A stretch of 64,000 nucleotides of DNA. Source: Lichenibacterium dinghuense. GTDB taxonomy: Bacteria > Pseudomonadota > Alphaproteobacteria > Rhizobiales > Beijerinckiaceae. The notes under the pieces were generated by a model. That model was not told where the DNA came from and searched no databases. It saw only the letters and a list, made by a program, of their open reading frames with translations. Positions within the stretch are counted from its first letter, which is position 1; each line of letters opens with the position of its first letter. Below are positions 1-64,000 of this stretch, one piece after another. A program made the position numbers and the translations under genes. The DNA is taken from assembly GCF_021730615.1 (NCBI RefSeq), contig NZ_JAJLMN010000001.1, forward strand, positions 1,860,501 to 1,924,500, written 5' to 3'.

Positions 1-1050
1 GGGCCCCAGGAGCAGCGCCACCTCGCCCGCCACGCCGCGCGGCAGCCGGAAGGCCCGCGCGAGCCCGTAGACGACGAGCGCCTTGAGGGCCACCACGCCG
101 AGCACGAGCGCCGCGATGACATCCGGCCGCGCCGCGATGGCGCCGAGGTCGAGCCGCACGCCGATCGACACGAAGAACAGCCCGAGCAGCAGGCCCTTGA
201 AGGGCTCGATCGTCACCTCGATCTCGCGGCGGAACTCGGTCTCCGCGAGCAGCAGCCCGGCCAGGAAGGCGCCGAGCGACATGGACAGGCCCCCGGCCAC
301 AGCGACGGCGCCGGTGCCGATGACGACGAGCAGGCAGGCCGCCATGAACAGCTCGGTCGACTTCGTCGCCGCCACGACGTGGAACAGCGGGCGCAGCACC
401 AGCCGGCCGAGGAACACGATCAGCGCCAGCGCCAGGACGGCGGGGCCGAGCGTGAACAGCAGCGCCACGCCGAGGCCGCCCTCGCGCGGCGCCGACAGCG
501 CCGTCACGGTGAACAGCAGCGGCGCCACCGCGAGGTCCTGGAACAGCAGCACGGAGAAGACGGTGCGGCCCGCGGAGGAGTTCAGGTGCTTGCGCTCGGC
601 CAGCACCGGCACGGTCACGGCGGTGGAGGACAGCGCCAGCGCCAGCCCCAGCACGACCGCGGCGGGGGCCGACAGGCCGAGCATCACCGCGGGGGCGACG
701 ACGACGGCGGCCGAAAGCAGGAGCTGCAGCGCGCCGAGGCCGAACACCAGGCGCCGGAGCCGCGACAGGCGCTCGAAGCTGAGCTCCAGCCCCACCATGA
801 ACAGGAGGAACACGACGCCGAACTCGGCGATGCCGTCGAGGGGGCTGTCCTCGCCGATCGACAGGGCCGACAGCGCCGGCACGATCCGGGCCAGCCACCC
901 GAGGCCGTAGGGCCCGAGCGCCACGCCGGCGATGAGGAAGCCCAGCACGGGCGACACGCGCAGGCGGTGGAACAGCGGCACCGCGATGCCCGCCGTGCCG
1001 AGAAACAGCAACGTTTCGCGCGTGCCCTCCGGTATCGCCTGCCCCGCCAT
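1..1050 (-). CDS. CPA2-type monovalent cation:proton antiporter (partial, C-terminus beyond window)
   Basis: The reading frame is open from an ATG at 1050 to the window edge, 350 codons, so the C-terminus is missing. The visible part is a series of hydrophobic helices. It includes an N-terminal segment ending RVSPVLGFLIAGVALGPYGL and the segment EFGVVFLLFMVGLELSFERL, which are characteristic of the Na+/H+ exchanger domain of KefB/KefC-type CPA2 transporters. Family members exchange K+ or Na+ for protons in the inner membrane, and many carry a C-terminal TrkA-N nucleotide-binding domain, which would lie outside the window. A purine-rich sequence precedes the ATG. The ion specificity cannot be read from this fragment. 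Confidence 0.8.
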   Translation of the reverse strand, partial: MAGQAIPEGTRETLLFLGTAGIAVPLFHRLRVSPVLGFLIAGVALGPYGLGWLARIVPALSALSIGEDSPLDGIAEFGVVFLLFMVGLELSFERLSRLRRLVFGLGALQLLLSAAVVVAPAVMLGLSAPAAVVLGLALALSSTAVTVPVLAERKHLNSSAGRTVFSVLLFQDLAVAPLLFTVTALSAPREGGLGVALLFTLGPAVLALALIVFLGRLVLRPLFHVVAATKSTELFMAACLLVVIGTGAVAVAGGLSMSLGAFLAGLLLAETEFRREIEVTIEPFKGLLLGLFFVSIGVRLDLGAIAARPDVIAALVLGVVALKALVVYGLARAFRLPRGVAGEVALLLGP

Positions 1051-1099
1051 GCCGCCCCCTGACCCGCCTCCCCTGTTTGACGGGATCGGGCGCGGCCGA

Positions 1100-1954
1100 T
1101 CAAGCGGAAGCGTCGAGCGCCTTGCGCAGGGTGCGCAGGTCCGCCCAGGCGAGCTTCTTGTGGGCCGGGGTGCGCAGCAGGTAGGCCGGGTGGAGCATCG
1201 GCAGGGCGCGCACGGTGCGGCGCCCGGTGTCGTAGTCGTGCCAGCGGCCGCGCAGCCGCATGATGCCCTCCTTGGCGCCGAGCAGGCTCTGCGCCGCCGG
1301 CCCGCCGAGGCAGAGCAGGAAATCCGGGTCCGCCAGCTCGATCTGCCGCGCGATGAAGGGCCGGCAGATCGCCACCTCCTGCGGGGTCGGCGTGCGGTTG
1401 CCCGGCGGGCGCCAGGGCACGACGTTGGCGACGTAGACGGCCGACCGGTCGAGCCCGATGGCCTTCAGCATGCGGTCGAGCAGCTGGCCCGACCGGCCCG
1501 AGAAGGGCCGGCCCTGGCGATCCTCCTCGGCGCCCGGCGCTTCCCCCACGGCCATGACGCGGCCCGACGGCTCGCCGTCCGAGAAGGCGAGGCGCGTGGC
1601 CGTGCCCTTGAGGCTGCAGCCCTCGAAGGCTTCGAGCACGGCCTTCAGCTCGTCGAGGTCGCGCGCTTCGGCGGCCGCCTCGCGGGCCGAGCGCGCCGCG
1701 AGCTCCGCCGACAGCGCCGCGGCGCCCCCGACGAGCGGCGGCGCGGCCAGCCCCGGCAGCCCCGGCGCGGCGAGGCCGGCCGGCGCGCGGCGCGGCGCCT
1801 CGGCCGAGGCTTCCGGCTTCGGGGCGGCGGCCGCCGCCGCGGCCTCGGCGAAACGGTCGTGCGGCTCGGCGTCCACCGCGATATCGACGCCCATGTCGAC
1901 GTACCAGCGCAGCAGCGCTTCGAGTTCGTCGCGGGCGGCGGCGTCGAGGGTCAT
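1100..1954 (-). CDS. Uracil-DNA glycosylase, family 4-like
   Basis: This 284-residue protein should remove uracil from DNA to start base excision repair. The C-terminal half holds the family hallmark GEAPGAEEDRQGRPFSGRSG, followed by VYVANVVPWRPPGNRTPTP and a later MLHPAYLL motif carrying the His and Pro of the active site. The N-terminal third is a long Ala/Pro-rich low-complexity stretch, as in many alphaproteobacterial homologues. Family 4 enzymes bind a [4Fe-4S] cluster. Here a single Cys is seen at GCSLKG where others have a pair, and further Cys lie at ICRPF and LLCLGG, so cluster content is uncertain. The ATG at 1954 follows a strong AGAGGGAGG ribosome site. Confidence 0.85.
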   Translation of the reverse strand: MTLDAAARDELEALLRWYVDMGVDIAVDAEPHDRFAEAAAAAAAPKPEASAEAPRRAPAGLAAPGLPGLAAPPLVGGAAALSAELAARSAREAAAEARDLDELKAVLEAFEGCSLKGTATRLAFSDGEPSGRVMAVGEAPGAEEDRQGRPFSGRSGQLLDRMLKAIGLDRSAVYVANVVPWRPPGNRTPTPQEVAICRPFIARQIELADPDFLLCLGGPAAQSLLGAKEGIMRLRGRWHDYDTGRRTVRALPMLHPAYLLRTPAHKKLAWADLRTLRKALDASA

Positions 1955-2074
1955 CCTCCCTCTTAGGACGGTTTGGTACGGCGTTGAAGGCCGCGGCCGA
2001 CGCGGCGGGCGCGGCGAAACAAGGCGGCCGCCTCGACGTTTGATGCGTCGAACCGCCGACGGAGACCGAGACGC

Positions 2075-2587
2075 ATGGGCCTTTCCCCTCGCCGAGCCGC
2101 GCTCGCCCTGGCCTGCGCGGTCCTGCCGGGCGCCGTGATGGCGCCCGGCCTCGCCCACGCGGCCTTCGAATGCCCCGTCGCGGCCCCGGCCGCGACGAAG
2201 CCGCTGCCGGGCGACCTCGGGCAGAGCCTCAAGCCCTACGACGATCCCCGCGCCGACCCCGCCCTCAAGGCCGACATCGCCGCCATGAAGGCGGAGGGCA
2301 TGCCGAACGGCGAAGTGGTCGACCACGTCGTCGCCGCCTATTGCCCGGTCGTCGCCGCCGTGCCGAAGCTCACCGACGCCGACAAGGACGGCCTCGTCCA
2401 GCGCTTCGCGTCCCACCTCGTCCAGGTCGTCTACGCGCCGGCGCACGGCACGGTGGAGGACATCATCGTGGACGTCCCGGTGCCGACCGACCTGTATTCC
2501 CGGATCACGGAAGCGGCGGAGCAGCACAAGCAGACGCGGGACGCCTTCGTGCTCGCCGCGCTGCGGAAGGCCGCCGGGACGCCGTGA
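2075..2587 (+). CDS. Secreted protein of unknown function
   Basis: A 170-residue protein that I do not assign to a family. Residues 1-29 form a signal peptide with an RR near the start, a hydrophobic core and an AHA-A cleavage site, so it is probably periplasmic. The mature part has two Cys (near residues 32 and 90), which could form a disulfide. It ends in a charged helical region around EDIIVDVPVPTDLYSRITEA. It lies alone between the divergent glycosylase gene and ETF-QO. Export is well supported; function is unknown. Confidence 0.65.
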   Translation: MGLSPRRAALALACAVLPGAVMAPGLAHAAFECPVAAPAATKPLPGDLGQSLKPYDDPRADPALKADIAAMKAEGMPNGEVVDHVVAAYCPVVAAVPKLTDADKDGLVQRFASHLVQVVYAPAHGTVEDIIVDVPVPTDLYSRITEAAEQHKQTRDAFVLAALRKAAGTP

Positions 2588-2695
2588 CGTCGGGGCCCCG
2601 TCGCGACCCGCCGGTCGCAGGTGCCGCATTTGCACGCCCGGTCGCCCGTCACTAGATGAACCCCTGTCAGCGGGCGAGCAGGGGACGTGACGATC

Positions 2696-4390
2696 ATGGC
2701 GCAGGGCGACGGCGCGGCGGGCGGCTTCGAGGCGCCGGCGCGCGAGGCGATGGAGTTCGACATGGTGGTGGTGGGCGCCGGGCCCGCGGGCCTCGCCAGC
2801 GCCATCCGCCTGAAGCAGCTCCGGCCCGACCTCGCCGTCGTGGTGCTGGAGAAAGGCGCCGAGGTCGGCAGCCACGTGCTGTCCGGCGTCGTGGTCGACC
2901 CCGCCGGCCTCGACGCGCTCCTCCCCGACTGGCGGACCCACGACGACCGCCCGCTCACGGTCGAGGTCAGCGACGACCGCTTCTACGTCCTCGGGCCGGC
3001 GGGCGGCCTGCGGCTGCCCAACGCCCTGATGCCCAAGCTGATGAGCAACCACGGCAACTTCGTGGGCTCGCTCGCCAACGTGGCCCGCTACCTCGGCCGC
3101 CGGGCCGAGGCGCTCGGCGTCGACATCTACCCCGGCTTCGCGGCCGTCGAGGTGCTCTACGGCAGCCGAGGCGAGGTGGTGGGCGTCGCGTCGGGCGACA
3201 TGGGCGTCGGCCGGGACGGCGCCGTGACGGACGGCTACACGCGCGGCATGGAGCTGCGCGCCAAATACGTGCTGGTGGCCGAGGGCGCCCGCGGCTCGCT
3301 CGCCAAGACGCTGATCCGCCGCTTCGCGCTCGACGCGGGGCGCGATCCCCAGAAATACGGCATCGGCCTCAAGGAGCTGTGGGAGGTGCCGGCCGAGACG
3401 CACAGGGCCGGGCTCGTGCAGCATTCCTTCGGCTGGCCGCTCGGCAACCGCACGGGCGGCGGCTCCTTCATGTACGGGATGGAGGACAACCTCGTGAGCG
3501 TGGGCTTCGTGGTCCACCTCAACTACGAGAACCCGACGCTGTCGCCCTTCGACGAGTTCCAGCGCTTCAAGACGCATCCGATGATGGCCGACACGCTGAA
3601 GGGCGGGCGGCGCATCGCCTACGGGGCGCGCGCCATCACGGAAGGGGGCTGGCAGTCGGTGCCGAAGCTCAGCTTCCCGGGCGGCGCGCTGGTGGGCTGC
3701 GCGGCGGGCTTCGTCAACGTGCCGCGCATCAAGGGCTCGCACAACGCGATCCTGAGCGGCATGATGGCGGCCGAGCACGCCGTTGAGGCGCTCGACGCCG
3801 GCCGGGCCAACGACGAGCTCGGCTCCTACGAGGCGGCGTGGCGGTCCTCGGCGATCGGCACGGACCTGCGCCGGGTGCGCAACGTGAAGCCGCTGTGGTC
3901 GCGCTTCGGGACCATGCCGGGCGTGGCGCTCGGCGGCCTCGACATGTGGTGCCAGCAGCTGTTCGGCGGCTCGCCCTTCGGCACGCTCTCCCACGGCAAG
4001 CCGGACCACGCCACGCTGAAGCGGCTCGACGAGGTGAAGCCGATCGCCTACCCGAAGCCGGACGGGGTGCTCTCCTTCGACAAGCTGTCCTCGGTCTACC
4101 TGTCGGGCACGAACCACGAGGAGAACCAGCCGGCCCACCTCGTGCTGGCGGACCCGTCGCTCCCGATCGCGCGCAACCTGCCGCTCTACGGCGAGCCGGC
4201 GCGGCTCTACTGCCCGGCGGGCGTCTACGAGGTGGTGTACGGCGACGAGGCGAAGAAGAGCGAGCCGCGGTTTCAGATCAACGCCGGGAACTGCGTGCAC
4301 TGCAAGACCTGCGACATCAAGGACCCGTCGCAGAACATCACCTGGATCCCGCCCGAGGGCGGCGGCGGACCCAACTACCCCAACATGTGA
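2696..4390 (+). CDS. Electron transfer flavoprotein-ubiquinone oxidoreductase (ETF-QO)
   Basis: This 564-residue flavo-iron-sulfur protein passes electrons from reduced ETF, made by acyl-CoA and similar dehydrogenases, to ubiquinone at the inner membrane. The N-terminal FAD-binding motif is VVGAGPAGLASAIRLKQL. The middle holds the GG-rich quinone and membrane-attachment region. The C-terminus has the ferredoxin-like motif GNCVHCKTCDIKDPSQNI, ending WIPPEGGGGPNYPNM as in the whole family. Length matches the family. I chose the ATG at 2696 because the GGGGA ribosome site lies about 10 bases upstream. A GTG at 2687 in the same frame sits too close to it. Neither ETF subunit gene is adjacent. Confidence 0.95.
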   Translation: MAQGDGAAGGFEAPAREAMEFDMVVVGAGPAGLASAIRLKQLRPDLAVVVLEKGAEVGSHVLSGVVVDPAGLDALLPDWRTHDDRPLTVEVSDDRFYVLGPAGGLRLPNALMPKLMSNHGNFVGSLANVARYLGRRAEALGVDIYPGFAAVEVLYGSRGEVVGVASGDMGVGRDGAVTDGYTRGMELRAKYVLVAEGARGSLAKTLIRRFALDAGRDPQKYGIGLKELWEVPAETHRAGLVQHSFGWPLGNRTGGGSFMYGMEDNLVSVGFVVHLNYENPTLSPFDEFQRFKTHPMMADTLKGGRRIAYGARAITEGGWQSVPKLSFPGGALVGCAAGFVNVPRIKGSHNAILSGMMAAEHAVEALDAGRANDELGSYEAAWRSSAIGTDLRRVRNVKPLWSRFGTMPGVALGGLDMWCQQLFGGSPFGTLSHGKPDHATLKRLDEVKPIAYPKPDGVLSFDKLSSVYLSGTNHEENQPAHLVLADPSLPIARNLPLYGEPARLYCPAGVYEVVYGDEAKKSEPRFQINAGNCVHCKTCDIKDPSQNITWIPPEGGGGPNYPNM

Positions 4391-4447
4391 TGGGCCCCGG
4401 CGCCCGTCGGTGATAGTCTCCGCCTCGTCGACGAGGGAACGACACCG

Positions 4448-4816
4448 ATGACGGCGCAGCCTGCCCCGATCGCCTCCGCGCCGCCCGTCGATGACATGAC
4501 GCTGCGGGCGGCGCGACGCTTCCTCGCGTTGGTCGGCGAGCGCTATCCCGTGCGCGAGGCCTACCTGTTCGGCAGCCGCGCCCGCGGCACCCATCGTCCG
4601 GACAGCGATGCCGATGTCGCCGTGGTGCTCCGCGGCGAGACGGATGACCGCGGCGCGGCCGTCCTCGACATGGCGGACGTCGCCTTCGACGTGATGATGG
4701 ACCTCGACGTCCTGGTCGAGGCGACGCCGCTCTGGGAGGGGGAGTTCGACGACGCCGAGAGCGGGCTGACGCGGTATCTCGTCCGCGACATTCGCCGCGA
4801 CGGCATCCGCCTGTGA
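4448..4816 (+). CDS. MNT-type nucleotidyltransferase, probable antitoxin of a HEPN pair
   Basis: A 122-residue minimal nucleotidyltransferase. The motif GSRARG, followed ten residues later by DSDADVAV, is the metal-binding GSxARGx(n)DxD signature of the MNT fold. A further acidic residue near DLDVLVE could complete the triad. The gene overlaps the following HEPN gene by four bases (GTGA), implying coupled translation. In known MntA/HepT-type modules the nucleotidyltransferase neutralises the HEPN ribonuclease by adding AMP to it. That role here is inferred from family and arrangement. Confidence 0.8.
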   Translation: MTAQPAPIASAPPVDDMTLRAARRFLALVGERYPVREAYLFGSRARGTHRPDSDADVAVVLRGETDDRGAAVLDMADVAFDVMMDLDVLVEATPLWEGEFDDAESGLTRYLVRDIRRDGIRL

Positions 4817-5208
4817 GCGACCCCGACTACGCTGCGGCCTATCTCGCGAAGGCGGCGCGCACCCTCGCGAGCGCCCGCAACATGCTGGCGATCGGAGACG
4901 CCGAAGGGGCATGCAACCGTGCCTATTATGCGATGTTCAACGCCGCGCATGCCGCGCTCTACGGTGCGGGTTTCGGTGAACAGACGGCGGCGATCAAGAC
5001 GCATTCCGGTCTCCTGTCCTTCTTCGGGCAGAAGATGGTCGGCACGGAGCGCCTCGCCGGCGAGTACGGGCGCGCGATCAACAGGACGGGCCGGCTACGG
5101 AGTTCGGCGGACTACATGCTCGACCCGCCCTCCCTGTCCGAGGCGACGTGGGCGGTGCGGGCCGCCGAGGAACTCATCGAGGCCGTGCGGACCATGGCTC
5201 CGTCATGA
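4813..5208 (+). CDS. HEPN-domain protein, probable toxin partner of the MNT gene
   Basis: A 131-residue all-helical protein. The segment CNRAYYAMFNAAHAALYGAG carries the R-x-YYAMF-x3-H core of the UPF0332/HEPN family, and KTHSGLLSFFG follows. HEPN proteins paired with MNT genes often act as RNases in toxin-antitoxin or defence modules, using an R-x4-6-H catalytic motif. Arg and His at that approximate spacing are present here. It starts with GTG at 4813 inside the end of the preceding gene. The pair sits alone between ETF-QO and a convergent MFS gene, as expected for a mobile two-gene module. Toxicity has not been shown by anything in the sequence. Confidence 0.75.
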   Translation: MSDPDYAAAYLAKAARTLASARNMLAIGDAEGACNRAYYAMFNAAHAALYGAGFGEQTAAIKTHSGLLSFFGQKMVGTERLAGEYGRAINRTGRLRSSADYMLDPPSLSEATWAVRAAEELIEAVRTMAPS

Positions 5209-5241
5209 TCGCCATCCGTCCAGGTCTGCCGCGCAGCCGGT

Positions 5242-5255
5242 CCGGCCCGGGCCGG
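5242..5255. terminator. GC-rich hairpin between convergent genes
   Basis: The perfect palindrome CCGGCCCGGGCCGG lies in the 63-base gap between the HEPN gene and the convergent MFS gene. Flanking GCGC arms could extend the stem. There is no T-run, so it is a terminator-like hairpin at most. Confidence 0.35.
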
Positions 5256-5271
5256 CCGCGCGAGATGCCGG

Positions 5272-6639
5272 TCAGTCCCCGTCGTAGCCGTAGACCTCCG
5301 GCAGCACGAAGATCGCCGCCAGCAGTCCGCAGAGCGGGAAGATGCAGACGAACAGCGTCGCGGCGGCCTGCCCCACGGCGGTGAACAGCGGCGGGAACAG
5401 GAAGATCGACAGGAACGAGGGCAGCTTCACGAACATGTAGGCGAAGCCGCTGGCCGTGCCGCGGTATTCGGGCCGCGCCACCATGGTCGGGATCGTCATG
5501 CAGTTCGACGCGTCCCAGTAGTGGCCCCACAGCATGGCGGCGGCGGCGAAGGGCAGCACGGCGCTGTGGCCCGCCCAGATGGCCCAGGCGGCCACGACCA
5601 GCGACACGAGCACGATCGAGAAGCCCCAGATCGAGATGCCGCGATGGCCGATCTTGGGGGTGAGCAGCGGCCCGACCCAGCCCGACACGGCGGCGAGGCT
5701 ATAGAGCGCCATCAGCACGAGGTTGTTGCCCAGCACGCCGGACACGCCAACCATGGTGAACAGCACCGGCAGGTAGAATCCGAAGGTCGCGAATTCCGAC
5801 CCCTGCGCGAAGCAGGCGATCCAGCCGAAGAGCGTGGCGCGCCAGCGGATGGGGTCGCGGCGCAGGTCGGCCAGGAAGGCGGTCGGGCGCGGCTTCGGCA
5901 CGTCGACGTCGCGGTCGGGCAGCATGGGCAGGTCGTCGGCGTACATGGCGCGGGTGGTCCGCTTGGCTTCGCGGAAGCGGCCGTGGCGGATCAGCCAGAC
6001 GGCCGTCTCGGGCAGGTCGTGGCGCATCAGCAGGATCACCAGCGCCGGCACCGCGCCGAGGCCCAGCGTCACCCGCCACAGCAGTTCGTGGTCGAGCCCG
6101 GCCAGCAGGAACACGGCGATCACCGCGAGCGTCAGCACCTCGCCGACCGCGAACATGAACTGCCAGCGGTTGCCCATCACCTCGCGCACGCCCTTGGGCA
6201 TGGACTCCATGATGTAGGTGTAGCCGTTGGAGATGTCGGAGCCGAGCGGCACGCCGAGCAGCAGCCGCACCACCACGAGCCACTCGACGCTGGTGACGAA
6301 GGCCTGGGCCACCGCGAGCACGATGAACAGGATCATGGTGGCGAGGAACATGATGCGCCGCCCGACCTTGTCGGCGAGCCAGCCGCCGGCGAGCGCCCCC
6401 ACCAGCGCGCCGCCCTGCGTGGCCGCGGCGGCGAGGCCGAGCAGGAACGGGTCCGGGTGGTACTGGTCCTTGATGAAGACCAGCACGAAGGCGATGGAGT
6501 AGAGGTCCCAGGCTTCGACCAGGATCGAGGACAGCATCAGCCATCCGACCCGGTTGCCCTTGGGGTTGTAGTGGCTGACGAGGTGCCGCACGGCATCGTC
6601 CATCGCGGCCTGATCCGGCCTGCCCAGCGCCATGGTCAC
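5272..6639 (-). CDS. MFS transporter, sugar/organic-acid porter-like
   Basis: A 455-residue protein with about twelve hydrophobic segments. The loop between helices 2 and 3 reads GGWLADKVGRRIMF, the classic MFS D-x-x-GRR signature. The motif IMESMPKGVRE resembles the PESP-type loop of sugar-porter and metabolite:H+ symporter members. A central cytoplasmic loop follows helix 6, and the C-terminus ends LPEVYGYDGD. It should import a small organic solute with protons. The substrate is not evident and no catabolic gene is co-directional with it. Confidence 0.85.
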   Translation of the reverse strand: MTMALGRPDQAAMDDAVRHLVSHYNPKGNRVGWLMLSSILVEAWDLYSIAFVLVFIKDQYHPDPFLLGLAAAATQGGALVGALAGGWLADKVGRRIMFLATMILFIVLAVAQAFVTSVEWLVVVRLLLGVPLGSDISNGYTYIMESMPKGVREVMGNRWQFMFAVGEVLTLAVIAVFLLAGLDHELLWRVTLGLGAVPALVILLMRHDLPETAVWLIRHGRFREAKRTTRAMYADDLPMLPDRDVDVPKPRPTAFLADLRRDPIRWRATLFGWIACFAQGSEFATFGFYLPVLFTMVGVSGVLGNNLVLMALYSLAAVSGWVGPLLTPKIGHRGISIWGFSIVLVSLVVAAWAIWAGHSAVLPFAAAAMLWGHYWDASNCMTIPTMVARPEYRGTASGFAYMFVKLPSFLSIFLFPPLFTAVGQAAATLFVCIFPLCGLLAAIFVLPEVYGYDGD

Positions 6640-6736
6640 GTCGCGTCCCCCCGTCGTGGATCGTTTCGGGGCCGCTGAGCTTATGTCAGGCTTTTCGGCT
6701 CCCCGGAGCGATGAGGACCGGGGCGGGGGGCGCCTG

Positions 6737-7255
6737 TCAAGGCGGGGCTGACGGCGGGTGCCCGCTTGGCTTCCGTTCGGCGGGCGAAGCCGCCGGCTCC
6801 CCCTTCGCGGCGATGTCGGCCGGCGTCGGGAGCGAGCTGTAATATTTGGCGCCGAGGATGACGCCGCCGAGCAGGATCGGAGCGACGATGGCCGTGGCGA
6901 GCGCCAAGCCGAGTTGCTTCCAGAACGATCCCGCGTTCCTCACCTGCGCCACGATCGCGGAACCGAGCGCCCGCTCGTCGGCCGCCTCCATCTCTTCCCG
7001 GAGATAGTTGCGCGCAGCGATGTCGAAGAGGTCGACGGCTTGGCGACGCAGATCCTCGAAGCGATGGTCGCTGAGGTTCGCGATCCAGTCGTCGACGTCG
7101 GCCTGAGCCGGAGGTCTGCCGTTTCTTTTTGCGAAGTGGTCGGCCCACTCGCTCTTCTCGAAGGTGAAAAGCGCATAGGCCAGGTATCTGACCTCAAGAG
7201 CGGCAGTGCCGTTCGACCGGAAGAGATCGAAGACCTCGCGGTCACTCCCCGGCAT
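6737..7255 (-). CDS. Unrecognised protein with one C-terminal membrane helix (second gene of a pair)
   Basis: 172 residues. About 110 residues are soluble and helical, starting with REVFDLFRSNGTAALEVRYL and containing the Trp-rich patch EWADHFAKRNGRPPAQADVD. A single strong membrane helix follows (about residues 122-143, LALATAIVAPILLGGVIL). The tail is Pro/Ser/Lys-rich. I expect a membrane-anchored cytoplasmic domain. It overlaps the upstream 63-codon gene by 14 bases, so the two form one unit. The DNA looks visibly less GC-rich than the neighbours, which may mean later acquisition. No function assigned. Confidence 0.6.
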   Translation of the reverse strand: MPGSDREVFDLFRSNGTAALEVRYLAYALFTFEKSEWADHFAKRNGRPPAQADVDDWIANLSDHRFEDLRRQAVDLFDIAARNYLREEMEAADERALGSAIVAQVRNAGSFWKQLGLALATAIVAPILLGGVILGAKYYSSLPTPADIAAKGEPAASPAERKPSGHPPSAPP

Positions 7256-7433
7256 TCTTGTTTCCGAAAGCCCCGACGGCCTTGCTGGCCGACGACAGCG
7301 CCCTTCCGACCTTGGCAGTCTTGCTCTGGGCGAGGTCGGAAGACTTGCACGACCTCTCCGTAGCCCGGCCCTTGCCGCTCGCAGGGATCTTCGACAGCCT
7401 CGATGCAGTCGAGGCGTTCCTGTTCGTCGCCAT
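7242..7433 (-). CDS. Small Lys/Ser/Ala-rich protein (first gene of a pair)
   Basis: 63 residues, basic, rich in Ser, Ala and Lys, starting MATNRNASTASRLSKIPASG. Two loosely similar segments are visible, S-RLSKIPASGKGRATE and GRALSSASKAVGAFGN. No hydrophobic segment is present. The ATG at 7433 follows a GGGAG ribosome site. The 3' end overlaps the start of the membrane-anchored partner, implying coupled expression. I do not recognise the family. Confidence 0.55.
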   Translation of the reverse strand: MATNRNASTASRLSKIPASGKGRATERSCKSSDLAQSKTAKVGRALSSASKAVGAFGNKNAGE

Positions 7434-7624
7434 GGTGCCGGCTCCCGCGCGTGAGTGTCCGAGGATGGGACGCGTCTTCTCAGCCGTCAACACATCCGGG
7501 ACCGTCGGTTGCGTGGCTCGACGCGCTCGTCGATCGAGGCTCGACGACCGCTGCGGGCGGAGACGGCCGGGCTGCGGTCCCAGCGTCGGGCAGGCCCTCG
7601 CAGAGGTGAGGGGTTGACCGCCCC

Positions 7625-8944
7625 TCACCGCGGCCGGGGCGGGTCCGTCATGCCGGGCGTCAGGCCGGGGTTGATCTGGTCGGCGCGGCGGGGCGGGCTC
7701 GGCTCGGGGGTCGGCAGCGTCACGGTGCGCCCGTCGAGATCGCCGACGGCCGGCACGCAGTCGGTCCGGGGGGCCGGCCGGTCGACGAGGTCGCGCAGGC
7801 TCGCCGCCGCGCCGTCGAGCTTGGCCCGCCACCACGGGCCCGGCGGGGGCGCCGCGGCGGCGCGCACCGACACGGTGGCGGTCATGCCCGACACCAGCGG
7901 CACGCCCGGCGGCACGTGGTCGATCTTCATGCGCACCGGCACGCGCTGCGCGAGCCTCACCCAGGTGTAGACGGCGTCGACGTTGGGCAACCCCTGCGTG
8001 CTCGACGCCGCGTCCGACACGCTGATGCCGCGCGTCACGCTCTGCACGTGGCCGAGCAGCGGCTGGGCGTAGCCCATGAGCGCGGCCTGCGCGGCGTCGC
8101 CCACGCACACGCGGGCCATCTTGGTCTCCTCGAAATAGCCGTCGACCCAGAAGCTGTCCGCGTCGATCACCGACAGGTCGCTGGTGCCCTCGTGGGCGAA
8201 GTCGCCGACGCGCATCTGGAGGTTGGTGACGAAGCCGTTGACCGGGCTCGTCACCTCCGTGCGCTTGAGGTTGATCTCGGCCTGGGCCTCCTCGGCCTGG
8301 GCGGCCTCGAAGGCGCCCTCCGCCTGGGTGGCGTTGCCGACATACTGCTGCTGCTCCTCGGGCGTCGTGGCGAGGTTGCTGAGGTGCTGGCGGCGCTCGG
8401 CCTGCACGCGCTTGACCTGGAGGTCGGCCGCCCGCTGCTTCACGGTCGCCCGGGCGGTCTGCAGCGAAACCTTGAAGTCGAACGGGTCGATCACGTAGAG
8501 CACGTCGCCCTTGTGGACGAACTGGTTGTCGATGATGCGGATCTCGGTGATCTGACCCGACACCTGCGGCGCCACGTTGGCCACCTGCACGCGCACGCGC
8601 CCGTCCCGCGTCCACGGCGAGGTGACGTAGTAGTTCCAGATCAGCAGGGCCGCGACGGCCGCCGCAGCGAGGATCAGGGCGGTGGCGAGGAGCTTGAGCG
8701 CCCGCGCCGACATCCGCAGGAGGAGATGGGGCCGCCGCGGAGCCGCCTCGCGCGGGGCGGGTGGCGACGGATCGGCTTCGCGCGTCGGGGCGGGCGCGCG
8801 GGCCTCGGCCTCCGTCGAGCCTTCCCGCCCGGCCGCGTCCCCGCCGCCGGGACGGGACCTGCCCTTCGGCGACGAGACGTCCAGCACGGCGCGCGGCGCC
8901 GGCGTTCCGGCCGATGTCTGAAGCGTGGAGGGGCGGTCGTCCAT
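7625..8944 (-). CDS. HlyD/EmrA-type membrane fusion (periplasmic adaptor) protein
   Basis: A 439-residue adaptor for a tripartite efflux pump. It has a Pro/Arg-rich cytoplasmic leader of about 80 residues, one membrane helix (ATALILAAAAVAALLIW), and then a biotinyl-lipoyl-like half motif beginning VQVANVAPQVSGQITEIRI. A long alpha-helical hairpin and the second half (NLKRTEVTSPVNGFVTNLQM) follow, ahead of the beta-barrel. It is the third gene of an operon with a DUF1656 gene and a FUSC permease, an aaeX-aaeA-aaeB-like set used for aromatic carboxylic acid export in other bacteria. The long N-terminus is unusual; MSARALKL at about residue 78 is a possible alternative start. Confidence 0.85.
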   Translation of the reverse strand: MDDRPSTLQTSAGTPAPRAVLDVSSPKGRSRPGGGDAAGREGSTEAEARAPAPTREADPSPPAPREAAPRRPHLLLRMSARALKLLATALILAAAAVAALLIWNYYVTSPWTRDGRVRVQVANVAPQVSGQITEIRIIDNQFVHKGDVLYVIDPFDFKVSLQTARATVKQRAADLQVKRVQAERRQHLSNLATTPEEQQQYVGNATQAEGAFEAAQAEEAQAEINLKRTEVTSPVNGFVTNLQMRVGDFAHEGTSDLSVIDADSFWVDGYFEETKMARVCVGDAAQAALMGYAQPLLGHVQSVTRGISVSDAASSTQGLPNVDAVYTWVRLAQRVPVRMKIDHVPPGVPLVSGMTATVSVRAAAAPPPGPWWRAKLDGAAASLRDLVDRPAPRTDCVPAVGDLDGRTVTLPTPEPSPPRRADQINPGLTPGMTDPPRPR

Positions 8945-8956
8945 GCCGGGCTCCGG

Positions 8957-9157
8957 TCAGAACAGCACGATGAGGGCGGCCAGCACCAGCACGTAGAGGC
9001 ACAGGTTCGCCAGGGGCGGGTTCGCGAAGGCGCGGTCGAAGGCGACGCGGCGCAGCACGGGGCGGAGCGTCAGGACGATCGCGAGCGCCCCCGCCGCATA
9101 GGCGACGAAGGGCGCCATCAGCACGCCGCCGACGACGAACTCGCCGTAGCCCGTCAT
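8957..9157 (-). CDS. DUF1656 small membrane protein (AaeX-like)
   Basis: 66 residues with two membrane helices (GGVLMAPFVAYAAGALAIVL and NLCLYVLVLAALIVLF). DUF1656 proteins are small partners of FUSC/HlyD efflux systems. The ATG overlaps the end of the FUSC gene by four bases (ATGA), and HlyD starts 12 bases after its stop, so the three genes are translated as one unit. Confidence 0.8.
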   Translation of the reverse strand: MTGYGEFVVGGVLMAPFVAYAAGALAIVLTLRPVLRRVAFDRAFANPPLANLCLYVLVLAALIVLF

Positions 9158-11097
9158 GTCCGCACCAGCCCCGGCACGAGCCGGTCGAGGGCGGCGCGGT
9201 GGGCGTCGAGGAGATCGACGAGGTGGAGCATGGCGGCGGCGGCGCGCAGGCCGGCCGGCTGCGCTTCGAGCTCCGGCGCCGCCCGCCGCAGGGCTTCCCT
9301 GTCGAGCGCCGACAGGGCCGCCAGGCCGGCGCGGGCCGGCGCGCTCCCGTCCGGCCGGGCGCGGAGGTCGGCGAGGCGGGCGCGGGCGCGGCGCAGGGCG
9401 CCTTCCGTCTCGGCCAGCGCGAAGGCGTCGGCGAGCGCGGCGCCGCGCGCGGGGTCGCCCGCGGACCCGAGCGCCGCCACCTGCCCGATGCGGTCCGCCG
9501 CGCGGTAGGCGGCCTCGCCGGGGGTGAGCCGCCGGCCGCGGCCCGCCGCCGCGGCGCGGAGGTCGTCGCCGGCCGAGCGGATCAGCCACCGGCGGCGCAG
9601 CGCATCGCCCGCGGGCGGGATGATCGCCAGCCAGATCTTGAGCATGGCGACGGCCGTCATCACGAGCAGGCACTGCACCAGGAACGACAGCGGATCGTAC
9701 TTCTGCGGGTTGGCCGGGGACAGGAACACCGGCGTGAAGATCAGCAGGAGGGAGCCCATGCCGGCGAGCTTGGGGTTGGGGCTCGACACGAGCAGGCCGG
9801 CGCCGATGATCGGCGGCGCCATGGCGATGGCGAGTTGCGGAAAGGCGTCGGCGCCGTCGAGCACGACGAATTCCGTCAAGCCCGCGAGCGCCATGCCGAT
9901 GGGCAGGGCCACCATGGCGCCGGACGCGAAGCTCTGGATGTTCGGCGTGGTGGAGCCGAGCGCCCCCAATATGCCGAGGAACGCGAAGACGACGTAGGTC
10001 TGCGGCCAGGAGCTGTAGACGAGCGGCACGGCCGACAGCGCGACCGCGACCGCGACGCGGACGCCCTTGCGCGCCGCGAGCCGGCGCGATCGGAACAGGG
10101 GAAGGCGAGGTTCGCGCTCCGGCCGGCGGTCGGAGGCGAGGTCGGCGAGGCCCGCGCAGGCGAGCCGGTCCGCCTCGGCGAGCGCGCCGGCGATCAGGAA
10201 CGGCAGCGCGGCGCGGGCGGGGGACGACCGCAGGCCGGCCGCGTCGCAGCGCCGGCGCAGGGCTTCCGCGGCGGAGGCGGCCCCGAGGTCGTCCGCCGCC
10301 CCGTCGATCGGCGAGGCATCCTCCAGGTGGCGGGCGAGCGCGCGGGCCGCCACCGCCTCCTCGACCGCCGCCACGATGGTGCTCCGGGCCGCGGCGGCGC
10401 GGTAGCGGCCGAAGGACGACTCGGTTTCCATCGCCGACACCTGCGGATGCAGCGCCGAGACGGCCTTGAACACGTCAAGGGCGTCCGCGTCGTCCACGGC
10501 GCGGCCCGACAGCGCGGCGCGGCCGAGGTCGAGCGCCTTGCGGCGCGCGGCGCCGACGCCGTTCAGGACCTTCGGGAGCACGTCCGGCGCCGCGAAGATG
10601 TCGTTGATCAGCGTGATGGCGGCGATGCCGACCGCGATCGCGGCGCCGCGGTTGATGCCGCTCGACCAGACGTCCTGCGGCGAGTCGAGCTGAAACACGG
10701 ACACGATCGCCACCGTGTAGCCCGACAGGACGCAGCAATAGGCCTTGTTGCCGTCGAGGAAGGCGGCCCCGTAGACGCACAGGCCGAGCCACCCCGCGAA
10801 GGCGACGACGAACAGGTCGCGCGCCTGGGAGAACAGGCCCGTGATCGCGATCGACGCCGTGACGCCGACCACGGTGGCGATCGAGCGATAGAAGGCCTTC
10901 TCGGACGCCTGACCGCGGGTCGGCAGGGCCAGGATCCCGACGCAGGTCCCCGCCGACGAGGCGCCGTCGAGCTCCAGCCAGAACGCCACGTAGAGGGCCA
11001 GCATCATGGCGGTCCAGACCCGCAGACCGAACATCCACCGGATCACCGGGATGCCGACGAGGGTGAGCGGGCCCGCCTCGGCCCGTGCCGCCGTCAC
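9154..11097 (-). CDS. FUSC-family permease (AaeB-like efflux protein)
   Basis: A 647-residue inner-membrane protein with two blocks of membrane helices (roughly residues 20-170 and 350-490). Each is followed by a soluble helical region, the FUSC/AaeB architecture. Characteristic segments are ELDGASSAGTCVGILALPTR near the start and VVFAFLGILGALGSTTPNIQ in the second half. Family members pump aromatic acids or other organic anions with an HlyD adaptor and a DUF1656 partner, both directly downstream here. The start is GTG at 11097. An 18-base inverted repeat lies 176 bases upstream (11273-11290), a plausible operator. The TetR gene at 11431 is a candidate regulator. Confidence 0.85.
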   Translation of the reverse strand: MTAARAEAGPLTLVGIPVIRWMFGLRVWTAMMLALYVAFWLELDGASSAGTCVGILALPTRGQASEKAFYRSIATVVGVTASIAITGLFSQARDLFVVAFAGWLGLCVYGAAFLDGNKAYCCVLSGYTVAIVSVFQLDSPQDVWSSGINRGAAIAVGIAAITLINDIFAAPDVLPKVLNGVGAARRKALDLGRAALSGRAVDDADALDVFKAVSALHPQVSAMETESSFGRYRAAAARSTIVAAVEEAVAARALARHLEDASPIDGAADDLGAASAAEALRRRCDAAGLRSSPARAALPFLIAGALAEADRLACAGLADLASDRRPEREPRLPLFRSRRLAARKGVRVAVAVALSAVPLVYSSWPQTYVVFAFLGILGALGSTTPNIQSFASGAMVALPIGMALAGLTEFVVLDGADAFPQLAIAMAPPIIGAGLLVSSPNPKLAGMGSLLLIFTPVFLSPANPQKYDPLSFLVQCLLVMTAVAMLKIWLAIIPPAGDALRRRWLIRSAGDDLRAAAAGRGRRLTPGEAAYRAADRIGQVAALGSAGDPARGAALADAFALAETEGALRRARARLADLRARPDGSAPARAGLAALSALDREALRRAAPELEAQPAGLRAAAAMLHLVDLLDAHRAALDRLVPGLVRT

Positions 11098-11430
11098 CTC
11101 AGCCCCGGCTCGCGGGCGCGGTCCGGCGCGGCCGAGCCGAACCCGTCGGTGCTCCGAAAACAGATGTCACCGGCGGATCTCCGAGGCGGCGGCAGGCGCC
11201 ATGCTGCAACGCACCGCACAACATGCAGGTGTCTCGCCGCGGCTGTCAATGCAGCGCAGCCAGGACCAGAGTTGTAACGGCGGCGTTACAGGTCCGTCCC
11301 GCCCTCGACTTGCGCGATGCATGGGAAGCGCCCCCGTTCCGGGCGTGAAGCCCGCCTTCGACCGGCGCGGGACGGCCTCCGCCCGCCCCCTCCGGGACGC
11401 GGACGCCGGCCCCGCTCCCGGGCCGCGGGA
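11098..11430. other. Gene-free 333-base stretch upstream of the efflux operon
   Basis: No credible gene is seen here. The stretch separates the start of the FUSC operon from the end of the TetR gene and presumably holds the efflux promoter. Its only clear structure is the inverted repeat at 11273-11290. Confidence 0.5.
11273..11290. promoter_or_regulatory. Inverted repeat, probable TetR-family operator
   Basis: TGTAACG GCGG CGTTACA is a perfect 7-base inverted repeat with a four-base spacer. It is conspicuous because it is AT-richer than its surroundings. Its size and TGTAAC half-sites fit operators of TetR-type efflux regulators. It lies upstream of the FUSC operon and downstream of the TetR gene. 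Binding is inferred. Confidence 0.5.
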
Positions 11431-12069
11431 TCATGCATAGGGTGTGCCGGCCATCGCGGCTTCGAGGCCGCGGGCCCCCCTGTCGATCACGGCGAGGAGG
11501 GCGGCCCTCGCGGCTCCCGCGTCCCGCCCCTGCCGGTAGACCCGGTGGGCCTCGACGAAGGCGGCCGTCCAGGCCGCGAGCAGCAGGGCCGCGGCGAGGC
11601 GGGCGTCCGGGTCGTCGGCCGCGCGCCCGGCGCAGGCGGCCAGACCCGCCGCCACCTCGCCCGCGAGCTCGTCGCGGATCGCCCGCGCGCGGGCCTTGAG
11701 GGCCTCGCTGTCCCCGACGGCCTCGACGTATCTCAGGCTCCCGGCCGAGAAGCTGACGTAGGGCCTGTCCTCGGCCACGAGCCGGTGCGCGAGCCGGCGC
11801 AGCGTTTCGAGCGGCGACACGCCGGGGTCGCGCCGCCGCAGGACGTCCCGCAGCACCGCGCGGCCCTCCTCGTCGCGGTCGAAGAACAGGTCCTCCTTCC
11901 GGGGGAAATGGTTGAACACCGTCATCCGCCCGACGTCGGCCGCGGCCGCGATCTCGTCCACCGTGACGGCGTCGAAGCCGCGCTCGAAGAACAGGCGCGT
12001 CGCCGTGTCGGAGATGCCCTGCCGCGTGGCGAGGCGCTTGCGGGACCGGCGGTCGGGCGGCGTTGACAT
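11431..12069 (-). CDS. TetR/AcrR-family transcriptional regulator
   Basis: 212 residues. The N-terminal helix-turn-helix reads GISDTATRLFFERGFDAVTV, then DEIAAAADVGRMTVFNHF, the standard TetR DNA-binding domain. The C-terminal ligand domain is divergent. The gene is divergent from a flavin monooxygenase with 55 bases between starts, and also lies next to the FUSC efflux operon. It may control either or both. The ligand is unknown. Confidence 0.9.
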   Translation of the reverse strand: MSTPPDRRSRKRLATRQGISDTATRLFFERGFDAVTVDEIAAAADVGRMTVFNHFPRKEDLFFDRDEEGRAVLRDVLRRRDPGVSPLETLRRLAHRLVAEDRPYVSFSAGSLRYVEAVGDSEALKARARAIRDELAGEVAAGLAACAGRAADDPDARLAAALLLAAWTAAFVEAHRVYRQGRDAGAARAALLAVIDRGARGLEAAMAGTPYA

Positions 12070-12096
12070 GCCGGACGTGTTAGCACACCTTCAATC

Positions 12097-12107
12097 ATAC
12101 TGAGTAT
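12097..12107. promoter_or_regulatory. Palindrome in the tetR/monooxygenase divergent promoter
   Basis: ATACTGAGTAT is a 5-1-5 palindrome in a short AT-rich patch between the divergent starts (12069 and 12125). It could be the TetR operator or part of overlapping -10 elements. Confidence 0.35.
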
Positions 12108-12124
12108 ATTTTTGGATCCGATCC

Positions 12125-13663
12125 ATGAAGAAGGTGGATGTCGTCGTGGTGGGTGCAGGGCCGGTCGGGCTCCTGCTCGCCGTCGAACTGGCGCTCGGCG
12201 GCGCCGAGGTGCTGGTGCTGGAGCGCCTCGACGCGCCGAGCCCGCGCATCAAGGCCCTCGGGGTCGGGCCGCTCGGCGCCGAGGCGCTGGGGCGGCGCGG
12301 CCTCGCCGACGCCATGGCGGCCGAGGAGGCGCGCAGCCTCGCCACCATGGACCTGTCCTGGCGGGGCGCCGGGGCCGGGCCGCGCGCGCCGAAGTTCGTG
12401 GGCCACTTCGCGTTCCTGTTCATCCGCGAGGACCCGTCGAGCGAGCCCGAGCGGCGCATGCGCGCCATCCCCCAGCAGGGCCTCGAATCCATGCTGGGGG
12501 ACCGCGCCCGGGCGCTCGGGATCGACCTGCGCCGCGGCTGCGAGGTCACCGGCTTCGCCGAGCGCGCGGACGGCGTCGACGTTGAATGGACCTCGCCCGG
12601 GGGCGCCGGCGCGGTCCGCTGCTCGTACCTCGTCGGCTGCGACGGCGGGCGCAGCGCCGTGCGCAAGATGGGCGGCTTCGCCTTCCCGGGCACGCCGCCG
12701 ACGATGACGATGTTCCAGGCCGTGGCCGACATCGACGACCCCGTGGGCGCCCTGCCCCGCGGCTGGCACCGCACCCCGCACGGCGTCTTCGGCCGCGGCC
12801 CGTTCCCGCGCCGGTTCTTCATGCTGGACTTCGGCGGCCCGCCCGCGGACCGGGACGCGCCGGTCACGCGCGAGGAGCTCGAGTCCGTGCTGCGGCGCGT
12901 CAGCGGCGCCGACGTCCGCGTGACCGCGATGGACCAGGCCAACCGCTGGGCCGACAACACGCGGCTCGCCGACACCTACCGGCGCGGCCAGGTGCTCCTC
13001 GCCGGCGACGCCGCCCACGTCCACTCGCCCTTCGGCGGCCAGGGCCTGAGCCTCGGCCTCGGCGACGCCGCCAACCTCGGTTGGAAGCTCGCCGCCGTGC
13101 TGCGCGGCGACGGGCCGGGCGCGCTGCTCGACAGCTACACGGCCGAGCGGCGGCCCGTGGCCGAGGCGGTGCTGGCCAACACCCTCGCCCAGGCGGCGCT
13201 GCTGCGGCCGGACCCGCAGTCGGGCGCGCTGCGGGACGTGCTGGCGGGGCTCCTGGAGATGGACGAGGTCAACCGCCGCTTCGGCGAGATGATGCGCGGC
13301 CTGTCGAACCGCTACGACCTCGGCTCCTCGCACGATCTGGTCGGGCGCCTCGTCGGGGACCGGCCGCTCGGCCCGGACGGGGACACGCTCTACGGCCTCA
13401 TGCAGGACGGCGCGGGCGTGCTGCTCGACGCCTCGCGCGGGGGCGAGGCCTCGGCGCTCGCCGCCGGGGTTCCGCGGCTCCGATGCGTGCGGGTCGACGC
13501 CGGGCCGTCGGTGCTGGTGCGGCCCGACGGCTGCGCGGCCTGGGCCGGCGAGGCGGGCGGCACGGAGGGGCTGGCAGCCGCGCTCGGCCGGTGGTTCGCG
13601 CCGGCGAGGACCGCGGGAGCGCCGCCCGCCGCCCCCGCCGCCCTGGACGGCGAAGCGGCCTGA
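12125..13663 (+). CDS. FAD-dependent aromatic monooxygenase (PheA/TfdB class)
   Basis: A 512-residue class A flavoprotein hydroxylase. The Rossmann motif VVGAGPVGLLLAVELALGG is at the N-terminus, and the second FAD motif GDAAHVHSPFGGQGLSLGLG is near residue 300. A C-terminal region of about 100 residues resembles the degenerate thioredoxin-like domain of phenol hydroxylases. Such enzymes hydroxylate aromatic or polyketide substrates using NAD(P)H and O2. The divergent TetR gene suggests substrate-induced expression. Substrate unknown. Confidence 0.85.
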   Translation: MKKVDVVVVGAGPVGLLLAVELALGGAEVLVLERLDAPSPRIKALGVGPLGAEALGRRGLADAMAAEEARSLATMDLSWRGAGAGPRAPKFVGHFAFLFIREDPSSEPERRMRAIPQQGLESMLGDRARALGIDLRRGCEVTGFAERADGVDVEWTSPGGAGAVRCSYLVGCDGGRSAVRKMGGFAFPGTPPTMTMFQAVADIDDPVGALPRGWHRTPHGVFGRGPFPRRFFMLDFGGPPADRDAPVTREELESVLRRVSGADVRVTAMDQANRWADNTRLADTYRRGQVLLAGDAAHVHSPFGGQGLSLGLGDAANLGWKLAAVLRGDGPGALLDSYTAERRPVAEAVLANTLAQAALLRPDPQSGALRDVLAGLLEMDEVNRRFGEMMRGLSNRYDLGSSHDLVGRLVGDRPLGPDGDTLYGLMQDGAGVLLDASRGGEASALAAGVPRLRCVRVDAGPSVLVRPDGCAAWAGEAGGTEGLAAALGRWFAPARTAGAPPAAPAALDGEAA

Positions 13664-13778
13664 CGCGCGGCAGGTCCCCCCGTCCCCGGCCTGACGGAAA
13701 GAGCCCGCATGCGGCACTTGGCGGGCCGCGGCGTGTTGTGAGATGTGTTCAGCCTGACAAGAGCCTGGGGGAGGATCG

Positions 13779-14723
13779 ATGGGCAGCGACGGACTCGTTC
13801 TCGTGTCGGGGGAAGCCCTCGTCGACCTGATCCCGAAGGAGGACACCACCTACGAGGCGGTGCTGGGCGGCTCGGGCTTCAACACCGCCATCGGGCTCGG
13901 CCGGCTCGGCGTGCCGACCGGCTACGCGAGCCGGCTGTCGAGCGACGCCATGGGCGAAGCGCTGCTGGCGGAGCTCGGCGCCTCCAACGTGGACGCCGGC
14001 TTCTCGCTGGTGGACCCGCGCCCCTCGCCCCTGGCCTTCGTAACGCGCGGCACCGCGGCCACGGGCTCGCGCTACTCCTTCTACCTCGGCGCGACCGCCT
14101 ATGACGGCCCCTCGCCGCTCGCCGACGACTGGACGGATCGCGCGATCCACCTCCACATCGGCTCCTTCATGGCGACCGACGGCGCGCTGGGCGAGGCGGC
14201 GCTCGACGCGCTGCGGCGCGCCGCCGGGCGGGCCACGACCAGCTACGACCCCAACATCCGCCCCTTCGTGGTGCCGCCCCGCGCCGAAACGCTGCCGATG
14301 GTCGAGGCGCGCGTGGCGCTGTCGACGGTCGTCAAGGCCAGCGAGGAGGACTTCGACTGGCTGTATCCCGGCACGCCGCCCTCCGAGGCCGCCGCGCGCT
14401 GGGCCGGCCTGGGCCCGAAGCTCGTCGTCATGACGCGCGGGGGCTCGGGCGCGGAGGCGCATTTCCGCGGCGAGCGCCTCGTGCAGCCCGCCCCCACGAT
14501 CGACGTGGTGGACACGGTGGGGGCCGGCGACAGCTTCATGGCGGGGCTGCTGGCCGCCATGGCGGGCGACGGCGCGCTCGGCGGGAGCGGCCGCGAGCCC
14601 TCCGAGGCCGAGGTGGCGCGCTGGCTGCTCTTCGCCGTCGCCTGCTCGGCCATCACCTGCACCCGCCAGGGCGCCCAGCCCCCCACCCGCGCCGATGTCG
14701 GCAAGGTTTTGGGGTTGGGCTGA
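13779..14723 (+). CDS. PfkB-family sugar kinase (fructokinase-like)
   Basis: A 314-residue ribokinase-fold kinase. The N-terminal PfkB signature GGSGFNTAIGLGRLG and the C-terminal DTVGAGDSFMAGLLAAM, carrying the catalytic Asp, are both intact. It should phosphorylate a sugar with ATP, with fructose the commonest substrate in this subgroup. A GGGGGAGGAT ribosome site precedes the ATG. It stands alone, ending at a large inverted repeat shared with the convergent UbiH gene. Confidence 0.85.
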   Translation: MGSDGLVLVSGEALVDLIPKEDTTYEAVLGGSGFNTAIGLGRLGVPTGYASRLSSDAMGEALLAELGASNVDAGFSLVDPRPSPLAFVTRGTAATGSRYSFYLGATAYDGPSPLADDWTDRAIHLHIGSFMATDGALGEAALDALRRAAGRATTSYDPNIRPFVVPPRAETLPMVEARVALSTVVKASEEDFDWLYPGTPPSEAAARWAGLGPKLVVMTRGGSGAEAHFRGERLVQPAPTIDVVDTVGAGDSFMAGLLAAMAGDGALGGSGREPSEAEVARWLLFAVACSAITCTRQGAQPPTRADVGKVLGLG

Positions 14724-14751
14724 GGGAAAGCGGCGAACTCTATCCTCCCGA

Positions 14752-14866
14752 CCTCGTCCTGAGCCGGCCCGCAGGGCCGTGTCGAAGGACGCAGGCGCCC
14801 TCCGCGCAGCGACGGATCGCTCCTGCGTCCTTCGACACGGGCGCTCCGCGCCCGGCTCAGGATGAG
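14752..14866. repeat. Long inverted-repeat element between convergent genes
   Basis: Outer arms are CTCGTCCTGAGCCGG (14753-14767) and CCGGCTCAGGATGAG (14852-14866), with one mismatch. Inner arms are GTGTCGAAGGACGCAGG (14779-14795) and its exact complement at 14822-14838. The whole can form a cruciform or RNA hairpin of more than 100 bases. Sequences of this kind recur in many alphaproteobacterial chromosomes. It lies between the 3' ends of the pfkB and ubiH-type genes and could terminate both. Confidence 0.75.
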
Positions 14867-14957
14867 GGGCGTGAGAGGTCACCCCCGATGAGCGGCCGTC
14901 TCCGGGTCGCGCCGGGGGAGATGAGCGGTCCGCCGTGGAGGAGTTCGAGCATCTCCG

Positions 14958-16187
14958 TCACCGCCGAAACCGCTCCGGCGTCGCCCCCGACAGGCCGGAC
15001 GCGTCGCGGATGAAGAACCGCTTCAGCGCCGGCACCCGGTCGACGAGGCCCATGCCGAAGTCGCGCAGGGCGCGCGCCGGCACGCTGTCGTTGGAGAACA
15101 GCCGGTTCAGCCCGTCCGTCGCCCCCGCCATCAGCACGGCGTCGAAGCGCCGGGCGCGCTCGTAGCCCGCGAGGGCTTCGGGGTCGGCCGGGTCGAGGCC
15201 GAGGCCGAGCGGCTCGGCGACGCGCTCCGCCAGCGCGGCGGCGTCGCGCAGCCCGAGGTTCAGCCCCTGCCCGGCCAGCGGGTGGATGGTGCGCGCCGCG
15301 TCGCCGAGCAGCGCGAAGCGCTCCGCCACGAGCCCGCGCGGCAGGGTGAGCCGCAGCGGATAGGCGGCCGGCCGGTCTTCCAGCGTCAGCGCGCCGTAGC
15401 CGTAGCCGATCCGCTCCTCCAGCTCCGCGACGAAGGCCTCGGGCGGCAGCGCCACGAGCCGCGCGGCCTCGGCGTGCGGCGCCGACCACACCAGCGAGAA
15501 GCGCCGCTCCGAGCCGTCGGCGGCGCGCATCGGCAGGATCGCCAGCGGCCCGCCGGGCAGGAAGTGCTGGGTGGCGCGGCCGTCGTGCGGGATCTCGTGG
15601 GCGAGCGTCGCCACGATGCCGGACTGGGGATAGTCCCAGCCCACGGTGCCGATGCCGGCCGCCTCGCGCAGCCGCGAGCGGCCCCCGTCGGCCGCCACCA
15701 GCAGGCGCGCGCGCGCCGTCGCGCCCCCGACGTCGGCCGACAGCGCGGCCGCGCCCTCGCGAGCGAACCCGGTGACCCGTCCGGGCCGCAGCTCCACGCC
15801 GGCGTCCCGGGCCGCCGCGAGCAGGGACGCGCGCAGGTCGTCCTGGAACACCATGTGGGCGAAGGGCTCGTCCGGCTCGGCCTCGCCGTCGAAGTCGAGG
15901 AACACGGGGCGCGGCGCGTCGCTGTCGCGCGAATCCGTGATCACCATCTCGACCATCGGCTGGGCGGCGCCCGCCACGGCCTCCCAGGCGCCGAGCGCGT
16001 CGAGGAAGCGGCACGATCCCGCCGCCACCGCGACGGCCCGCAGGGTGCGGCGCCCTTCGGCCGGGGCGGCGAAGGACGGATCCGCCACCGCGACGCGGGC
16101 CATCGGCGCCGCGCGGCGCAGCGCGGCCGCGAAGGCCAACCCCGCGATGCCGCCGCCCGCCACCAGCACGTCCACCGTGTCGCCCAT
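14958..16187 (-). CDS. UbiH/UbiF-family FAD-dependent hydroxylase
   Basis: A 409-residue flavoprotein monooxygenase of the ubiquinone-hydroxylase family. FAD motifs are VLVAGGGIAGLAFAAAL at the N-terminus and ALLGDAARTIHPLAGQGLNL near residue 285, the latter being the UbiH/COQ6 family signature. It should hydroxylate the ring of a ubiquinone precursor. Which position (C1, C5 or C6) cannot be read, since Rhizobiales homologues vary in regioselectivity. No other ubi gene is adjacent. Confidence 0.85.
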   Translation of the reverse strand: MGDTVDVLVAGGGIAGLAFAAALRRAAPMARVAVADPSFAAPAEGRRTLRAVAVAAGSCRFLDALGAWEAVAGAAQPMVEMVITDSRDSDAPRPVFLDFDGEAEPDEPFAHMVFQDDLRASLLAAARDAGVELRPGRVTGFAREGAAALSADVGGATARARLLVAADGGRSRLREAAGIGTVGWDYPQSGIVATLAHEIPHDGRATQHFLPGGPLAILPMRAADGSERRFSLVWSAPHAEAARLVALPPEAFVAELEERIGYGYGALTLEDRPAAYPLRLTLPRGLVAERFALLGDAARTIHPLAGQGLNLGLRDAAALAERVAEPLGLGLDPADPEALAGYERARRFDAVLMAGATDGLNRLFSNDSVPARALRDFGMGLVDRVPALKRFFIRDASGLSGATPERFRR

Positions 16188-16332
16188 CGCAGCACTCCCG
16201 AACCCGTGGGGGTTCTGGGCAGCCGGGCCGGCACCGTCAAGGCAGCCGGCCCGGCGGCCGTGGGCGGCCGGGCAGGCGACGGCCCCCGGGTCTACGGCCC
16301 GGCCTCGGCCGCCTCATCGGCCGTGCGATGGT

Positions 16333-18132
16333 TCATCGCAGCACGGTGTCCATGCCGATGCCGAGCCTGGCCACGGCCGGGAACGGGTCGGTGGGCAGGT
16401 CGAGGCTCGGCGGCAGGTTCAGCAGCGGCGCCACGCGCTCCATGATCTTGCCGCACACGTCGCCCGAGTTCCAGGCGGCGGTGTGGAACCCGTAGGTGCC
16501 CTCGGCGGCCTTCGGGTCCTCCATCATGACGAAGAACAGGTACTTGGGTTTGTCGGCCGGCACCACCGACATGAAGGTCGTGTTGACCCGGTCTTTGGCG
16601 TAGTGGCCGTTGATCAGCTTGTCGGCCGTGCCGGTCTTGCCGCCCGCGAAATAGCCGGGGATGTTGGCCTTCTTGGCCGAGCCGAGCGTCGCGTTGAGCC
16701 TCATCAGGTATCGCAGGTCCTCCGACACGTCCGGGCGGACCACGCGGTGCGCCTCGTCGCGGGCGTCGCCGTCGCGCTTGAGGAAGGTCGGGGTGATGAG
16801 GTAGCCGCCGTTGGCGAGCGCCCCCACGGCCATCATGGCCTGCAACGGCGTGACGTTGAGGCCCTGGCCGAAGGCGATCGTCATGGAGTTCAGCATGCCC
16901 CAGTGCGGCGGCAGCTGCGGCATGGCGGTCTCGGGCAGCTCGGTCTGCAGGCGCGTCAGCTCGCCCATCTTGCGCAGGAAGGCCTGGTGCCCTTCCACGC
17001 CCACCATCATCACCATCTTGGCGGTGCCGATGTTGGACGAGTGGATGAACACCTCCGGCACCGTCTGCGGCCGGTTGATCTTCTCGTAGTCGTGGATCGT
17101 GGCGCGCCCGTAGCGGAGGTTGCCGCTCGTGTCGATCGTGCTCTTCAGCGTCACCTTGTTCAGCTGGAGCGCCATGGCGATCGAGATGGCCTTGAAGGTC
17201 GAGCCCATCTCGTAGGTGCCGACGTTGAGCCGGTTGATGTGGTCGGGCTTCAGCGCGTCGACCGGGTTGTTGGGGTCATAGTCGGGCAGCGACACGTAGG
17301 CGATCATCTCGCCCGTGTTGACGTCCATGATGGCGCCCGACGCCGCCTGCGGGTGGAAACGCTCCATCCCCTTCAGGAGCTCGTCGCGCACCGCGTAGGT
17401 GGCCTTGGCGTCGAGCGACAGCGCGATCGGCTTCAGGTCCTGCGGGGTGACGTCGAAGCCGGCGCCCTTGAGGTCGCCGAGCCCCTGGTTGTCGACCCAC
17501 TTCTCGATGCCGGCGATGCCCTGGTTGTCGGTGTTGGTGAAGCCGAGCACGTGGGCGCCGACGGGCCCGTTCGGGTAGATGCGCTTGTTCTCGGGGATGA
17601 AGCCGACGCCGGGGAGCCCCAGGCGGAACACCTCAGCCTGCTGCTTGTCGGTGACCCCGCGCTTGACCCACACGAAGCCCTTCTTCGAGCCGAGGCGCTT
17701 CCTGAGGTCCGTCGCGTCGATGTCGGGCAGCACGGCGGACAGCAGCTCGACCGCCTCGTCCTTGTCGATCAGGCGCTTCGGCTCGGCGAAGACCGACATG
17801 GTCCTGATGTCCTGGGCCAGCACGCCGCCGTTGCGGTCGAGCAGCTCCGGCCGCGCGCCCGAAACCGCGTCCGCGGCCGCGGCCTTGAGGCTGGCCGGCG
17901 CCTCCTTGGACAGGCCGAACTTGGCGAGCTTGCCGTCGATCAGGCCGAAGACGCACACGAAGGCGAGGGCGATGATCTTGAGGCGCCCGCCGCTCCGGTC
18001 GATCCGCGTGATCGTCAGATCCCGGATGAGGCGCCGAGGGTACGACGGCTGGACCTCGGTGTCGGCCTGCGAAGCGACCATGTCGACTGTTGCCCCCGGA
18101 GGAGCGGGCCCGGCTCGTCCGCTCACGGACAT
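16333..18132 (-). CDS. Class B penicillin-binding protein, FtsI-type peptidoglycan D,D-transpeptidase
   Basis: 599 residues. A cytoplasmic tail of about 50 residues is followed by one membrane helix (IIALAFVCVFGLIDGKLAKF), a PBP dimerisation domain and a C-terminal transpeptidase domain. The serine motif is GSTFKAIS, the second motif SSN, and the third GKTGTADK, all intact. It crosslinks septal peptidoglycan in the periplasm. Normally ftsI lies in the division and cell wall cluster, but no mur or fts neighbour is seen here, so this may be a relocated or second copy. An AT-rich patch just upstream (about 18148-18175) probably holds its promoter. Confidence 0.85.
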   Translation of the reverse strand: MSVSGRAGPAPPGATVDMVASQADTEVQPSYPRRLIRDLTITRIDRSGGRLKIIALAFVCVFGLIDGKLAKFGLSKEAPASLKAAAADAVSGARPELLDRNGGVLAQDIRTMSVFAEPKRLIDKDEAVELLSAVLPDIDATDLRKRLGSKKGFVWVKRGVTDKQQAEVFRLGLPGVGFIPENKRIYPNGPVGAHVLGFTNTDNQGIAGIEKWVDNQGLGDLKGAGFDVTPQDLKPIALSLDAKATYAVRDELLKGMERFHPQAASGAIMDVNTGEMIAYVSLPDYDPNNPVDALKPDHINRLNVGTYEMGSTFKAISIAMALQLNKVTLKSTIDTSGNLRYGRATIHDYEKINRPQTVPEVFIHSSNIGTAKMVMMVGVEGHQAFLRKMGELTRLQTELPETAMPQLPPHWGMLNSMTIAFGQGLNVTPLQAMMAVGALANGGYLITPTFLKRDGDARDEAHRVVRPDVSEDLRYLMRLNATLGSAKKANIPGYFAGGKTGTADKLINGHYAKDRVNTTFMSVVPADKPKYLFFVMMEDPKAAEGTYGFHTAAWNSGDVCGKIMERVAPLLNLPPSLDLPTDPFPAVARLGIGMDTVLR

Positions 18133-18340
18133 CCATGGCGGTGATCGCGATAAGATTTAGTTAAACTTAAGCGGATGTCCGCTCGCCGCCGTTCCGGTCC
18201 GACGTCTCTCCCGCCGGTCCGGGCTGGGCACGCCGCGAGCGGACCGTGCGGCGTGGCCGCCATCGTCTCGGCACCATCGTGGGTCTCGATCTGCGGCGCG
18301 CCGAGAAGTGGGCGCTCAGCTCCGTCGAGCGGGGAATGGC

Positions 18341-19156
18341 ATGAGCGGAAGCCCGGAGGTCGTCCACGTTGTTTGGGGGGTGAGCAGATCGGAGAGCCTG
18401 CGCGAGGCCCTGCGGTCGCAGGGGGAAAAGGCGGCAGTCGTCGCCTTGTGCCACGTCCTGAACGTCGGCCCCATCGATCCGCCGGAGCCGCCCGCCCGCC
18501 GGGCCTGGGCCGAGGCGAACCTACGTGACGACGACCCGGATCGCGGCTGGCACGAGCCCGAGGCGCCTTGGGTCCAGGCCACATCGCCCGGCGTCCACCC
18601 GGTCTACTGGGTTTGCCTTTCCGACGCCGCCGAGCATGCCAGCTTCCTCGCGTTCGCCTCCCGCATGTCCGGCCGGCCCTTCGACGTCGTCGATGTGACA
18701 GGGACGGGCGTCTCCGCCTCCGGCTCATCGTCGGTCCGGTCCCTCGGACAGCTCCGCCCCGATGAGATCGTCGCGTCTGGCCTTCACGCGAGGCGTCGCC
18801 CGTTCTCGCGCGAGGAGAGCGAGGCGGCCTCGGCGGCGTGGTCGCGGTTGCGGCGGGAGAACGCGCCGCTTCGCGTCATGCGCGGCGGCCGCCTGGTCTC
18901 GGCGCCGCTGACGCACTTCGACCCCGCCCTGACCGGCCAGGCCACCCCGGGCTGGGAGCCGGTCATCGCGCTGGTCGCCCGGACCCTCGACCACCTCGCC
19001 TCCGACGCCGACGAGCCGGGACGCGGCATCGGCGACGACGTCCTGTTCGCCCGCATCCTCGCCCTCGGGAAGGCGGGCACCCTCGGCGTGCAGGGTGCGG
19101 GGCCCGGCATGCGGGACTACGAGGTCCGCCTCCCCGCGCCCGGCTCGCCGGCCTGA
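18341..19156 (+). CDS. DUF1835/DUF3658 domain protein
   Basis: 271 residues. The N-terminal domain begins VVHVVWGVSRSESLREAL and includes CHVLNVGPIDP, typical of DUF1835. The C-terminus ends with the DUF3658-type segment GAGPGMRDYEVRLP. Function of the family is unknown; proteins of this kind are widespread single-gene accessory proteins. I chose ATG 18341, preceded by GCGGGGA. An ATG at 18308 in frame would add 11 residues without a ribosome site. Confidence 0.7.
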   Translation: MSGSPEVVHVVWGVSRSESLREALRSQGEKAAVVALCHVLNVGPIDPPEPPARRAWAEANLRDDDPDRGWHEPEAPWVQATSPGVHPVYWVCLSDAAEHASFLAFASRMSGRPFDVVDVTGTGVSASGSSSVRSLGQLRPDEIVASGLHARRRPFSREESEAASAAWSRLRRENAPLRVMRGGRLVSAPLTHFDPALTGQATPGWEPVIALVARTLDHLASDADEPGRGIGDDVLFARILALGKAGTLGVQGAGPGMRDYEVRLPAPGSPA

Positions 19157-19348
19157 ACGCGCGAGAGGACCTCCGAACGGGAAACCGGGCGGAGGCGGGC
19201 GACGCCGATGCCGGGGATCTCGCCCCTCTCCGGGGGGGCGGGGGCGGAGGGCCGCGCCGGCCGGATCGGCCGGGCGAGCTTCGGGCCGCCGGTCCGGGGC
19301 ACGGCCGCCCGCAACCCGGCCTTAAGCGGGACAGCCCAGGATGCGCCC

Positions 19349-20329
19349 ATGTTCGACCTCGTCGCCCCCGCCCCCGAAGCCCCGGCCGTCTTCGCGGCCC
19401 CCGCGGGCGCCGACCTCGCCGCGCAGGCCGTGGCCTGGCTCGGGCGGCTGCGCGGCGAGCGGCGCCTGTCGGAGGAGACGGTCGAGGCCTACGGGCGCGA
19501 CCTGCGCCAGTTCCTGCTGTTCCTGGCCCACCACCAAGGCGAGCCCGCCGACCTCGCGGCGCTCGCGGCGCTGACGCCCTCGGACCTGCGCGCCTTCATG
19601 GCGCGGCGGCGCGCGGACGGCGTCGAGAGCCGGTCGCTCGCGCGCAACCTCGCGGGGCTGCGCTCCTTCGCGCGCCACGTCGAGCGCGAAGGGCTCGGCC
19701 GCGCCGCGGTGTTCGACGCGGTGCGCTCCCCCAAGGTGGCGCGGCGCCTGCCGAAGCCCGTGCCGGCGCCGGCCGCGATCGACATGGCCGACCCCGCCAC
19801 GCGGGCCGACGAGGAGCGCGCCCCCTGGGTGCTGGCGCGCGACGCCGCGGTGCTGGCGCTGCTCTACGGCGCGGGCCTGCGCATCGGCGAAGCGCTCGGC
19901 CTCACCCGCGCCGAGGCGCCGACCGGCGGTCAGGACGCCCTGACGGTCACCGGCAAGGGCCGCAAGACCCGCATGGTGCCGGTGATCGAGCCGGTGCGCC
20001 GCGCGGTCGAGCGCTACATCGCGCTCTGCCCGCATCCCCTGCCCGGCGCCGGGCCGCTGTTCCTCGGCGTGCGCGGCGGCCCGCTGTCGCCCCGCATCAT
20101 CCAGCTCGCGGTCGAGCGGCTGCGCGGCGGCCTCGGCCTGCCCGCCTCGGCGACGCCGCACGCGCTGCGCCACTCCTTCGCGACGCACCTGCTCGGGGCC
20201 GGCGGCGACCTGCGCACCATCCAGGAGCTGCTCGGCCACGCCTCGCTGTCGACCACGCAGGTCTACACCGCGGTCGATTCGGCCCGGCTGGTCGAGGCCT
20301 ACCGCGCCGCCCACCCCCGCGCGCGCTGA
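19349..20329 (+). CDS. Tyrosine recombinase, XerC/XerD type
   Basis: 326 residues. The N-terminal SAM-like core-binding domain (about residues 20-110, LSEETVEAYGRDLRQFLLFL) is followed by a catalytic domain. The catalytic residues are visible: Arg in YGAGLRIGEALGL, Lys in GKGRKTRMVPV, HALRHSFATHLL carrying H-x-x-R, LLGHASLSTTQ, and Tyr in TTQVYTAVD. It should act with a partner at dif to resolve chromosome dimers. No integrase-associated att sites or phage genes are near, so a housekeeping Xer role is more likely than a mobile element. The start at 19349 matches the usual family length. Confidence 0.9.
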   Translation: MFDLVAPAPEAPAVFAAPAGADLAAQAVAWLGRLRGERRLSEETVEAYGRDLRQFLLFLAHHQGEPADLAALAALTPSDLRAFMARRRADGVESRSLARNLAGLRSFARHVEREGLGRAAVFDAVRSPKVARRLPKPVPAPAAIDMADPATRADEERAPWVLARDAAVLALLYGAGLRIGEALGLTRAEAPTGGQDALTVTGKGRKTRMVPVIEPVRRAVERYIALCPHPLPGAGPLFLGVRGGPLSPRIIQLAVERLRGGLGLPASATPHALRHSFATHLLGAGGDLRTIQELLGHASLSTTQVYTAVDSARLVEAYRAAHPRAR

Positions 20330-20339
20330 GGGGGACCCG

Positions 20340-21551
20340 GTGCGCCGCCTCATCGCCCTGCTCCTCGCGCTTCTGGCGGCCGTGCCGGCCCTCGCCCAGG
20401 AGGCGCCGCGGCTGCGCGTGGCGCTCGCCCCCGGCGCGCCCGAGACCGTCTATGCCGCGCCGGCCGACGGCTGCACGCCCGACGACGTGCCGGACGCGCC
20501 CGTGCGCGCTTTCCGCGACGCCGGGGGCGGCGTGACGCTGTTCGGCCTCCACTACGACAACCGGGCCCTCAAGGGCCCCGACTTCGCGCACCTCAAGATC
20601 GACTGCCACGTCGTCTACGCGTCGCACGGCGACGCCGACCCGGCGGCCTACGACGACCGGAGCTGGATCGCCGCGACCTGGACGGCGGACGGGCGGACCG
20701 TGTCGGCCCTGATCCACCACGAGTATCAGGCCAACGAGCACCCCGGCCGCTGCCGGTTTCCGGCCTATATGCAGTGCTGGTTCAACACCGTGCTGGAGGC
20801 GCGCTCGACCGACGGCGGCGCCGACTTCGCGCGCCCCCCCGCCGTGGTGGCCTCGGCGCCGTTCCGGCAGGACCACGACCAGGGCCGCCACCGCGGCTTC
20901 TTCAACCCGTCCAACATCGTGGCGGACGGGCGCTACGAATATTTCATGGCCTCGACCACCGGCTGGAGCGGGAATGCGGGCGTCGCCGGGCTGGCGCCGG
21001 AGCGCGGGCTCGCTCCCGGAACGGGAGCCGATCAGCAGGCGGGCGTGTGCCTGTTCCGCTCGGCCACGCCGGCCGACCCGCGCTCCTGGCGCGCCTGGGA
21101 CGGGCGCGGCTTCACGGTCGCCTACGCCGACCCCTACCGCGGAGCGCCGCATCCCGCGCCCTGCGCGGTCGTCGCGCCCTTCCCGGCGCCGGTCGGCTCG
21201 ATCGTGCGGGTCGAGCCCGGCGGGCTCTGGCTGGCCGCGTTCCAGGCCAAGGCGGACGCGGGCGCCTTCCCGCTGTCCGGCTTTTATTACGCCACCTCGC
21301 CGGACCTCCTGCACTGGAGCGCGCCGCGGCTCCTGCTCGCGGGCCCGACGCTCTACGACGACGCCTGCCGGGCCGGCGGCCCGCTGGTGAGCTACCCGGT
21401 GGTCCTCGACCCCGCCTCGCCGTCGCGCAACTTCGACCGCACGGGGCGGGCGCCGGACCTGTATTACGACGTGCTTGAGACCGAGGGCTGCACCGTCACC
21501 GGGCGGCGCAGCCTCGTGCGGCGGCGGCTGACGATCGAGGGGCCCCGGTGA
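20340..21551 (+). CDS. Secreted protein, possibly a beta-propeller glycosidase-like fold
   Basis: 403 residues starting at GTG 20340, 10 bases after the recombinase stop. It has a clear signal peptide (LIALLLALLAAVPALAQ-EA). The mature protein has Cys pairs and repeated aromatic/Asp motifs such as IVADGRYEYFMAST and FYYATSPDLLHWSAPRLLL. The latter resembles blade signatures of five-bladed propeller GH43/GH32-like and sialidase-like proteins. I cannot assign catalytic residues. It probably acts on or binds extracellular carbohydrate; this is tentative. Confidence 0.6.
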   Translation: MRRLIALLLALLAAVPALAQEAPRLRVALAPGAPETVYAAPADGCTPDDVPDAPVRAFRDAGGGVTLFGLHYDNRALKGPDFAHLKIDCHVVYASHGDADPAAYDDRSWIAATWTADGRTVSALIHHEYQANEHPGRCRFPAYMQCWFNTVLEARSTDGGADFARPPAVVASAPFRQDHDQGRHRGFFNPSNIVADGRYEYFMASTTGWSGNAGVAGLAPERGLAPGTGADQQAGVCLFRSATPADPRSWRAWDGRGFTVAYADPYRGAPHPAPCAVVAPFPAPVGSIVRVEPGGLWLAAFQAKADAGAFPLSGFYYATSPDLLHWSAPRLLLAGPTLYDDACRAGGPLVSYPVVLDPASPSRNFDRTGRAPDLYYDVLETEGCTVTGRRSLVRRRLTIEGPR

Positions 21552-21579
21552 GCGGTGGCCTTGCCGGGAAGCCTCAGCC

Positions 21580-21933
21580 GTGATGGGGTGCGGAAACGCC
21601 GCCCGGACGGGGCGCACGGGCGGCACCACGGCCCTGCCGATGCCCCGCGGCGGGGCCGTGGACCGCACGAAGGCGGACGGCCCGGAGCTGGAGAGACGGT
21701 TGGAGCGGCAAACCTATCGCAGGGTGCGGTTGGCGGTGCTGGGCGTCAGCCTCGTCGTCTGCCTGCTCGCCTACGCCCACCGGATCCCGCTCCTGTTCGG
21801 CGAGGCGGCGTCCTGCATAATCCCGCTTCTCTGGGCCATCGACGCCTACCGGGAAGAGAAGCGGCTGATGTTCGCCGTGGCGGCCACGCTGCTGCTGATC
21901 ACGGCCCTGCCGTTGCTGCAACTCGCCCGCTGA
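21580..21933 (+). CDS. Small membrane protein, unknown
   Basis: 117 residues. The first 45 are charged and of low complexity. Then come hydrophobic helices VLGVSLVVCLLAYAH, FGEAASCIIPLLWAI and MFAVAATLLLITALPLLQLA. Start is uncertain: GTG 21580, ATG 21583 or an internal ATG at about 21640. It lies just ahead of two further small genes and may be co-transcribed with them. No family recognised. Confidence 0.5.
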   Translation: MMGCGNAARTGRTGGTTALPMPRGGAVDRTKADGPELERRLERQTYRRVRLAVLGVSLVVCLLAYAHRIPLLFGEAASCIIPLLWAIDAYREEKRLMFAVAATLLLITALPLLQLAR

Positions 21934-21962
21934 CGGGCGCCTCCGAGGAAACCGAGATCATC

Positions 21963-22163
21963 ATGGCGCAGGACATCGAAGCCGCGCGGGCCAGGGCCGA
22001 GGCACGCTTCAAGAAGCCGGCCGACATGGCCGAGACCGAGGCGGCGCGCGCCGAGCGGGAGCTGCGCGAGCGCACCGAGCGCCTGCGGGCGGCGCGCCTC
22101 GCCCAGGAGGAGGTCAAGCGCAAGGGGGCGGAGATCCGCGCGGGACGGCGCCGCACGCCGTGA
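21963..22163 (+). CDS. Small charged coiled-coil protein
   Basis: 66 residues, almost entirely Ala, Glu, Arg and Lys, and predicted to be a single long helix (AETEAARAERELRERTERL). It overlaps the next gene by four bases (GTGA). Unknown function, perhaps a cytoplasmic partner of the flanking membrane proteins. Confidence 0.55.
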   Translation: MAQDIEAARARAEARFKKPADMAETEAARAERELRERTERLRAARLAQEEVKRKGAEIRAGRRRTP

Positions 22164-22336
22164 GGGGGCTCGGGATCGCGCTGCTGCTCGTCGGGCTGCT
22201 GTGGATCCTGCAGGGCGCCGGCCTGGTGGGCGGCAGCTTCATGACGGGCCAGAGGCGGTGGCTGCTCATCGGGATCGTCACGGCGGCGCTGGGTGCGGCC
22301 GTGCTCGGCCGGGGGATGCGGCGCCCGGGACGCTGA
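22160..22336 (+). CDS. 58-residue two-helix membrane protein
   Basis: The GTG at 22160 overlaps the preceding stop (GTGA) and opens a 58-codon frame. It has two hydrophobic segments (GIALLLVGLLWILQGAGLV and WLLIGIVTAALGAAVLG) and a basic tail. Translational coupling and the clean two-helix pattern support it as real. Similar short two-helix proteins are common in proteobacteria and mostly uncharacterised. Confidence 0.6.
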   Translation: MRGLGIALLLVGLLWILQGAGLVGGSFMTGQRRWLLIGIVTAALGAAVLGRGMRRPGR

Positions 22337-22457
22337 GGGCGCCGGGGCGACAACGCCGCCTTCACCACGCTTCGAGCCGGCCGCCGCGGGCCAACCTTCG
22401 ATCAACCCTGCCGATGCCATGGTGGCCGCACGCAACAGGACGTGTGAGCCGCCCCTC

Positions 22458-23408
22458 ATGGCCAGCCCGAAATACCGCCTCGTCACCCGCAGCGACTTCG
22501 ACGGCCTCGTCTGCGGCATGCTGCTGCGCGAGCTCGATCTCATCGACGAGGTCAAGTTCGTCCACCCGAAGGACATGCAGGACGGCGCCGTGCCGATCAC
22601 GGACCGCGACATCGTCACCAACCTGCCATACGTGCCGGGCTGCCACCTCGCCTTCGACCACCATTCGAGCGAGGTGACGCGGCGCGGCGGGCGCGACTAT
22701 CCCAACCACGTCATCGACCCCGCCGCCCCCTCGGCGGCCCGCGTGGTCTACGATTACTACGGCGGCGCGGCCGCCTTCCCGCGCATCTCCGCCGAGCTGA
22801 TGGCCGCCGTCGACAAGGCGGATTCGGCGCAGTTCAGCCGCGACGAGATCCTGCACCCGACCGGCTGGGTGCTGATGAACTACCTCATGGACTCGCGCAC
22901 CGGCCTCGGGCGCTTCCGCGACTTCCGCATCTCCAACTACGAGCTGATGATGCGGCTTATCGAGAGCTGCCGCGACCTGTCGGTCGACGAGGTGCTGGCC
23001 CTGCCGGACGTGAAGGAGCGCGTCGACCTGTACGAGGCGCACCGCGACCTCTTCGTCGAACAGCTGCGCCGCTGCACGGCCGTGCACGGCAAGCTCGCCC
23101 TGATCGACCTGCGCGGCGAGGACACGATCTACGCCGGCAACCGCTTCACGGTCTACGCGCTGTTCCCGCAGTGCGACATCTCGGCCCACGTCATGTGGGG
23201 CTTGAAGAAGCAGAACACCGTCTTCGCGGTGGGCAAGTCGATCCTCGACCGCGGCTCGCCCGTCGACGTCGGCGCGGTCTGCCTCGGCTACGGCGGCGGC
23301 GGCCACCGCGCGGCCGGCACCTGCCAGGTGCCGAACGACCGGGCGGAGGTGGTAAAGGCCGAGCTGATCGCGGCGCTCGACCCCGCGCCGCTGCCCGCCG
23401 CGGCCTGA
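22458..23408 (+). CDS. DHH-family phosphoesterase, exopolyphosphatase-like
   Basis: 316 residues. The N-terminal motif TRSDFDGLVCG, the DHHSSE motif about 55 residues later, and the C-terminal DHHA1 signature YGGGGHRAAGTC are intact. The family comprises Mn2+-dependent phosphoesterases acting on polyphosphate, short oligonucleotides or cyclic dinucleotides. Exopolyphosphatase annotation is by convention only. ATG 22458 is chosen over an in-frame ATG at about 22419 because homology-like sequence begins at KYRLVTRSDFDG. Confidence 0.8.
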   Translation: MASPKYRLVTRSDFDGLVCGMLLRELDLIDEVKFVHPKDMQDGAVPITDRDIVTNLPYVPGCHLAFDHHSSEVTRRGGRDYPNHVIDPAAPSAARVVYDYYGGAAAFPRISAELMAAVDKADSAQFSRDEILHPTGWVLMNYLMDSRTGLGRFRDFRISNYELMMRLIESCRDLSVDEVLALPDVKERVDLYEAHRDLFVEQLRRCTAVHGKLALIDLRGEDTIYAGNRFTVYALFPQCDISAHVMWGLKKQNTVFAVGKSILDRGSPVDVGAVCLGYGGGGHRAAGTCQVPNDRAEVVKAELIAALDPAPLPAAA

Positions 23409-23471
23409 CGCCGCCGCATTCCGCGTGTAAGGCGCGGGGAACCGCCCTCCCCCCGCTCCGGGTTCCCCGCC

Positions 23472-24317
23472 TTGCACGCATCTCGCCGCTTCCCGGCCCT
23501 CCTCCTCTCGGCCCTGTTCCTGGCGCTCCCCGCGCGGGCCGCGCCGGGGCCGGAGGTGTTCGTGCCGAGCCTGTGGGACCCGGCCTCGCCGCCCCCGAAG
23601 CCCGACCCCGCGGCGCTGAAGCCCCTCCTCATCGTGACGGGCCAGGACGACCCGCCCTTCGCCTTCACCCTGCCCGACGGCACGCCGGCCGGCTTCGACG
23701 TCGACCTCGCGCGCGCGCTCTGCGACGAGCTCAAGGTCGCCTGCACGGTCCAGGCGCGGCGGTGGGACACGATCCTGCCCGCCATCGCCGCGGGGGCCGG
23801 CGACGCCGCCGTGGCTTCCATCGCCATCGCGCCGGCGAGCCTCGCCGCCGTCGACTTCACCTCGCCCTACTACCGCACCCCGGCCCGCTTCGTGGCGCCG
23901 CTCGCGGCCCATGCCGGCGACGTGCTGCCCGAGACGGTGGCGGGCAAGCGGATCGGCGTGCAGGCCGGCACGGCCCACGAGGCCTATCTCAAGGCCTTCT
24001 TCCCCGCCGCGACGCTCGTGCCCTTCGGCTCGGCGGCCGAGCTGCGCGCCGCAGTGGCGGGGGGCAAGGTCGACCTCGCCTTCGGGGACGGCATCGCCTT
24101 CGCGGGCTGGCTCAACGGGCCGGCCGGCTCGGCCTGCTGCGCCTTCGCGGGCGGCCCGTTCACGGAGACGCGCTTCTTCGGCGAGGGCGCCGGCATCGCG
24201 GTGAAGCGCGGGCGCGAGCCCCTGCGCGTCGCCCTCGACTACGCCCTGTGGCGCCTCGCGCAGAACGGCACCTACGGCGACCTGTGGCTGAAGTATTTCC
24301 CGGTCAGCCCGTATTGA
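23472..24317 (+). CDS. Family 3 extracellular solute-binding protein (ABC-type)
   Basis: 281 residues with a signal peptide (PALLLSALFLALPARAA-PG) and the SBP-3 pattern: DDPPFAFTLPDGTPAGFDVD, later DFTSPYYRTPARF, and GKRIGVQAGTAHEAYLKAFF. It should bind an amino acid or small polar solute in the periplasm. No permease or ATPase gene is adjacent, so it is an orphan. The best start is TTG at 23472. Ends before a dispersed inverted repeat shared with the convergent SCO gene. Confidence 0.8.
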   Translation: MHASRRFPALLLSALFLALPARAAPGPEVFVPSLWDPASPPPKPDPAALKPLLIVTGQDDPPFAFTLPDGTPAGFDVDLARALCDELKVACTVQARRWDTILPAIAAGAGDAAVASIAIAPASLAAVDFTSPYYRTPARFVAPLAAHAGDVLPETVAGKRIGVQAGTAHEAYLKAFFPAATLVPFGSAAELRAAVAGGKVDLAFGDGIAFAGWLNGPAGSACCAFAGGPFTETRFFGEGAGIAVKRGREPLRVALDYALWRLAQNGTYGDLWLKYFPVSPY

Positions 24318-24355
24318 TGGTCCGGTCCCGGCGCCGCCTTCGCGCTCTCAAATCT

Positions 24356-24469
24356 GTCATCCCGGACTTGATCCGGGATCCAGCGGTGCGGCCGCGCTCG
24401 ACCTCGCCAGGTCGGACCCGGTCGGACCGACTGGTTCCCGGGTCGTCGCTGCGCTCCGCCCGGGATGAC
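24356..24469. repeat. Dispersed inverted repeat between convergent genes
   Basis: Arms GTCATCCCGG (24356-24365) and CCGGGATGAC (24460-24469) are exact complements. The inner sequences CTTGATCCGGGATCC and GGTTCCCGGGTCG are partly palindromic. This GTCATCCCGG-type element occurs in many alphaproteobacterial genomes. It lies between the 3' ends of the binding-protein and SCO genes. Confidence 0.75.
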
Positions 24470-24498
24470 GGCGCAGCGCGTGGCCGCGATCCCCGCCC

Positions 24499-25089
24499 TC
24501 AGCTCACCTTGCTCAGCGCCTCCGCGGCCTTCTTGGGGTCCTCGAGGTCGGGATTGAACGACTCGACGAAGTTGCCGCGCCCGTCCATCAGGTAGACCAC
24601 GCCCGTGTGGTCGACGCTGTAGCCGCCGTCGCCCGTCGGCACCTTCTTGGCGTAGACGCGGTACTCGTGCGCGATCTTGTCCACCGCTGCCTGGCTGCCC
24701 GTCAGCCCGACGATGCGCGGATCGAAGCTCGACAGGTAGTCCTTCATCACCGCGGGCGTGTCGCGCTCGGGGTCGAGCGTGACGAAGAGGGCCCGCACGC
24801 GCTTGTCGGGCCCGAGCGCCGTGAGCGTCTGCGAGATGGCGTCGAGCGTGGTCGGGCACACGTCCGGGCAGTGCGTGTAGCCGAAGAACACCAGCGTGGG
24901 CTCGCCGGCGAAGCTCGCCTCCGTCACCGGCCGGCCGTCGCCGTCGACCAGCGCGAAGGGGCCGCCGATGCCGCTCGCGGCCGGCCCCGGCGCGCCGGCG
25001 TGCTGCACCACCAGCGCGCCGAGGATCACCAGGATGCCCAGCGCCGCGCCGAGCAGCGGCAGGAGCGTGCGGCGGGACGGCATCGGCAT
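24499..25089 (-). CDS. SCO1/SenC family copper chaperone/thiol protein
   Basis: 196 residues. One N-terminal membrane anchor (LLPLLGAALGILVILGALVV) is followed by a thioredoxin-like domain. The Cu-binding motif is FGYTHCPDVCPTTL, and the distal His is in YSVDHTGVVYLMD. SCO proteins deliver copper to the CuA site of cytochrome c oxidase or act as thiol reductases in the periplasm. It is divergent from the rhodopsin-like gene. Start at 25089 gives a standard membrane anchor. Confidence 0.9.
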   Translation of the reverse strand: MPMPSRRTLLPLLGAALGILVILGALVVQHAGAPGPAASGIGGPFALVDGDGRPVTEASFAGEPTLVFFGYTHCPDVCPTTLDAISQTLTALGPDKRVRALFVTLDPERDTPAVMKDYLSSFDPRIVGLTGSQAAVDKIAHEYRVYAKKVPTGDGGYSVDHTGVVYLMDGRGNFVESFNPDLEDPKKAAEALSKVS

Positions 25090-25227
25090 GCAAGGACTCT
25101 CCGGGAGCGCCGCGCGCTCATGGCACGGCTCGGCGGCGAAGGCGAGGCGGGCGGTGCCGGGCCATCCGGTCGGGGGACACATCGCCGCATCGCGGGGCGG
25201 CGCAACCCCTCGTTCTCTCGACGCCGC

Positions 25228-25270
25228 GTCGCGATCGCGCCCCGATACACCCCGATCACGGGATCGCGAC
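25228..25270. promoter_or_regulatory. Inverted repeat between the SCO and rhodopsin-like genes
   Basis: GTCGCGATC (25228-25236) and GATCGCGAC (25262-25270) are exact complements separated by 25 bases, within the 265-base divergent intergenic region. It might be a regulator site or a chance GC-rich repeat. No other element is evident there. Confidence 0.3.
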
Positions 25271-25354
25271 GGAACTTCGACAGAAGCCGCGGGTGGGATC
25301 CATCGGCACGCGCCGGGCCGGCGCGCCCCGACGGCTTCCGCGCGAGGCTCCCCC

Positions 25355-26167
25355 ATGCCCATGATGTTCTGGCTCACCCGATCCACGGCCGACCAGTGGC
25401 TCGGCGTTCTCATGCTGCTCTTCGTCGTCTGGCTGCGGCGCCCCGCCGTGCCGACCCGGACCGCGCGGGTGGTCGCCGCCGGCCCCGTGATCTGCGGCGC
25501 GGCCTACTGCCTGCTCGCTTCGGGCCACGGCTGGGTCTATCTGCCCGTCGCGGACGACCCGACGCTGCTGCGCGACTTCTACCTCGTCCGCTACCTCGAC
25601 TGGATCGTCGTGGTGCCGATCACGCTCTTCGCCGTTCTGTCCATCGCGCTGACCGACAGCGCCGAGCGGGACCGCGAGTGGCTCAAGCTGGTCGGTCCCT
25701 GCACGGGCATGACGGTGTCGGCCGCGCTCTACGCCTTCGCGTGGGACCCGGTCATCAAGACGCTGCTCTACGTCGTCTTCTTCGGCTTCTCGATCGTGCT
25801 CGCGCTGGGCGTCGGGCGGATCTTCCGGGAGCAGGCCGAGGCCGACAATGTGCACTTCAAGAAGCTGCGGCGCGACATGCGCTTCCTCGCCGGGCTGTGG
25901 ACCTGCTACCACGTCACCCTGCTGCTCGGCAGCGACGGGCTGCGCTGGTTCCTGCCCTCCGTCACCACGGCCAACTTCGAGAACCTCGATTTCGCGCTGA
26001 CGGTCGCCTACCCGTTCGTGGCGCTGAGCCGCGTCGGCCGCACGCGGGAGGCCGAGGAGAAGGCGCGCCACCACGCCGAGACGCTAGAAACCGGCCCCGG
26101 CACAATCATGCTGCGGCCGAGCCACGGCAGGCTCGGCCGCGGCCGGCCGCGCGCCACGCCGGCCTGA
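25355..26167 (+). CDS. Microbial rhodopsin homologue lacking the retinal-binding lysine
   Basis: 270 residues with seven hydrophobic helices. The helix C signature RYLDWIVVVPITL (R79, Y80, D82, W83, P88) matches RYxDWxxTTP of bacteriorhodopsin, with the counterion Asp kept. The proton-donor position is Ala93. Helix F reads LWTCYHVTLLLGSDG (W182, Y185), matching LWSAYPVVWLIGSEG. In helix G, NLDFALTVAYP aligns with VLDVSAKVGFG: the second counterion Asp (D212) is kept, but the Schiff-base Lys is Thr216. It therefore cannot bind retinal covalently in the usual way. No carotenoid cleavage gene is nearby. The C-terminus is Arg-rich. Divergent from an SCO gene. Role unknown: possibly a sensor, scaffold, or a binder of a non-covalent ligand. 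Confidence 0.85.
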   Translation: MPMMFWLTRSTADQWLGVLMLLFVVWLRRPAVPTRTARVVAAGPVICGAAYCLLASGHGWVYLPVADDPTLLRDFYLVRYLDWIVVVPITLFAVLSIALTDSAERDREWLKLVGPCTGMTVSAALYAFAWDPVIKTLLYVVFFGFSIVLALGVGRIFREQAEADNVHFKKLRRDMRFLAGLWTCYHVTLLLGSDGLRWFLPSVTTANFENLDFALTVAYPFVALSRVGRTREAEEKARHHAETLETGPGTIMLRPSHGRLGRGRPRATPA

Positions 26168-26222
26168 CGGGGCGGCGGCGATCTGCTAACCCGTCCCGGC
26201 CCTCGTGCGCCGGGACCCCGAG

Positions 26223-27110
26223 ATGCCGCCGATCCAAGGTCTGATCGCCTATCCCATCACGCCGAGCGGGCCGGACGGCCGAGTCGACCTCGCGGCCCTG
26301 CGCCGCCTCGTCGCGCCGCTCGCCGCGGCGGGGGTCGACGCCGTCGGCCTGCTCGGCTCGACCGGCTCCTATCCCTACCTGTCGCGCGACGAGCGCCGCC
26401 GCGCGCTCGACGCCGCGCTGGCGGAGGCCGGCGCCCGCGTGCCGGTGCTGGTCGGCGTCGGAGCCCTGCGCACCGACGAGGCGACCCGCCTCGCCGAGGA
26501 CGCGCGGGCGGCCGGCGCCGCGGCCGGGCTGCTCGCGCCCGTGTCCTACACGCCGCTCACGGACGACGAGGTGTTCGAGCACTTCCGCGCCGTGGCGCGC
26601 TCAGGCCTACCGCTCGCGGTCTACGACAACCCGGCGACCACCCACTTCGCCTTCACGCCGGGCCTCGTCGGCCGCGTCGCCCGGATCGACGGCGTCGTGG
26701 CGGTGAAGACCGGCGCGCCGGCCCCGGACGGCGTGGCGGCGAACCTCGCCGCGCTGCGCGCCGCCGTGCCGGACGGCTTCTCGGTCGGCTACAGCGTCGA
26801 CTGGCACGCCACGGAGGGCCTGCTGGCGGGGGCTGACGCCTGGCACGGCGTCGCGGCCGGCCTGTTCCCGGCGCGCTGCCTCGCCATAGCGCGCGCCGCG
26901 CGGGCCGGCGACGCCGCGGAGGCGCGCCGCCTCGACGCCGCCATGCGCCCGCTGTGGGACCTGTTCCGGGCGCACACCAGCCTGCGCACCGCCTACGCGG
27001 CCGCGGAGGCGCTGGGGATCTGCCGCGCCGAGCCGCCCCGGCCGGTGCTGCCGCTGCCGCGCGAGGTCCGCGACCGCGTGGCCGCCGTCGCCGAAGCCTT
27101 GGCGGCCTGA
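26223..27110 (+). CDS. Dihydrodipicolinate synthase (DapA) family aldolase/lyase
   Basis: 295 residues, a (beta/alpha)8 class I aldolase. GLLGSTGSYPYLSRDERRR fits the substrate-binding loop, YDNPATT holds the conserved Tyr, and VVAVKTGAP holds the Schiff-base Lys. The GTTGE-type loop of true DapA is altered to GSTGSYPYL, so it is more likely a catabolic or keto-acid lyase of the family than lysine biosynthesis. It is 21 bases upstream of a large membrane protein gene and probably co-transcribed. Confidence 0.8.
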   Translation: MPPIQGLIAYPITPSGPDGRVDLAALRRLVAPLAAAGVDAVGLLGSTGSYPYLSRDERRRALDAALAEAGARVPVLVGVGALRTDEATRLAEDARAAGAAAGLLAPVSYTPLTDDEVFEHFRAVARSGLPLAVYDNPATTHFAFTPGLVGRVARIDGVVAVKTGAPAPDGVAANLAALRAAVPDGFSVGYSVDWHATEGLLAGADAWHGVAAGLFPARCLAIARAARAGDAAEARRLDAAMRPLWDLFRAHTSLRTAYAAAEALGICRAEPPRPVLPLPREVRDRVAAVAEALAA

Positions 27111-27131
27111 CCGCGCTGGACGCCCGCGACC

Positions 27132-28895
27132 GTGACGCCCGACTTCGCCGCCGTGCTGCTCGCCTATGCGGTGCAGGGCGCCGGCCTCCTCGCCCTCTTC
27201 GCCGCCGGCGCGGCCGCGGCGCGGCGCATCGGCGCCGACGGCCCGGCGCCGGCGCTCTGGGGCTTCTGCGCCGCCGCGCTCGCCGGCTACGCCACCTTCT
27301 ACGCCTTCCTGCCGGGCTGGCGGCCCGGCTACGCCGCCTGCGGGCTCGTCGCCGCCCTGGCGGCGTCGAGCCTCGCCCTCCACCGGCGCCACCTCCGCGC
27401 CGGCGACCTCCTCGCGCCCGCGCTGTCGCTGAGCGCGGGGCTGCTCTACCTCGCCGTGGCGCACCTCGGCGTGAAGGGTTTTTCGGGCGACCTCCAGGCG
27501 AGCCTCGCCTTCGAACGGACCATGCCCTACGACGACCGCATCCCGCTGCTCTTCGCCGAGACCGTGTTCCACCGCCTGCCGTCGCGCACCGGGCCGGACG
27601 CGTTCGGCTGGTACTTCTCCGACCGGCCGCCGCTCCAGGCCGGCTTCGTGCTGCTGTTCTCGCCGCTGTGGCGGGCGGTCGACCCGGAGCTGGCCTACCG
27701 GGCGCTCGGCACGGCGCTGCAGGCCCTCGCGGTCGGAAGCACCTGGCTCCTGTGCCGCGCGCTCGGCTTCGGCCGGGGCGAGGCGCGCTTCGCCACCCTG
27801 GCCTTCGCGCTGTCGGGCTTCAGCTACTACGAATCCGTCTACGCCTGGCCGAAGCTGCTGGCCGCGGCCTTCCTGTTCGTCGGCTGCGCGGCGCTCGGGC
27901 CCGCCCTGCTGGCGCGCCGCCGCGCCGGGCGCGGCGAAGCGCTGCTCCTCGGCCTCGGCACCGGGCTCGCGCTGCTGTCGCACGGCGCGGTCGCCTTCGC
28001 GGTGATCCCGCTCGCCTTCCTGGTGGCGGCCTCGCGCCTGCTGGACCTGCGCGGCGCGCTGCTGGCCGCGGGCGCCGTGCTGTGCCTCCTCGCGCCCTGG
28101 TCGGCCTACGGCCGCTTCGTCGACCCCAACGACGGGCGCCTGATCCGCATGCACCTCACGGGCGCGGACTACGCCGCCAAGGGGCCGCTCCTCGACGCCT
28201 TCCGGGAATCCTATTCCAAACTGACCCCGGCCGCCTGGATCGAGGGCCGGATCGAGAACCTGGAGCTGCTGTGGGGCGATCGCGACCTCGACGCGCTGGT
28301 GGGGCGCCTCGCCGCCGGCCTGCGCGACGAGCGGCTGCGCGTGCCGCTGGTCGACGGCGACGACACCTGGGCCATCACGCCGAGCAAGCTGCGCTACGAC
28401 CTCGTGTCCCTCGGCACCGCGCTCAGGGTGGACCAGACCGTGCACGTGTTCCGCGCCCTCGGCCTGTTCGATCTCGCCTGGCCGCTGCTGCTCCTGCTCG
28501 CCGTCCCCCGCGTCGCGAGGACCGTGCTCGACCGCGGCTTCGTGGCCCTGACGGCGCTGACGGCGCTGTCCTGCCTGTGTTTCGCGACCCTGGAGTTCGG
28601 CCACGGCACCGTGACGGTGCACGGCAGCTACAGCATCGTGGCGGGGCTCTTCGTGATCGCGGCGGTGCTGCTGCATCGCGTCTGGCGACGGGGCGCGTGG
28701 TGGGTGTTCGGCGCCAACGCGGCGCTGACCCTGCTGATCTGGGTCGTCAGCGCGCCCGGCGCCGTGCTGGAGCCGGTGCGGCGCGTCCAGCCCGCCCCCG
28801 CGGCCGTGGCGCTCGCCGCGCTGGCGCTGCTCGTCGCCCTGCTGTTCCGCGAGGCGCCCGTCAGCCGTAGGGCCCTCTTACCAACCCAGAGATGA
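27132..28895 (+). CDS. Polytopic membrane protein, GT-C glycosyltransferase-like
   Basis: 587 residues with about twelve hydrophobic helices. The first large loop contains [20 protein letters not shown] and later [17 protein letters not shown], an arrangement of acidic residues in an early periplasmic loop similar to GT-C (ArnT/PMT-like) transferases that use lipid-linked sugars. A second long loop lies between residues 330 and 430. Specific function is unknown. Its 3' end overlaps the 3' end of hrcA by 35 bases on the opposite strand. Confidence 0.6.
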
Positions 28896-29946
28896 CCTGG
28901 GCCGTATAGTCCACCATGGGCACCACGCGGGCGTAGTTGAGCCGGGTCGGGCCGATGATGCCGAGCACGCCGACGATGCGCTGCTGCCCGTCGCGGAACG
29001 GCGCCGCCACCATGGAGGAGCCCGACAGCGAGAACAGCTTGTTCTCCGCGCCGATGAAGATGCGGACGCCCTCGCCCGTCTCGGCCCGGTTGAGGAGGTC
29101 GATCACGTCGGTCTTGGTTTCGAGGTCGGCGAAGAGCAGGCGGATGCGCTCGAGGTCGCCCAGCGCGGTGAGGTCGTCGAGCAGGTTCGCCTGGCCGCGC
29201 ACGATGAGCTGGCGCTCGCCTCCGAGGCCCGCCCAGCCCGCGAGCCCGGCGTCGACGAGCCGCGCCGTGAGCTGGTCGAGCTCGCCCTGCGCGGCCGAGC
29301 GCTCGGCCTCGATCTCGGCGCGGGCCTCGCCCAGCGTGCGGCCGCGGATGCGGGCGTTGAGGTAGTTGCCGGCCTCGACCAGGGCCGAGGGCGGCAGCCC
29401 CGGCGGCGTCAGCACCACGCGGTTCTCGACCGAGCCGTCCTCCGCCACGAGGATCGCCAGCGCCCGCTCGGGCTCCAGCCGCACGAACTCGATGTGCTTG
29501 AGGCGCGCGTTGTCCTTGCTGGTGACGACGACGCCGGCGCCGCGCGTCAGCCCCGACAGGAGGCTCGTCGCCTCGACGAGCGCGTTCTCCAGCGTGCGGT
29601 CCTTCGAGGCGGCGCGCAGGTCCGCCTCGATGCGGCGGCGCTCGGCCTCGGCGACGTCGCCGATCTCCAGGAGCGCGTCGACGAAGAAGCGCAGCCCCAT
29701 CTGGGTCGGCAGGCGCCCGGCGCTGGTGTGGGGCGCGTAGACGAGGCCCAGCTCCTCCAGGTCCTGCATGACGTTGCGGACCGAGGCCGGCGACAGCGTC
29801 ATCGGCAGGAGGCGCGACAGCTGGCGCGACCCCACGGGCTCGCCCGTGCGCAGGTAGCCGTCGACGATGCGCCGAAAGATCTCGCGCGAGCGCTCGTTCA
29901 GCGCCGCGAGCACGCCGGCCGTGGAGGCGTCGATCATCGGGGTCAT
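28861..29946 (-). CDS. hrcA: Heat-inducible transcription repressor HrcA
   Basis: 361 residues. The N-terminal winged helix contains [20 protein letters not shown] and [20 protein letters not shown], the HrcA signature. A GAF-like effector domain follows, and the C-terminus has [20 protein letters not shown], also family-specific. HrcA binds CIRCE elements to repress groESL/dnaK, and GroEL keeps it active. No CIRCE repeat was found upstream of this gene and grpE/dnaK are not adjacent. Confidence 0.95.
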
Positions 29947-29982
29947 GGGGAGAGCATGGCGCCCCCGCGGCGCCGTGGCAAG

Positions 29983-30012
29983 GCGGGGCGCGGCCGGTGA
30001 GCCGCGCCCCGC
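29983..30012 (-). terminator. Terminator-like hairpin after the Old Yellow Enzyme gene
   Basis: GCGGGGCGCGGC (29983-29994) and GCCGCGCCCCGC (30001-30012) form a perfect 12-base stem with a six-base loop, eight bases after the end of the upstream gene on the minus strand. No T-run follows. Confidence 0.5.
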
Positions 30013-30019
30013 GGCGGCG

Positions 30020-31111
30020 TCAGCGATACCGCGCGAGCCAGTGCGCGTAGGGCGCCGGCAGCGTCGCCCAGGCGGCGTTCTCGACGCCGAGGCTCTTCGC
30101 GGCCGCGTAGGGCCAGTGCGGGTCGGCGAGCAGCGGGCGCGCCAGCATCACGAGGTCGACCTTGCCGGCCTGCACCAGGGCGTCGGCTTCCTCGGGCTTG
30201 GAGATGAACCAGCTCGTGGTGCCGGGCAGGCCGGTCTCGCGCAGCACGCGGGCCGCCGTGTCGGCCATGAAGTTCGGCCCCCAGGGGATCTGGGCGTCCG
30301 GCGTGTTGAAGCCGATCGACACATCCACGAAGTCGAGCCCCTCGGCCTTCATGCGCCTGAGGAGGGCGATCGATTCCTCCAGCATGGCGTCGTTGCCGTC
30401 GAAGTCGGTCACGCCGAGGCGCACCGTCAGCGGGCGGTCCTCCGGCCACACCTTTCGCACCGCGACCAGCAGCTCGAACAGGTAGCGGGCGCGGTTCTCG
30501 GCCGAGCCGCCGTACCCGTCGGTGCGCTTGTTGGAGTGCGGCGAGAAGAAGTTCTGCGCGAGGTAGCCGTGCGCCATGTGGAGCTCCAGCCAGCCGATGC
30601 CGAGGTCGCGGGCGCGCTCCACGGCCGCCACCGTGTCGGCGCGCACGCGGGCGATGTCGCCCTGCGTCATCTCGCGCGGCACGCGGCCGAGCCCGCCGCC
30701 GAAGGCCACCGGCGAGGGCGCGATGGTGGCCCAGGCGTTCTCCTCGCCCTCGGCGATGTGGTCGTCGCCCTCCCAGGGGCGGTTGGCCGAAGCCTTGCGG
30801 CCCGCGTGGGCGATCTGGATGCCCGACACGGCGCCGGCCGCGTGGATGGAGTCCACGATCGGCCGCAGCGCCGCCGCCTGGGCGTCGTTCCACAGGCCGA
30901 GGTCGCCCCAGGTGATGCGCCCTTCCGGCGCCACCGCCGTGGCCTCGATCACGACGAGGCCCGCGCCGCCGCGCGCCAGCGAGGCATAGTGGGCGCGGTG
31001 CCAGTCGCCGGGGACGCCGTCCTCCGCCATGTACTGGCACATGGGCGAGACCGCGATGCGGTTGCGCAGCGTGGCGGACTTCAGCTTATAGGGATCGAAC
31101 AGGCGCGGCAT
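30020..31111 (-). CDS. NADH:flavin oxidoreductase, Old Yellow Enzyme family (YqjM/NamA-like)
   Basis: 363 residues, an FMN TIM-barrel ene-reductase. [20 protein letters not shown] and [11 protein letters not shown] at the N-terminus are typical of the thermophilic-like YqjM class, whose Cys tunes [14 protein letters not shown] holds the His pair for substrate binding, and [15 protein letters not shown] is the conserved barrel motif. It reduces activated C=C bonds and may detoxify electrophiles. It is divergent from an ArsR-type regulator with a palindrome between them, so induction by reactive compounds is plausible. Confidence 0.9.
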
Positions 31112-31153
31112 CGGGAACCTCGTCGCGGGGAACACGGCGCTTAGTTCGACATT

Positions 31154-31165
31154 CTTCGAACGAAG
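31154..31165. promoter_or_regulatory. Palindrome in the OYE/arsR divergent promoter
   Basis: CTTCGAACGAAG is a perfect 5-2-5 inverted repeat midway between the divergent starts (31111 and 31182). A further TTCGA half-site lies about ten bases to the left. It is a likely operator of the ArsR-type protein. Confidence 0.5.
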
Positions 31166-31181
31166 ACAAGGGGAGGCGGCG

Positions 31182-31490
31182 GTGACGGGACGGGTGACGC
31201 CGCCTTCGGGCGCCAGGCTGCGGCTCGACCGCGTGCTCCACGCGCTCGGCGACCCCGTGCGGCTCGAGGTCGTCCGCAGGCTCGCCCGCGACGGGGAATG
31301 CTCCTGCGCGGCGCTCGACGGCGGGCGCCCAAAGTCCACCATGTCGCACCACTTCCGCGTGCTGCGCGAGGCCGGTCTGGTGGAAACCCGCGCGCAGGGG
31401 ACCACGCACCTCAACGCCCTGTGCCGCGCCTCCGTCGACGCGGCCTTCCCCGGCCTGCTCGCCGCCGTGGTCGGCGCGCCAGAGGGCTGA
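31182..31490 (+). CDS. ArsR-family winged-helix regulator
   Basis: 102 residues. HALGDPVRLEVVRRLARDGE and KSTMSHHFRVLREAGLVETR form the ArsR winged helix-turn-helix. Cys40 and Cys42 (CSC) lie at the position of the metal- or redox-sensing loop in ArsR proteins, and another Cys is near residue 81. Start is GTG 31182 after AGGGGAGG. It probably represses the divergent ene-reductase and itself, and may sense electrophiles or oxidants through the Cys pair. Confidence 0.8.
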   Translation: MTGRVTPPSGARLRLDRVLHALGDPVRLEVVRRLARDGECSCAALDGGRPKSTMSHHFRVLREAGLVETRAQGTTHLNALCRASVDAAFPGLLAAVVGAPEG

Positions 31491-31671
31491 CCCTCGTCGG
31501 AGCAGGCATCGATTGGAAATGGAAGGTTCTTCGGAGGGGGGCGGACCTTCGGGCACGCTTCTGCGCGAGTTGCGGCCGGCATGTCCGCGAGGACAGGTGG
31601 CCCGTGAACCCGCCGTCCGTGAAAGCCGCGGCGGAGGCGTGGTGGGCCGGCCGCGGGTGCCGCCGGACGGG

Positions 31672-31788
31672 GGCGAGATCGCCGCGGCCCAGGCCCCGCT
31701 CGAAAATCTGCCGCTCGCCGGCGCGGTGGTGACCGGCGACGCCGCCTTCTGCCAGCGCACCGCCGGCACGGTCGAGAAAGGCCATGGC
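31672..31788 (+). pseudogene. Remnant of a DDE transposase (ISAs1-like)
   Basis: The conceptual translation EIAAAQAPLENLPLAGAVVT followed by GDAAFCQRTAG resembles the catalytic core of ISAs1-type transposases, where VTGDALxCQR contains the second Asp. Only about 40 residues are left, without start, inverted repeats or C-terminus, in the 305-base gap between arsR and dinB. Family assignment is by eye. Confidence 0.45.
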
Positions 31789-31795
31789 CCCGCCG

Positions 31796-32926
31796 TCACA
31801 GCGGCAGCGCCATCTGCCGCTCGTCGGCGCCGCCGGTCGCGCCGTCGAAGCCCGACAGCGCCAGGCCGAGCAGCCGCACGCCGGCGCGCAGCGGCATCAC
31901 CCCGCGCAGCAGGTCGCGCCCGACGGCGTCGAGCGCGTCGCGGCTCGCCACCGGCGCCGCGCCCGTGCGGCTGCGGGTGATCTGGCGGAAGTCGGCGTAT
32001 TTCACCTTCAGCGTCACGGTGCGGCCCAGCACGCCCGTGCTCTCGCAGTGGCGCCACACGGCGTCGACGGCGGGCGCGAGCCCCGCCACCAGGTCCGCCT
32101 CGGTGGTCAGGTCCTCGGAGAAGGTGTGCTCCGAGCCGCTCGACTTGCGCACCCGGTCGGGCCGCACCGGGCGGTGGTCGACGCCGCGCGCCGCCCAGTA
32201 ATAGTAGCGGCCGCTCTTGCCGAACAGCGCGTCGAGTTCCTCGGCCGGGCGCGCCCTGAGGTCGGCCCCGGTGAGGATGCCGAGCCCCTTCATGCGCGCC
32301 GCCGTCACCGGCCCGATGCCGTGGAAGCGGCCGATGTCGAGGCCCGCCACGAAGGCCGCCCCCTGCCCCGGCGGGATCACGGTCAGCCCGTCGGGCTTGC
32401 GGTGGTCGGAGGCGAGCTTGGCCAGGAACTTGTTGTAGCTCACCCCCGCCGAGGCGGTGAGCCCGGTGTCGCGCAGGATGCGGGCCCGGATGGCGCGCGC
32501 GATGAGCGTCGCCGAGCCCGACGCCGCCGCCTCCGTGACGTCGAGGTAGGCCTCGTCGAGCGACAGGGGCTCGATCAGCGCCGTATGCTCGGCGAAGGCG
32601 GCCCGGATCTGGCGCGACACCGCCTTGTAGACCTCGAAGCGGGGCGGCACGAAGACGAGGTCGGGGCACCGCCGCACGGCCGCCATCGACGACATGGCCG
32701 AGCGGACGCCGAAGCGCCGCGCCTCGTAGCTCGCCGCGGCCACCACGCCGCGCTGGCGCGAGCCCCCCACCGCCACGGGCCGCCCGCGGAGGCCCGGGTC
32801 GTCGCGCTGCTCCACGGACGCGTAGAAGGCGTCCATGTCGACGTGGATGATCTTGCGGGGCGCGGGCTCGCCCGCCGCGTCCGGAAAGGCGGAGGCCGAA
32901 TCGGACGGGCGGGACGGGATCGTCAT
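31796..32926 (-). CDS. dinB: DNA polymerase IV (Y-family translesion polymerase)
   Basis: 376 residues. The catalytic motifs IIHVDMDAFYASVEQRDDP and SLDEAYLDVT carry the metal-binding Asp/Glu. IGPVTAARMKGLGI is the helix-hairpin-helix of the thumb, and the little-finger domain follows. It performs error-prone bypass of damaged bases. No LexA-like box was noted upstream. Confidence 0.95.
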   Translation of the reverse strand: MTIPSRPSDSASAFPDAAGEPAPRKIIHVDMDAFYASVEQRDDPGLRGRPVAVGGSRQRGVVAAASYEARRFGVRSAMSSMAAVRRCPDLVFVPPRFEVYKAVSRQIRAAFAEHTALIEPLSLDEAYLDVTEAAASGSATLIARAIRARILRDTGLTASAGVSYNKFLAKLASDHRKPDGLTVIPPGQGAAFVAGLDIGRFHGIGPVTAARMKGLGILTGADLRARPAEELDALFGKSGRYYYWAARGVDHRPVRPDRVRKSSGSEHTFSEDLTTEADLVAGLAPAVDAVWRHCESTGVLGRTVTLKVKYADFRQITRSRTGAAPVASRDALDAVGRDLLRGVMPLRAGVRLLGLALSGFDGATGGADERQMALPL

Positions 32927-32995
32927 GGCGCGACGGGATCTGCGGAACGAAACGGAAACAGCATAGGGCGCCCGCGCCGGGCCGGGAAGCCCCGC

Positions 32996-33469
32996 TCAGC
33001 CCTCCGCGCGCGCCGTCCCGGCCATGAACTCCTCCAGCGTGGCGATGCGCAGGCCGGGCGGCAGGGCCTGTCGCAGCACGTCGCGCCGGCGCAGCACCTT
33101 GCCGTCGCGCGTCAGGAAGGCGTCGCAGCCCGCCTCCGCGGCCTCCGACAGGTGCGAGGCGTCGGCGTCGTGCTTGCCGGGCCGGCCGTCGCCCCGCATG
33201 ATCGCCCGCACGCGGATGCGGTCGATGTGCTGCCGCGCCGTGGGCGCCGCGGGGCGCGGGGGCGCCGGCAGAGCGAGGGCCGCGGCCCGCACGGCCCGCG
33301 GCGCGCCGGGGTCGCGCATCTCGGCCAGCACGCCGGCCGGCACGAAGAGCCGCAGCCGGCCCGCCGCCGCCAGGGCGAAGAGGCGCTCGACCAGCGCGTC
33401 GCGCGGCGAGCCGTCGGGGTCGAGCGTGTTGGCGTCGAGCGCCACCATGGGGACGGCGTTCGCCGGCAT
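32996..33469 (-). CDS. PIN-domain protein
   Basis: 157 residues. VALDANTLDPDG gives the first conserved Asp, FVPAGVLAEMRDPG the conserved Glu region, and KHDADASHLSEAAEAGCDAF plus LTRDGKVL the C-terminal acidic residues, together the PIN ribonuclease fold. No antitoxin-like gene precedes it. It ends 4 bases before the diguanylate cyclase gene's own stop region is passed on the same strand, so the two may share a transcript. VapC-like toxin or RNA-processing role is unproven. Confidence 0.75.
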   Translation of the reverse strand: MPANAVPMVALDANTLDPDGSPRDALVERLFALAAAGRLRLFVPAGVLAEMRDPGAPRAVRAAALALPAPPRPAAPTARQHIDRIRVRAIMRGDGRPGKHDADASHLSEAAEAGCDAFLTRDGKVLRRRDVLRQALPPGLRIATLEEFMAGTARAEG

Positions 33470-33473
33470 GGAC

Positions 33474-34505
33474 CTAAGCGCAGTCGCGCAGCGCGGAGGG
33501 GCGCCGGGCCGGGCCGACGAAGCCCGGCACCTCGCCCATCACGGCGCGGTCGCGCCCGCCGCGCTTGGCGCGGTACAGCGCCGCGTCGGCGGCGGCGAGC
33601 AGGTCCGGGCCCGGGCAGCCCGCGCCCGCGGCGCCGCCCACGCTGACGGTGACGCTGGTCCCGACCGGCGCCGCGCGATGCGGGATCTGCAGACCCGCCA
33701 CGGCCGCCCTGATGCGCTCCGCGATGGCGGCGCCGCCCTCGGCCCCGGTGCCCGGCAGGATCACGGCGAACTCTTCCCCGCCGTAGCGCGCGGCCACGTC
33801 CCCGGCGCGGCGCACCGTGCCGGCGATGGCCAGCGCCACCCGCCGCAGGCAGTCGTCGCCCCCGCCGTGGCCGTAGGTGTCGTTGAACAGCTTGAAGCCG
33901 TCCACGTCCACCATCAGCAGCGCCAGCGGCGTGCCGGCGCGGGCGCTGCGCTTCGCCTCGATGTCGAGCGACTGGTCGAAGCTGCGGCGGTTGGCGAGGC
34001 CGGTCAGCCCGTCGCGGGCCGCCAGGGCGGCCAGCGCGTCCTGAGCCTGCCGCTGCATGGTGATGTCGCGCAGCGTTTCCACCACCGCGACGAGGGTGCC
34101 GGCGTCGTCGTAGATCGGGCCGGCGTCGATCGCCAGGTAGGCGCGCCGGCCGGCGCCGCGCAGGTCGACCCAGGTTTCCACCGCCACGCCGTGGTCGCTC
34201 ATCCCCACCTTGCTGACGTCGTGGTAGAAGTCGCCGATCTGGTCGAAGCGGCTCGCCGCGACGAGGTCGGCGAGGCAGGGCCGCTTCTCGGCGTAGAACG
34301 CCATCCAATGGTCGCTCGTGCCCACCACCTCGGCCGCCGCGAGGCCGGTGAGGCGCTCGCAGGCCCGGTTCCAGATCATCACGCGGTGCTGCGTGTCGAG
34401 CACGAAGGTCGGCACCACCAGGTGCTCCATCAGGTCCACGGCGAAGCGGCGCGCGCGCTCGGTCAGCGCGTCGGCGGTCGGCGGGATCGGGCGAGCGTCG
34501 GACAT
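33474..34505 (-). CDS. PAS-GGDEF diguanylate cyclase
   Basis: 343 residues. The N-terminal PAS domain (about residues 25-155, PTFVLDTQHRVMIWNRACER) is followed by a GGDEF domain. The active site is RYGGEEFAVIL, and RAGD five residues upstream forms an intact RxxD inhibitory site, so product feedback is expected. It makes cyclic di-GMP from two GTP. No membrane segment is present, so it is cytoplasmic and probably senses a small ligand or redox state through PAS. The 5' leader (34507-34606) has a pseudoknot-like structure that can alternatively pair next to the start codon. Confidence 0.9.
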   Translation of the reverse strand: MSDARPIPPTADALTERARRFAVDLMEHLVVPTFVLDTQHRVMIWNRACERLTGLAAAEVVGTSDHWMAFYAEKRPCLADLVAASRFDQIGDFYHDVSKVGMSDHGVAVETWVDLRGAGRRAYLAIDAGPIYDDAGTLVAVVETLRDITMQRQAQDALAALAARDGLTGLANRRSFDQSLDIEAKRSARAGTPLALLMVDVDGFKLFNDTYGHGGGDDCLRRVALAIAGTVRRAGDVAARYGGEEFAVILPGTGAEGGAAIAERIRAAVAGLQIPHRAAPVGTSVTVSVGGAAGAGCPGPDLLAAADAALYRAKRGGRDRAVMGEVPGFVGPARRPSALRDCA

Positions 34506-34506
34506 G

Positions 34507-34606
34507 CCGGAGCCTTTCAGGTCGGCGCGGGCCGGCGCGAAGGGGCGCGCCTGATGACGGGCCTGCACCGGGGTCCCCCCGGTGGCAACCCGGCAGGCTC
34601 CGGGTT
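34507..34606 (-). ncRNA. Candidate structured leader RNA (pseudoknot switch) of the diguanylate cyclase gene
   Basis: Read on the minus strand, hairpin A is AACCCGG-AGCCTG-CCGGGTT (34606-34587). Hairpin B is CACCGGGG-GGA-CCCCGGTG (34584-34566). CAGGC (34565-34561) directly after B is complementary to GCCTG in the loop of A, giving an H-type pseudoknot. Alternatively, CCGGAGCCT of hairpin A (34603-34595) pairs with AGGCTCCGG (34515-34507), which sits directly before the ATG and covers the AAAGG ribosome site. The two folds are mutually exclusive. It does not match the GEMM-type cyclic di-GMP riboswitch consensus as I know it. The rest of the 332-base gap (34607-34837) shows nothing else. Confidence 0.5.
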
Positions 34607-34837
34607 GAGGTCCGCGACGCTGCACGGCAAACGTTAAGGACGGCTGAAGCGACCGCGCGCCGCGGCACGGGGGATGGCCGGCGCCCCGCACGGGCGAGCG
34701 GCGCCGGGAGCGAACCGCGGCCGCGGCCGGGCGTTACATGCGGCGGGGCGGCGTCGGACCCGGTCGCACCGCGTCGCGGCGTCGCCGCCGGAGCGCCGGG
34801 GTCCGGCCATCGGCGCGACGGGGACGGGAAGGCCGGC

Positions 34838-36061
34838 ATGGAGCGGGACGGCGCGGAGACCGGGACATCGCGCGCGGCCTTGGCCCTGCGCTCCTTCGCC
34901 ATGGGCGGCTTCGAGGGCGCCACCATGGTGCTCGACACGGGGCGGCGGGTCGACGCCGTGGCGGGCAGCCGGCACGACGCGGCCGCAGTTCTCGACTACC
35001 GCCTGCTCGCCGCGACCGGCGTCCGCACGGCGCGCGACGGCTTCCGCTGGCACCTGATCGAACGCGAGCCCGGGCGCTACGACTGGTCCAGCGTGCTGCC
35101 GCAGGTGCGGGCCGCCGCGGAGGCGGGCGTCGAGGTGATCTGGGACCTGTGCCACTTCGGCCTGCCCGACGGGGCCGACCCCTGGTCGCCCGCCCTGCCC
35201 GGCCGCTTCGCCGCCTTCGCCCGCGCGGCCGCGCGGCTCCTGCGCGAGGAAGGCGACGGGGTGCCGCTCTGGTGCCCCGTCAACGAGATCAGCTATTGGG
35301 CCTATGCGGGCGGCGAGCGCGGCCACTTCGCGCCCTGCGCGCGGGGACGGGGGGCGGACTGGAAGCGCCGGCTGGTGCGCCTGTGCGTCGCGGCGTCCCG
35401 CGCGCTGCGCGAGGTCGATCCCCGCGCGCGCCTGGTCCACGCCGACCCCGTGATCCACATCGCGGCGGGGGGCGAGGCCGACCGCGAGATCGCGGAGCGG
35501 CACCGTCTGTCGATGTTCGAGGGTTGGGACATGATCGCGGGCCGGCGCGAGCCCGACCTCGGCGGCGCGCCGGACCTGCTCGACGTTGTGGGGGTCAACT
35601 TCTATCCCGACAACCAGTGGGTCCACGGCGGCCCGCGCCTGCGCCCCGGCATGGCGGGCCACCGGCCGCTGCGCCGCATCCTCCACGAGGTCCACGCCCG
35701 CTACGGGCGGCCGATCGTGGTCACCGAGACGGGGGCCGAGGCCGACGAGGGGCCGGACTGGCTGCGCGGCGTGGGGGTGGAGCTGGCGGCGGCGCGCGAG
35801 GGTGGCGTGCCGGTGGCGGGCTGCTGCGTGTATCCCGCGATGGACTATCCGGGCTGGACGGACGACCGCCACTGCCGCTGCGGGCCGATCGCGGCCTCGC
35901 CCGACTGGTCGGAGCGATGGATCGACCCCGCCATGGCGGAGGCCGTGGGGGACCTGGCGCAGGCCGGGGCTGTCCGACCCGGGGCGCCGCCGCCCGACGG
36001 GGCCGCCCCGGGGGCGGTGCCGGAGGGACGCCTCTCCACCGGAGCCGGCCGATGCGCCTGA
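34838..36061 (+). CDS. Clan GH-A glycosidase-like protein (GH1-like)
   Basis: 407 residues with a TIM-barrel glycosidase pattern. HFGLPDG occurs on an early strand, WCPVNEISYWAY carries the NE acid/base pair typical of GH1/clan GH-A, and VVTETGAEAD carries the probable nucleophile Glu. There is no signal peptide, so it is cytoplasmic. It resembles plant-type beta-glucosidase relatives of reduced size. The last 40 residues are Pro/Gly-rich. It overlaps the next gene by ten bases, so the two form an operon. Substrate unknown. Confidence 0.65.
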   Translation: MERDGAETGTSRAALALRSFAMGGFEGATMVLDTGRRVDAVAGSRHDAAAVLDYRLLAATGVRTARDGFRWHLIEREPGRYDWSSVLPQVRAAAEAGVEVIWDLCHFGLPDGADPWSPALPGRFAAFARAAARLLREEGDGVPLWCPVNEISYWAYAGGERGHFAPCARGRGADWKRRLVRLCVAASRALREVDPRARLVHADPVIHIAAGGEADREIAERHRLSMFEGWDMIAGRREPDLGGAPDLLDVVGVNFYPDNQWVHGGPRLRPGMAGHRPLRRILHEVHARYGRPIVVTETGAEADEGPDWLRGVGVELAAAREGGVPVAGCCVYPAMDYPGWTDDRHCRCGPIAASPDWSERWIDPAMAEAVGDLAQAGAVRPGAPPPDGAAPGAVPEGRLSTGAGRCA

Positions 36062-37035
36062 TCGCCGTCGAAGAGCACTTCCTGCCCGCCGAGGTGCGGG
36101 ACGCCTGGGCCGCCGCTCCGCCCCCGCACGACCCCGTCTCCGCCATCGCGGACGGCGGGGAGAACGGCGCCCGGCTGGCGGACCTCGGCGAGGGCCGCCT
36201 CGCGCTGATGGACGAGCAGGGCGTGGACGTCCAGGTGCTGTCCCTCACCACGCCCGGCCTGCACAACCTGGAGCCCGGCCCCGCCGTCGCGATGGCGCGC
36301 CGTGTCAACGACCGCGTGGCGGAGGCCTGCGCGCGCCGCCCCGACCGCTTCCAGGGCTTCGCCGCCCTCCCCACGCCGGACCCGCGCGCCGCGCCGCGCG
36401 AGCTGGAGCGCGCCGTCCGCGACCTCGGCCTGAGGGGCGCGCTGCTGTGCGGCCGGACGCGGGAGCGGCACCTCGACCACCCCGAGCTTCGCCCGCTGCT
36501 CGCGGCCGCGGCGGAGCTGAAGGTGCCCATCCTCATCCACCCGCAGACGCCCTCGCCCGCCGTGCGCGAGTCCCTGTATGCGGGGATCGGCGGGACGGCC
36601 GACCTCGCGCTCGCCGCCTTCGGGCTCGGCTGGCACTACGAGGCCGGGCTGGAATGGGTCCGCCTGGCGGCCGCGGGGGTGTTCGACGAGCTGCCCGACC
36701 TGCAGGTCATCCTGGGCCACTGGGGCGAGGTGGTGCTGTTCTACCTCGAGCGGACCGCGGCCGTGTTCGCCCGCGCGCTCGCGCTGCGGCGCCCCCTCGC
36801 CGACTACGCCCGCCACAACCTCTACGTCACCGGCAGCGGCCTGTGGAACGACGCCTACCTGCAGCGCTGCCTCGACATCGTCGGCCCCGAGCGCCTGCTG
36901 TTCTCGACCGACTTCCCCTACCAGTACCGCCCCGGCGGGGTCCGCCGCTTCCTCCACGCTTCTCCGCTGGACCACGCCGGCCGCGAAGCCTACGCCCACG
37001 GCAACTGGGACCGGCTGACGGGCGCCCGCGCCTGA
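36052..37035 (+). CDS. Amidohydrolase-2 family hydrolase/decarboxylase (ACMSD-like)
   Basis: 327 residues. The N-terminal AVEEHFLP replaces the usual HxH motif, as in the aminocarboxymuconate-semialdehyde decarboxylase-like and dihydroxybenzoate decarboxylase-like subgroup. ILIHPQTPS and ILGHWGE give metal-binding His, and FSTDFPYQ gives the catalytic Asp. Members decarboxylate or hydrolyse aromatic and related acids using Zn2+. Operon with the preceding glycosidase-like gene. Confidence 0.8.
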   Translation: MRLIAVEEHFLPAEVRDAWAAAPPPHDPVSAIADGGENGARLADLGEGRLALMDEQGVDVQVLSLTTPGLHNLEPGPAVAMARRVNDRVAEACARRPDRFQGFAALPTPDPRAAPRELERAVRDLGLRGALLCGRTRERHLDHPELRPLLAAAAELKVPILIHPQTPSPAVRESLYAGIGGTADLALAAFGLGWHYEAGLEWVRLAAAGVFDELPDLQVILGHWGEVVLFYLERTAAVFARALALRRPLADYARHNLYVTGSGLWNDAYLQRCLDIVGPERLLFSTDFPYQYRPGGVRRFLHASPLDHAGREAYAHGNWDRLTGARA

Positions 37036-37127
37036 GGCGGCCCGGCGCGCGCGCCTCGCTCGACGCCTCCTCCCCGCCCGTGCCACGGTGCGGACACGCC
37101 CGAGGGCGGGACGGCGGGGAGCGCGAG

Positions 37128-37808
37128 ATGGACGACGGGGACCTGCGGCGCGACATGGTGGACGCGTGCCGCCGCATGAACGCGACCGGCCTCAACCAGG
37201 GCACCTCGGGCAACCTGTCGGCGCGAACCGGAGCGGGCTTCCTCGTGACCCCGACCTCCCTGCCCTACGACGCCATGGAGCCCGGCGACATCGTGCCGAT
37301 GGGGTTCGACGGCACCTACGAGGGGCCGCGGCGGCCCTCCTCGGAATGGCGCTTCCACGCCGACATCCTCGCCACCCGGCCGGACGTCGACAGCGTGCTG
37401 CACTGCCACTCGCCCCACGCCACCACGCTGGCCTGCCACCACCGCCCGATCCCGGCCTTCCACTACATGGTGGCGCTGGCGGGCGGCCCCACGATCCGCT
37501 GCGCGCCCTACGCCACCTTCGGCAGCCAGGCGCTGTCGGACCACGCCGTGGCGGCGCTGGAGGGGCGCCGCGCCTGCCTGCTCGGCCAGCACGGCATGAT
37601 CGCGCTCGGGCCCACGCCGGCCGCCGCCCTGGCGCTGGCCGTCGAGGTCGAGGCGCTGGCGCGGCTCTACCTCGGCGCGCTGGCGCTCGGCGAGCCTCCC
37701 GTGCTGGCCGACGAGGAGATCGAGCGCGTCATCGCCCGCATGCGGCGGCGCGGCTACGGCCGGACCGTGGAGGGCGACGACGCCGAGGGCGTCGCCCGGC
37801 CGCGCTAG
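37128..37808 (+). CDS. Class II aldolase/adducin family protein (fuculose-phosphate aldolase-like)
   Basis: 226 residues. LNQGTSGNLSARTGAGFLVT is the phosphate-binding loop, SSEWRFHADIL holds the catalytic Glu, and VLHCHSPHATTLAC gives two Zn-binding His. LLGQHGMIALG supplies the third. Family members cleave sugar phosphates such as L-fuculose-1-phosphate or L-ribulose-5-phosphate analogues. It lies 92 bases after the amidohydrolase and could belong to the same catabolic unit. Confidence 0.85.
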   Translation: MDDGDLRRDMVDACRRMNATGLNQGTSGNLSARTGAGFLVTPTSLPYDAMEPGDIVPMGFDGTYEGPRRPSSEWRFHADILATRPDVDSVLHCHSPHATTLACHHRPIPAFHYMVALAGGPTIRCAPYATFGSQALSDHAVAALEGRRACLLGQHGMIALGPTPAAALALAVEVEALARLYLGALALGEPPVLADEEIERVIARMRRRGYGRTVEGDDAEGVARPR

Positions 37809-37830
37809 GCGGGCGGAGCCGGAGCCGGCC

Positions 37831-38682
37831 TCAGCGCGGCGCGGACGCGCCGAGCAGCGCGCGGCCGAGCTCGCCCGACCCCTGCCCGTCGGCGGCGAGC
37901 CGCTCGTAGACCCGCGCGGCGCCCTCCAGCATGGCCGCGGTCGGGTCGTCGGGGCCGAGGAGGATCGCGATCTCGCGCATCTCGGCCACCCAGCGGTAGG
38001 CCTTGGGCAGCATGTCCGGCATGGCCTTGCCGAAGCGCTCCACCAGCTCCGGCTGGCTGCGCGCGAGCTCGGCCCGCAGCGCGTCGCCGGCGCCCTCGCG
38101 CTCGGCGGCGAGGAACATGCCGGCCGCGAGCGCGGTGACGCCCTTGGTGCACATGGCGTAGACGAGCTTCAGCGCCGAGGCCGCGCCGAACCCCGCCTCC
38201 ATCGGCCAGAGGTCGATGCCGTGGCGGGCCAGAGGCGCCGTGAGCCCGTCGGGGTCGCCGCTGACGTAGACGGCCGGGCTCTTGCTCTGCCCCGTCATGC
38301 GGGCCTTCGGCGGAGCCCCGATGATGCAGCCGTCGACCACGGCGCAGCCCGTGCCGTCCAGCGCGGCGCGCACCCGCTCGACGGTGGCGGGCGCGACGGC
38401 GTTGAGGTCGACGAAGACGGGCTTGGCCGCGCCGGCCCGCAGCGCCGGCGCGAGGCGCTCGGCGAGTTCCACCGCCGAGCCGGGCGGCACGATCGACAGG
38501 ACGAGATCGGCGCCGGCGATCTCGTCGAGCGGAACGTCCGCCATGCCGGCCTCGGCGGCGCGGGCGCGGCTCGCGGCGCCGCGGCCGTCGAGGTTGGTGA
38601 GCACGGTCGCGCCGTGCTCCCTCAGGCGGAGGCCCATGCCGGCCCCCATGGCGCCCGCTGCCAGGACCGCGATCCGCGTCAT
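37831..38682 (-). CDS. NAD(P)-dependent 6-phosphogluconate dehydrogenase-like oxidoreductase (DUF1932 C-terminus)
   Basis: 283 residues. The Rossmann motif VLAAGAMGAGMGLRLREHG replaces the usual GxGxMG. LSIVPPGSAVELAERL and FVDLNAVAP follow, and FGAASALKLVYAMCTKGVTA carries the conserved Lys of beta-hydroxyacid dehydrogenases. The C-terminal domain is of DUF1932 type. Its start overlaps the stop of the SDR gene upstream by four bases, so both are one operon, convergent with the aldolase gene. Confidence 0.8.
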   Translation of the reverse strand: MTRIAVLAAGAMGAGMGLRLREHGATVLTNLDGRGAASRARAAEAGMADVPLDEIAGADLVLSIVPPGSAVELAERLAPALRAGAAKPVFVDLNAVAPATVERVRAALDGTGCAVVDGCIIGAPPKARMTGQSKSPAVYVSGDPDGLTAPLARHGIDLWPMEAGFGAASALKLVYAMCTKGVTALAAGMFLAAEREGAGDALRAELARSQPELVERFGKAMPDMLPKAYRWVAEMREIAILLGPDDPTAAMLEGAARVYERLAADGQGSGELGRALLGASAPR

Positions 38683-39626
38683 GCTCCCACCTCCGTCTCG
38701 AACCTCACGCCCGTGAGCCGCTCGGACGCGTCCCACAGCGCCCGCGCGACGCCCGCGTCCCGCGCCTGCGGCATGACGCGCGAGGGACCGACCGGGCCCG
38801 TCCGCTCGCCCCGCCCCGTCGGGCCGTAATAGCCGCCGGGCTCCGCCTCGGGCGCGGTCGCTGCATACAGGATCGGGAGGGCGCCGTCCGCCGCGGATTG
38901 GCCGAGCAGGCGGAAGGCGAGGTTCATCATCGCGGGCTTGAGGCCGCCGCGCCCCTGCCCCGGCCCGTTGGAGATGATGTCAGTGACGGCCCAGCCGGGA
39001 TGCGCCGCCACAGCGCGGAGCGGCCAGTCGGCCGCGTCGGCCCGCCGCTGCAGCTCGCGCGCGAAGATCAGCATGGCGAGCTTGCTCTGCCGGTAGGCCG
39101 TCCAGGGGTCGTAGCGCGTCGCGCCCTGCAGGTCGTCGAGGTCGATGCGCCCCTGGACGTGGGCGAGGCTGGCGACGCTGACGACGCGCGCGGCTCCTCC
39201 CGCCCCGGTCAGCGCCGGCATCAGGCGCGCCGCGAGGGCGAAATGGCCGAGGTAGTTGGTGCCGAACTGCTCCTCGAAGCCGTCGCGCGTGGTGCGGCGG
39301 GTCGGGAAAGCCATCACGCCGGCGTTGCAGACCAGGACGTCGAGCGGGCCGGAGGCGACGACGCCCGCCGCGAAGGCGGCCACCGAGGCGAGGTCGGCGA
39401 GGTCGAGCCGGGCGAAGCCGACGTCGGCGCCCGGCACAGCGCCGGCGATGCGGCGGCGGGCCGCCTCGGCCCTGCCGGGGTCGCGGGCGGCCAGCACCAC
39501 GGCGGCGCCGCGGCGGGCCAGGCCCAGCGCGGTCTCGAAGCCGAGGCCGCCCGAAGCGCCGGTGACCACGGCGCGCCGCCCGTCGAGCCGCGGCGCGTCC
39601 TCGATCCTCCAGCCCCGTCCCGCCAT
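38679..39626 (-). CDS. Short-chain dehydrogenase/reductase (protochlorophyllide reductase/retinol dehydrogenase-like)
   Basis: 315 residues. TGASGGLGFETALGLARRG binds NAD(P), CNAGVMAF is the NAG motif, and SVASLAHVQG and YRQSK contain the catalytic Ser, Tyr and Lys. Length and the NYLGHFALAARL motif fit the WW-domain-oxidoreductase/retinol dehydrogenase-like subgroup. Start at ATG 39626 is preferred; an upstream in-frame start would add only low-complexity residues. Substrate unknown. Confidence 0.8.
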   Translation of the reverse strand: MAGRGWRIEDAPRLDGRRAVVTGASGGLGFETALGLARRGAAVVLAARDPGRAEAARRRIAGAVPGADVGFARLDLADLASVAAFAAGVVASGPLDVLVCNAGVMAFPTRRTTRDGFEEQFGTNYLGHFALAARLMPALTGAGGAARVVSVASLAHVQGRIDLDDLQGATRYDPWTAYRQSKLAMLIFARELQRRADAADWPLRAVAAHPGWAVTDIISNGPGQGRGGLKPAMMNLAFRLLGQSAADGALPILYAATAPEAEPGGYYGPTGRGERTGPVGPSRVMPQARDAGVARALWDASERLTGVRFETEVGA

Positions 39627-39691
39627 GCCGTCTCCCCCCGCCGCGTGCGAAGGTGGGGCCGCGCCCGCGCGGCTCAAGGCCGGAAACCGAG

Positions 39692-39725
39692 AAGGGCCGC
39701 GACACCCTGCGGTGCCGCGGCCCTT
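39692..39725 (-). terminator. Terminator-like hairpin after the DUF1127 gene
   Basis: AAGGGCCGCGACACC and GGTGCCGCGGCCCTT form a 15-base stem with one mismatch and a four-base loop, 70 bases beyond the DUF1127 stop and just before the SDR gene. Only a short T-containing sequence follows on the minus strand. Confidence 0.55.
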
Positions 39726-39794
39726 CGCTGTTCGGGTCGCGCGCGCGGCGACCCCGTCAGGCCCGCCCCGGCACGGTGCCGGGCGGGCTCGATG

Positions 39795-39962
39795 TCAGGC
39801 GCCGTAGACCTGCTTGTGAGCGGCGGCGTAGAGGTCGGACTGGAAAGCCCCCATCTCGACGAGCTCGGCGTTGGTCAGGCCGTTGATCTCGGCGATGAGC
39901 TGGCGGTAGCGGCGGTTCTTGTCGAGGCGATCCTGCGCCAGGGCGAAGAGTTTGTTGAACAT
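39795..39962 (-). CDS. DUF1127 family small protein
   Basis: 55 residues, beginning MFNKLFALAQDRLDKNRRYR and containing LIAEINGLTNAELVEMGAF. The N-terminal basic helix, RQL, and D/E-L-x-D/E-xG core is the DUF1127 (YjiS-like) pattern. In other Rhizobiales these Arg-rich small proteins affect phosphate and carbon metabolism and RNA turnover. A GGGAAAT ribosome site precedes the ATG. A sigma70-like promoter lies about 70 bases upstream and a hairpin follows the gene, so it is a monocistronic unit. Confidence 0.8.
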   Translation of the reverse strand: MFNKLFALAQDRLDKNRRYRQLIAEINGLTNAELVEMGAFQSDLYAAAHKQVYGA

Positions 39963-40029
39963 GGTTCGATTTCCCTCAAACGGGTTGATGGATCAAACCT
40001 CCCGGATCGGTCTTGATGCCGATGACCGG

Positions 40030-40058
40030 AACCTAGAGCGGCCCATGGTGCACCGCAA
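40030..40058 (-). promoter_or_regulatory. Probable promoter of the DUF1127 gene
   Basis: On the minus strand, TTGCGG (40058-40053), a 17-base spacer and TAGGTT (40035-40030) fit a sigma70-like promoter. It would give a leader of about 60 bases. GGTGCACC (40047-40054) is an 8-base palindrome just inside the -35 and might be a regulator site. Confidence 0.45.
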
Positions 40059-40135
40059 CATGACAGGGTGCAGTGCAGCTCGAACGAATCTGCATGGCGC
40101 TGTATACGATCCCTTCACAATCTCCGGAGTGTGCC

Positions 40136-40900
40136 ATGCGGGACGCGCATGAGGTCGCGGCGGCCGACTGGTACGAGCTCCTGCCCTTCGCCGACGGCGT
40201 CACCCTGATCCACGAGCCCTGGATGCCGCCCTTCTTCCGCGGCCACATGTGGCTCGTGCGCGGGCGCGACCGCGACCTCCTGATCGACGCCGGCCTCGGC
40301 CACGTGCCGCTGCGGGCCCGCGTGACGGCCCTGCGGGGCCGGCCGGTGACGCTGCTCGTCAGCCACACCCACTGGGACCACATCGGCGCGGCGCACGAGT
40401 TCGACGGCCCGGAGGACGAGCGACTGGCCCACCCGGCCGAGGCCGCCGTGCTGGCCGACCCGGACCCGGAGCACACGCTCTTCGGCAAGTACGCCGACGG
40501 CAGCCGCGACGCCGAAGCCTTCACGCGCAGGCCCGCGGGCTGGGATGCCGGGCGCCACCGCATCCGCCCGGCCCCGGCGACGCGGCTCGTCGGCGAAGGC
40601 GATCGCATCGATCTCGGCGACCGCGTCCTCGTGGTGCTGCACACGCCCGGCCATTCGCGCGGTCACCTCGCGCTGTGGGAGGAGCGCACCGGCACGCTCT
40701 TCGCGCAGGACGCGGTCTACGACGGGCCGCTGGTCGACACCTGCCCGGATTCCGACGTCGCGACCTACCGCCGGACCCTGGAGCGGCTCGCCGCGGACCT
40801 CGACCCGCGCATCGTGCACGGCGGGCACTTCCCGAGCTTCGGGCGCACCCGGTTCCGGCAACTCGTCGCAGAATATCTGTCGGACAAATCAGAAGGTTGA
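40136..40900 (+). CDS. MBL-fold metallo-hydrolase
   Basis: 254 residues. The signature SHTHWDHIGAAHEF gives HxHxDH-type zinc ligands with the final His, and HTPGHSRGHLALW, FAQDAVYDG and IVHGGHFPS supply the remaining metal ligands. The fold covers glyoxalase II-like and lactonase-like hydrolases; the substrate is not evident. I start at ATG 40136, behind CCGGAG. An ATG 63 bases upstream lacks a ribosome site. Confidence 0.8.
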   Translation: MRDAHEVAAADWYELLPFADGVTLIHEPWMPPFFRGHMWLVRGRDRDLLIDAGLGHVPLRARVTALRGRPVTLLVSHTHWDHIGAAHEFDGPEDERLAHPAEAAVLADPDPEHTLFGKYADGSRDAEAFTRRPAGWDAGRHRIRPAPATRLVGEGDRIDLGDRVLVVLHTPGHSRGHLALWEERTGTLFAQDAVYDGPLVDTCPDSDVATYRRTLERLAADLDPRIVHGGHFPSFGRTRFRQLVAEYLSDKSEG

Positions 40901-40907
40901 TTGCATC

Positions 40908-40938
40908 GCCGCGCGTCGCTTGACGTCGAACGCGCGGC
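40908..40938. terminator. Hairpin after the MBL-fold gene
   Basis: GCCGCGCGT (40908-40916) and ACGCGCGGC (40930-40938) form a 9-base stem with a 13-base loop starting eight bases after the stop codon. It probably separates the MBL gene from the formate dehydrogenase operon. Confidence 0.4.
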
Positions 40939-41071
40939 GCCCCACGCCGATCCTATCATTTCAGGCTTGCGCGCGCCGATGTCGCATGGTTGTGACAATC
41001 GTAATCGTTCTAAGCGAGATCCATCTCACCCGAGCGTGCATGACGCGACGAAGGATGAAGGGAGGGCATTC

Positions 41072-44000
41072 ATGAACATGGAGCTCTCACGGCGCCACTT
41101 TCTGAAGATGGCGGGCGTGGGTGCGGCGGGGACTTCGCTGGGGGCCTTCGGGTTCGCCGGCGTCGAAGCGGCGCAGGCCGCGGCCATCAGGCCCTACAAG
41201 CTCGCCAACACCACGGAAACCCGCAACACCTGCCCCTACTGCTCGGTGGCCTGCGGGATCATCATGTATTCCAAGGGCGACCTGAAGAAGGGGGAGCGCG
41301 CCGAGATCACCCACATCGAGGGTGACATCGACCACCCGACGAACCGCGGCACGCTGTGCCCGAAGGGTGCGGCGCTCCACGACTTCGTCACCTCGAAGAC
41401 CCGCATCACCGTCCCCCGCGTGCGCAAGCCCGGCTCGGACGCGTGGACCGAGGTCAGCTGGGACTACGCCCTCGACCGCATCGCGCGCCTGATGAAGGAC
41501 GACCGCGACGCCAACTTCATCGCGAAGAACAAGGACGGCACGGCGGTCAACCGCTGGACCACGGTGGGATTCCTCGGCGCTTCCGCCACCACGAACGAGA
41601 CGGCCTTCCTGACCTACAAGGCCGTCCGCTCGATGGGCATCCTGGGGTTCGACAACCAGGCGCGTGTCTGACACGGCCCGACGGTGTCCAGTTTGGGCCC
41701 GACGTTTGGCCGTGGCGCGATGACGCAGCCGTGGACTGATATCAAGAACACCGATCTCGCGATCGTGATGGGCGGCAACGCGGCCGAAGCGCATCCGTGC
41801 GGCTTCAAGTGGCTGGTCGAGGCCAAGGCCCACCGCGGCGCCAAGCTGATCGTCGTCGACCCGCGCTACACGCGCACGGCCGCGGTCTCGGACTATTACG
41901 CCCCGATCCGCCAGGGCACCGACATCGCCTTCCTGCTCGGCGTGATCCGCTACTGCATCGCCAACGACAAGATCCAGTGGGAATACGCCAAGAACTACAC
42001 CAACATCTCGTACCTGATTAAGGACGGCTTCGCCTACAAGGACGGCCTGTTCACCGGCTACGACGAGATGCGGCGGGACTACGACCGCTCCACCTGGGAC
42101 TACCAGCTCGGGCCGGACGGCTTCGTCCAGCAGGACATGTCGCTAGAGAACCCGCGCACGGTGTGGCAGCTCCTCAAGGGCCACGTCGAGCAATACACGC
42201 CCGAGCTCGTCGAGCGCATCTGCGGCACGCCGAAGGACAAGTTCCTCCACATCTGCGAGATGATCGCGGCCACGTCCGCGCCCGACAAGGCGATGACGTC
42301 GATGTACGCGCTCGGCTGGACGCAGCACTCCAAGGGCGCGCAGAACATCCGCACCATGGCGATGCTGCAGCTGCTGCTGGGCAACATCGGCATCGCGGGC
42401 GGCGGCATGAACGCCCTGCGCGGCCATTCCAACATCCAGGGTCTGACCGACCTCGGCCTGATGTCCAACCTGATCCCGGGATACCTCTCGATCCCGACCG
42501 AGAAGGAGAAGACGATCGGCGACTACATGGCCACGCGCCAGTACAAGCCGCTGCGCCAGGACCAGACCAGCTACTGGAAGAACTACGACAAGTTCTTCGT
42601 GTCGTTCCAGAAGAGCATGTGGGGCGACCACGCCACGAAGGACAACGACTGGGCGTTCGACTACCTGCCCAAGCTCGACGTGCCGGCCTACGACATCCTG
42701 CGCATGTTCGAGCTGATGCAGGAGAGCAAGGTCAACGGCTACTTCTGCCAGGGCTTCAACCCGATCCTGTCGATCCCGAACCGGGCGAAGACGACGGCCT
42801 GCCTGTCGAAGCTGAAGTTCCTCGTGACGATGGACCCGCTCGACACCGAGACGTCCAACTTCTGGAAGAACTTCGGCGTCTACAACGACGTCAAGTCGGC
42901 CGAGATCAAGACCGAGGTGTTCCAGCTCCCGACGACGCTGTTCGCCGAGGAGGAGGGCTCGCTCGCCAACTCGGGGCGCTGGCTGCAGTGGCACTGGGCC
43001 GGCGGCACGGCGCCCGGCGAGTGCAAGCACGACACCTGGATCATGGCGCAGATCTTCCTGCGCGTGAAGAAGCTCTACCAGGCCGAGGGCGGGGCCTTCC
43101 CGGACCCGATCCTCAACCTGACCTGGGACTACGCGGACCCCGAGGAGCCTTCGCCCGCGGAGCTCGCCAAGGAGGTCAACGGCTACGCGCTCGCGGACCA
43201 GTTCGACCCCAAGGACCCGACCAAGCTCACGGTCGGCAAGGGCAAGCTGCTGCTGAACTTCAGCCAGCTCAAGAACGACGGCACGACCTCCTCGGGCTGC
43301 TGGATCTATTCCGGCCAGTGGAACGAGAACGGCAACAACATGGCCCGCCGCGACAACGCGGACCCGGGCAACATGGGGACGTTCCTCAACTGGACGTTCG
43401 CGTGGCCGGTCAACCGCCGCGTGCTCTACAACGCGGCCTCCTGCGACATGCAGGGCAAGCCGTGGGATCCGAGCCGCAAGCTGATCGAGTGGAACGGGAC
43501 CAAGTGGGCCGGCGTGGACGTGCCGGACATCGCGCCGGACGCCAAGCCCGGCACGGTGCAGCCGTTCATCCTGAACCAGGAAGGGACGGCGCGCATCTTC
43601 ACCCGCGCGCTGCTCCGCGACGGGCCGTTCCCGATCCACTACGAGCCCTTCGAGTCGCCGGTCAAAAACGTCATCAACCCGGCGATCCGCGGCAACCCCG
43701 TGTCGCGCGTGTTCCAGGCGGACGTGGCCTCCTTCGGCAACTCGGACGAGTTCCCCTACGCGGCGACCTCGTACCGGCTGACGGAGCACTTCCACTACTG
43801 GACCAAGCACAACCGGGTGAACTCGGTGCTCCAGCCCGAGTTCTTCGTGGAGATCGGCCACGAGCTCGCGGCCGAGAAGGGCATCCAGGACGCCGGCTGG
43901 GTCCGCGTGTGGTCCAAGCGCGGCGAGGTGAAGGCCAAGGCCTACGTCACGAAGCGCATCCAGCCGCTCGTGTGCGACGGCAAGACGGTCCACGTGGTCG

Positions 44001-44155
44001 GCATCCCGCTGCACTGGGGCTTCATGGGCGCGGCCATCAAGGGTTGGGGGCCGAACTCCCTCACGCCCGTGGTCGGCGACGCGAACTCGGACACGCCCGA
44101 GTTCAAGGCCTTCCTGGTCAACATCGAGCCGACCACGCCTCCGGCCATCGCGTAA
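41072..44155 (+). CDS. fdnG: Selenocysteine-containing formate dehydrogenase, catalytic alpha subunit (FdnG/FdoG type)
   Basis: One gene of 1,027 residues when UGA at codon 200 is read as selenocysteine. The N-terminus has a twin-arginine signal (SRRHFLKMAG), so the folded enzyme is exported. Cys54, Cys57, Cys61 (CPYCSVAC) and Cys96 (LCPKG) bind a [4Fe-4S] cluster. The Sec region V-U-HGPTVSSLGPTFGRGAM matches FdnG around its Sec ligand to molybdenum or tungsten. The C-terminal molybdopterin domain includes WGFMGAAIKGWGPN. It oxidises formate in the periplasm and feeds electrons to the beta and gamma subunits and quinone. Without read-through, two truncated frames (to 41671 and from 41684) would result. 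Strong AGGGAGGG ribosome site. Fourteen bases separate it from fdnH. Confidence 0.95.
41669..41700 (+). promoter_or_regulatory. Bacterial SECIS element with Sec-encoding UGA
   Basis: UGA is at 41669-41671. Counting U as 1, GG, a bulged U at position 17 (41685), GUCC, loop AGUUU (G23 at 41691, U24 at 41692), GGGC and CC form the stem-loop recognised by SelB. Bulged U17 and loop G23/U24 fall at exactly the positions known for the Escherichia coli fdhF SECIS. One U-G wobble is present. Confidence 0.9.
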
Positions 44156-44168
44156 GGGGAGCTAGACC

Positions 44169-45101
44169 ATGTTCATGCCTAACGCTCCCATCGGGCAGCC
44201 CGTCCCGGGCTTCTCCGACGCCGACCTCATCAAGAGGTCGGCCTCCTCCGTGCCGGAGCCGGCGCGGAGGCTGACCGAAGTCGCCAAGCTGATCGACATC
44301 TCGAAGTGCATCGGCTGCAAGGCCTGCCAGTCGGCGTGCATCGAGTGGAACGACACCCATCCCGAGATGGAGACGTTCCAGGGGACCTACATGAACCCCC
44401 ACGATCTCACGCCGAACATGTTCACTCTGATGCGGTTCAACGAATGGACCAACCCGGAGACGGACAAGCTCGAGTGGCTGATCCGCAAGGACGGCTGCAT
44501 GCACTGCTCCGACCCGGGCTGCCTCAAGGCGTGCCCGGCCCCCGGCGCCATCGTGCAGTATTCGAACGGCATCGTGGACTTCGTCCACGACAACTGCATC
44601 GGCTGCGGCTACTGCGTGAAGGGCTGCCCCTTCAACATCCCGCGCATCTCGCAGACGGACCACAAGGCGTACAAGTGCACGCTGTGCTCCGACCGCGTGG
44701 CGGTGGGCCAGGGCCCGGCCTGCGCCAAGGCCTGCCCGACCCACGCCATCTCGTTCGGCACCAAGGACGAGATGAAGGCCGAGGCCGCTGACCGCGTGAA
44801 GGACCTCAACGCGCGCGGCTACAAGAACGCCGGGCTCTACGACCCGCCGGGCGTCGGGGGCACGCACGTCATGTACGTGCTCCAGCACGCCAACGACCCG
44901 ACCGCCTACAGCAACCTGCCCAAGGACCCCAAGATCTCCAGCCTGGTGCAGGCCTGGAAGGGCGCGGGCAAGTTCGCCGGCCTCGCGGCGATCGGCTTCG
45001 CCGCCGTCGCCAGCGTGGCCCACGCCGTCTTCGCCGGCCAGAACAAGGTCACGAAGCACGACGAGGAGGAGGGCGAGGCCCTCACCAAGGAGGATGCATG
45101 A
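44169..45101 (+). CDS. fdnH: Formate dehydrogenase iron-sulfur (beta) subunit
   Basis: 310 residues. Cys clusters [42 protein letters not shown] and [20 protein letters not shown] bind four [4Fe-4S] centres. A C-terminal helix ([20 protein letters not shown]) anchors it in the membrane. It relays electrons from the alpha subunit to the cytochrome b subunit. The following gene overlaps its stop by four bases (ATGA). Confidence 0.95.
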
Positions 45102-45886
45102 GCGAAGCCCTCCGCGACACGCACAAGCTCGACCCCGACCGGGGGGTCGAGCACCGCACCATGGTGCAGCCGGGGGATGAGATCACCCCCGGCCTCGAGG
45201 GCACGCCCACCACGGTCAAGCGCTACGGCCCGCTGGCGCGCTTGAACCACTGGGTCGTGGCCTTCAGCCTGATCGCGCTGGCGCTGTCGGGGCTCGCCCT
45301 CTACAGCCCCTACCTGTTCTTCCTGACCAACATCTTCGGCGGCGGGCAGACGACGCGCTGGATCCACCCGTGGATCGGCGTGCTGCTGTTCGTGTCCTTC
45401 TACGTCTTCTTCGCCCAGCTGTGGCGCGCCAACCTGCCCAACAGGGACGACGTGACCTGGCTGGTGCGCTTCAAGGACGTGGTGGCGGGCAACGAGGAGC
45501 GCCTGCCCGAGATGGGCAAGTACAACGCCGGCCAGAAGATCGTGTTCTGGGGCATGTCGGCGCTGATCCTGGTGCTGATCGCCACCGGCATCGTGATCTG
45601 GCAGGAGTATTTCTCCGTCTACACCGCGATCGAGACGCAGCGCTGGGCGGCGCTGCTCCACGCCGCGGCGGCCATCGTCATCATCCTGATCTGGATCACG
45701 CACGTCTACGCGTCGATCTGGATCCAGGGCACGATGCGGGCGATGACGCGGGGCAACGTGACCGCCGGCTGGGCCTACCGCCACCATCGCAAGTGGCTGA
45801 AGCAGCTCACCGGCCTGCGCCGCAAGGGCCCGGCCCGGGCCAACGCCGTGGAGAGCACGAAGGCGGCGAAGCACCTCGGGCTCTGA
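45098..45886 (+). CDS. fdnI: Formate dehydrogenase cytochrome b556 (gamma) subunit
   Basis: 262 residues with four membrane helices. [21 protein letters not shown] and a later [15 protein letters not shown] contain heme-ligand His, and [20 protein letters not shown] and the C-terminal [11 protein letters not shown] complete the family pattern. It holds two b hemes and reduces quinone. It is longer than the Escherichia coli protein because of an N-terminal extension of about 45 residues and a basic tail. Followed by a strong terminator. Confidence 0.95.
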
Positions 45887-45903
45887 GGCTTCGCCTCGGC
45901 GAA

Positions 45904-45946
45904 ACGGAAAGGGCCGCACGCGTGAGCGTGCGGCCCCTTTCCGTTT
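45904..45946. terminator. Strong intrinsic terminator after the formate dehydrogenase operon
   Basis: The arms ACGGAAAGGGCCGCACGC and GCGTGCGGCCCCTTTCCGT pair along their whole length with one bulge and a GTGA loop. A T-rich stretch is included in the right arm. It starts 17 bases after the fdnI stop and could also terminate the small minus-strand gene ending at 46015. Confidence 0.85.
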
Positions 45947-46014
45947 CGGCATCGGAGGTCGTCGGAAAGCCGATCGACGGGCGGACCCAGGCCGCCCGAT
46001 CACTGCGTTCGTCT

Positions 46015-46125
46015 TCAGAGCCCCTTGGGCGTCTTGTAGAGTTCCCAGGCCGCGAAGGCCATCGGCAGCGCCACGATGGCGAAGAAGATCCAGTCGAACG
46101 TCATCGACCCGTCACCCGTGCTCAT
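46015..46125 (-). CDS. 36-residue single-pass membrane peptide
   Basis: ATG 46125 is preceded by GGGAGGGCACGAG, a strong ribosome site. The product starts MSTGDGSMTFDW, has one hydrophobic helix (IFFAIVALPMAFAAW) and ends ELYKTPKGL. It lies opposite to the flanking formate dehydrogenase and fdhE genes, with its own leader and a shared terminator. Size and topology recall accessory peptides of respiratory complexes, but no family is recognised. Confidence 0.55.
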   Translation of the reverse strand: MSTGDGSMTFDWIFFAIVALPMAFAAWELYKTPKGL

Positions 46126-46298
46126 CTCGTGCCCTCCCGTCCCGTTGCCCACTTCCAACGGTTGTGGCCTGCCGAAGTTTCGACCGGATCGGCGGCGGCT
46201 CTGCGTGTGACGCTGGCGGGCACGGCCCCGCGAGGGTCCGGCGCGGGGCCGGCTTTTTGCCGCCGGACGGCGCGGCGGCGCTTTGCAGTCCGGGGTGG

Positions 46299-46312
46299 GT
46301 GACATAGATCAC
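46299..46312. promoter_or_regulatory. CRP/FNR-family-like palindrome before fdhE
   Basis: GTGACATAGATCAC is a near-perfect palindrome: GTGA-N6-TCAC as in CRP sites, or xTGAC-N4-ATCAx as in FNR/Anr sites. It ends four bases before the fdhE ATG. It could activate the divergent minus-strand gene at 46125 or repress fdhE. Binding is inferred. Confidence 0.4.
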
Positions 46313-46316
46313 GGCC

Positions 46317-47231
46317 ATGTCCGACCCGAGAACCATCGAGGCCGATCCCACCGCCATCGGCGGCGTCGTCGTCCCGCCCTTCGCGCGCCTGCCGGAGCCC
46401 GAGGCCGTGTTCCTGAAGCGCAGCCTGCGCCTGCGCGCCTACGCGGACCACAGCGACCTCAAGCCCTTCCTGCTGTTCCTGGCCGGCATCGCCGACGCAC
46501 AGGCCTCCATCGTCGCCGCGCTGCCGCCCGTGGAGCCGCCGGACGCCGAGGCGCTGGCCCGCGCGCGAGACCACGCCATGCCGCCGCTCGACCGCGCGGC
46601 GCTCGCCCCCGATGCCGCCTTCGACGCGACCTTCGAAGCGCTGTTCGACGCCGCCGGCCGGATCGAGCAGCCCGACGAGGCCCGCGCCGCCCTGGGGCGC
46701 ATCACGGCCGACCGGGCGCTGCGCGACACCTGCGCCCGCACCGTGCTGGCCGGCGAGCGGCCCGAGGCCGGCCTCGCCGAACACGCCTACGCGGCGGCGG
46801 CCCTGCAGGTCCACCTCGCGCGGCTGGCGGCGACGCTCGATCCGAAGTCGCTCGTGCCGGTCGGCACCGGCGCCTGCCCGTGCTGCGGCGGCCCGCCCGT
46901 GTCCTCCACGATCGTGGGCTGGCAGAACGCCGAGGGCGCGCGCTACTGCACCTGCGCGCTCTGCGCCACCATGTGGAACGTCGTGCGGGTGAAGTGCACG
47001 CTGTGCGACTCCACCGAGGGCATCACCTACATGGGCGTGGAAGGCGGCACCGACACCGTGAAGGCCGAAACCTGCGACAGCTGCGGCCGCTACGTGAAGA
47101 TCCTGCAGGGCCAGAAGGACACGCTGGTCGAGGCCGTCGCGGACGACGTCGGCAGCCTCGCCCTCGACATGCTGATGCAGGGCACGCGCTACAAGCGCGG
47201 CGCCTACGACCCGTTCCTGCTGGGCTACTGA
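46317..47231 (+). CDS. fdhE: Formate dehydrogenase accessory protein FdhE
   Basis: 304 residues. Four CxxC motifs in the C-terminal half (CPCCGG, CTCALC, CTLCDS and CDSCGRYVK) form the rubredoxin-like metal sites of FdhE. FdhE is needed for maturation of exported formate dehydrogenases and acts in the cytoplasm before export. It heads the second unit, four bases before selA, so formate dehydrogenase assembly and Sec insertion are co-expressed. Confidence 0.95.
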   Translation: MSDPRTIEADPTAIGGVVVPPFARLPEPEAVFLKRSLRLRAYADHSDLKPFLLFLAGIADAQASIVAALPPVEPPDAEALARARDHAMPPLDRAALAPDAAFDATFEALFDAAGRIEQPDEARAALGRITADRALRDTCARTVLAGERPEAGLAEHAYAAAALQVHLARLAATLDPKSLVPVGTGACPCCGGPPVSSTIVGWQNAEGARYCTCALCATMWNVVRVKCTLCDSTEGITYMGVEGGTDTVKAETCDSCGRYVKILQGQKDTLVEAVADDVGSLALDMLMQGTRYKRGAYDPFLLGY

Positions 47232-47235
47232 CGGC

Positions 47236-48639
47236 ATGTCGGCCAGCCCCGCGTCCCGCCTGCGCGATCTGCCGGGGGTCGACGACGTGATGCGCCACGC
47301 GGGCGGCGCGGCGCTGGTCACGCGCTTCGGCCGCGCCGAGGCCGCCGAGGCGATCCGGGCCGCGGTGGCGGAGGCGCGGACGGCGCTGCGCTCCGGCGCC
47401 GACGCCGAGATCTCCCGCGAGGCCGTCGCGGCCGAGGCCGGACGCCGGCTCGCGGCGCGGGACCGCTCGAGCCTGCGCCCGCTGTTCAACCTCACCGGCA
47501 CGGTGCTGCACACCAACCTCGGCCGCGCGCTCCTGGCCGAGACCGCGCTCACGGCCGCCGCCGAGGCCGCGGGCCATGCCGTGGCGCTGGAATACGACCT
47601 CGATACCGGCCGCCGCGGCGAGCGCGACGATCACGTCCGCGCCCTCCTGCGCGAGGTGACGGGGGCCGAAGACGGCACGGTGGTGAACAACAACGCCGCC
47701 GCGGTGCTGCTCGTCATCAACACCTTCGCGGCGGGCCGCGAGGCCGTGGTGTCGCGCGGCGAGCTCGTCGAGATCGGCGGCTCGTTCCGCATCCCCGAGC
47801 TGATGACGCAGGCCGGAGCCACCTTACGCGAGGTCGGCACCACCAACCGCACGCATCCCAAGGACTACGTCGCCGGCTTCGGCCCCGACACGGGCCTCGT
47901 GATGAAGGTCCACACCTCGAACTACCGCATCGAGGGCTACACCAAGGAGGTGGAGGCGCCGGAACTCGCCGGCCTCGCTCGCGCCGCCGGCGTGGCCTTC
48001 TGCAACGACCTCGGCTCCGGCACGCTGGTCGACCTGTCGCGCTGGGGGCTGAAAAAGGAGCCCACCGTGCGCGAGGCCGTCGCGGACGGCGCCGACCTCG
48101 TCACCTTCTCGGGCGACAAGCTGCTCGGCGGCCCGCAGGTGGGATTCGTGGTCGGCCGTGCCGAGGCGGTGGCCCGCGTCAACCGCAACCCGATGAAGCG
48201 CGCGCTGCGGGTCGACAAGATGCGCCTCGCCGCCCTCGAAGCCACGCTGAAGCTTTACCGCGACCCCGACCGGCTCGACCGGACGCTGCCGACGCTGCGC
48301 CTGCTCGCCCGCCCGGCCGCCGAGATCCGCGCCCTCGCCGAGCGCGTGCGGCCCGCCGCCGCCGCCGCCCTGCCCGGCTTCGACGTGAGCGTCGGCGACT
48401 GCCGCTCGCAGATCGGCTCGGGCGCGCTGCCGGTCGACACCATCCCGAGCGCCGGCCTATTCGTGCGGGCGGGCGGCGACGCGCTCGGCCGGCTCGCCGC
48501 CGCGCTGCGCGCCCTGCCCCGCCCGGTGATCGGCCGCGTCAGCGAGGGCGCGCTCGTGCTCGACCTCCGCTGCCTCGAGGACGAGGCCGGTTTCATCGCC
48601 ACCCTGCAGGACCTGCCGCATCCCCATGCCGTTCCTTGA
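47236..48639 (+). CDS. selA: L-seryl-tRNA(Sec) selenium transferase
   Basis: 467 residues, a PLP enzyme. The PLP Lys is in SGDKLLGGPQVGFVVGR. LFNLTGTVLHTNLGRALLAE and GSFRIPELMTQAG are SelA-specific. It converts Ser-tRNA(Sec) to Sec-tRNA(Sec) using selenophosphate. Its 3' end overlaps the Sel1-repeat gene by 14 bases. Its presence, with SelB, confirms that the UGA in fdnG is decoded as Sec. Confidence 0.97.
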   Translation: MSASPASRLRDLPGVDDVMRHAGGAALVTRFGRAEAAEAIRAAVAEARTALRSGADAEISREAVAAEAGRRLAARDRSSLRPLFNLTGTVLHTNLGRALLAETALTAAAEAAGHAVALEYDLDTGRRGERDDHVRALLREVTGAEDGTVVNNNAAAVLLVINTFAAGREAVVSRGELVEIGGSFRIPELMTQAGATLREVGTTNRTHPKDYVAGFGPDTGLVMKVHTSNYRIEGYTKEVEAPELAGLARAAGVAFCNDLGSGTLVDLSRWGLKKEPTVREAVADGADLVTFSGDKLLGGPQVGFVVGRAEAVARVNRNPMKRALRVDKMRLAALEATLKLYRDPDRLDRTLPTLRLLARPAAEIRALAERVRPAAAAALPGFDVSVGDCRSQIGSGALPVDTIPSAGLFVRAGGDALGRLAAALRALPRPVIGRVSEGALVLDLRCLEDEAGFIATLQDLPHPHAVP

Positions 48640-49411
48640 CCGCCTGCTCGGGCGCAAAGCCGAAGACCCGGCCGCCGCCATGGACCGCGCCGGAGCCCTG
48701 GCCTCCGCGGGCGACTACGGGGGCGCGCTCGCCATCTGGGAGCCGCTGGCCCGCAAGGGCCACGCCCGCGCCCGCAACAACATCGGCGCCTGCTTCGCGG
48801 AAGGGCTCGGCGTCGAGCGCGACTATGCGCTCGCGCACCGCTGGATCGGCCTCGCCGCCGAGGCGCGCGACCCCGTGGCGCAGCGCAACCTCGCGTCCCT
48901 GTATTTCCGCGGCGAGGGCGTGGAGCAGGACGACGTCGAGGCGGCCTGGCGCTACCGGCTCGGCGCCGAGAACGGCGACGCGCCCAGCCAGGACATGCTG
49001 AGCTACATGCTGCTGGAGGGCGTCGGCGTGGAGCAGGACCTCGTCGCCGCGCGGCGCTGGGCCGAGCGCGCCGCGGCGGGCGGCGTCGCCTCCGCCATGA
49101 CGCGGCTCGGCACCCTCTACAACGACGCCAACGGCGTGCCGCGCGACCCCGAGAAGGCCGTCTCCTGGTGGCGGAGAGCCGCCGCCAAGGGGGACGCCGA
49201 CGCGCAATCCTACCTCGGCGCGGCCCTTCTGGTCGGCATCGGCGCGGCCCGCGATCCCGTCGAGGCGCTGAGCTGGCTCATCCGCGCCCAGAACGGCGGC
49301 AGCCTCAAGGCCCCCGCCTACCTGCCGACCGCGCGCGGGGCCGTGGACGCCGCCGGCATGGCCGAGGCCGAGCGCCGCGCCGCAGCGCCGCTGCCGGGGG
49401 CCAAGGCTTGA
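48626..49411 (+). CDS. Sel1-like repeat protein embedded between selA and selB
   Basis: 261 residues made of about five to six Sel1-type helical repeats, such as [19 protein letters not shown] and [19 protein letters not shown]. No signal peptide is present, so it is cytoplasmic. It overlaps selA by 14 bases and selB by four (TTGA), so it is fully locked into the operon. Sel1 repeats mediate protein contacts. It may help assembly of the formate dehydrogenase or of the Sec machinery, but this is inference. The shared name Sel1/Sel is coincidental. Confidence 0.75.
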
Positions 49412-51354
49412 TCGTCGGCACGGCGGGCCACGTCGACCACGGCAAGACCGCGCTGGTGCGGGCCCTGACCGGCACCGACACCGACCGCCTGCCCGAGGAG
49501 AAGAAGCGCGGCATCACCATCGACCTCGGCTTCGCCTACCTGCCGACGGCCGACGGCGACGCGCTGGGCTTCGTCGACGTGCCGGGCCACGAGCGCTTCG
49601 TGGGCACCATGGTGGCGGGCGCGACCGGCATCGACCTCCTCCTGCTGATCGTGGCGGCCGACGACGGGGTGATGCCGCAGACGCGCGAGCACCTCGCCAT
49701 CGCGGACCTGCTCGGGCTCAGCCGCGGCCTCGTCGTCCTGTCCAAGGCCGACCTCGCCGACGCCGAGCGCCGCGCCGCCGTCGAGGCCGAGATCCGCGCG
49801 GCCCTGGCCGACACGGGCCTCGCCGGGGCCGACATCCTGCCGGTATCCACCGTCACGGGCGAGAACGTCGAGGCGCTGAAGGCGCGGCTGGAGATCGAAC
49901 GGGCCGCGCAGGCGGAACGGGACCGCGCCGGGCGCTTCCGCCTCGCGGTGGACCGCTCCTTCGTGCTCGCCGGGGCCGGCACGGTGGTGACCGGAACCGT
50001 CCTGTCGGGGGGCGTCGCGGTGGGCGACCGGGTGGTGCTGAGCCCGTCCGGCACGCCGGCGCGCGTGCGCTCGATCCACGCGCAGAACCACGCGGCCGAA
50101 CGCGGCCTCGCGGGCCAGCGCTGCGCGCTCAACCTCGCGGGCGTCGAGCGGGCCGCCGTTCACCGCGGCGACGTCGCGCTCGACCCCTCGCTGCACGCGC
50201 CGACGGACCGGATCGACGTGCGCCTGCGCGTCCTGCCGGGCGAGGCGAAGCCGACCGCGACCTGGCTGCCGGTGCGGCTGCACCACGGCGCCTCCGACGT
50301 CGCGGCGCGGCTCGTGCCGCTCGCGGCCGAGGGCATCGCGCCGGGCGCTGAGGGCTTCGCGCAGCTCGTGCTGGAGCGCCCGATCGCGGCGGCGGCGGGC
50401 GACCGCTTCGTGCTGCGCGACACTTCGGCGCGCCGCACGCTCGGCGGCGGCACGCTGCTCGACCTCCGCCCGCCGGCCCGCAAGCGCCGCACCCCCGAGC
50501 GCCTGGCCCAGTTGGGCGCCCTCGTCGAGCCGGACCCGGCCCGCGCCGTCGCGCGGCTCCTCGACCTCGCCCCCTTCACCCTCGACCTGTCCGGCTTCTG
50601 CCGCGACCGCGCGCTCGCGGCCGACGCCGCCGACGGCCTCGCGCGCGACCTCGGCCTCGTGGCGCTGAAGGTCGGCGACGGCGTGACCGCCCTGTCGACC
50701 GCGCGCTGGGACGGCTACGCGGCCGCGCTGACGGGCGCGCTCGACGCCTTCCACGCCGAGAACCCGGACCTGCAGGGGCTCGGCTCGGAGCGGCTGCGCC
50801 TTCAGCTCGAGCCGCGGCTGCCGCGGTCCGTCTACGTGGCGGCGCTGGCGCGGCTGTCCCTGGCCGGGCGCGTCGCCGCCGAGGGCTCCTGGGTGCGGCT
50901 GCCGGGCCACGTGGCGCGGCTCAGCCCCGCCGACGAGGCGCTCTGGACCCGCATCGCGCCGCACGTGTCCCGGCACGAGGAGCGCTTCCGCCCGCCGCGG
51001 GTGCGCGACGTGGCGAACCTGCTCGGCGTGGCCGAGACGGAGGTGCGCCGCGTGTGCAAGCTCGTCGGCCGCTCGGGGCGCATCGACCAAGTGGCGCACG
51101 ACCACTTCTTCACCCGCGCGACCGTGTCCGAGATGGCCGGCATCGTGGCCGACCTGTCGCGCTCGGCCGAGAACGGCGAGTTCACCGCCGCGCAGTTCCG
51201 CGACCGGGTGGAGAACGGCCGCAAGGTGGCGATCCAGATCCTGGAGTTCTTCGACCGCCACGGCCTGACCATGCGCCGCGGCGACCTCCGCCGCCTCAAC
51301 CCCCACCGCGCCGACCTGTTCGGCGCGTCCGGTGCCGGAGACGCGACGCCTTGA
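49408..51354 (+). CDS. selB: Selenocysteine-specific elongation factor SelB
   Basis: 648 residues. GTPase motifs are [31 protein letters not shown] and SKADLAD. EF-Tu-like domains 2 and 3 follow, then C-terminal winged-helix domains (about residues 400-640) which bind the SECIS hairpin. It delivers Sec-tRNA(Sec) to UGA in fdnG. TTG at 49408 lies within the preceding stop. A TTG-started 29-codon frame overlaps its own stop in the same TTGA manner. Confidence 0.95.
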
Positions 51355-51440
51355 CCAACACGCAGTTCGTCGTCGGCGTCGCGATCTGCCTCGCCATCGG
51401 GGCGCTCTGGGCCTGGTGGCGCCAGCCCCCGCGGCTTTGA
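51351..51440 (+). CDS. 29-residue single-pass membrane peptide coupled to selB
   Basis: TTG 51351 overlaps the selB stop (TTGA), the same junction that links the Sel1 gene to selB. The peptide begins MTNTQ, has the helix FVVGVAICLAIGALWAWW and ends RQPPRL. Too small for routine gene calling. Coupling and a clear helix support it; homologues in other Sec operons would settle it. Confidence 0.5.
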   Translation: MTNTQFVVGVAICLAIGALWAWWRQPPRL

Positions 51441-51533
51441 CGGAACTGGGACCGGCTCCGGCGCGTCCGGTGACGGGGGGCGCGGCCACCCGCCGCAGAC
51501 CTCCGCGGCGCGGGGCCATCACGGAGACCGACG

Positions 51534-52127
51534 ATGAGACGCATGAAGCTGGGGTTGGCGCTCGGCCTGCTCGGGGGCGTTGCGATGGGGGGCGCGGCAT
51601 GGGCGCAGACCCCGCCGGCGCCGAGGCCGCCGGCCGCCGCGCAGGCCCCGACCCCGCCCGCTCCCGCGCCGGCCGCCCCGCAGCCGCCGTCGGCCCCGCA
51701 GGGCCCGGCGGGCGCGCAGGCCAACACGCCCAACATCCCCGCGCCGAGCGGCCCGCCCGAGGGCATGATCGTCGAGACGCCCAACGGCTTCTACCTCGTG
51801 CGGCCCGGCGAGGGCGCCCCCCAGAAGCTCGACCTCGGCCGCAACGGCGCCCCGGGCCAGCCCGGGGCGAATCCGGGCGGCATGGCGCAGGGCCCGATGG
51901 CGGGCGGCGGCGACGCGATGGACGACATGGCCGACGACGGCATGCAGCCCCCGCCGCCCCACCCTCACCGTCCTCCGCCGCACCCGCCGGAGGGCAAGGG
52001 CGCCCGCATCCACATCCACACGCCGAACCTCGACGTGAACGTGAAGTGCCCGGACGACGAGCCCATCAAGGCCTGCGTCGACGCCATCTCGCAGCTCATG
52101 GACAAGGCCAACGCCCAGCCGCATTGA
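51534..52127 (+). CDS. Exported Pro/His-rich protein of unknown function
   Basis: 197 residues. Signal peptide LALGLLGGVAMGGAAWAQ, then a Pro/Ala/Gln low-complexity stretch to about residue 75. A conserved-looking segment follows (GMIVETPNGFYLVRPGEGAP), then a His/Pro cluster (PPPPHPHRPPPHPP) and a C-terminal domain with two Cys around CPDDEPIKACVDAISQ. The His cluster could bind metal. It lies 93 bases after the selB-coupled ORF, possibly on the same transcript, and ends before a hairpin. Function unknown. Confidence 0.6.
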   Translation: MRRMKLGLALGLLGGVAMGGAAWAQTPPAPRPPAAAQAPTPPAPAPAAPQPPSAPQGPAGAQANTPNIPAPSGPPEGMIVETPNGFYLVRPGEGAPQKLDLGRNGAPGQPGANPGGMAQGPMAGGGDAMDDMADDGMQPPPPHPHRPPPHPPEGKGARIHIHTPNLDVNVKCPDDEPIKACVDAISQLMDKANAQPH

Positions 52128-52135
52128 CGGATACC

Positions 52136-52163
52136 GGCCGGCGGCGCAGCCGCGCCGCCGGCC
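52136..52163 (+). terminator. Hairpin after the sel unit
   Basis: GGCCGGCGGCGC and GCGCCGCCGGCC form a perfect 12-base stem with a four-base loop, nine bases after the stop at 52127. No T-run is present, so termination may be partial. Confidence 0.5.
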
Positions 52164-52182
52164 ACCACCGGAGGGTGCGCGC

Positions 52183-52884
52183 GTGGACGGTCTCCCCTAT
52201 TCCAGGGCCCTCGTGATCGGGGCGGGCAGCGGCATCAGCGCCGCGGTGGCGCGCGCCTTCGCGGGCGCGGGCCTGAAGGTCGCGCTGTCGGCCCGCGACA
52301 CGGGCAAGCTCGCCGGCTTGGCCGCCGAGGTCGGCGCCGCCACCTTCGCGGCCGACGCGTCGGACCCGGCCGCGGTCGAGCGGCTCTTCGCCGAGGTGGA
52401 CGGCGCCATGGGGGCGCCGGACGTCGTCGTCTACAACCCGAGCCTGCGCGCGCGGGGCTCGCTGCTCGACCTCGACCCGGAGGAGGTCCGCCGCGCGATC
52501 GAGGTGTCAGCCTTCGGCGGGTTCCTCGCCGCACGCGAGGCGGCGCGGCGCATGGTGCCGCTCGGCCGTGGGGCACTGCTGTTCACCGGGGCCTCGGCCA
52601 GCGTCAAGGGCTACGCGCTGTCGGCCCCCTTCGCCATGGGCAAGTTCGCCCTGCGCGGCCTCGCCCAGAGCGCCGCCCGCGAGCTCGGCCCGAAGGGCAT
52701 CCACGTGGCCCACGTCGTGATCGACGGCGGGGTGCGGAGCGCCTCGCGCCCCGAGCCGGCGGACAGGCCGGACTCGATGCTCGACCCCGCGGCGATCGCC
52801 GAAACCTACCTGTCGCTGCTGCGCCAGCCGCGCAGCGCCTGGTCGATGGAGGTGGAACTGCGGCCCTGGGTCGAGACGTTCTGA
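52183..52884 (+). CDS. Atypical short-chain dehydrogenase/reductase
   Basis: 233 residues. The N-terminal VIGAGSGISAAVARAFAGAG binds a dinucleotide but is shifted from the usual TGxxxGIG. The catalytic YxxxK is replaced by FAMGK in APFAMGKFALRGLAQSAA, so the active Tyr is missing. This Phe-containing subgroup recurs in SDR families; catalytic activity is doubtful. GTG start at 52183 after GGAGGG. Confidence 0.75.
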   Translation: MDGLPYSRALVIGAGSGISAAVARAFAGAGLKVALSARDTGKLAGLAAEVGAATFAADASDPAAVERLFAEVDGAMGAPDVVVYNPSLRARGSLLDLDPEEVRRAIEVSAFGGFLAAREAARRMVPLGRGALLFTGASASVKGYALSAPFAMGKFALRGLAQSAARELGPKGIHVAHVVIDGGVRSASRPEPADRPDSMLDPAAIAETYLSLLRQPRSAWSMEVELRPWVETF

Positions 52885-52891
52885 GGCGCAT

Positions 52892-52921
52892 CGTCATCGC
52901 GAGCGCAGCGACGCGATGACG
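52892..52921. repeat. Short inverted repeat between convergent genes
   Basis: CGTCATCGCG and CGCGATGACG are perfect 10-base arms with a ten-base loop, located between the convergent SDR and GH15 genes. The sequence is a member of the GTCATCGCGAGCGCAGCGA-type dispersed repeats seen in alphaproteobacteria and probably terminates both genes. Confidence 0.6.
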
Positions 52922-52943
52922 GCGGGGAGCGAAGGAACCGGCA

Positions 52944-54794
52944 TCATCCCTTTCGCGTCGCTTCGTCGAGCGACAGCGCGGCGTGGACCAGCGCGAGGTG
53001 GCTCAGGCCCTGCGGCAGGTTGCCGAGGAAGCCGCCCGTCTTCGGCTCCACCATCTCGGCCAGCACGCCCACGCCCGGCGGCAGGGCCGCCAGGGCCTCG
53101 TCCATGAGGCTCGCCGCCTCGCCGGGGCGGCCCAGCTCCGCATAGGCCTCGGCGAGCCAGAAGCTGCAGGCCAGGAAGGCGCCCTCCTCCTTCTCGGCCC
53201 CCGAATAGCGGTAGATCCACGGGCCGCGGCTCCACAGGTGCGGCCCCGCGCCGAGTTCCTTCCGGACCGCGTCGCAGGTCGAGGAGACGCGGTCGCGGCG
53301 CGGAAATCGGAACCGCGCCGCGAGCACCAGCGCCGCGTCGAGCCGCTCCGTGCCGGCGAAGAACGTGTAGGCCCGCTTCTTCTCGGACCAGCAGTGCCCG
53401 TCCACCCAGTCGGCGATGCGGTCGCGCTCCCGCGTCCAGCGCGGCACGCAGGTGGAGGGGAGGTGGCCCTCCTCGGCGAGGCGGATGGCGCAGTCCAGCG
53501 CCTGCCAGCAGCTCACCTTGCTCATCGTGTAGTGCTGCGGCTCCTCCAGCTCCCACATGCCGGCGTCCTTCTGCCGCCAGCGGTCGGCGCATTCGTCGGC
53601 GAAGCGCGACAGCGTGAAGGCGCTGGTGCCGTCGAGCACGTTTCCGCCTTCCACGAAGAGCCAGGCCGCCTCGAAGATGTCGCCGTAGATGCCGTGCTGG
53701 TGCTGCTCGGCGGCGCGGTTGCCGGTCACCACGGGCCGCGAGTTCGCGTAGCCCGGCAGGTCGTATTCGCGCACGGGCGGCACGGGCGAGCCGTCGAGCC
53801 GGTAGCAGACCTTGGCGCCCGTCTCGCCGAGGCGGTGGATCAGCCAAGTGAAGGCGGCCTTGCTTTCGGGGATGACGCCGAGGCGCAGGAAGGCCGCCAG
53901 CGTGTAGGCGGCGTCGCGCACCCAGGCGTAGCGGTAGTCCCAGTTCTTCGGGCCCCCGGCCTTCTCGGGCAGCGAGGTCGTGGCCGCGGCCGCGATGGCG
54001 CCGGAGGGCGAGAACAGCAGAAGCTTCAGCGCCAGCGCGGAGCGCCGCACGGATTCGCGGTGCGGCCCGTCGTAGTGCAGCCCGTGCGCCCAGGAGCGCC
54101 AGGCCTGGTCGCTGAGGTCGATGCGGGTGTCCATGTCGACGGTGGGCGGCACGCCGAGCGGCTCGTTCTCGCCCGCCACCACGGCCACGAGCGCCCGCTC
54201 GCCCGCGTTCAGCGTGCCCTCGGCCAGGATCGTGCGGTCCTCCTGCTCGACGATCTCCATGTTGGGCGTCGCGCGGAACAGGCCCAGCACCGGGCCGGCG
54301 TGGAAGATGCAGCCGTTGGGGTTCGGCTGGAGCCAGGGCGACACCTCGTCGCCGCGCGTGCCGAAGACCAGGCGCGCCCGCATCCGCACCGTGCCGGACA
54401 GGACCTCGATCCGGCGCGCCAGCTCGCACCAGGGCAGCCGGCCCGCGAGCGTGCTGTTCATCGACTCGGTCAGCCGCACCGTCCCGGACGCGCAGGTGAA
54501 GGTGGTTTCGAGCACGTTGCTGTCCTCGCGGTATTGCCGCGTCGCGCGGAACGGCTCCGCGGGCTGCAGGGCGAAGAAGCCGCCGGCGGCCGGATCCAGC
54601 AGCGTGTCGAACAGCGGCGGGGAGTCGATGTCGGGCACGCACCACCAGGCCACGGCGCCGTCCGGCGACAGCAGCGCGACCGAGCGGCCGTCGCCGAGCG
54701 CCGCGTAGTCCTGCAGCGGAAAGGCGCGGCGCTCCTCGGTGGGATCGAGGTCGAAGGTTTCGGCGGGCATCGTCGGGGTCCGGCGGGGGATCAC
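52944..54794 (-). CDS. Glycoside hydrolase family 15 (glucoamylase/trehalase-like)
   Basis: 616 residues. An N-terminal beta-sandwich (YAALGDGRSVALLSPDGAVA) precedes an (alpha/alpha)6 barrel. KNWDYRYAWVRDAAYTLAA is the hallmark substrate-binding motif, and MWELEEPQHYTMSKV holds the catalytic acid. A second Glu is expected near the C-terminus. No signal peptide is present. Bacterial GH15 of this type cleave alpha-glucosides such as maltodextrin or trehalose. Start is GTG 54794 or an ATG eight codons further in. Confidence 0.9.
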   Translation of the reverse strand: MIPRRTPTMPAETFDLDPTEERRAFPLQDYAALGDGRSVALLSPDGAVAWWCVPDIDSPPLFDTLLDPAAGGFFALQPAEPFRATRQYREDSNVLETTFTCASGTVRLTESMNSTLAGRLPWCELARRIEVLSGTVRMRARLVFGTRGDEVSPWLQPNPNGCIFHAGPVLGLFRATPNMEIVEQEDRTILAEGTLNAGERALVAVVAGENEPLGVPPTVDMDTRIDLSDQAWRSWAHGLHYDGPHRESVRRSALALKLLLFSPSGAIAAAATTSLPEKAGGPKNWDYRYAWVRDAAYTLAAFLRLGVIPESKAAFTWLIHRLGETGAKVCYRLDGSPVPPVREYDLPGYANSRPVVTGNRAAEQHQHGIYGDIFEAAWLFVEGGNVLDGTSAFTLSRFADECADRWRQKDAGMWELEEPQHYTMSKVSCWQALDCAIRLAEEGHLPSTCVPRWTRERDRIADWVDGHCWSEKKRAYTFFAGTERLDAALVLAARFRFPRRDRVSSTCDAVRKELGAGPHLWSRGPWIYRYSGAEKEEGAFLACSFWLAEAYAELGRPGEAASLMDEALAALPPGVGVLAEMVEPKTGGFLGNLPQGLSHLALVHAALSLDEATRKG

Positions 54795-54918
54795 GTGTCA
54801 AATGTTGCGGAGCCCTTCGGTTCCGGCCCCGGCGCGGCCGCGTCACTGAACGCGGCTCCCGCCCTGCCACCCCGCCCCGGCGCGCCGCGTTGGCGGGGGA
54901 CACCGGAGAACGCGCCGC

Positions 54919-56070
54919 ATGAGCATCCTGTCCGCCCTGGGCCTCGGCAAGAAGGTCCGCTACGCCGTCGTCGGCCTCGGCGACATCAGCCAGGAGGCGA
55001 TGCTGCCCGGCATCGCCCACACGGGCAATTCCGAGCTCGTCGCCCTGGTGACCGGCGACGCCGAGAAGGCCGAGGGCGTCGGGAAGCAGTACGGCGTCGC
55101 GGCGCATTACTCCTACGACGAGTTCGGCGCGATGATCCGCTCCGGCACGGTCGACGCCATCTATCTCGCGACGCCCAACTGGCGCCACGCCGAATTCGCC
55201 GTGCCGGCGCTGGAGGCCGGCATCCACGTGCTGGTGGAGAAGCCGCTCGAGGTCACGCTGGAGAAGTGCCGCGCCATCATCGCGGCGGCCGAGACGGGCC
55301 GCGCCAAGCTGATGGTGGCCTACCGGCTCCACTTCGAGCCCGCGACGCTCGCCGCGGTGGACCGCGTGCGCTCGGGCGACTTCGGCGAGCTGATCCTGTT
55401 CTCCTCCGTGTTCACGCAGATGGTGGCGCCGGAGAACCACCGCGCGCAGAGCGGCGAGGAGGCAGGGCCGGTGTTCGACATGGGCCCCTACCCGATCAAC
55501 GCCTGCCGCATGATGTTCGAGGACGAGCCGGTCGAGGTCGTGTCCGCGGTGGCGACGCGCCACCCGCAGGCCGGCTTCGGCGACATCGACGACACGGTGG
55601 CGGCGACCCTGCGCTTCCCGGGCGACCGGCTCGCGCATTTCGTGCTGAGCTACTACGGCAACCGCGTCGACACCTTCACGGTGGTGGGCACGAAGGGCAG
55701 CCTCAAGCTCGACCCCTGCTTCATGTACGGCATGCCGCTCCAGCACGAGGAAACGATCGGCGACTCCAAGTCGACGACGAGCTTCAAGAGCACCGACCAT
55801 TTCGGCGGCGAGATGAAGTATTTCTCGCAGTGCATCCTCGACGGCGCCGAGGTCGAGCCCGACGGCGAGGAGGGCTACGCGGACGTCCGCGTGATCCTCG
55901 GCATTCTGGAGGCCGTGAGGACGGGCGGCCCGGTGAAGCTCGAACCCTTCACCCGGACGAAGCGCATCGACACGCGCCGCCAGAAGGAGGCGCTGTCGCC
56001 GAAGTCGCCGCCCGGGCTCGTGAAGGCGTCGAACCCGTCGCGCGACAAGGACGCGTCGCCGAAGAACTGA
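54919..56070 (+). CDS. Gfo/Idh/MocA-family oxidoreductase
   Basis: 383 residues. A Rossmann domain beginning YAVVGLGDISQEAMLPG is followed by the EKPLE motif (HVLVEKPLEVTLEKC) with the catalytic Lys, and an alpha/beta domain. The substrate is probably a sugar or inositol. The C-terminus has a Ser/Lys/Pro-rich tail not typical of the family. It stands alone, divergent from the GH15 gene. Confidence 0.9.
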   Translation: MSILSALGLGKKVRYAVVGLGDISQEAMLPGIAHTGNSELVALVTGDAEKAEGVGKQYGVAAHYSYDEFGAMIRSGTVDAIYLATPNWRHAEFAVPALEAGIHVLVEKPLEVTLEKCRAIIAAAETGRAKLMVAYRLHFEPATLAAVDRVRSGDFGELILFSSVFTQMVAPENHRAQSGEEAGPVFDMGPYPINACRMMFEDEPVEVVSAVATRHPQAGFGDIDDTVAATLRFPGDRLAHFVLSYYGNRVDTFTVVGTKGSLKLDPCFMYGMPLQHEETIGDSKSTTSFKSTDHFGGEMKYFSQCILDGAEVEPDGEEGYADVRVILGILEAVRTGGPVKLEPFTRTKRIDTRRQKEALSPKSPPGLVKASNPSRDKDASPKN

Positions 56071-56152
56071 CCGGGCGCGGCATGCTCTGCCCGCGTGACG
56101 GGCTCGGAGAAACCTCGAGCGGTCGCACCCGGCCGATCTCACGGAAGCCGCA

Positions 56153-57058
56153 TCACCCCCCGGGCGGCGGAGCCTCCGCCAGCAGCCCGTCGCGCCGCGC
56201 GGCGTCGAGGAGGGCGTCGGCGACCAGCGGCGGCTTCTCCTCGTGGGCGAGGTGGCCGACGCCCTTCAGCGCCACCACCTCGGCCGTGGGCAGGATCTTC
56301 CTGACGGCGGCGGCCGTGGCGGGCGGCACGGCGCGGTCGGTGGCAGCCGTCACCAGCGTCAGCGGCACGGGCAGGCGGGAAAGGTCGCGGGCGAGGCCGT
56401 CGAGGTCCCAATGCGTCATCATGCCGAGCGCCGCCGCGACGTGGCCGGGGTTGCCCATCAGCGCCGCGTATTGGCGCACGCCGTCGCGGTCGATGCGCGA
56501 GCCCATGTTGCCGATGAGGCGCTTCACCGATTCCTCCCCGGCCAGGAACGCGAAGACGCGCGGCGCGATCGGGTTGGCGTAGAGCGCGCGGGCGAGGCCG
56601 GGCGCGACGCGGCCGGTGAGGCCGTCGAAGGGCAGGAGCGCGCCGTTGAGGCTGACGATGCGCTTCGGCCGGAACTCCGGCGCGTCGAGCGCGGTGCGGC
56701 ACAGCACCGCCGCGCCGGCCGAGTGGCCGGCCGCCATCTCGGGCGCGAAGCCGGTGGCGCCGAGCAGCGCGCGCAGGAGGTCGCGCATCACCGGCAGCGA
56801 CAGCCGGCCGCCCGGCGGCATCTCCGTGAAGGCGTGGCCCGGCAGGTCGGGGATCAGCAGCGAGAAATGCGGGGCCAACAGCGGCGCCAACGCCCGGAAC
56901 GAGTGGGTCGAGGCCGCGGTGCCGTGCAGCAGCAGCAGGCGCGGCCCCTGCCCCATCTCCTGCACGTGCCAGCGGATGCCGCCGGCGCGCAGGAAGCGGC
57001 TGTGCTCCCGGTTGGGCCAGGCGCGGCCGTCGGTGTCCCAGTCCAGCCTGGCGCTCAT
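56153..57058 (-). CDS. bchO: Alpha/beta hydrolase BchO, magnesium-chelatase-associated
   Basis: 301 residues. LLLLHGTAASTHSFRALAPL is the oxyanion region, AAGHSAGAAVLCR carries the nucleophile Ser, and GVGHLAHEEKP the catalytic His. The WHVQEMGQGPRLLLLHGTA region and position downstream of bchD identify BchO, whose precise role in bacteriochlorophyll synthesis is unsettled. ATG 57058 overlaps the preceding stop by four bases (ATGA). Confidence 0.9.
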   Translation of the reverse strand: MSARLDWDTDGRAWPNREHSRFLRAGGIRWHVQEMGQGPRLLLLHGTAASTHSFRALAPLLAPHFSLLIPDLPGHAFTEMPPGGRLSLPVMRDLLRALLGATGFAPEMAAGHSAGAAVLCRTALDAPEFRPKRIVSLNGALLPFDGLTGRVAPGLARALYANPIAPRVFAFLAGEESVKRLIGNMGSRIDRDGVRQYAALMGNPGHVAAALGMMTHWDLDGLARDLSRLPVPLTLVTAATDRAVPPATAAAVRKILPTAEVVALKGVGHLAHEEKPPLVADALLDAARRDGLLAEAPPPGG

Positions 57059-57744
57059 GGGGTCCTCGGTGGTTCCGCGGCGGACTTCACGGCGCGGGCG
57101 ATGCCGCGCGCGTCCGCCATGGGGAGCGGGAGATAGGTCGCGCCCATCTCGGCGGCGAGGCGCGCCGCGGCGGGGCCGGGGCGCGGCGAGGTGTCGATCA
57201 CGAGGCACGCCACCCCGGCCGCGCGCAGGAGCCGCGCCGCCGCGTGGGCTTCGTCGGCCGCGCGGGCGCGGTCCGCGGAGCCGTCGCGGGCGACGTTGCC
57301 GCGCCCGTCCGTCAGCAGCGCCACCACGGCGCGGCGCCCGTCGCGCGCCGCCGCGGCGGCGAGGTCGGCCGCGGCGGCGAGGCCGGCCGCGAGCGGCGTG
57401 GCGCCGCCGCCGGGCAGGCTCGCGAGCTCGCGCTTGGCGCGAGCGGGCGAGCGGGTCGGCGGCAGCAGCAGCTCGGCGGCGCGGCCCCGGAAGCCGATCA
57501 AGGCGACGTCGTCGCGCCGCACGTAGCATTCCGCGAGCAGCAGCTCGACGGCCCCCTTGGCCTCGGCGAGCCGGCCCATCGCGGCCGAGCCCGAGGCGTC
57601 GACGGCGAAGATCGTGGTGGTGCGCTGCCGGTCGCGGCGGCGCGCGACGCGGAAGTCGTCGCGGCGGATGCGGAGCGGCTCCGCAGGCGACGCGCGGCCC
57701 CGCATCGCCTGCCAGGGCGCGGCGGCGCGCAGCGTCGCCATCAC
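57055..57744 (-). CDS. bchD: Magnesium chelatase subunit D, C-terminal part (VWA domain), separated from its N-terminal part by a frame change
   Basis: 229 residues. FAVDASGSAAMGRLAEAKGA holds the MIDAS motif DxSxS, and LLTDGRGN gives a later Asp. This is the integrin-like domain of BchD that contacts BchI and BchH. The upstream linker in this frame reads GRVAPGEPGRGARLD, as expected for BchD, so the coding sequence continues to about 57835 without a start. A GTG at 57744 overlaps the N-terminal fragment's stop (GTGA). Either the gene is mutated by one base or it is expressed as two coupled polypeptides. Confidence 0.8.
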   Translation of the reverse strand: MMATLRAAAPWQAMRGRASPAEPLRIRRDDFRVARRRDRQRTTTIFAVDASGSAAMGRLAEAKGAVELLLAECYVRRDDVALIGFRGRAAELLLPPTRSPARAKRELASLPGGGATPLAAGLAAAADLAAAAARDGRRAVVALLTDGRGNVARDGSADRARAADEAHAAARLLRAAGVACLVIDTSPRPGPAAARLAAEMGATYLPLPMADARGIARAVKSAAEPPRTP

Positions 57745-58832
57745 GTCGAGCCGCGCGCCGCGGCCGGGCTCGCCCGGCGCGACCCGGCCGGCCGGCCGCG
57801 CGACCCCGCCGCCGCGGCGCCGCGCCGCGCGCCGGAGGCGCCGGCCCGCGCCGGTGAAAGCCGGCCGGCCAGCAGGGCCGCCAGCACGTCCGCCGGCAGC
57901 GCCGCCGCGGCGGCCGCGACCGCGAGGTCGTCGAGCGCCCCCGCGGGCCGCTCGGCGTCGCCCCCGCCGTCGGCAGCGTCGCCGGTGGCATCGCCGGCCG
58001 CGTCCGGCGGCGCGTCGGGCTCGGCCGCGGTCTCCTCGGGCGCGGGCGCGACGGGGGCCCGCGTGGCGCGGGGGCCGAGCACGAGGCGGGACGCCGCCGA
58101 CACGTCGGCGGGCCCGACGTCCGTTCGGCCATCCAGGGCCGCAGAAGCGCGGGCGACGCGCATCGCCAGGAGCGGCGCCCGCAGCCCGGCGACGCCGAGC
58201 GCTTCCGCGGCCGCGCAGAAGGCCTCGGCCACCTCGGCGCCGGCCGCCACGCGCACCAGCCGGGCGCGCGCCGCCGCGACCGCCTCGGGCTCGGGCGGCA
58301 TGGGCCCGCAGTCGCGGTGGCCGACCTCCGACAGGTCGAGCCGCATCGCGACGCGGTCGAGCAGACCCGCGGGCGCGCCCTCGTCGGGGCCGCGGCCGTC
58401 GTCGAGCAGCACGGGCCCGAGGCGCGCCTCGGCCTGCGCCGCGATGCCGTCGCGCTCGACCCGGACGAGGCCGGTGTCGAGCGCCGCGCCGAGGTGGGAC
58501 GCCGCGGCGGGATCGAGCCGCTCCGCCGCGGCGACGAGGAGCACGCCGCCGTCGGCCTCTGCGAGGAGGCCGCGTGAGGCCACGAGGCGGCCGCTCCCCA
58601 GCGTCGCGGCGAGGTCGAGGCCGCCGAGCAGCCGAGCCTCGGGCGTGCCGGCCGGCAGGCGGCGCCAGGGCGTGCCGGGGGCGAGGTGCCCCCGGAGCCC
58701 GGCGAGCCAGCCGTCGCGGGCCGGGCCGGGCGGCCCGCGCAGCGCGATGCCGAGCGCGGGGTCGACGGCCATCAGCCGCGCCGCCAGGCAGGCGTCGGCC
58801 CAGCGGTCGCGCGGGGCCGGGCCCCCGGTCAC
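57741..58832 (-). CDS. bchD: Magnesium chelatase subunit D, N-terminal part (AAA-like domain)
   Basis: 363 residues. It has an AAA-type fold without a Walker A (ALRGPPGPARDGW), as in BchD, then LLAEADGGVLLVAAAERLDP and an acidic/Pro-rich linker (residues 265-310). The reading frame changes near 57800-57840 in a dense GC run. The last 30 residues (RPAGSRRASP) are out of frame, and the stop overlaps the C-terminal fragment's GTG. Start at 58832 overlaps bchI by four bases. The subunit inserts Mg2+ into protoporphyrin IX with BchI and BchH. Confidence 0.8.
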   Translation of the reverse strand: MTGGPAPRDRWADACLAARLMAVDPALGIALRGPPGPARDGWLAGLRGHLAPGTPWRRLPAGTPEARLLGGLDLAATLGSGRLVASRGLLAEADGGVLLVAAAERLDPAAASHLGAALDTGLVRVERDGIAAQAEARLGPVLLDDGRGPDEGAPAGLLDRVAMRLDLSEVGHRDCGPMPPEPEAVAAARARLVRVAAGAEVAEAFCAAAEALGVAGLRAPLLAMRVARASAALDGRTDVGPADVSAASRLVLGPRATRAPVAPAPEETAAEPDAPPDAAGDATGDAADGGGDAERPAGALDDLAVAAAAAALPADVLAALLAGRLSPARAGASGARRGAAAAGSRGRPAGSRRASPAAARGST

Positions 58833-59884
58833 GCCGGCACGAGCGCGGGGGCGCCGACCGAGGCCGGCAGCACCTCCTCGACGGCGCGGTCCACGCGGGC
58901 GGCCGAGCCCACCGCGTCCAGCGGGTCGCGGCGCAGGCGGTGGCGCAGCGCGAGCGGGGCGACGCGGCGCAGGTGCGCCTCCGCCACGGCCCGGTCGCCG
59001 TCGAGGGCCGCGAGGGCGCGGGCGGCGCGCAGCAGGGTGAGCTCGCCGCGCAGCCCGTCGGTGCCGAGCGCCACGCCGAGCCGCGCCGCGGCCTCCAGGG
59101 TCGCGCGGGGGGCGTCGACCGCGGGGAGGCGCTGGCGCGCCTCGGCCAGGGTGGCGCGCAGGTCCGCGTCGCGCCCGGCCCAGTCCCTGGCGAAGCCGGC
59201 GCGGTCGGCGTCGAAGCGGTCGCGCCGCACGACGATCTCGACGCGGGTGGGGATGTCGGACGGCGTGCGGATCTCGACCGACAGGCCGAAGCGGTCGAGG
59301 AGCTGCGGGCGCAGCTCGCCCTCCTCGGGGTTGCAGGAGCCCACCAGCACGAAGCGCGCGGGATGGCGGACGCTGAGCCCCTCGCGCTCGACCACGTTCT
59401 CGCCCGAGGCCGCGACGTCGAGCAGCAGGTCGACGATGTGGTCTTCCAGGAGGTTGACCTCGTCGACGTAGAGGAAGCCGCGGTTGGCGCGGGCGAGCAG
59501 CCCCGGCTGGAAGCGCGCCTCGCCGCTCACCAGCGCGCGCTCGATGTCGAGCGCGCCGGCGACGCGGTCCTCGGTGGCGCCGAGGGGCAGGTCCACCACC
59601 GGCACGGCGGCCTCGCGGGCGGGGAGCGGGCCGGCGTGACGCGCTTCCGCGCAGGCCGCGCAGTGCGGGGCGTCCTCGGCGGGGTCGCAGCCGTAGGGGC
59701 AGCCCTCCACCACGGCGATGCGCGGCAGCACGGCCGGCAGGCCCCGCACGGCGGTCGACTTGCCGGTGCCGCGGTCGCCCAGCACCAGCACGCCGCCGAG
59801 CGCCGGCTCGACCGCCGCCAGGGTCAGGGCCAGCTTCATCTCGTCCTGGCCGACGATGGCTGTGAAGGGAAAGGGGACGCTCAT
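58829..59884 (-). CDS. bchI: Magnesium chelatase ATPase subunit I
   Basis: 351 residues, an AAA+ ATPase. Walker A is GDRGTGKSTAVRGL, Walker B NRGFLYVDEVNLL, and VGSCNPEEGELRPQLLDRFG is the sensor and arginine finger region. VEGCPYGCDPA and PHCAAC are Cys-rich elements seen in BchI. I chose ATG 59884; upstream in-frame residues are low complexity. First gene of the bchI-bchD-bchO operon, all joined by four-base overlaps. It implies bacteriochlorophyll synthesis and aerobic anoxygenic phototrophy if the other bch genes exist. Confidence 0.95.
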   Translation of the reverse strand: MSVPFPFTAIVGQDEMKLALTLAAVEPALGGVLVLGDRGTGKSTAVRGLPAVLPRIAVVEGCPYGCDPAEDAPHCAACAEARHAGPLPAREAAVPVVDLPLGATEDRVAGALDIERALVSGEARFQPGLLARANRGFLYVDEVNLLEDHIVDLLLDVAASGENVVEREGLSVRHPARFVLVGSCNPEEGELRPQLLDRFGLSVEIRTPSDIPTRVEIVVRRDRFDADRAGFARDWAGRDADLRATLAEARQRLPAVDAPRATLEAAARLGVALGTDGLRGELTLLRAARALAALDGDRAVAEAHLRRVAPLALRHRLRRDPLDAVGSAARVDRAVEEVLPASVGAPALVPA

Positions 59885-60554
59885 GCGCGGGAGCTTAAGG
59901 GCCGGGCCGCGCGAGCGCCAGCCGCCCCGCGCCGGCCGCCGATGCTTGGGGACGTCGGGCCGGCCGGGCCGAACTTTTTCCAAGCTCGTCCGTCGGGTCG
60001 GCAGCCTTCGTACCAGTCGTCAGGGACGCTGACGCATATCTGACGGATCACGCCGCACGCGCGGCGGCGCGCGTTCGCGCTGGCCGAGGGTCAGGAGTCC
60101 TGACCCTCGGTATCGGATGTCGGATCGATCCCATGATCCACGACACCGGTTACGCCTCTCCTCAGGGCGGCGCATGACGCGCCCACCCGCGGGCGGACCG
60201 GGACGGTCGCAACACAGACGCTGAAGCGCGACACGGTGGAGCCGGGCGAGGCTACGACGTCCAGCCAGCGCCTGACGATCTCGGACGACCAGAGCTCCGA
60301 GAAGGCCGGCCTGCGCGGCGGCTCGCGGCTCGAAGACGCCTCCTGCGTGAAAGGATCGCGGCCTGCGACCACGAGCGCACCCCCGAGCAGGCGGGTGACG
60401 CCGGGCTCGGCTGCGGAGGCGGTCGACCCCGGTGACGCGGCTGGAGAAGCACCGCTATCACGGCCGCGAGGTCCAGGCCTTGTCGGCCTGAAGTCCGCTC
60501 GCCTCCCGGCAAGGGCCGCCATCGGGCGGCGTCCCTGCCGGGTCCGGGGTTGCG
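59885..60554. other. Gene-free 670-base stretch between bchI and the tad genes
   Basis: No credible gene. The left part should hold the bchI promoter; I found no TGT-N12-ACA PpsR-type site. It contains the 27-base palindrome at 60084-60110. A weak shadow of coding sequence on the minus strand (about 60150-60480) may be a decayed gene, but no family is recognisable. Confidence 0.5.
60084..60110. promoter_or_regulatory. 27-base near-perfect palindrome
   Basis: CCGAGGGTCAGGA, one base, then TCCTGACCCTCGG: 13-base arms with a single central base. It lies 200 bases upstream of bchI and 445 bases beyond the tad unit. No T-run follows. It could be an operator, a recombination site or a hairpin terminator. 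Confidence 0.4.
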
Positions 60555-61880
60555 TCACTGGGTGAGGTGCGCCGTGCCCACGGCCCTCACGAAGAGGGCC
60601 TGCATAGCCGCGTTGATGTCGCCGCCCGTGTTCACCTGGAAGAACAGGCCGGCGGAGGCACAGTTCTGCAGGGCCGTGGGGATGTTCGGCTGAAACGGCG
60701 CGACGTATTGATTGTAGAAGCCGTTCGTCGGAAGGGGGTTGTAGGTCGTGTACAGGATCGCGATCCGCACGCCGCGGTTCTTCAGCGGCGTGCAATAGTC
60801 GTATTGGTGACCGATGGTCGTGATCGTCCGGCCGTTGGTGGTCATGTCCGTGCTGCCGTAATTGGGATATTGCTCGTCGATGACGCCGTCCGTCACGATG
60901 AAGAGCACCTCCTGCGGCGTGTCGCCCTGGGCGTTGGTGCCCTTGCCCGGGTTGGGGATGTAGGCGCTGTTGGCCATCGCCTGGTCGAACTGCGTATCGG
61001 TGTCGTTGTTGCAGTTGTTGGCCGTGAGGCATCCGTTGCTGTAGACCTTCAGCATCTGAATGTTGCCCGTGTCGTTCTGGGCCTGGGCGAGGTTCGCGGT
61101 GAGGTTCGTGATGGTCTGGAACGACTGGTCGAACGTGTAGGTGGCGACGCGGTAGACGGCCTTGTTGGAGGCCTCCGTGCTGGACGCGGTCTGGATGAGG
61201 TTCGAGGTCGCCTGCTGGACGAGGTCGATCCGCAGGGCGACATTGAGCTGACGCGCGAGCGCGTAATTGTCCTCGCCGCCCGGATTGCCCGCGACGTCGC
61301 CCGCCGTCGGGTTCGTCTCGTGGCACGCGAAGGCGCAGCCGCCCTGCTGCTGCGTGTTGGCCACCATCTTGTCGATGCCGGCCTGGGTGGCCGCGATGCC
61401 CATCGACGGCGACGTGTCCAGCAGCAGGTAGAAGTCAATGTTCGGGGCGGTCGAGCTCGACACGCTGGAGCGGCCGCCGAGCGGCATCGTCTTCATGTTG
61501 AGCAGCGTCGCGAAGTTGTTCTTCGAGGTGCCGGTGAACGGGACGGTGGTGACGCGCGTGACGGCGCCGTTGGCGGCCGTCGTGTCCGTGACCGAGATGT
61601 TGGGGGCGGCCACGGCCGCGCCGCCGACGAGGGCCGCCTGCGCGTTGAACATGGTGACGGCGCTCGTCCGGGCAGCTGTGGAGGTCAGCGCCATGCCGGC
61701 CGGCGACGTCGTCATCAGCGCCGCGGCGTCCGCGATGGCCTTGAGCTGGGCTTCCCGGCGGCCGGCGAGCGTGTAGTCCAGCGACATGCCGATCACGCCG
61801 AGGATCGGCAGCGCCGCGATGGCGAAGATGATGGCGGCGTTGCCCGATCGGTCGCGGGCGAAGCGGGCGGGTCTCGACAT
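60555..61880 (-). CDS. TadG-like pilus assembly protein with VWA domain
   Basis: 441 residues. RFARDRSGNAAIIFAIAALP is the TadE/G-type N-terminal pseudopilin helix. A VWA domain follows, with MIDAS LLDTSPSMG at about residue 155 and VTDGVIDEQYPN. Disulfide-rich loops CAFACHE and CLTANNCNN suggest export. It belongs to the tad/Flp pilus system and is downstream of two TadE-like genes. DNA is less GC-rich than the surroundings. Confidence 0.8.
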   Translation of the reverse strand: MSRPARFARDRSGNAAIIFAIAALPILGVIGMSLDYTLAGRREAQLKAIADAAALMTTSPAGMALTSTAARTSAVTMFNAQAALVGGAAVAAPNISVTDTTAANGAVTRVTTVPFTGTSKNNFATLLNMKTMPLGGRSSVSSSTAPNIDFYLLLDTSPSMGIAATQAGIDKMVANTQQQGGCAFACHETNPTAGDVAGNPGGEDNYALARQLNVALRIDLVQQATSNLIQTASSTEASNKAVYRVATYTFDQSFQTITNLTANLAQAQNDTGNIQMLKVYSNGCLTANNCNNDTDTQFDQAMANSAYIPNPGKGTNAQGDTPQEVLFIVTDGVIDEQYPNYGSTDMTTNGRTITTIGHQYDYCTPLKNRGVRIAILYTTYNPLPTNGFYNQYVAPFQPNIPTALQNCASAGLFFQVNTGGDINAAMQALFVRAVGTAHLTQ

Positions 61881-61948
61881 GGGCGGCCTGCTGGAGATGG
61901 TCGGAACCGGTGGGGCCGCGGGTCCGGAGGACGCGGCGGACGGGAGCC

Positions 61949-62479
61949 TCAGCTCCCGGTGTAGGAGATCGAGGCGACCGAGCGCGGGCTCATGTAGAGG
62001 GCGCTCGACATCGCGATCGGCCCCGTGAGCTTGTAGCCGATGGCCGGGGTGAAGCTGTAGGTCACGCGCGCGAGCACGACCGAGGCGTTGGGCAGGCAGA
62101 TCCCCGCGGGCAGGACGGCGACGGAGCCCGCCGCCAGGGCCGCGCCGTTCAGGGCCTTGCTCCAGGTGACCGTGGCCACGCCGGCCGCCGACACCTTGAA
62201 CTGGGTCAGCACGATGCTGAGCGCGGAAGCGTCGAACGGCGCCATGACCTGGGCCGAGGCGTTGAGCACGGTGGACACGTCGCCGCCGCTCATCGTCGAA
62301 TATTGCGTCGTCAGATCCGCGACGGTCCGGGCCGTCAGCGTCGTCTTGCGGTAGGCCGAGGTCGCCTCCGCCACCTGGTATCCGACGAGCACGATCACGA
62401 GCAGGATGGGGAGGACCAGCGAGAACTCGACGGCGCTGACGCCGCGGCGGTCGGCGCGGAAGCGGCGGAGCGCGCTCAC
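61949..62479 (-). CDS. TadE-like pseudopilin
   Basis: 176 residues starting with GTG 62479, which overlaps the upstream TadE-like gene by four bases. RFRADRRGVSAVEFSLVLPI is the TadE hallmark with conserved Gly and Glu in the N-terminal hydrophobic helix. The remainder is a periplasmic domain with one Cys. Confidence 0.8.
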   Translation of the reverse strand: MSALRRFRADRRGVSAVEFSLVLPILLVIVLVGYQVAEATSAYRKTTLTARTVADLTTQYSTMSGGDVSTVLNASAQVMAPFDASALSIVLTQFKVSAAGVATVTWSKALNGAALAAGSVAVLPAGICLPNASVVLARVTYSFTPAIGYKLTGPIAMSSALYMSPRSVASISYTGS

Positions 62480-63081
62480 TGATAAGGCTCGTTCTTGATG
62501 ACCGCGGTCGCGAGCAGCAGGCGCGTGTTCCCCCTCTGATTGACGATGTTGAAGCCGAGAGCCCCCACCACGGGCAGGAGGTACATCACCCGGAGGACGA
62601 CGATGCTGTTCGCGCCTCCGAGGTTGTAGGCCCACTGGTTGGTCACGTTGCCTTTGGCGTCGTAGGTGATCGTCGGCGCCGAAGTGTTCGAGCCCGAGAA
62701 GGTCGTGTACACCTGAGCGTCGACCATGACCCGCGAGCAGGACAGGATCGAGGGCAGGTTGCTGCAGAGGGCGGACAGGAACTGCGCCTGGGTCAGGCCG
62801 GCCGTCTGGGCGGAGCCGATGAGGACCGACCGCGACGTCTTCTCCGTGGCGACCTCGAGGGCGGACTGGGACAGGTAGACCAGGCCGAGCTGCAGCGCCG
62901 CGACCAGCAGCGCGATCAGGGGGGCGGCCACCAACGCGGTTTCGACCGCCGCCGCGCCAGAGCGATCGCGCCGGAAGCGACGCGCGAAGCCGCCGAGCCA
63001 TCCGGCGCCGGTGCAGATTCCGTAGGGGAAGCTGAGCTTTGGGAACGAAGCCATCGAGAATTCGCGGTGGTTGCCCGACAA
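62476..63081 (-). CDS. TadE-like pseudopilin
   Basis: 201 residues (or 192 from ATG 63054). RRDRSGAAAVETALVAAPLI is the TadE N-terminal motif, followed by a periplasmic domain with Cys in LCSNLPSILSCSRVM. First gene of a three-gene unit with the other TadE-like and TadG-like genes. The tad ATPase and platform genes are not in the window. Confidence 0.8.
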   Translation of the reverse strand: MSGNHREFSMASFPKLSFPYGICTGAGWLGGFARRFRRDRSGAAAVETALVAAPLIALLVAALQLGLVYLSQSALEVATEKTSRSVLIGSAQTAGLTQAQFLSALCSNLPSILSCSRVMVDAQVYTTFSGSNTSAPTITYDAKGNVTNQWAYNLGGANSIVVLRVMYLLPVVGALGFNIVNQRGNTRLLLATAVIKNEPYQ

Positions 63082-63261
63082 CTATCTCGCCGATCTTCGT
63101 TCAACAAACATGCACCCGCCTCAAAGACGGGCGGAACTTGCGTCCGTCCTTAATGAAGTCTGACGACGACAGGCTCGACCGTGGCGATCCGTCGTTTCGC
63201 CTCGCCCGCGCGGCGGGGTCCAGCCGCGCAGGAGCATCGCCCGATCTCCGTGGGGATCGCG

Positions 63262-63474
63262 TCAGCCCTTCTTGAGCTCCTCCGGCTTGTGCACGGCCTC
63301 CTTGCCGGACTTGTCGCTCTTCACCACCACCTGCGGCTCGTCCTCGGTGGCCTTCGCGGTATGGCCTTTGATCTTGGTCGTCGAGGTGACGATCTTCTCG
63401 ACCGTGCCGTGGGTCTCGCCCCCCGCGGTGTCCCACTTCACCTCGTCACCCTTCTTCGGCAGCTTCGTCGTCAT
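63262..63474 (-). CDS. DUF2945 (HVA1) family small protein
   Basis: 70 residues: KKGDEVKWDTAGGETHGTVE and HKPEELKKG at the ends, the signature of the DUF2945 hypervirulence-associated family, a small SH3-like beta fold. Function unknown. It ends at 63262 and is followed by the tad genes on the same strand. Confidence 0.8.
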   Translation of the reverse strand: MTTKLPKKGDEVKWDTAGGETHGTVEKIVTSTTKIKGHTAKATEDEPQVVVKSDKSGKEAVHKPEELKKG

Positions 63475-63497
63475 GCGCCTTCCCCGGTTGCGGCGCG

Positions 63498-64000
63498 TCA
63501 ACGCGGCGGGGCGGCGTCGGGTCCCGGCGGGCGGGCGGGCAGCGTCACGGTCCAGGCGTCGTCGGTGTCGTCGTCGGCCCGCGACGGGTTGATGACGATC
63601 CGGACCGCAGCGCCGCGGTCGATGGCGCGCGCCGGCTCGGCCCAGGGCAGGCGCGGATAGGGGAGCTTGATCCAGGGGTCGACCGCGGCGAGCATCAGCG
63701 CCACGCCGACCAGCCCGGCCAGCGACGACGGGCGGAGCCGCAGGAGGCACAGCGCCAGCGTCCACAGCACGACGAGGCGGGGGCCGTAGAAGTAGCGCTC
63801 CGCCGATCCTGGGGCGTCGAAGTAGGCGTTGGCGTCGATGAAGCGCAGAAAGGTCGCGAGCAGGCCGAGGCCCGCGAAGAGGTAGAGCCGGGCGGCGAGC
63901 CGCGGGACCGAGCAGGCCGCCACCGCGGCCGCCACGGCCAGCGCCGCGGCGGCGCGGACGTGGGCGGGCCGCAGGGTGCGCCCGGCATGGGCCGCTTGGC
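63498..64000 (-). CDS. Membrane protein, unknown (N-terminus beyond window)
   Basis: Open from the window edge to 63498, at least 167 codons. Hydrophobic helices are seen around RLYLFAGLGLLATFLRFI, VVLWTLALCLLRL and GLVGVALMLAAVDPWIKL, and a soluble tail follows with RIVINPSRADDDTDDAW. An internal GTG at 63935 might serve as a start, but no stop separates it from the edge. No family recognised. Confidence 0.5.
   Translation of the reverse strand, partial: QAAHAGRTLRPAHVRAAAALAVAAAVAACSVPRLAARLYLFAGLGLLATFLRFIDANAYFDAPGSAERYFYGPRLVVLWTLALCLLRLRPSSLAGLVGVALMLAAVDPWIKLPYPRLPWAEPARAIDRGAAVRIVINPSRADDDTDDAWTVTLPARPPGPDAAPPR

What the first reader, a model, noticed from the sequence alone, without database searches (positions are those of the whole stretch)
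25355..26167. Microbial rhodopsin homologue without the retinal-binding lysine
Helix C (R79-Y80-x-D82-W83, P88), helix F (W182, Y185, LLGSDG) and helix G Asp212 align with bacteriorhodopsin, but the Schiff-base Lys is Thr216 and the proton donor is Ala93. The counterions remain while the chromophore anchor is gone. Lysine-less opsin homologues have been noted in several bacteria and fungi, but their role is unclear. It is divergent from an SCO copper gene, in a genome that also has bacteriochlorophyll genes. Possible roles are a sensor with a non-covalent ligand, a partner of respiratory or photosynthetic complexes, or a lipid/terpenoid binder.
Basis: partly seen in the sequence, partly recalled or inferred. 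Interest (0 to 1): 0.85.

Follow-up and report, generated by a model that had tools for sequence, protein, structure and literature searches.

The report
Rhodopsin-like protein lacking its retinal anchor
A bacterium with photosynthesis genes carries a gene for a rhodopsin-shaped membrane protein that has lost the amino acid that holds the light-absorbing retinal, together with most of the retinal pocket, so it very probably does something other than respond to light; such proteins are already known, but this one is an isolated and very divergent example.

The parts
25355..26167 (+). Lysine-less opsin (P0001), 270 aa, seven transmembrane helices A 3-27, B 34-55, C 77-98, D 102-128, E 132-163, F 165-191, G 201-245
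26000..26002 (+). codon ACG, Thr216 at the position of the Schiff-base lysine
25988..25990 (+). codon of Asp212, retained counter-ion residue
25910..25912 (+). codon of His186, in place of the retinal-pocket proline (25 of 25 relatives have Pro)
25151..26227 (.). stretch with no aligned counterpart at the same place in genus mate G002 (about 131 bp there); by eye the true right edge may be near 26180
25125..25139 (.). left copy of a 15-nt imperfect direct repeat (13 of 15) near the edge of the extra stretch; may be chance
26167..26181 (.). right copy of the same 15-nt imperfect direct repeat; may be chance
24499..25089 (-). SCO1/SenC protein (PF02630, E 4.9e-51), neighbour that stands without the opsin in G002
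26205..27110 (+). DapA-like protein (PF00701), neighbour that stands without the opsin in G002

Best explanation
It is a retinal-independent opsin-related protein (Rh-noK type), probably gained as a single gene. Shown: opsin family match and a seven-helix model, no retinal lysine, most retinal-pocket positions replaced, counter-ion network intact, no match to PF15461 (Blh/Brp) or PF03055 (RPE65) and no second PF01036 gene in the genome, and an occupied versus empty site within the genus. Inferred: retinal does not bind. The space is partly taken by bulky residues (F142, F143 of helix E). The retained outer charge cluster (Y51, R79, D82, Y185, D212), with the new His186, acts as a protonation-, ion- or small-ligand-dependent switch that changes helix packing, and the protein acts as a stand-alone membrane sensor or regulator of an unlinked partner. 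I put about 0.95 on 'no covalent retinal', about 0.85 on 'no light function' and about 0.3 on the switch mechanism.
For: Fold and family. Lysine loss and no substitute lysine. Of 29 columns at least 90% conserved in 25 lysine-bearing BR-type representatives, the network columns are kept 8 of 8, the pocket columns 1 of 9 (network against pocket, Fisher p 0.0004) and the other columns 7 of 12. In leave-one-out controls 24 of the 25 representatives have a residue seen elsewhere at 14-15 of 15 pocket positions (NpSRII 9 of 15); P0001 has 4 of 15. No second PF01036 gene; no PF15461 match while 5 of 5 genus mates have one (that of G001 is partial, at a contig end); no PF03055 match. Empty site in G002. 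Haloarchaeal group B opsin-related proteins likewise keep the Tyr and Arg of this network and lose the pocket (PMC4915679, parts 1-2 of 8 read).
Against: No orthologue was found, so selection on the protein cannot be measured. No transducer or other partner was recognised beside it. The pocket and network residue lists are recalled knowledge of bacteriorhodopsin, not a tool result, and were drawn up by me. Pocket against the other conserved columns is not significant (p 0.067), nor is network against the others (p 0.055). One pocket position (BR 145) depends on a one-residue gap in helix E: it is Ser in the alignment but would be a kept Phe in that, giving 5 of 15. The AlphaFold alignment held 16 true rhodopsins, which helps the fold, and a single-sequence control could not be run. 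Some bacteria make retinal without known genes (PMC7734400, abstract).
Confidence: 0.6

Rival explanations
1. It is a decaying relic: an opsin acquired without the retinal pathway, no longer selected for light function and drifting.
For: Present in 1 of 6 genus genomes; very long branch, 4.01 changes per column; 75 of 227 aligned columns hold a residue not seen in 25 relatives; no partner recognised beside it.
Against: The frame is intact, codon usage is native, seven helices model well, and the losses fall on the pocket while the network is fully kept, which drift alone would not favour.
Confidence: 0.2
2. It is a photoreceptor that holds retinal or a carotenoid without a covalent bond, using the retained counter-ions.
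For: The counter-ion network is complete; the genome has a lycopene cyclase match and so may hold cyclic carotenoids; retinal can be made by unknown routes (PMC7734400, abstract).
Against: 11 of 15 pocket positions carry residues unseen in 25 lysine-bearing relatives, including S141F, C142F and P186H; no PF15461 or PF03055 match.
Confidence: 0.08
3. It is a partner or assembly factor for respiratory (SCO, copper) or photosynthetic complexes, as its neighbours suggest.
For: It is divergent from an SCO1/SenC gene and the genome has reaction-centre genes.
Against: The same SCO-DapA pair exists in G002 without the opsin; G001 and G002 have reaction-centre genes and no such opsin.
Confidence: 0.07
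4. It modulates a light-driven rhodopsin by forming mixed oligomers, as proposed for betaproteobacterial Rh-noK.
For: Such tandem pairs are described (PMC10308929, section 15).
Against: No second PF01036 match in this genome (99% complete).
Confidence: 0.02

Closest known systems
Opsin-related proteins (ORPs) of haloarchaea, group B (Becker et al. 2016, PMC4915679, parts 1-2 of 8 and found passages read)
   Same: Type 1 opsin homologue, no Schiff-base lysine, retinal pocket lost, Tyr (BR Y57) and Arg (BR R82) kept; 15 of 32 group B members have no transducer beside them; ORP genomes without canonical opsins lack crtY and brp.
   Different: Group B has Leu or another hydrophobic residue at 216, and 17 of 32 have a transducer beside them; this one has Thr, no transducer recognised beside it, lies in an alphaproteobacterium, and its genome keeps a lycopene cyclase match.
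Rh-noK of betaproteobacteria (Yamauchi et al. 2019, not read; as cited in passages of PMC7714340 and PMC10308929)
   Same: Bacterial rhodopsin homologue without the lysine.
   Different: Those are reported in tandem with a proteorhodopsin, some with retinal genes, and to work when the lysine is put back; this genome has no second PF01036 gene and no PF15461 match, and the pocket itself is changed.
Flotillin-associated rhodopsins, freshwater lysine-less clades (PMC10308929, passages and section 15 read)
   Same: Lysine-less bacterial opsins; Thr is among the replacements reported there.
   Different: Those are proteorhodopsin-like and sit beside a flotillin gene; P0001 has none in the window, and a tree joining it to the flotillin-linked lysine-less opsins found here is rejected (p 0.00056).
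Methylobacterium-type rhodopsins (D85, T89, G96 motif; the name DTG is recalled)
   Same: Nearest lysine-bearing relatives (27-29% identity) and the favoured place in the tree.
   Different: They keep Lys216 and the pocket; placement inside that group is not firm (AU p 0.23 and 0.062 for trees that keep P0001 out).

Membership tests
Microbial (type 1) rhodopsin, PF01036 | profile match over the curated cut-off | tested here: met
   54.5 bits against a 24.6 cut-off
Microbial (type 1) rhodopsin, PF01036 | seven-helix opsin fold | tested here: met
Retinal-binding rhodopsin (photoactive) | lysine at BR position 216 | tested here: not met
   Thr216; no mid-membrane lysine
Retinal-binding rhodopsin (photoactive) | conserved retinal pocket | tested here: not met
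   4 of 15 pocket positions (5 with another gap placing in helix E) hold a residue seen in 25 lysine-bearing relatives (position list recalled)
Rh-noK / opsin-related proteins | type 1 opsin homologue without the lysine | tested here: met
Rh-noK / opsin-related proteins | does not bind retinal when expressed | not testable with these tools
   needs purified protein
Haloarchaeal ORP clade (Becker et al.) | branches with the haloarchaeal ORPs | not tested
Flotillin-associated rhodopsins | flotillin gene next to the opsin | tested here: not met
   tblastn with the flotillin of L103 finds no match in the window at E 0.001
Flotillin-associated rhodopsins | branches with the proteorhodopsin-like group | tested here: not met
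   AU p 0.00056 against P0001 with L006, L030, L031, L032; the FArhodopsins of the paper itself were not in the tree

The most novel reading that the evidence does not exclude
The emptied retinal site has been rebuilt into a buried charge or cation site: His186 in place of the pocket proline, Glu209, Asp82, Asp212 and Arg79 lie in the membrane-spanning helices C, F and G of the model, making a light-free proton- or metal-responsive seven-helix sensor or carrier out of a bacterial rhodopsin.
Probability: 0.1. Interest if true: 0.75.

Novelty: new member of a known kind. Interest (0 to 1): 0.4.

Why it matters
About a tenth of microbial rhodopsin genes are said to lack the lysine (about 600 of 5,558, as cited in PMC7714340), and what they do in bacteria is open. 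This case has no light-driven partner, no match to a known retinal-forming enzyme family and a neighbourhood that stands without it in a relative, so any phenotype on deletion would bear directly on what an opsin fold does without light. The intact counter-ion network beside a changed pocket suggests which part of the fold such a function may use.

Tried and rejected
Rejected: lysine in another register; sequencing error at one codon (the pocket differs at many positions); functional link to SCO or DapA (empty site); common origin with the flotillin-linked lysine-less group.

Led nowhere or limited: single-protein scan of genome contigs (no relative confirmed). P0001 searches of 297 genomes of the order and 385 of the class gave no relative beyond the own gene; the weak hit L034 lies in transporter-like frames and is taken as chance. 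The phylum search of 398 genomes gave three distant lysine-bearing opsins (L113-L115), a short broken frame, L116, dropped, and L034 again. Plasmid search: two Methylobacterium records; H1 was read and has the lysine (L042), H2 was not read. Of 35 PF01036 matches, 32 were read; G368:C192, G121:C153 and G252:C9 were not. The 43 loci all have the lysine, but they were found with two short patterns and confirmed at about 25-30% identity, so more divergent relatives could be missed. Before the column counts I dropped 11 rows: four lysine-less (L006, L030-L032) and seven lysine-bearing of other rhodopsin kinds (L007, L011, L025-L029). Metagenome contigs were not searchable. Foldseek search never ran; only the VIA-align look ran, which shows fold, not function. 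The 15-nt repeat may be chance. In some searches the SCO query was given in a wrong frame; one search is the corrected family result, and the empty site rests. The species and genus were not identified; a guess at Salinarimonas led only to a paper search that settled nothing.

Full report

The missing anchor. At BR position 216 the protein has Thr; its five lysines lie at 111, 135, 169, 170 and 236, none mid-membrane. I compared it with 25 lysine-bearing BR-type representatives (under 75% identity to each other, chosen from 69 rows). Eleven rows were left out first: four lysine-less (L006, L030-L032) and seven lysine-bearing of other rhodopsin kinds (L007, L011, L025-L029). Of 29 columns conserved in at least 90% of the representatives it keeps 16. 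The eight network columns (Y57, R82, Y83, D85, W86, W182, Y185, D212) are all kept; of nine conserved pocket columns one is kept (M118) and eight are changed: M20Q, T89V, T90V, L93T, D115C, S141F, P186H, K216T. Of the other 12 conserved columns 7 are kept; the losses there include positions 53 and 119, which also line the wider pocket. Network against pocket gives Fisher p 0.0004; pocket against the others gives p 0.067 and network against the others p 0.055. At 15 pocket positions it has a residue seen in those relatives at 4; 24 of the relatives themselves score 14 or 15 of 15, and NpSRII scores 9. Position 145 depends on a gap in helix E (Ser; Phe, as in most relatives, in the alignment), so the figure could be 5 of 15. 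The position lists are my recalled knowledge of bacteriorhodopsin. So this is not a point loss of the lysine: much of the retinal site has been replaced while the outer charge network remains.

The genome. The genome (6.1 Mb, 99% complete) has no other PF01036 match. It has no PF15461 (Blh/Brp) match, whereas 5 of 5 genus mates do (the match of G001 is partial, at a contig end), and no PF03055 match. It does have a strong lycopene cyclase match, two PF00124 reaction-centre genes at 4.63 Mb, and Mg-chelatase-type genes at 57055-59983 of the window. Absence of Blh is not proof that retinal is absent: one actinobacterium without known genes makes it (PMC7734400, abstract and outline seen).

The neighbourhood. 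The opsin lies between a divergent SCO1/SenC gene (PF02630) and a DapA-like gene (PF00701). In genus mate G002 the solute-binding protein, SCO and DapA genes stand in the same order with 83-85% DNA identity on both sides, but about 131 bp stand in place of window 25151-26227 and no opsin is present. A 15-nt imperfect direct repeat lies near the two edges but may be chance. None of the five genus mates has a P0001-like gene: four have lysine-bearing rhodopsins and one (G001) a different lysine-less one. A gain in this lineage is therefore more likely than several losses, though the direction is not proven. The neighbours are not evidence of function.

Relatives and descent. In 397 genomes of the family, 33 have a PF01036 match; of 35 matches I read 32, and 27 of these have Lys216; the other five are P0001 (Thr), L006 and L030 (Arg), L031 and L032 (Leu). 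P0001 searches in 297 genomes of the order and 385 of the class found no opsin relative, and in 398 of the phylum three distant lysine-bearing opsins. These are samples: each group was drawn from a larger one. A scan of genome contigs gave 43 relatives at 25-30% identity, 43 of 43 with the lysine. The tree puts P0001 among Methylobacterium-type rhodopsins on a very long branch (4.01); trees that keep it out of that group are not rejected (AU p 0.23 and 0.062), but a tree that joins it to the second lysine-less group is (p 0.00056). The loss of the lysine here thus looks like a separate event from that group's.

How it most likely works. Covalent retinal binding is excluded by the missing lysine as far as sequence can say; non-covalent binding is unlikely given the pocket. 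With no rhodopsin partner in the genome, no transducer recognised beside it and a neighbourhood that stands without it in G002, I take it as a stand-alone retinal-independent membrane protein whose retained charge network responds to protons, ions or a small ligand. That last step is inference, at about 0.3. A drifting relic is the main rival (0.2).

Known or new. Lysine-less type 1 opsins are described: Becker et al. 2016 (PMC4915679; parts 1 and 2 of 8 and found passages read) report 48 in haloarchaea, two fungal groups and six singletons, with Tyr and Arg of this network kept in group B; PMC7714340 (found passages) cites about 600 of 5,558 genes as Rh-noK; PMC10308929 (found passages and section 15) describes lysine-less flotillin-associated rhodopsins in freshwater. 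P0001 is a new, isolated member of that kind.

Noticed in passing. Lysine-less opsins of a second, proteorhodopsin-like kind lie next to a flotillin gene in the same order. Of 397 genomes searched with a four-row lysine-less profile, 27 have a match. Fourteen of the 27 loci have a flotillin match beside the opsin, and 12 of these 14 lack Lys216 (8 Arg, 4 Leu, counting L117, which is the same gene as L030); the 13 without a flotillin match in the fetched stretch all keep it. With L006, L031 and L032 from the family search, whose flotillins match PF15975, 15 of 17 lack the lysine, and 15 of these 15 have Gly at the Asp85 position. The profile was built from lysine-less rows, which may favour finding such genes. 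PMC10308929 says that the contigs holding its freshwater sequences were short, which hampered classification; these genomes may be the kind of host they come from. A search for flotillin, rhodopsin and Rhizobiales together found no paper, and two papers in the held library use the FArhodopsin name.

Noticed in passing
L006 (L102), L030 (L103, L117), L031 (L104), L032 (L105), L118-L125, L127-L129: A second, unrelated lysine-less opsin group beside flotillin genes in the same bacterial order: 15 of 17 flotillin-linked opsins lack Lys216 (9 Arg, 6 Leu) and 15 of these 15 have Gly at the Asp85 position. In L102-L105 the pair sits beside sugar-type ABC transporter, IclR-like and dehydrogenase-like genes (names by eye, not tested).
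   Followed up: partly
L126, L130: Two flotillin-linked opsins that keep Lys216 and Asp85: possible early branches before the loss. The match of L130 holds one TAG stop.
   Followed up: no
window 57055-59983 (-): Mg-chelatase-type genes (BchI/BchD-like; PF01078, AAA lid and VWA domains), consistent with bacteriochlorophyll synthesis.
   Followed up: no
L088: A rhodopsin contig filed under a Bifidobacterium breve metagenome bin groups with Solirubrobacterales, probably a binning error.
   Followed up: no
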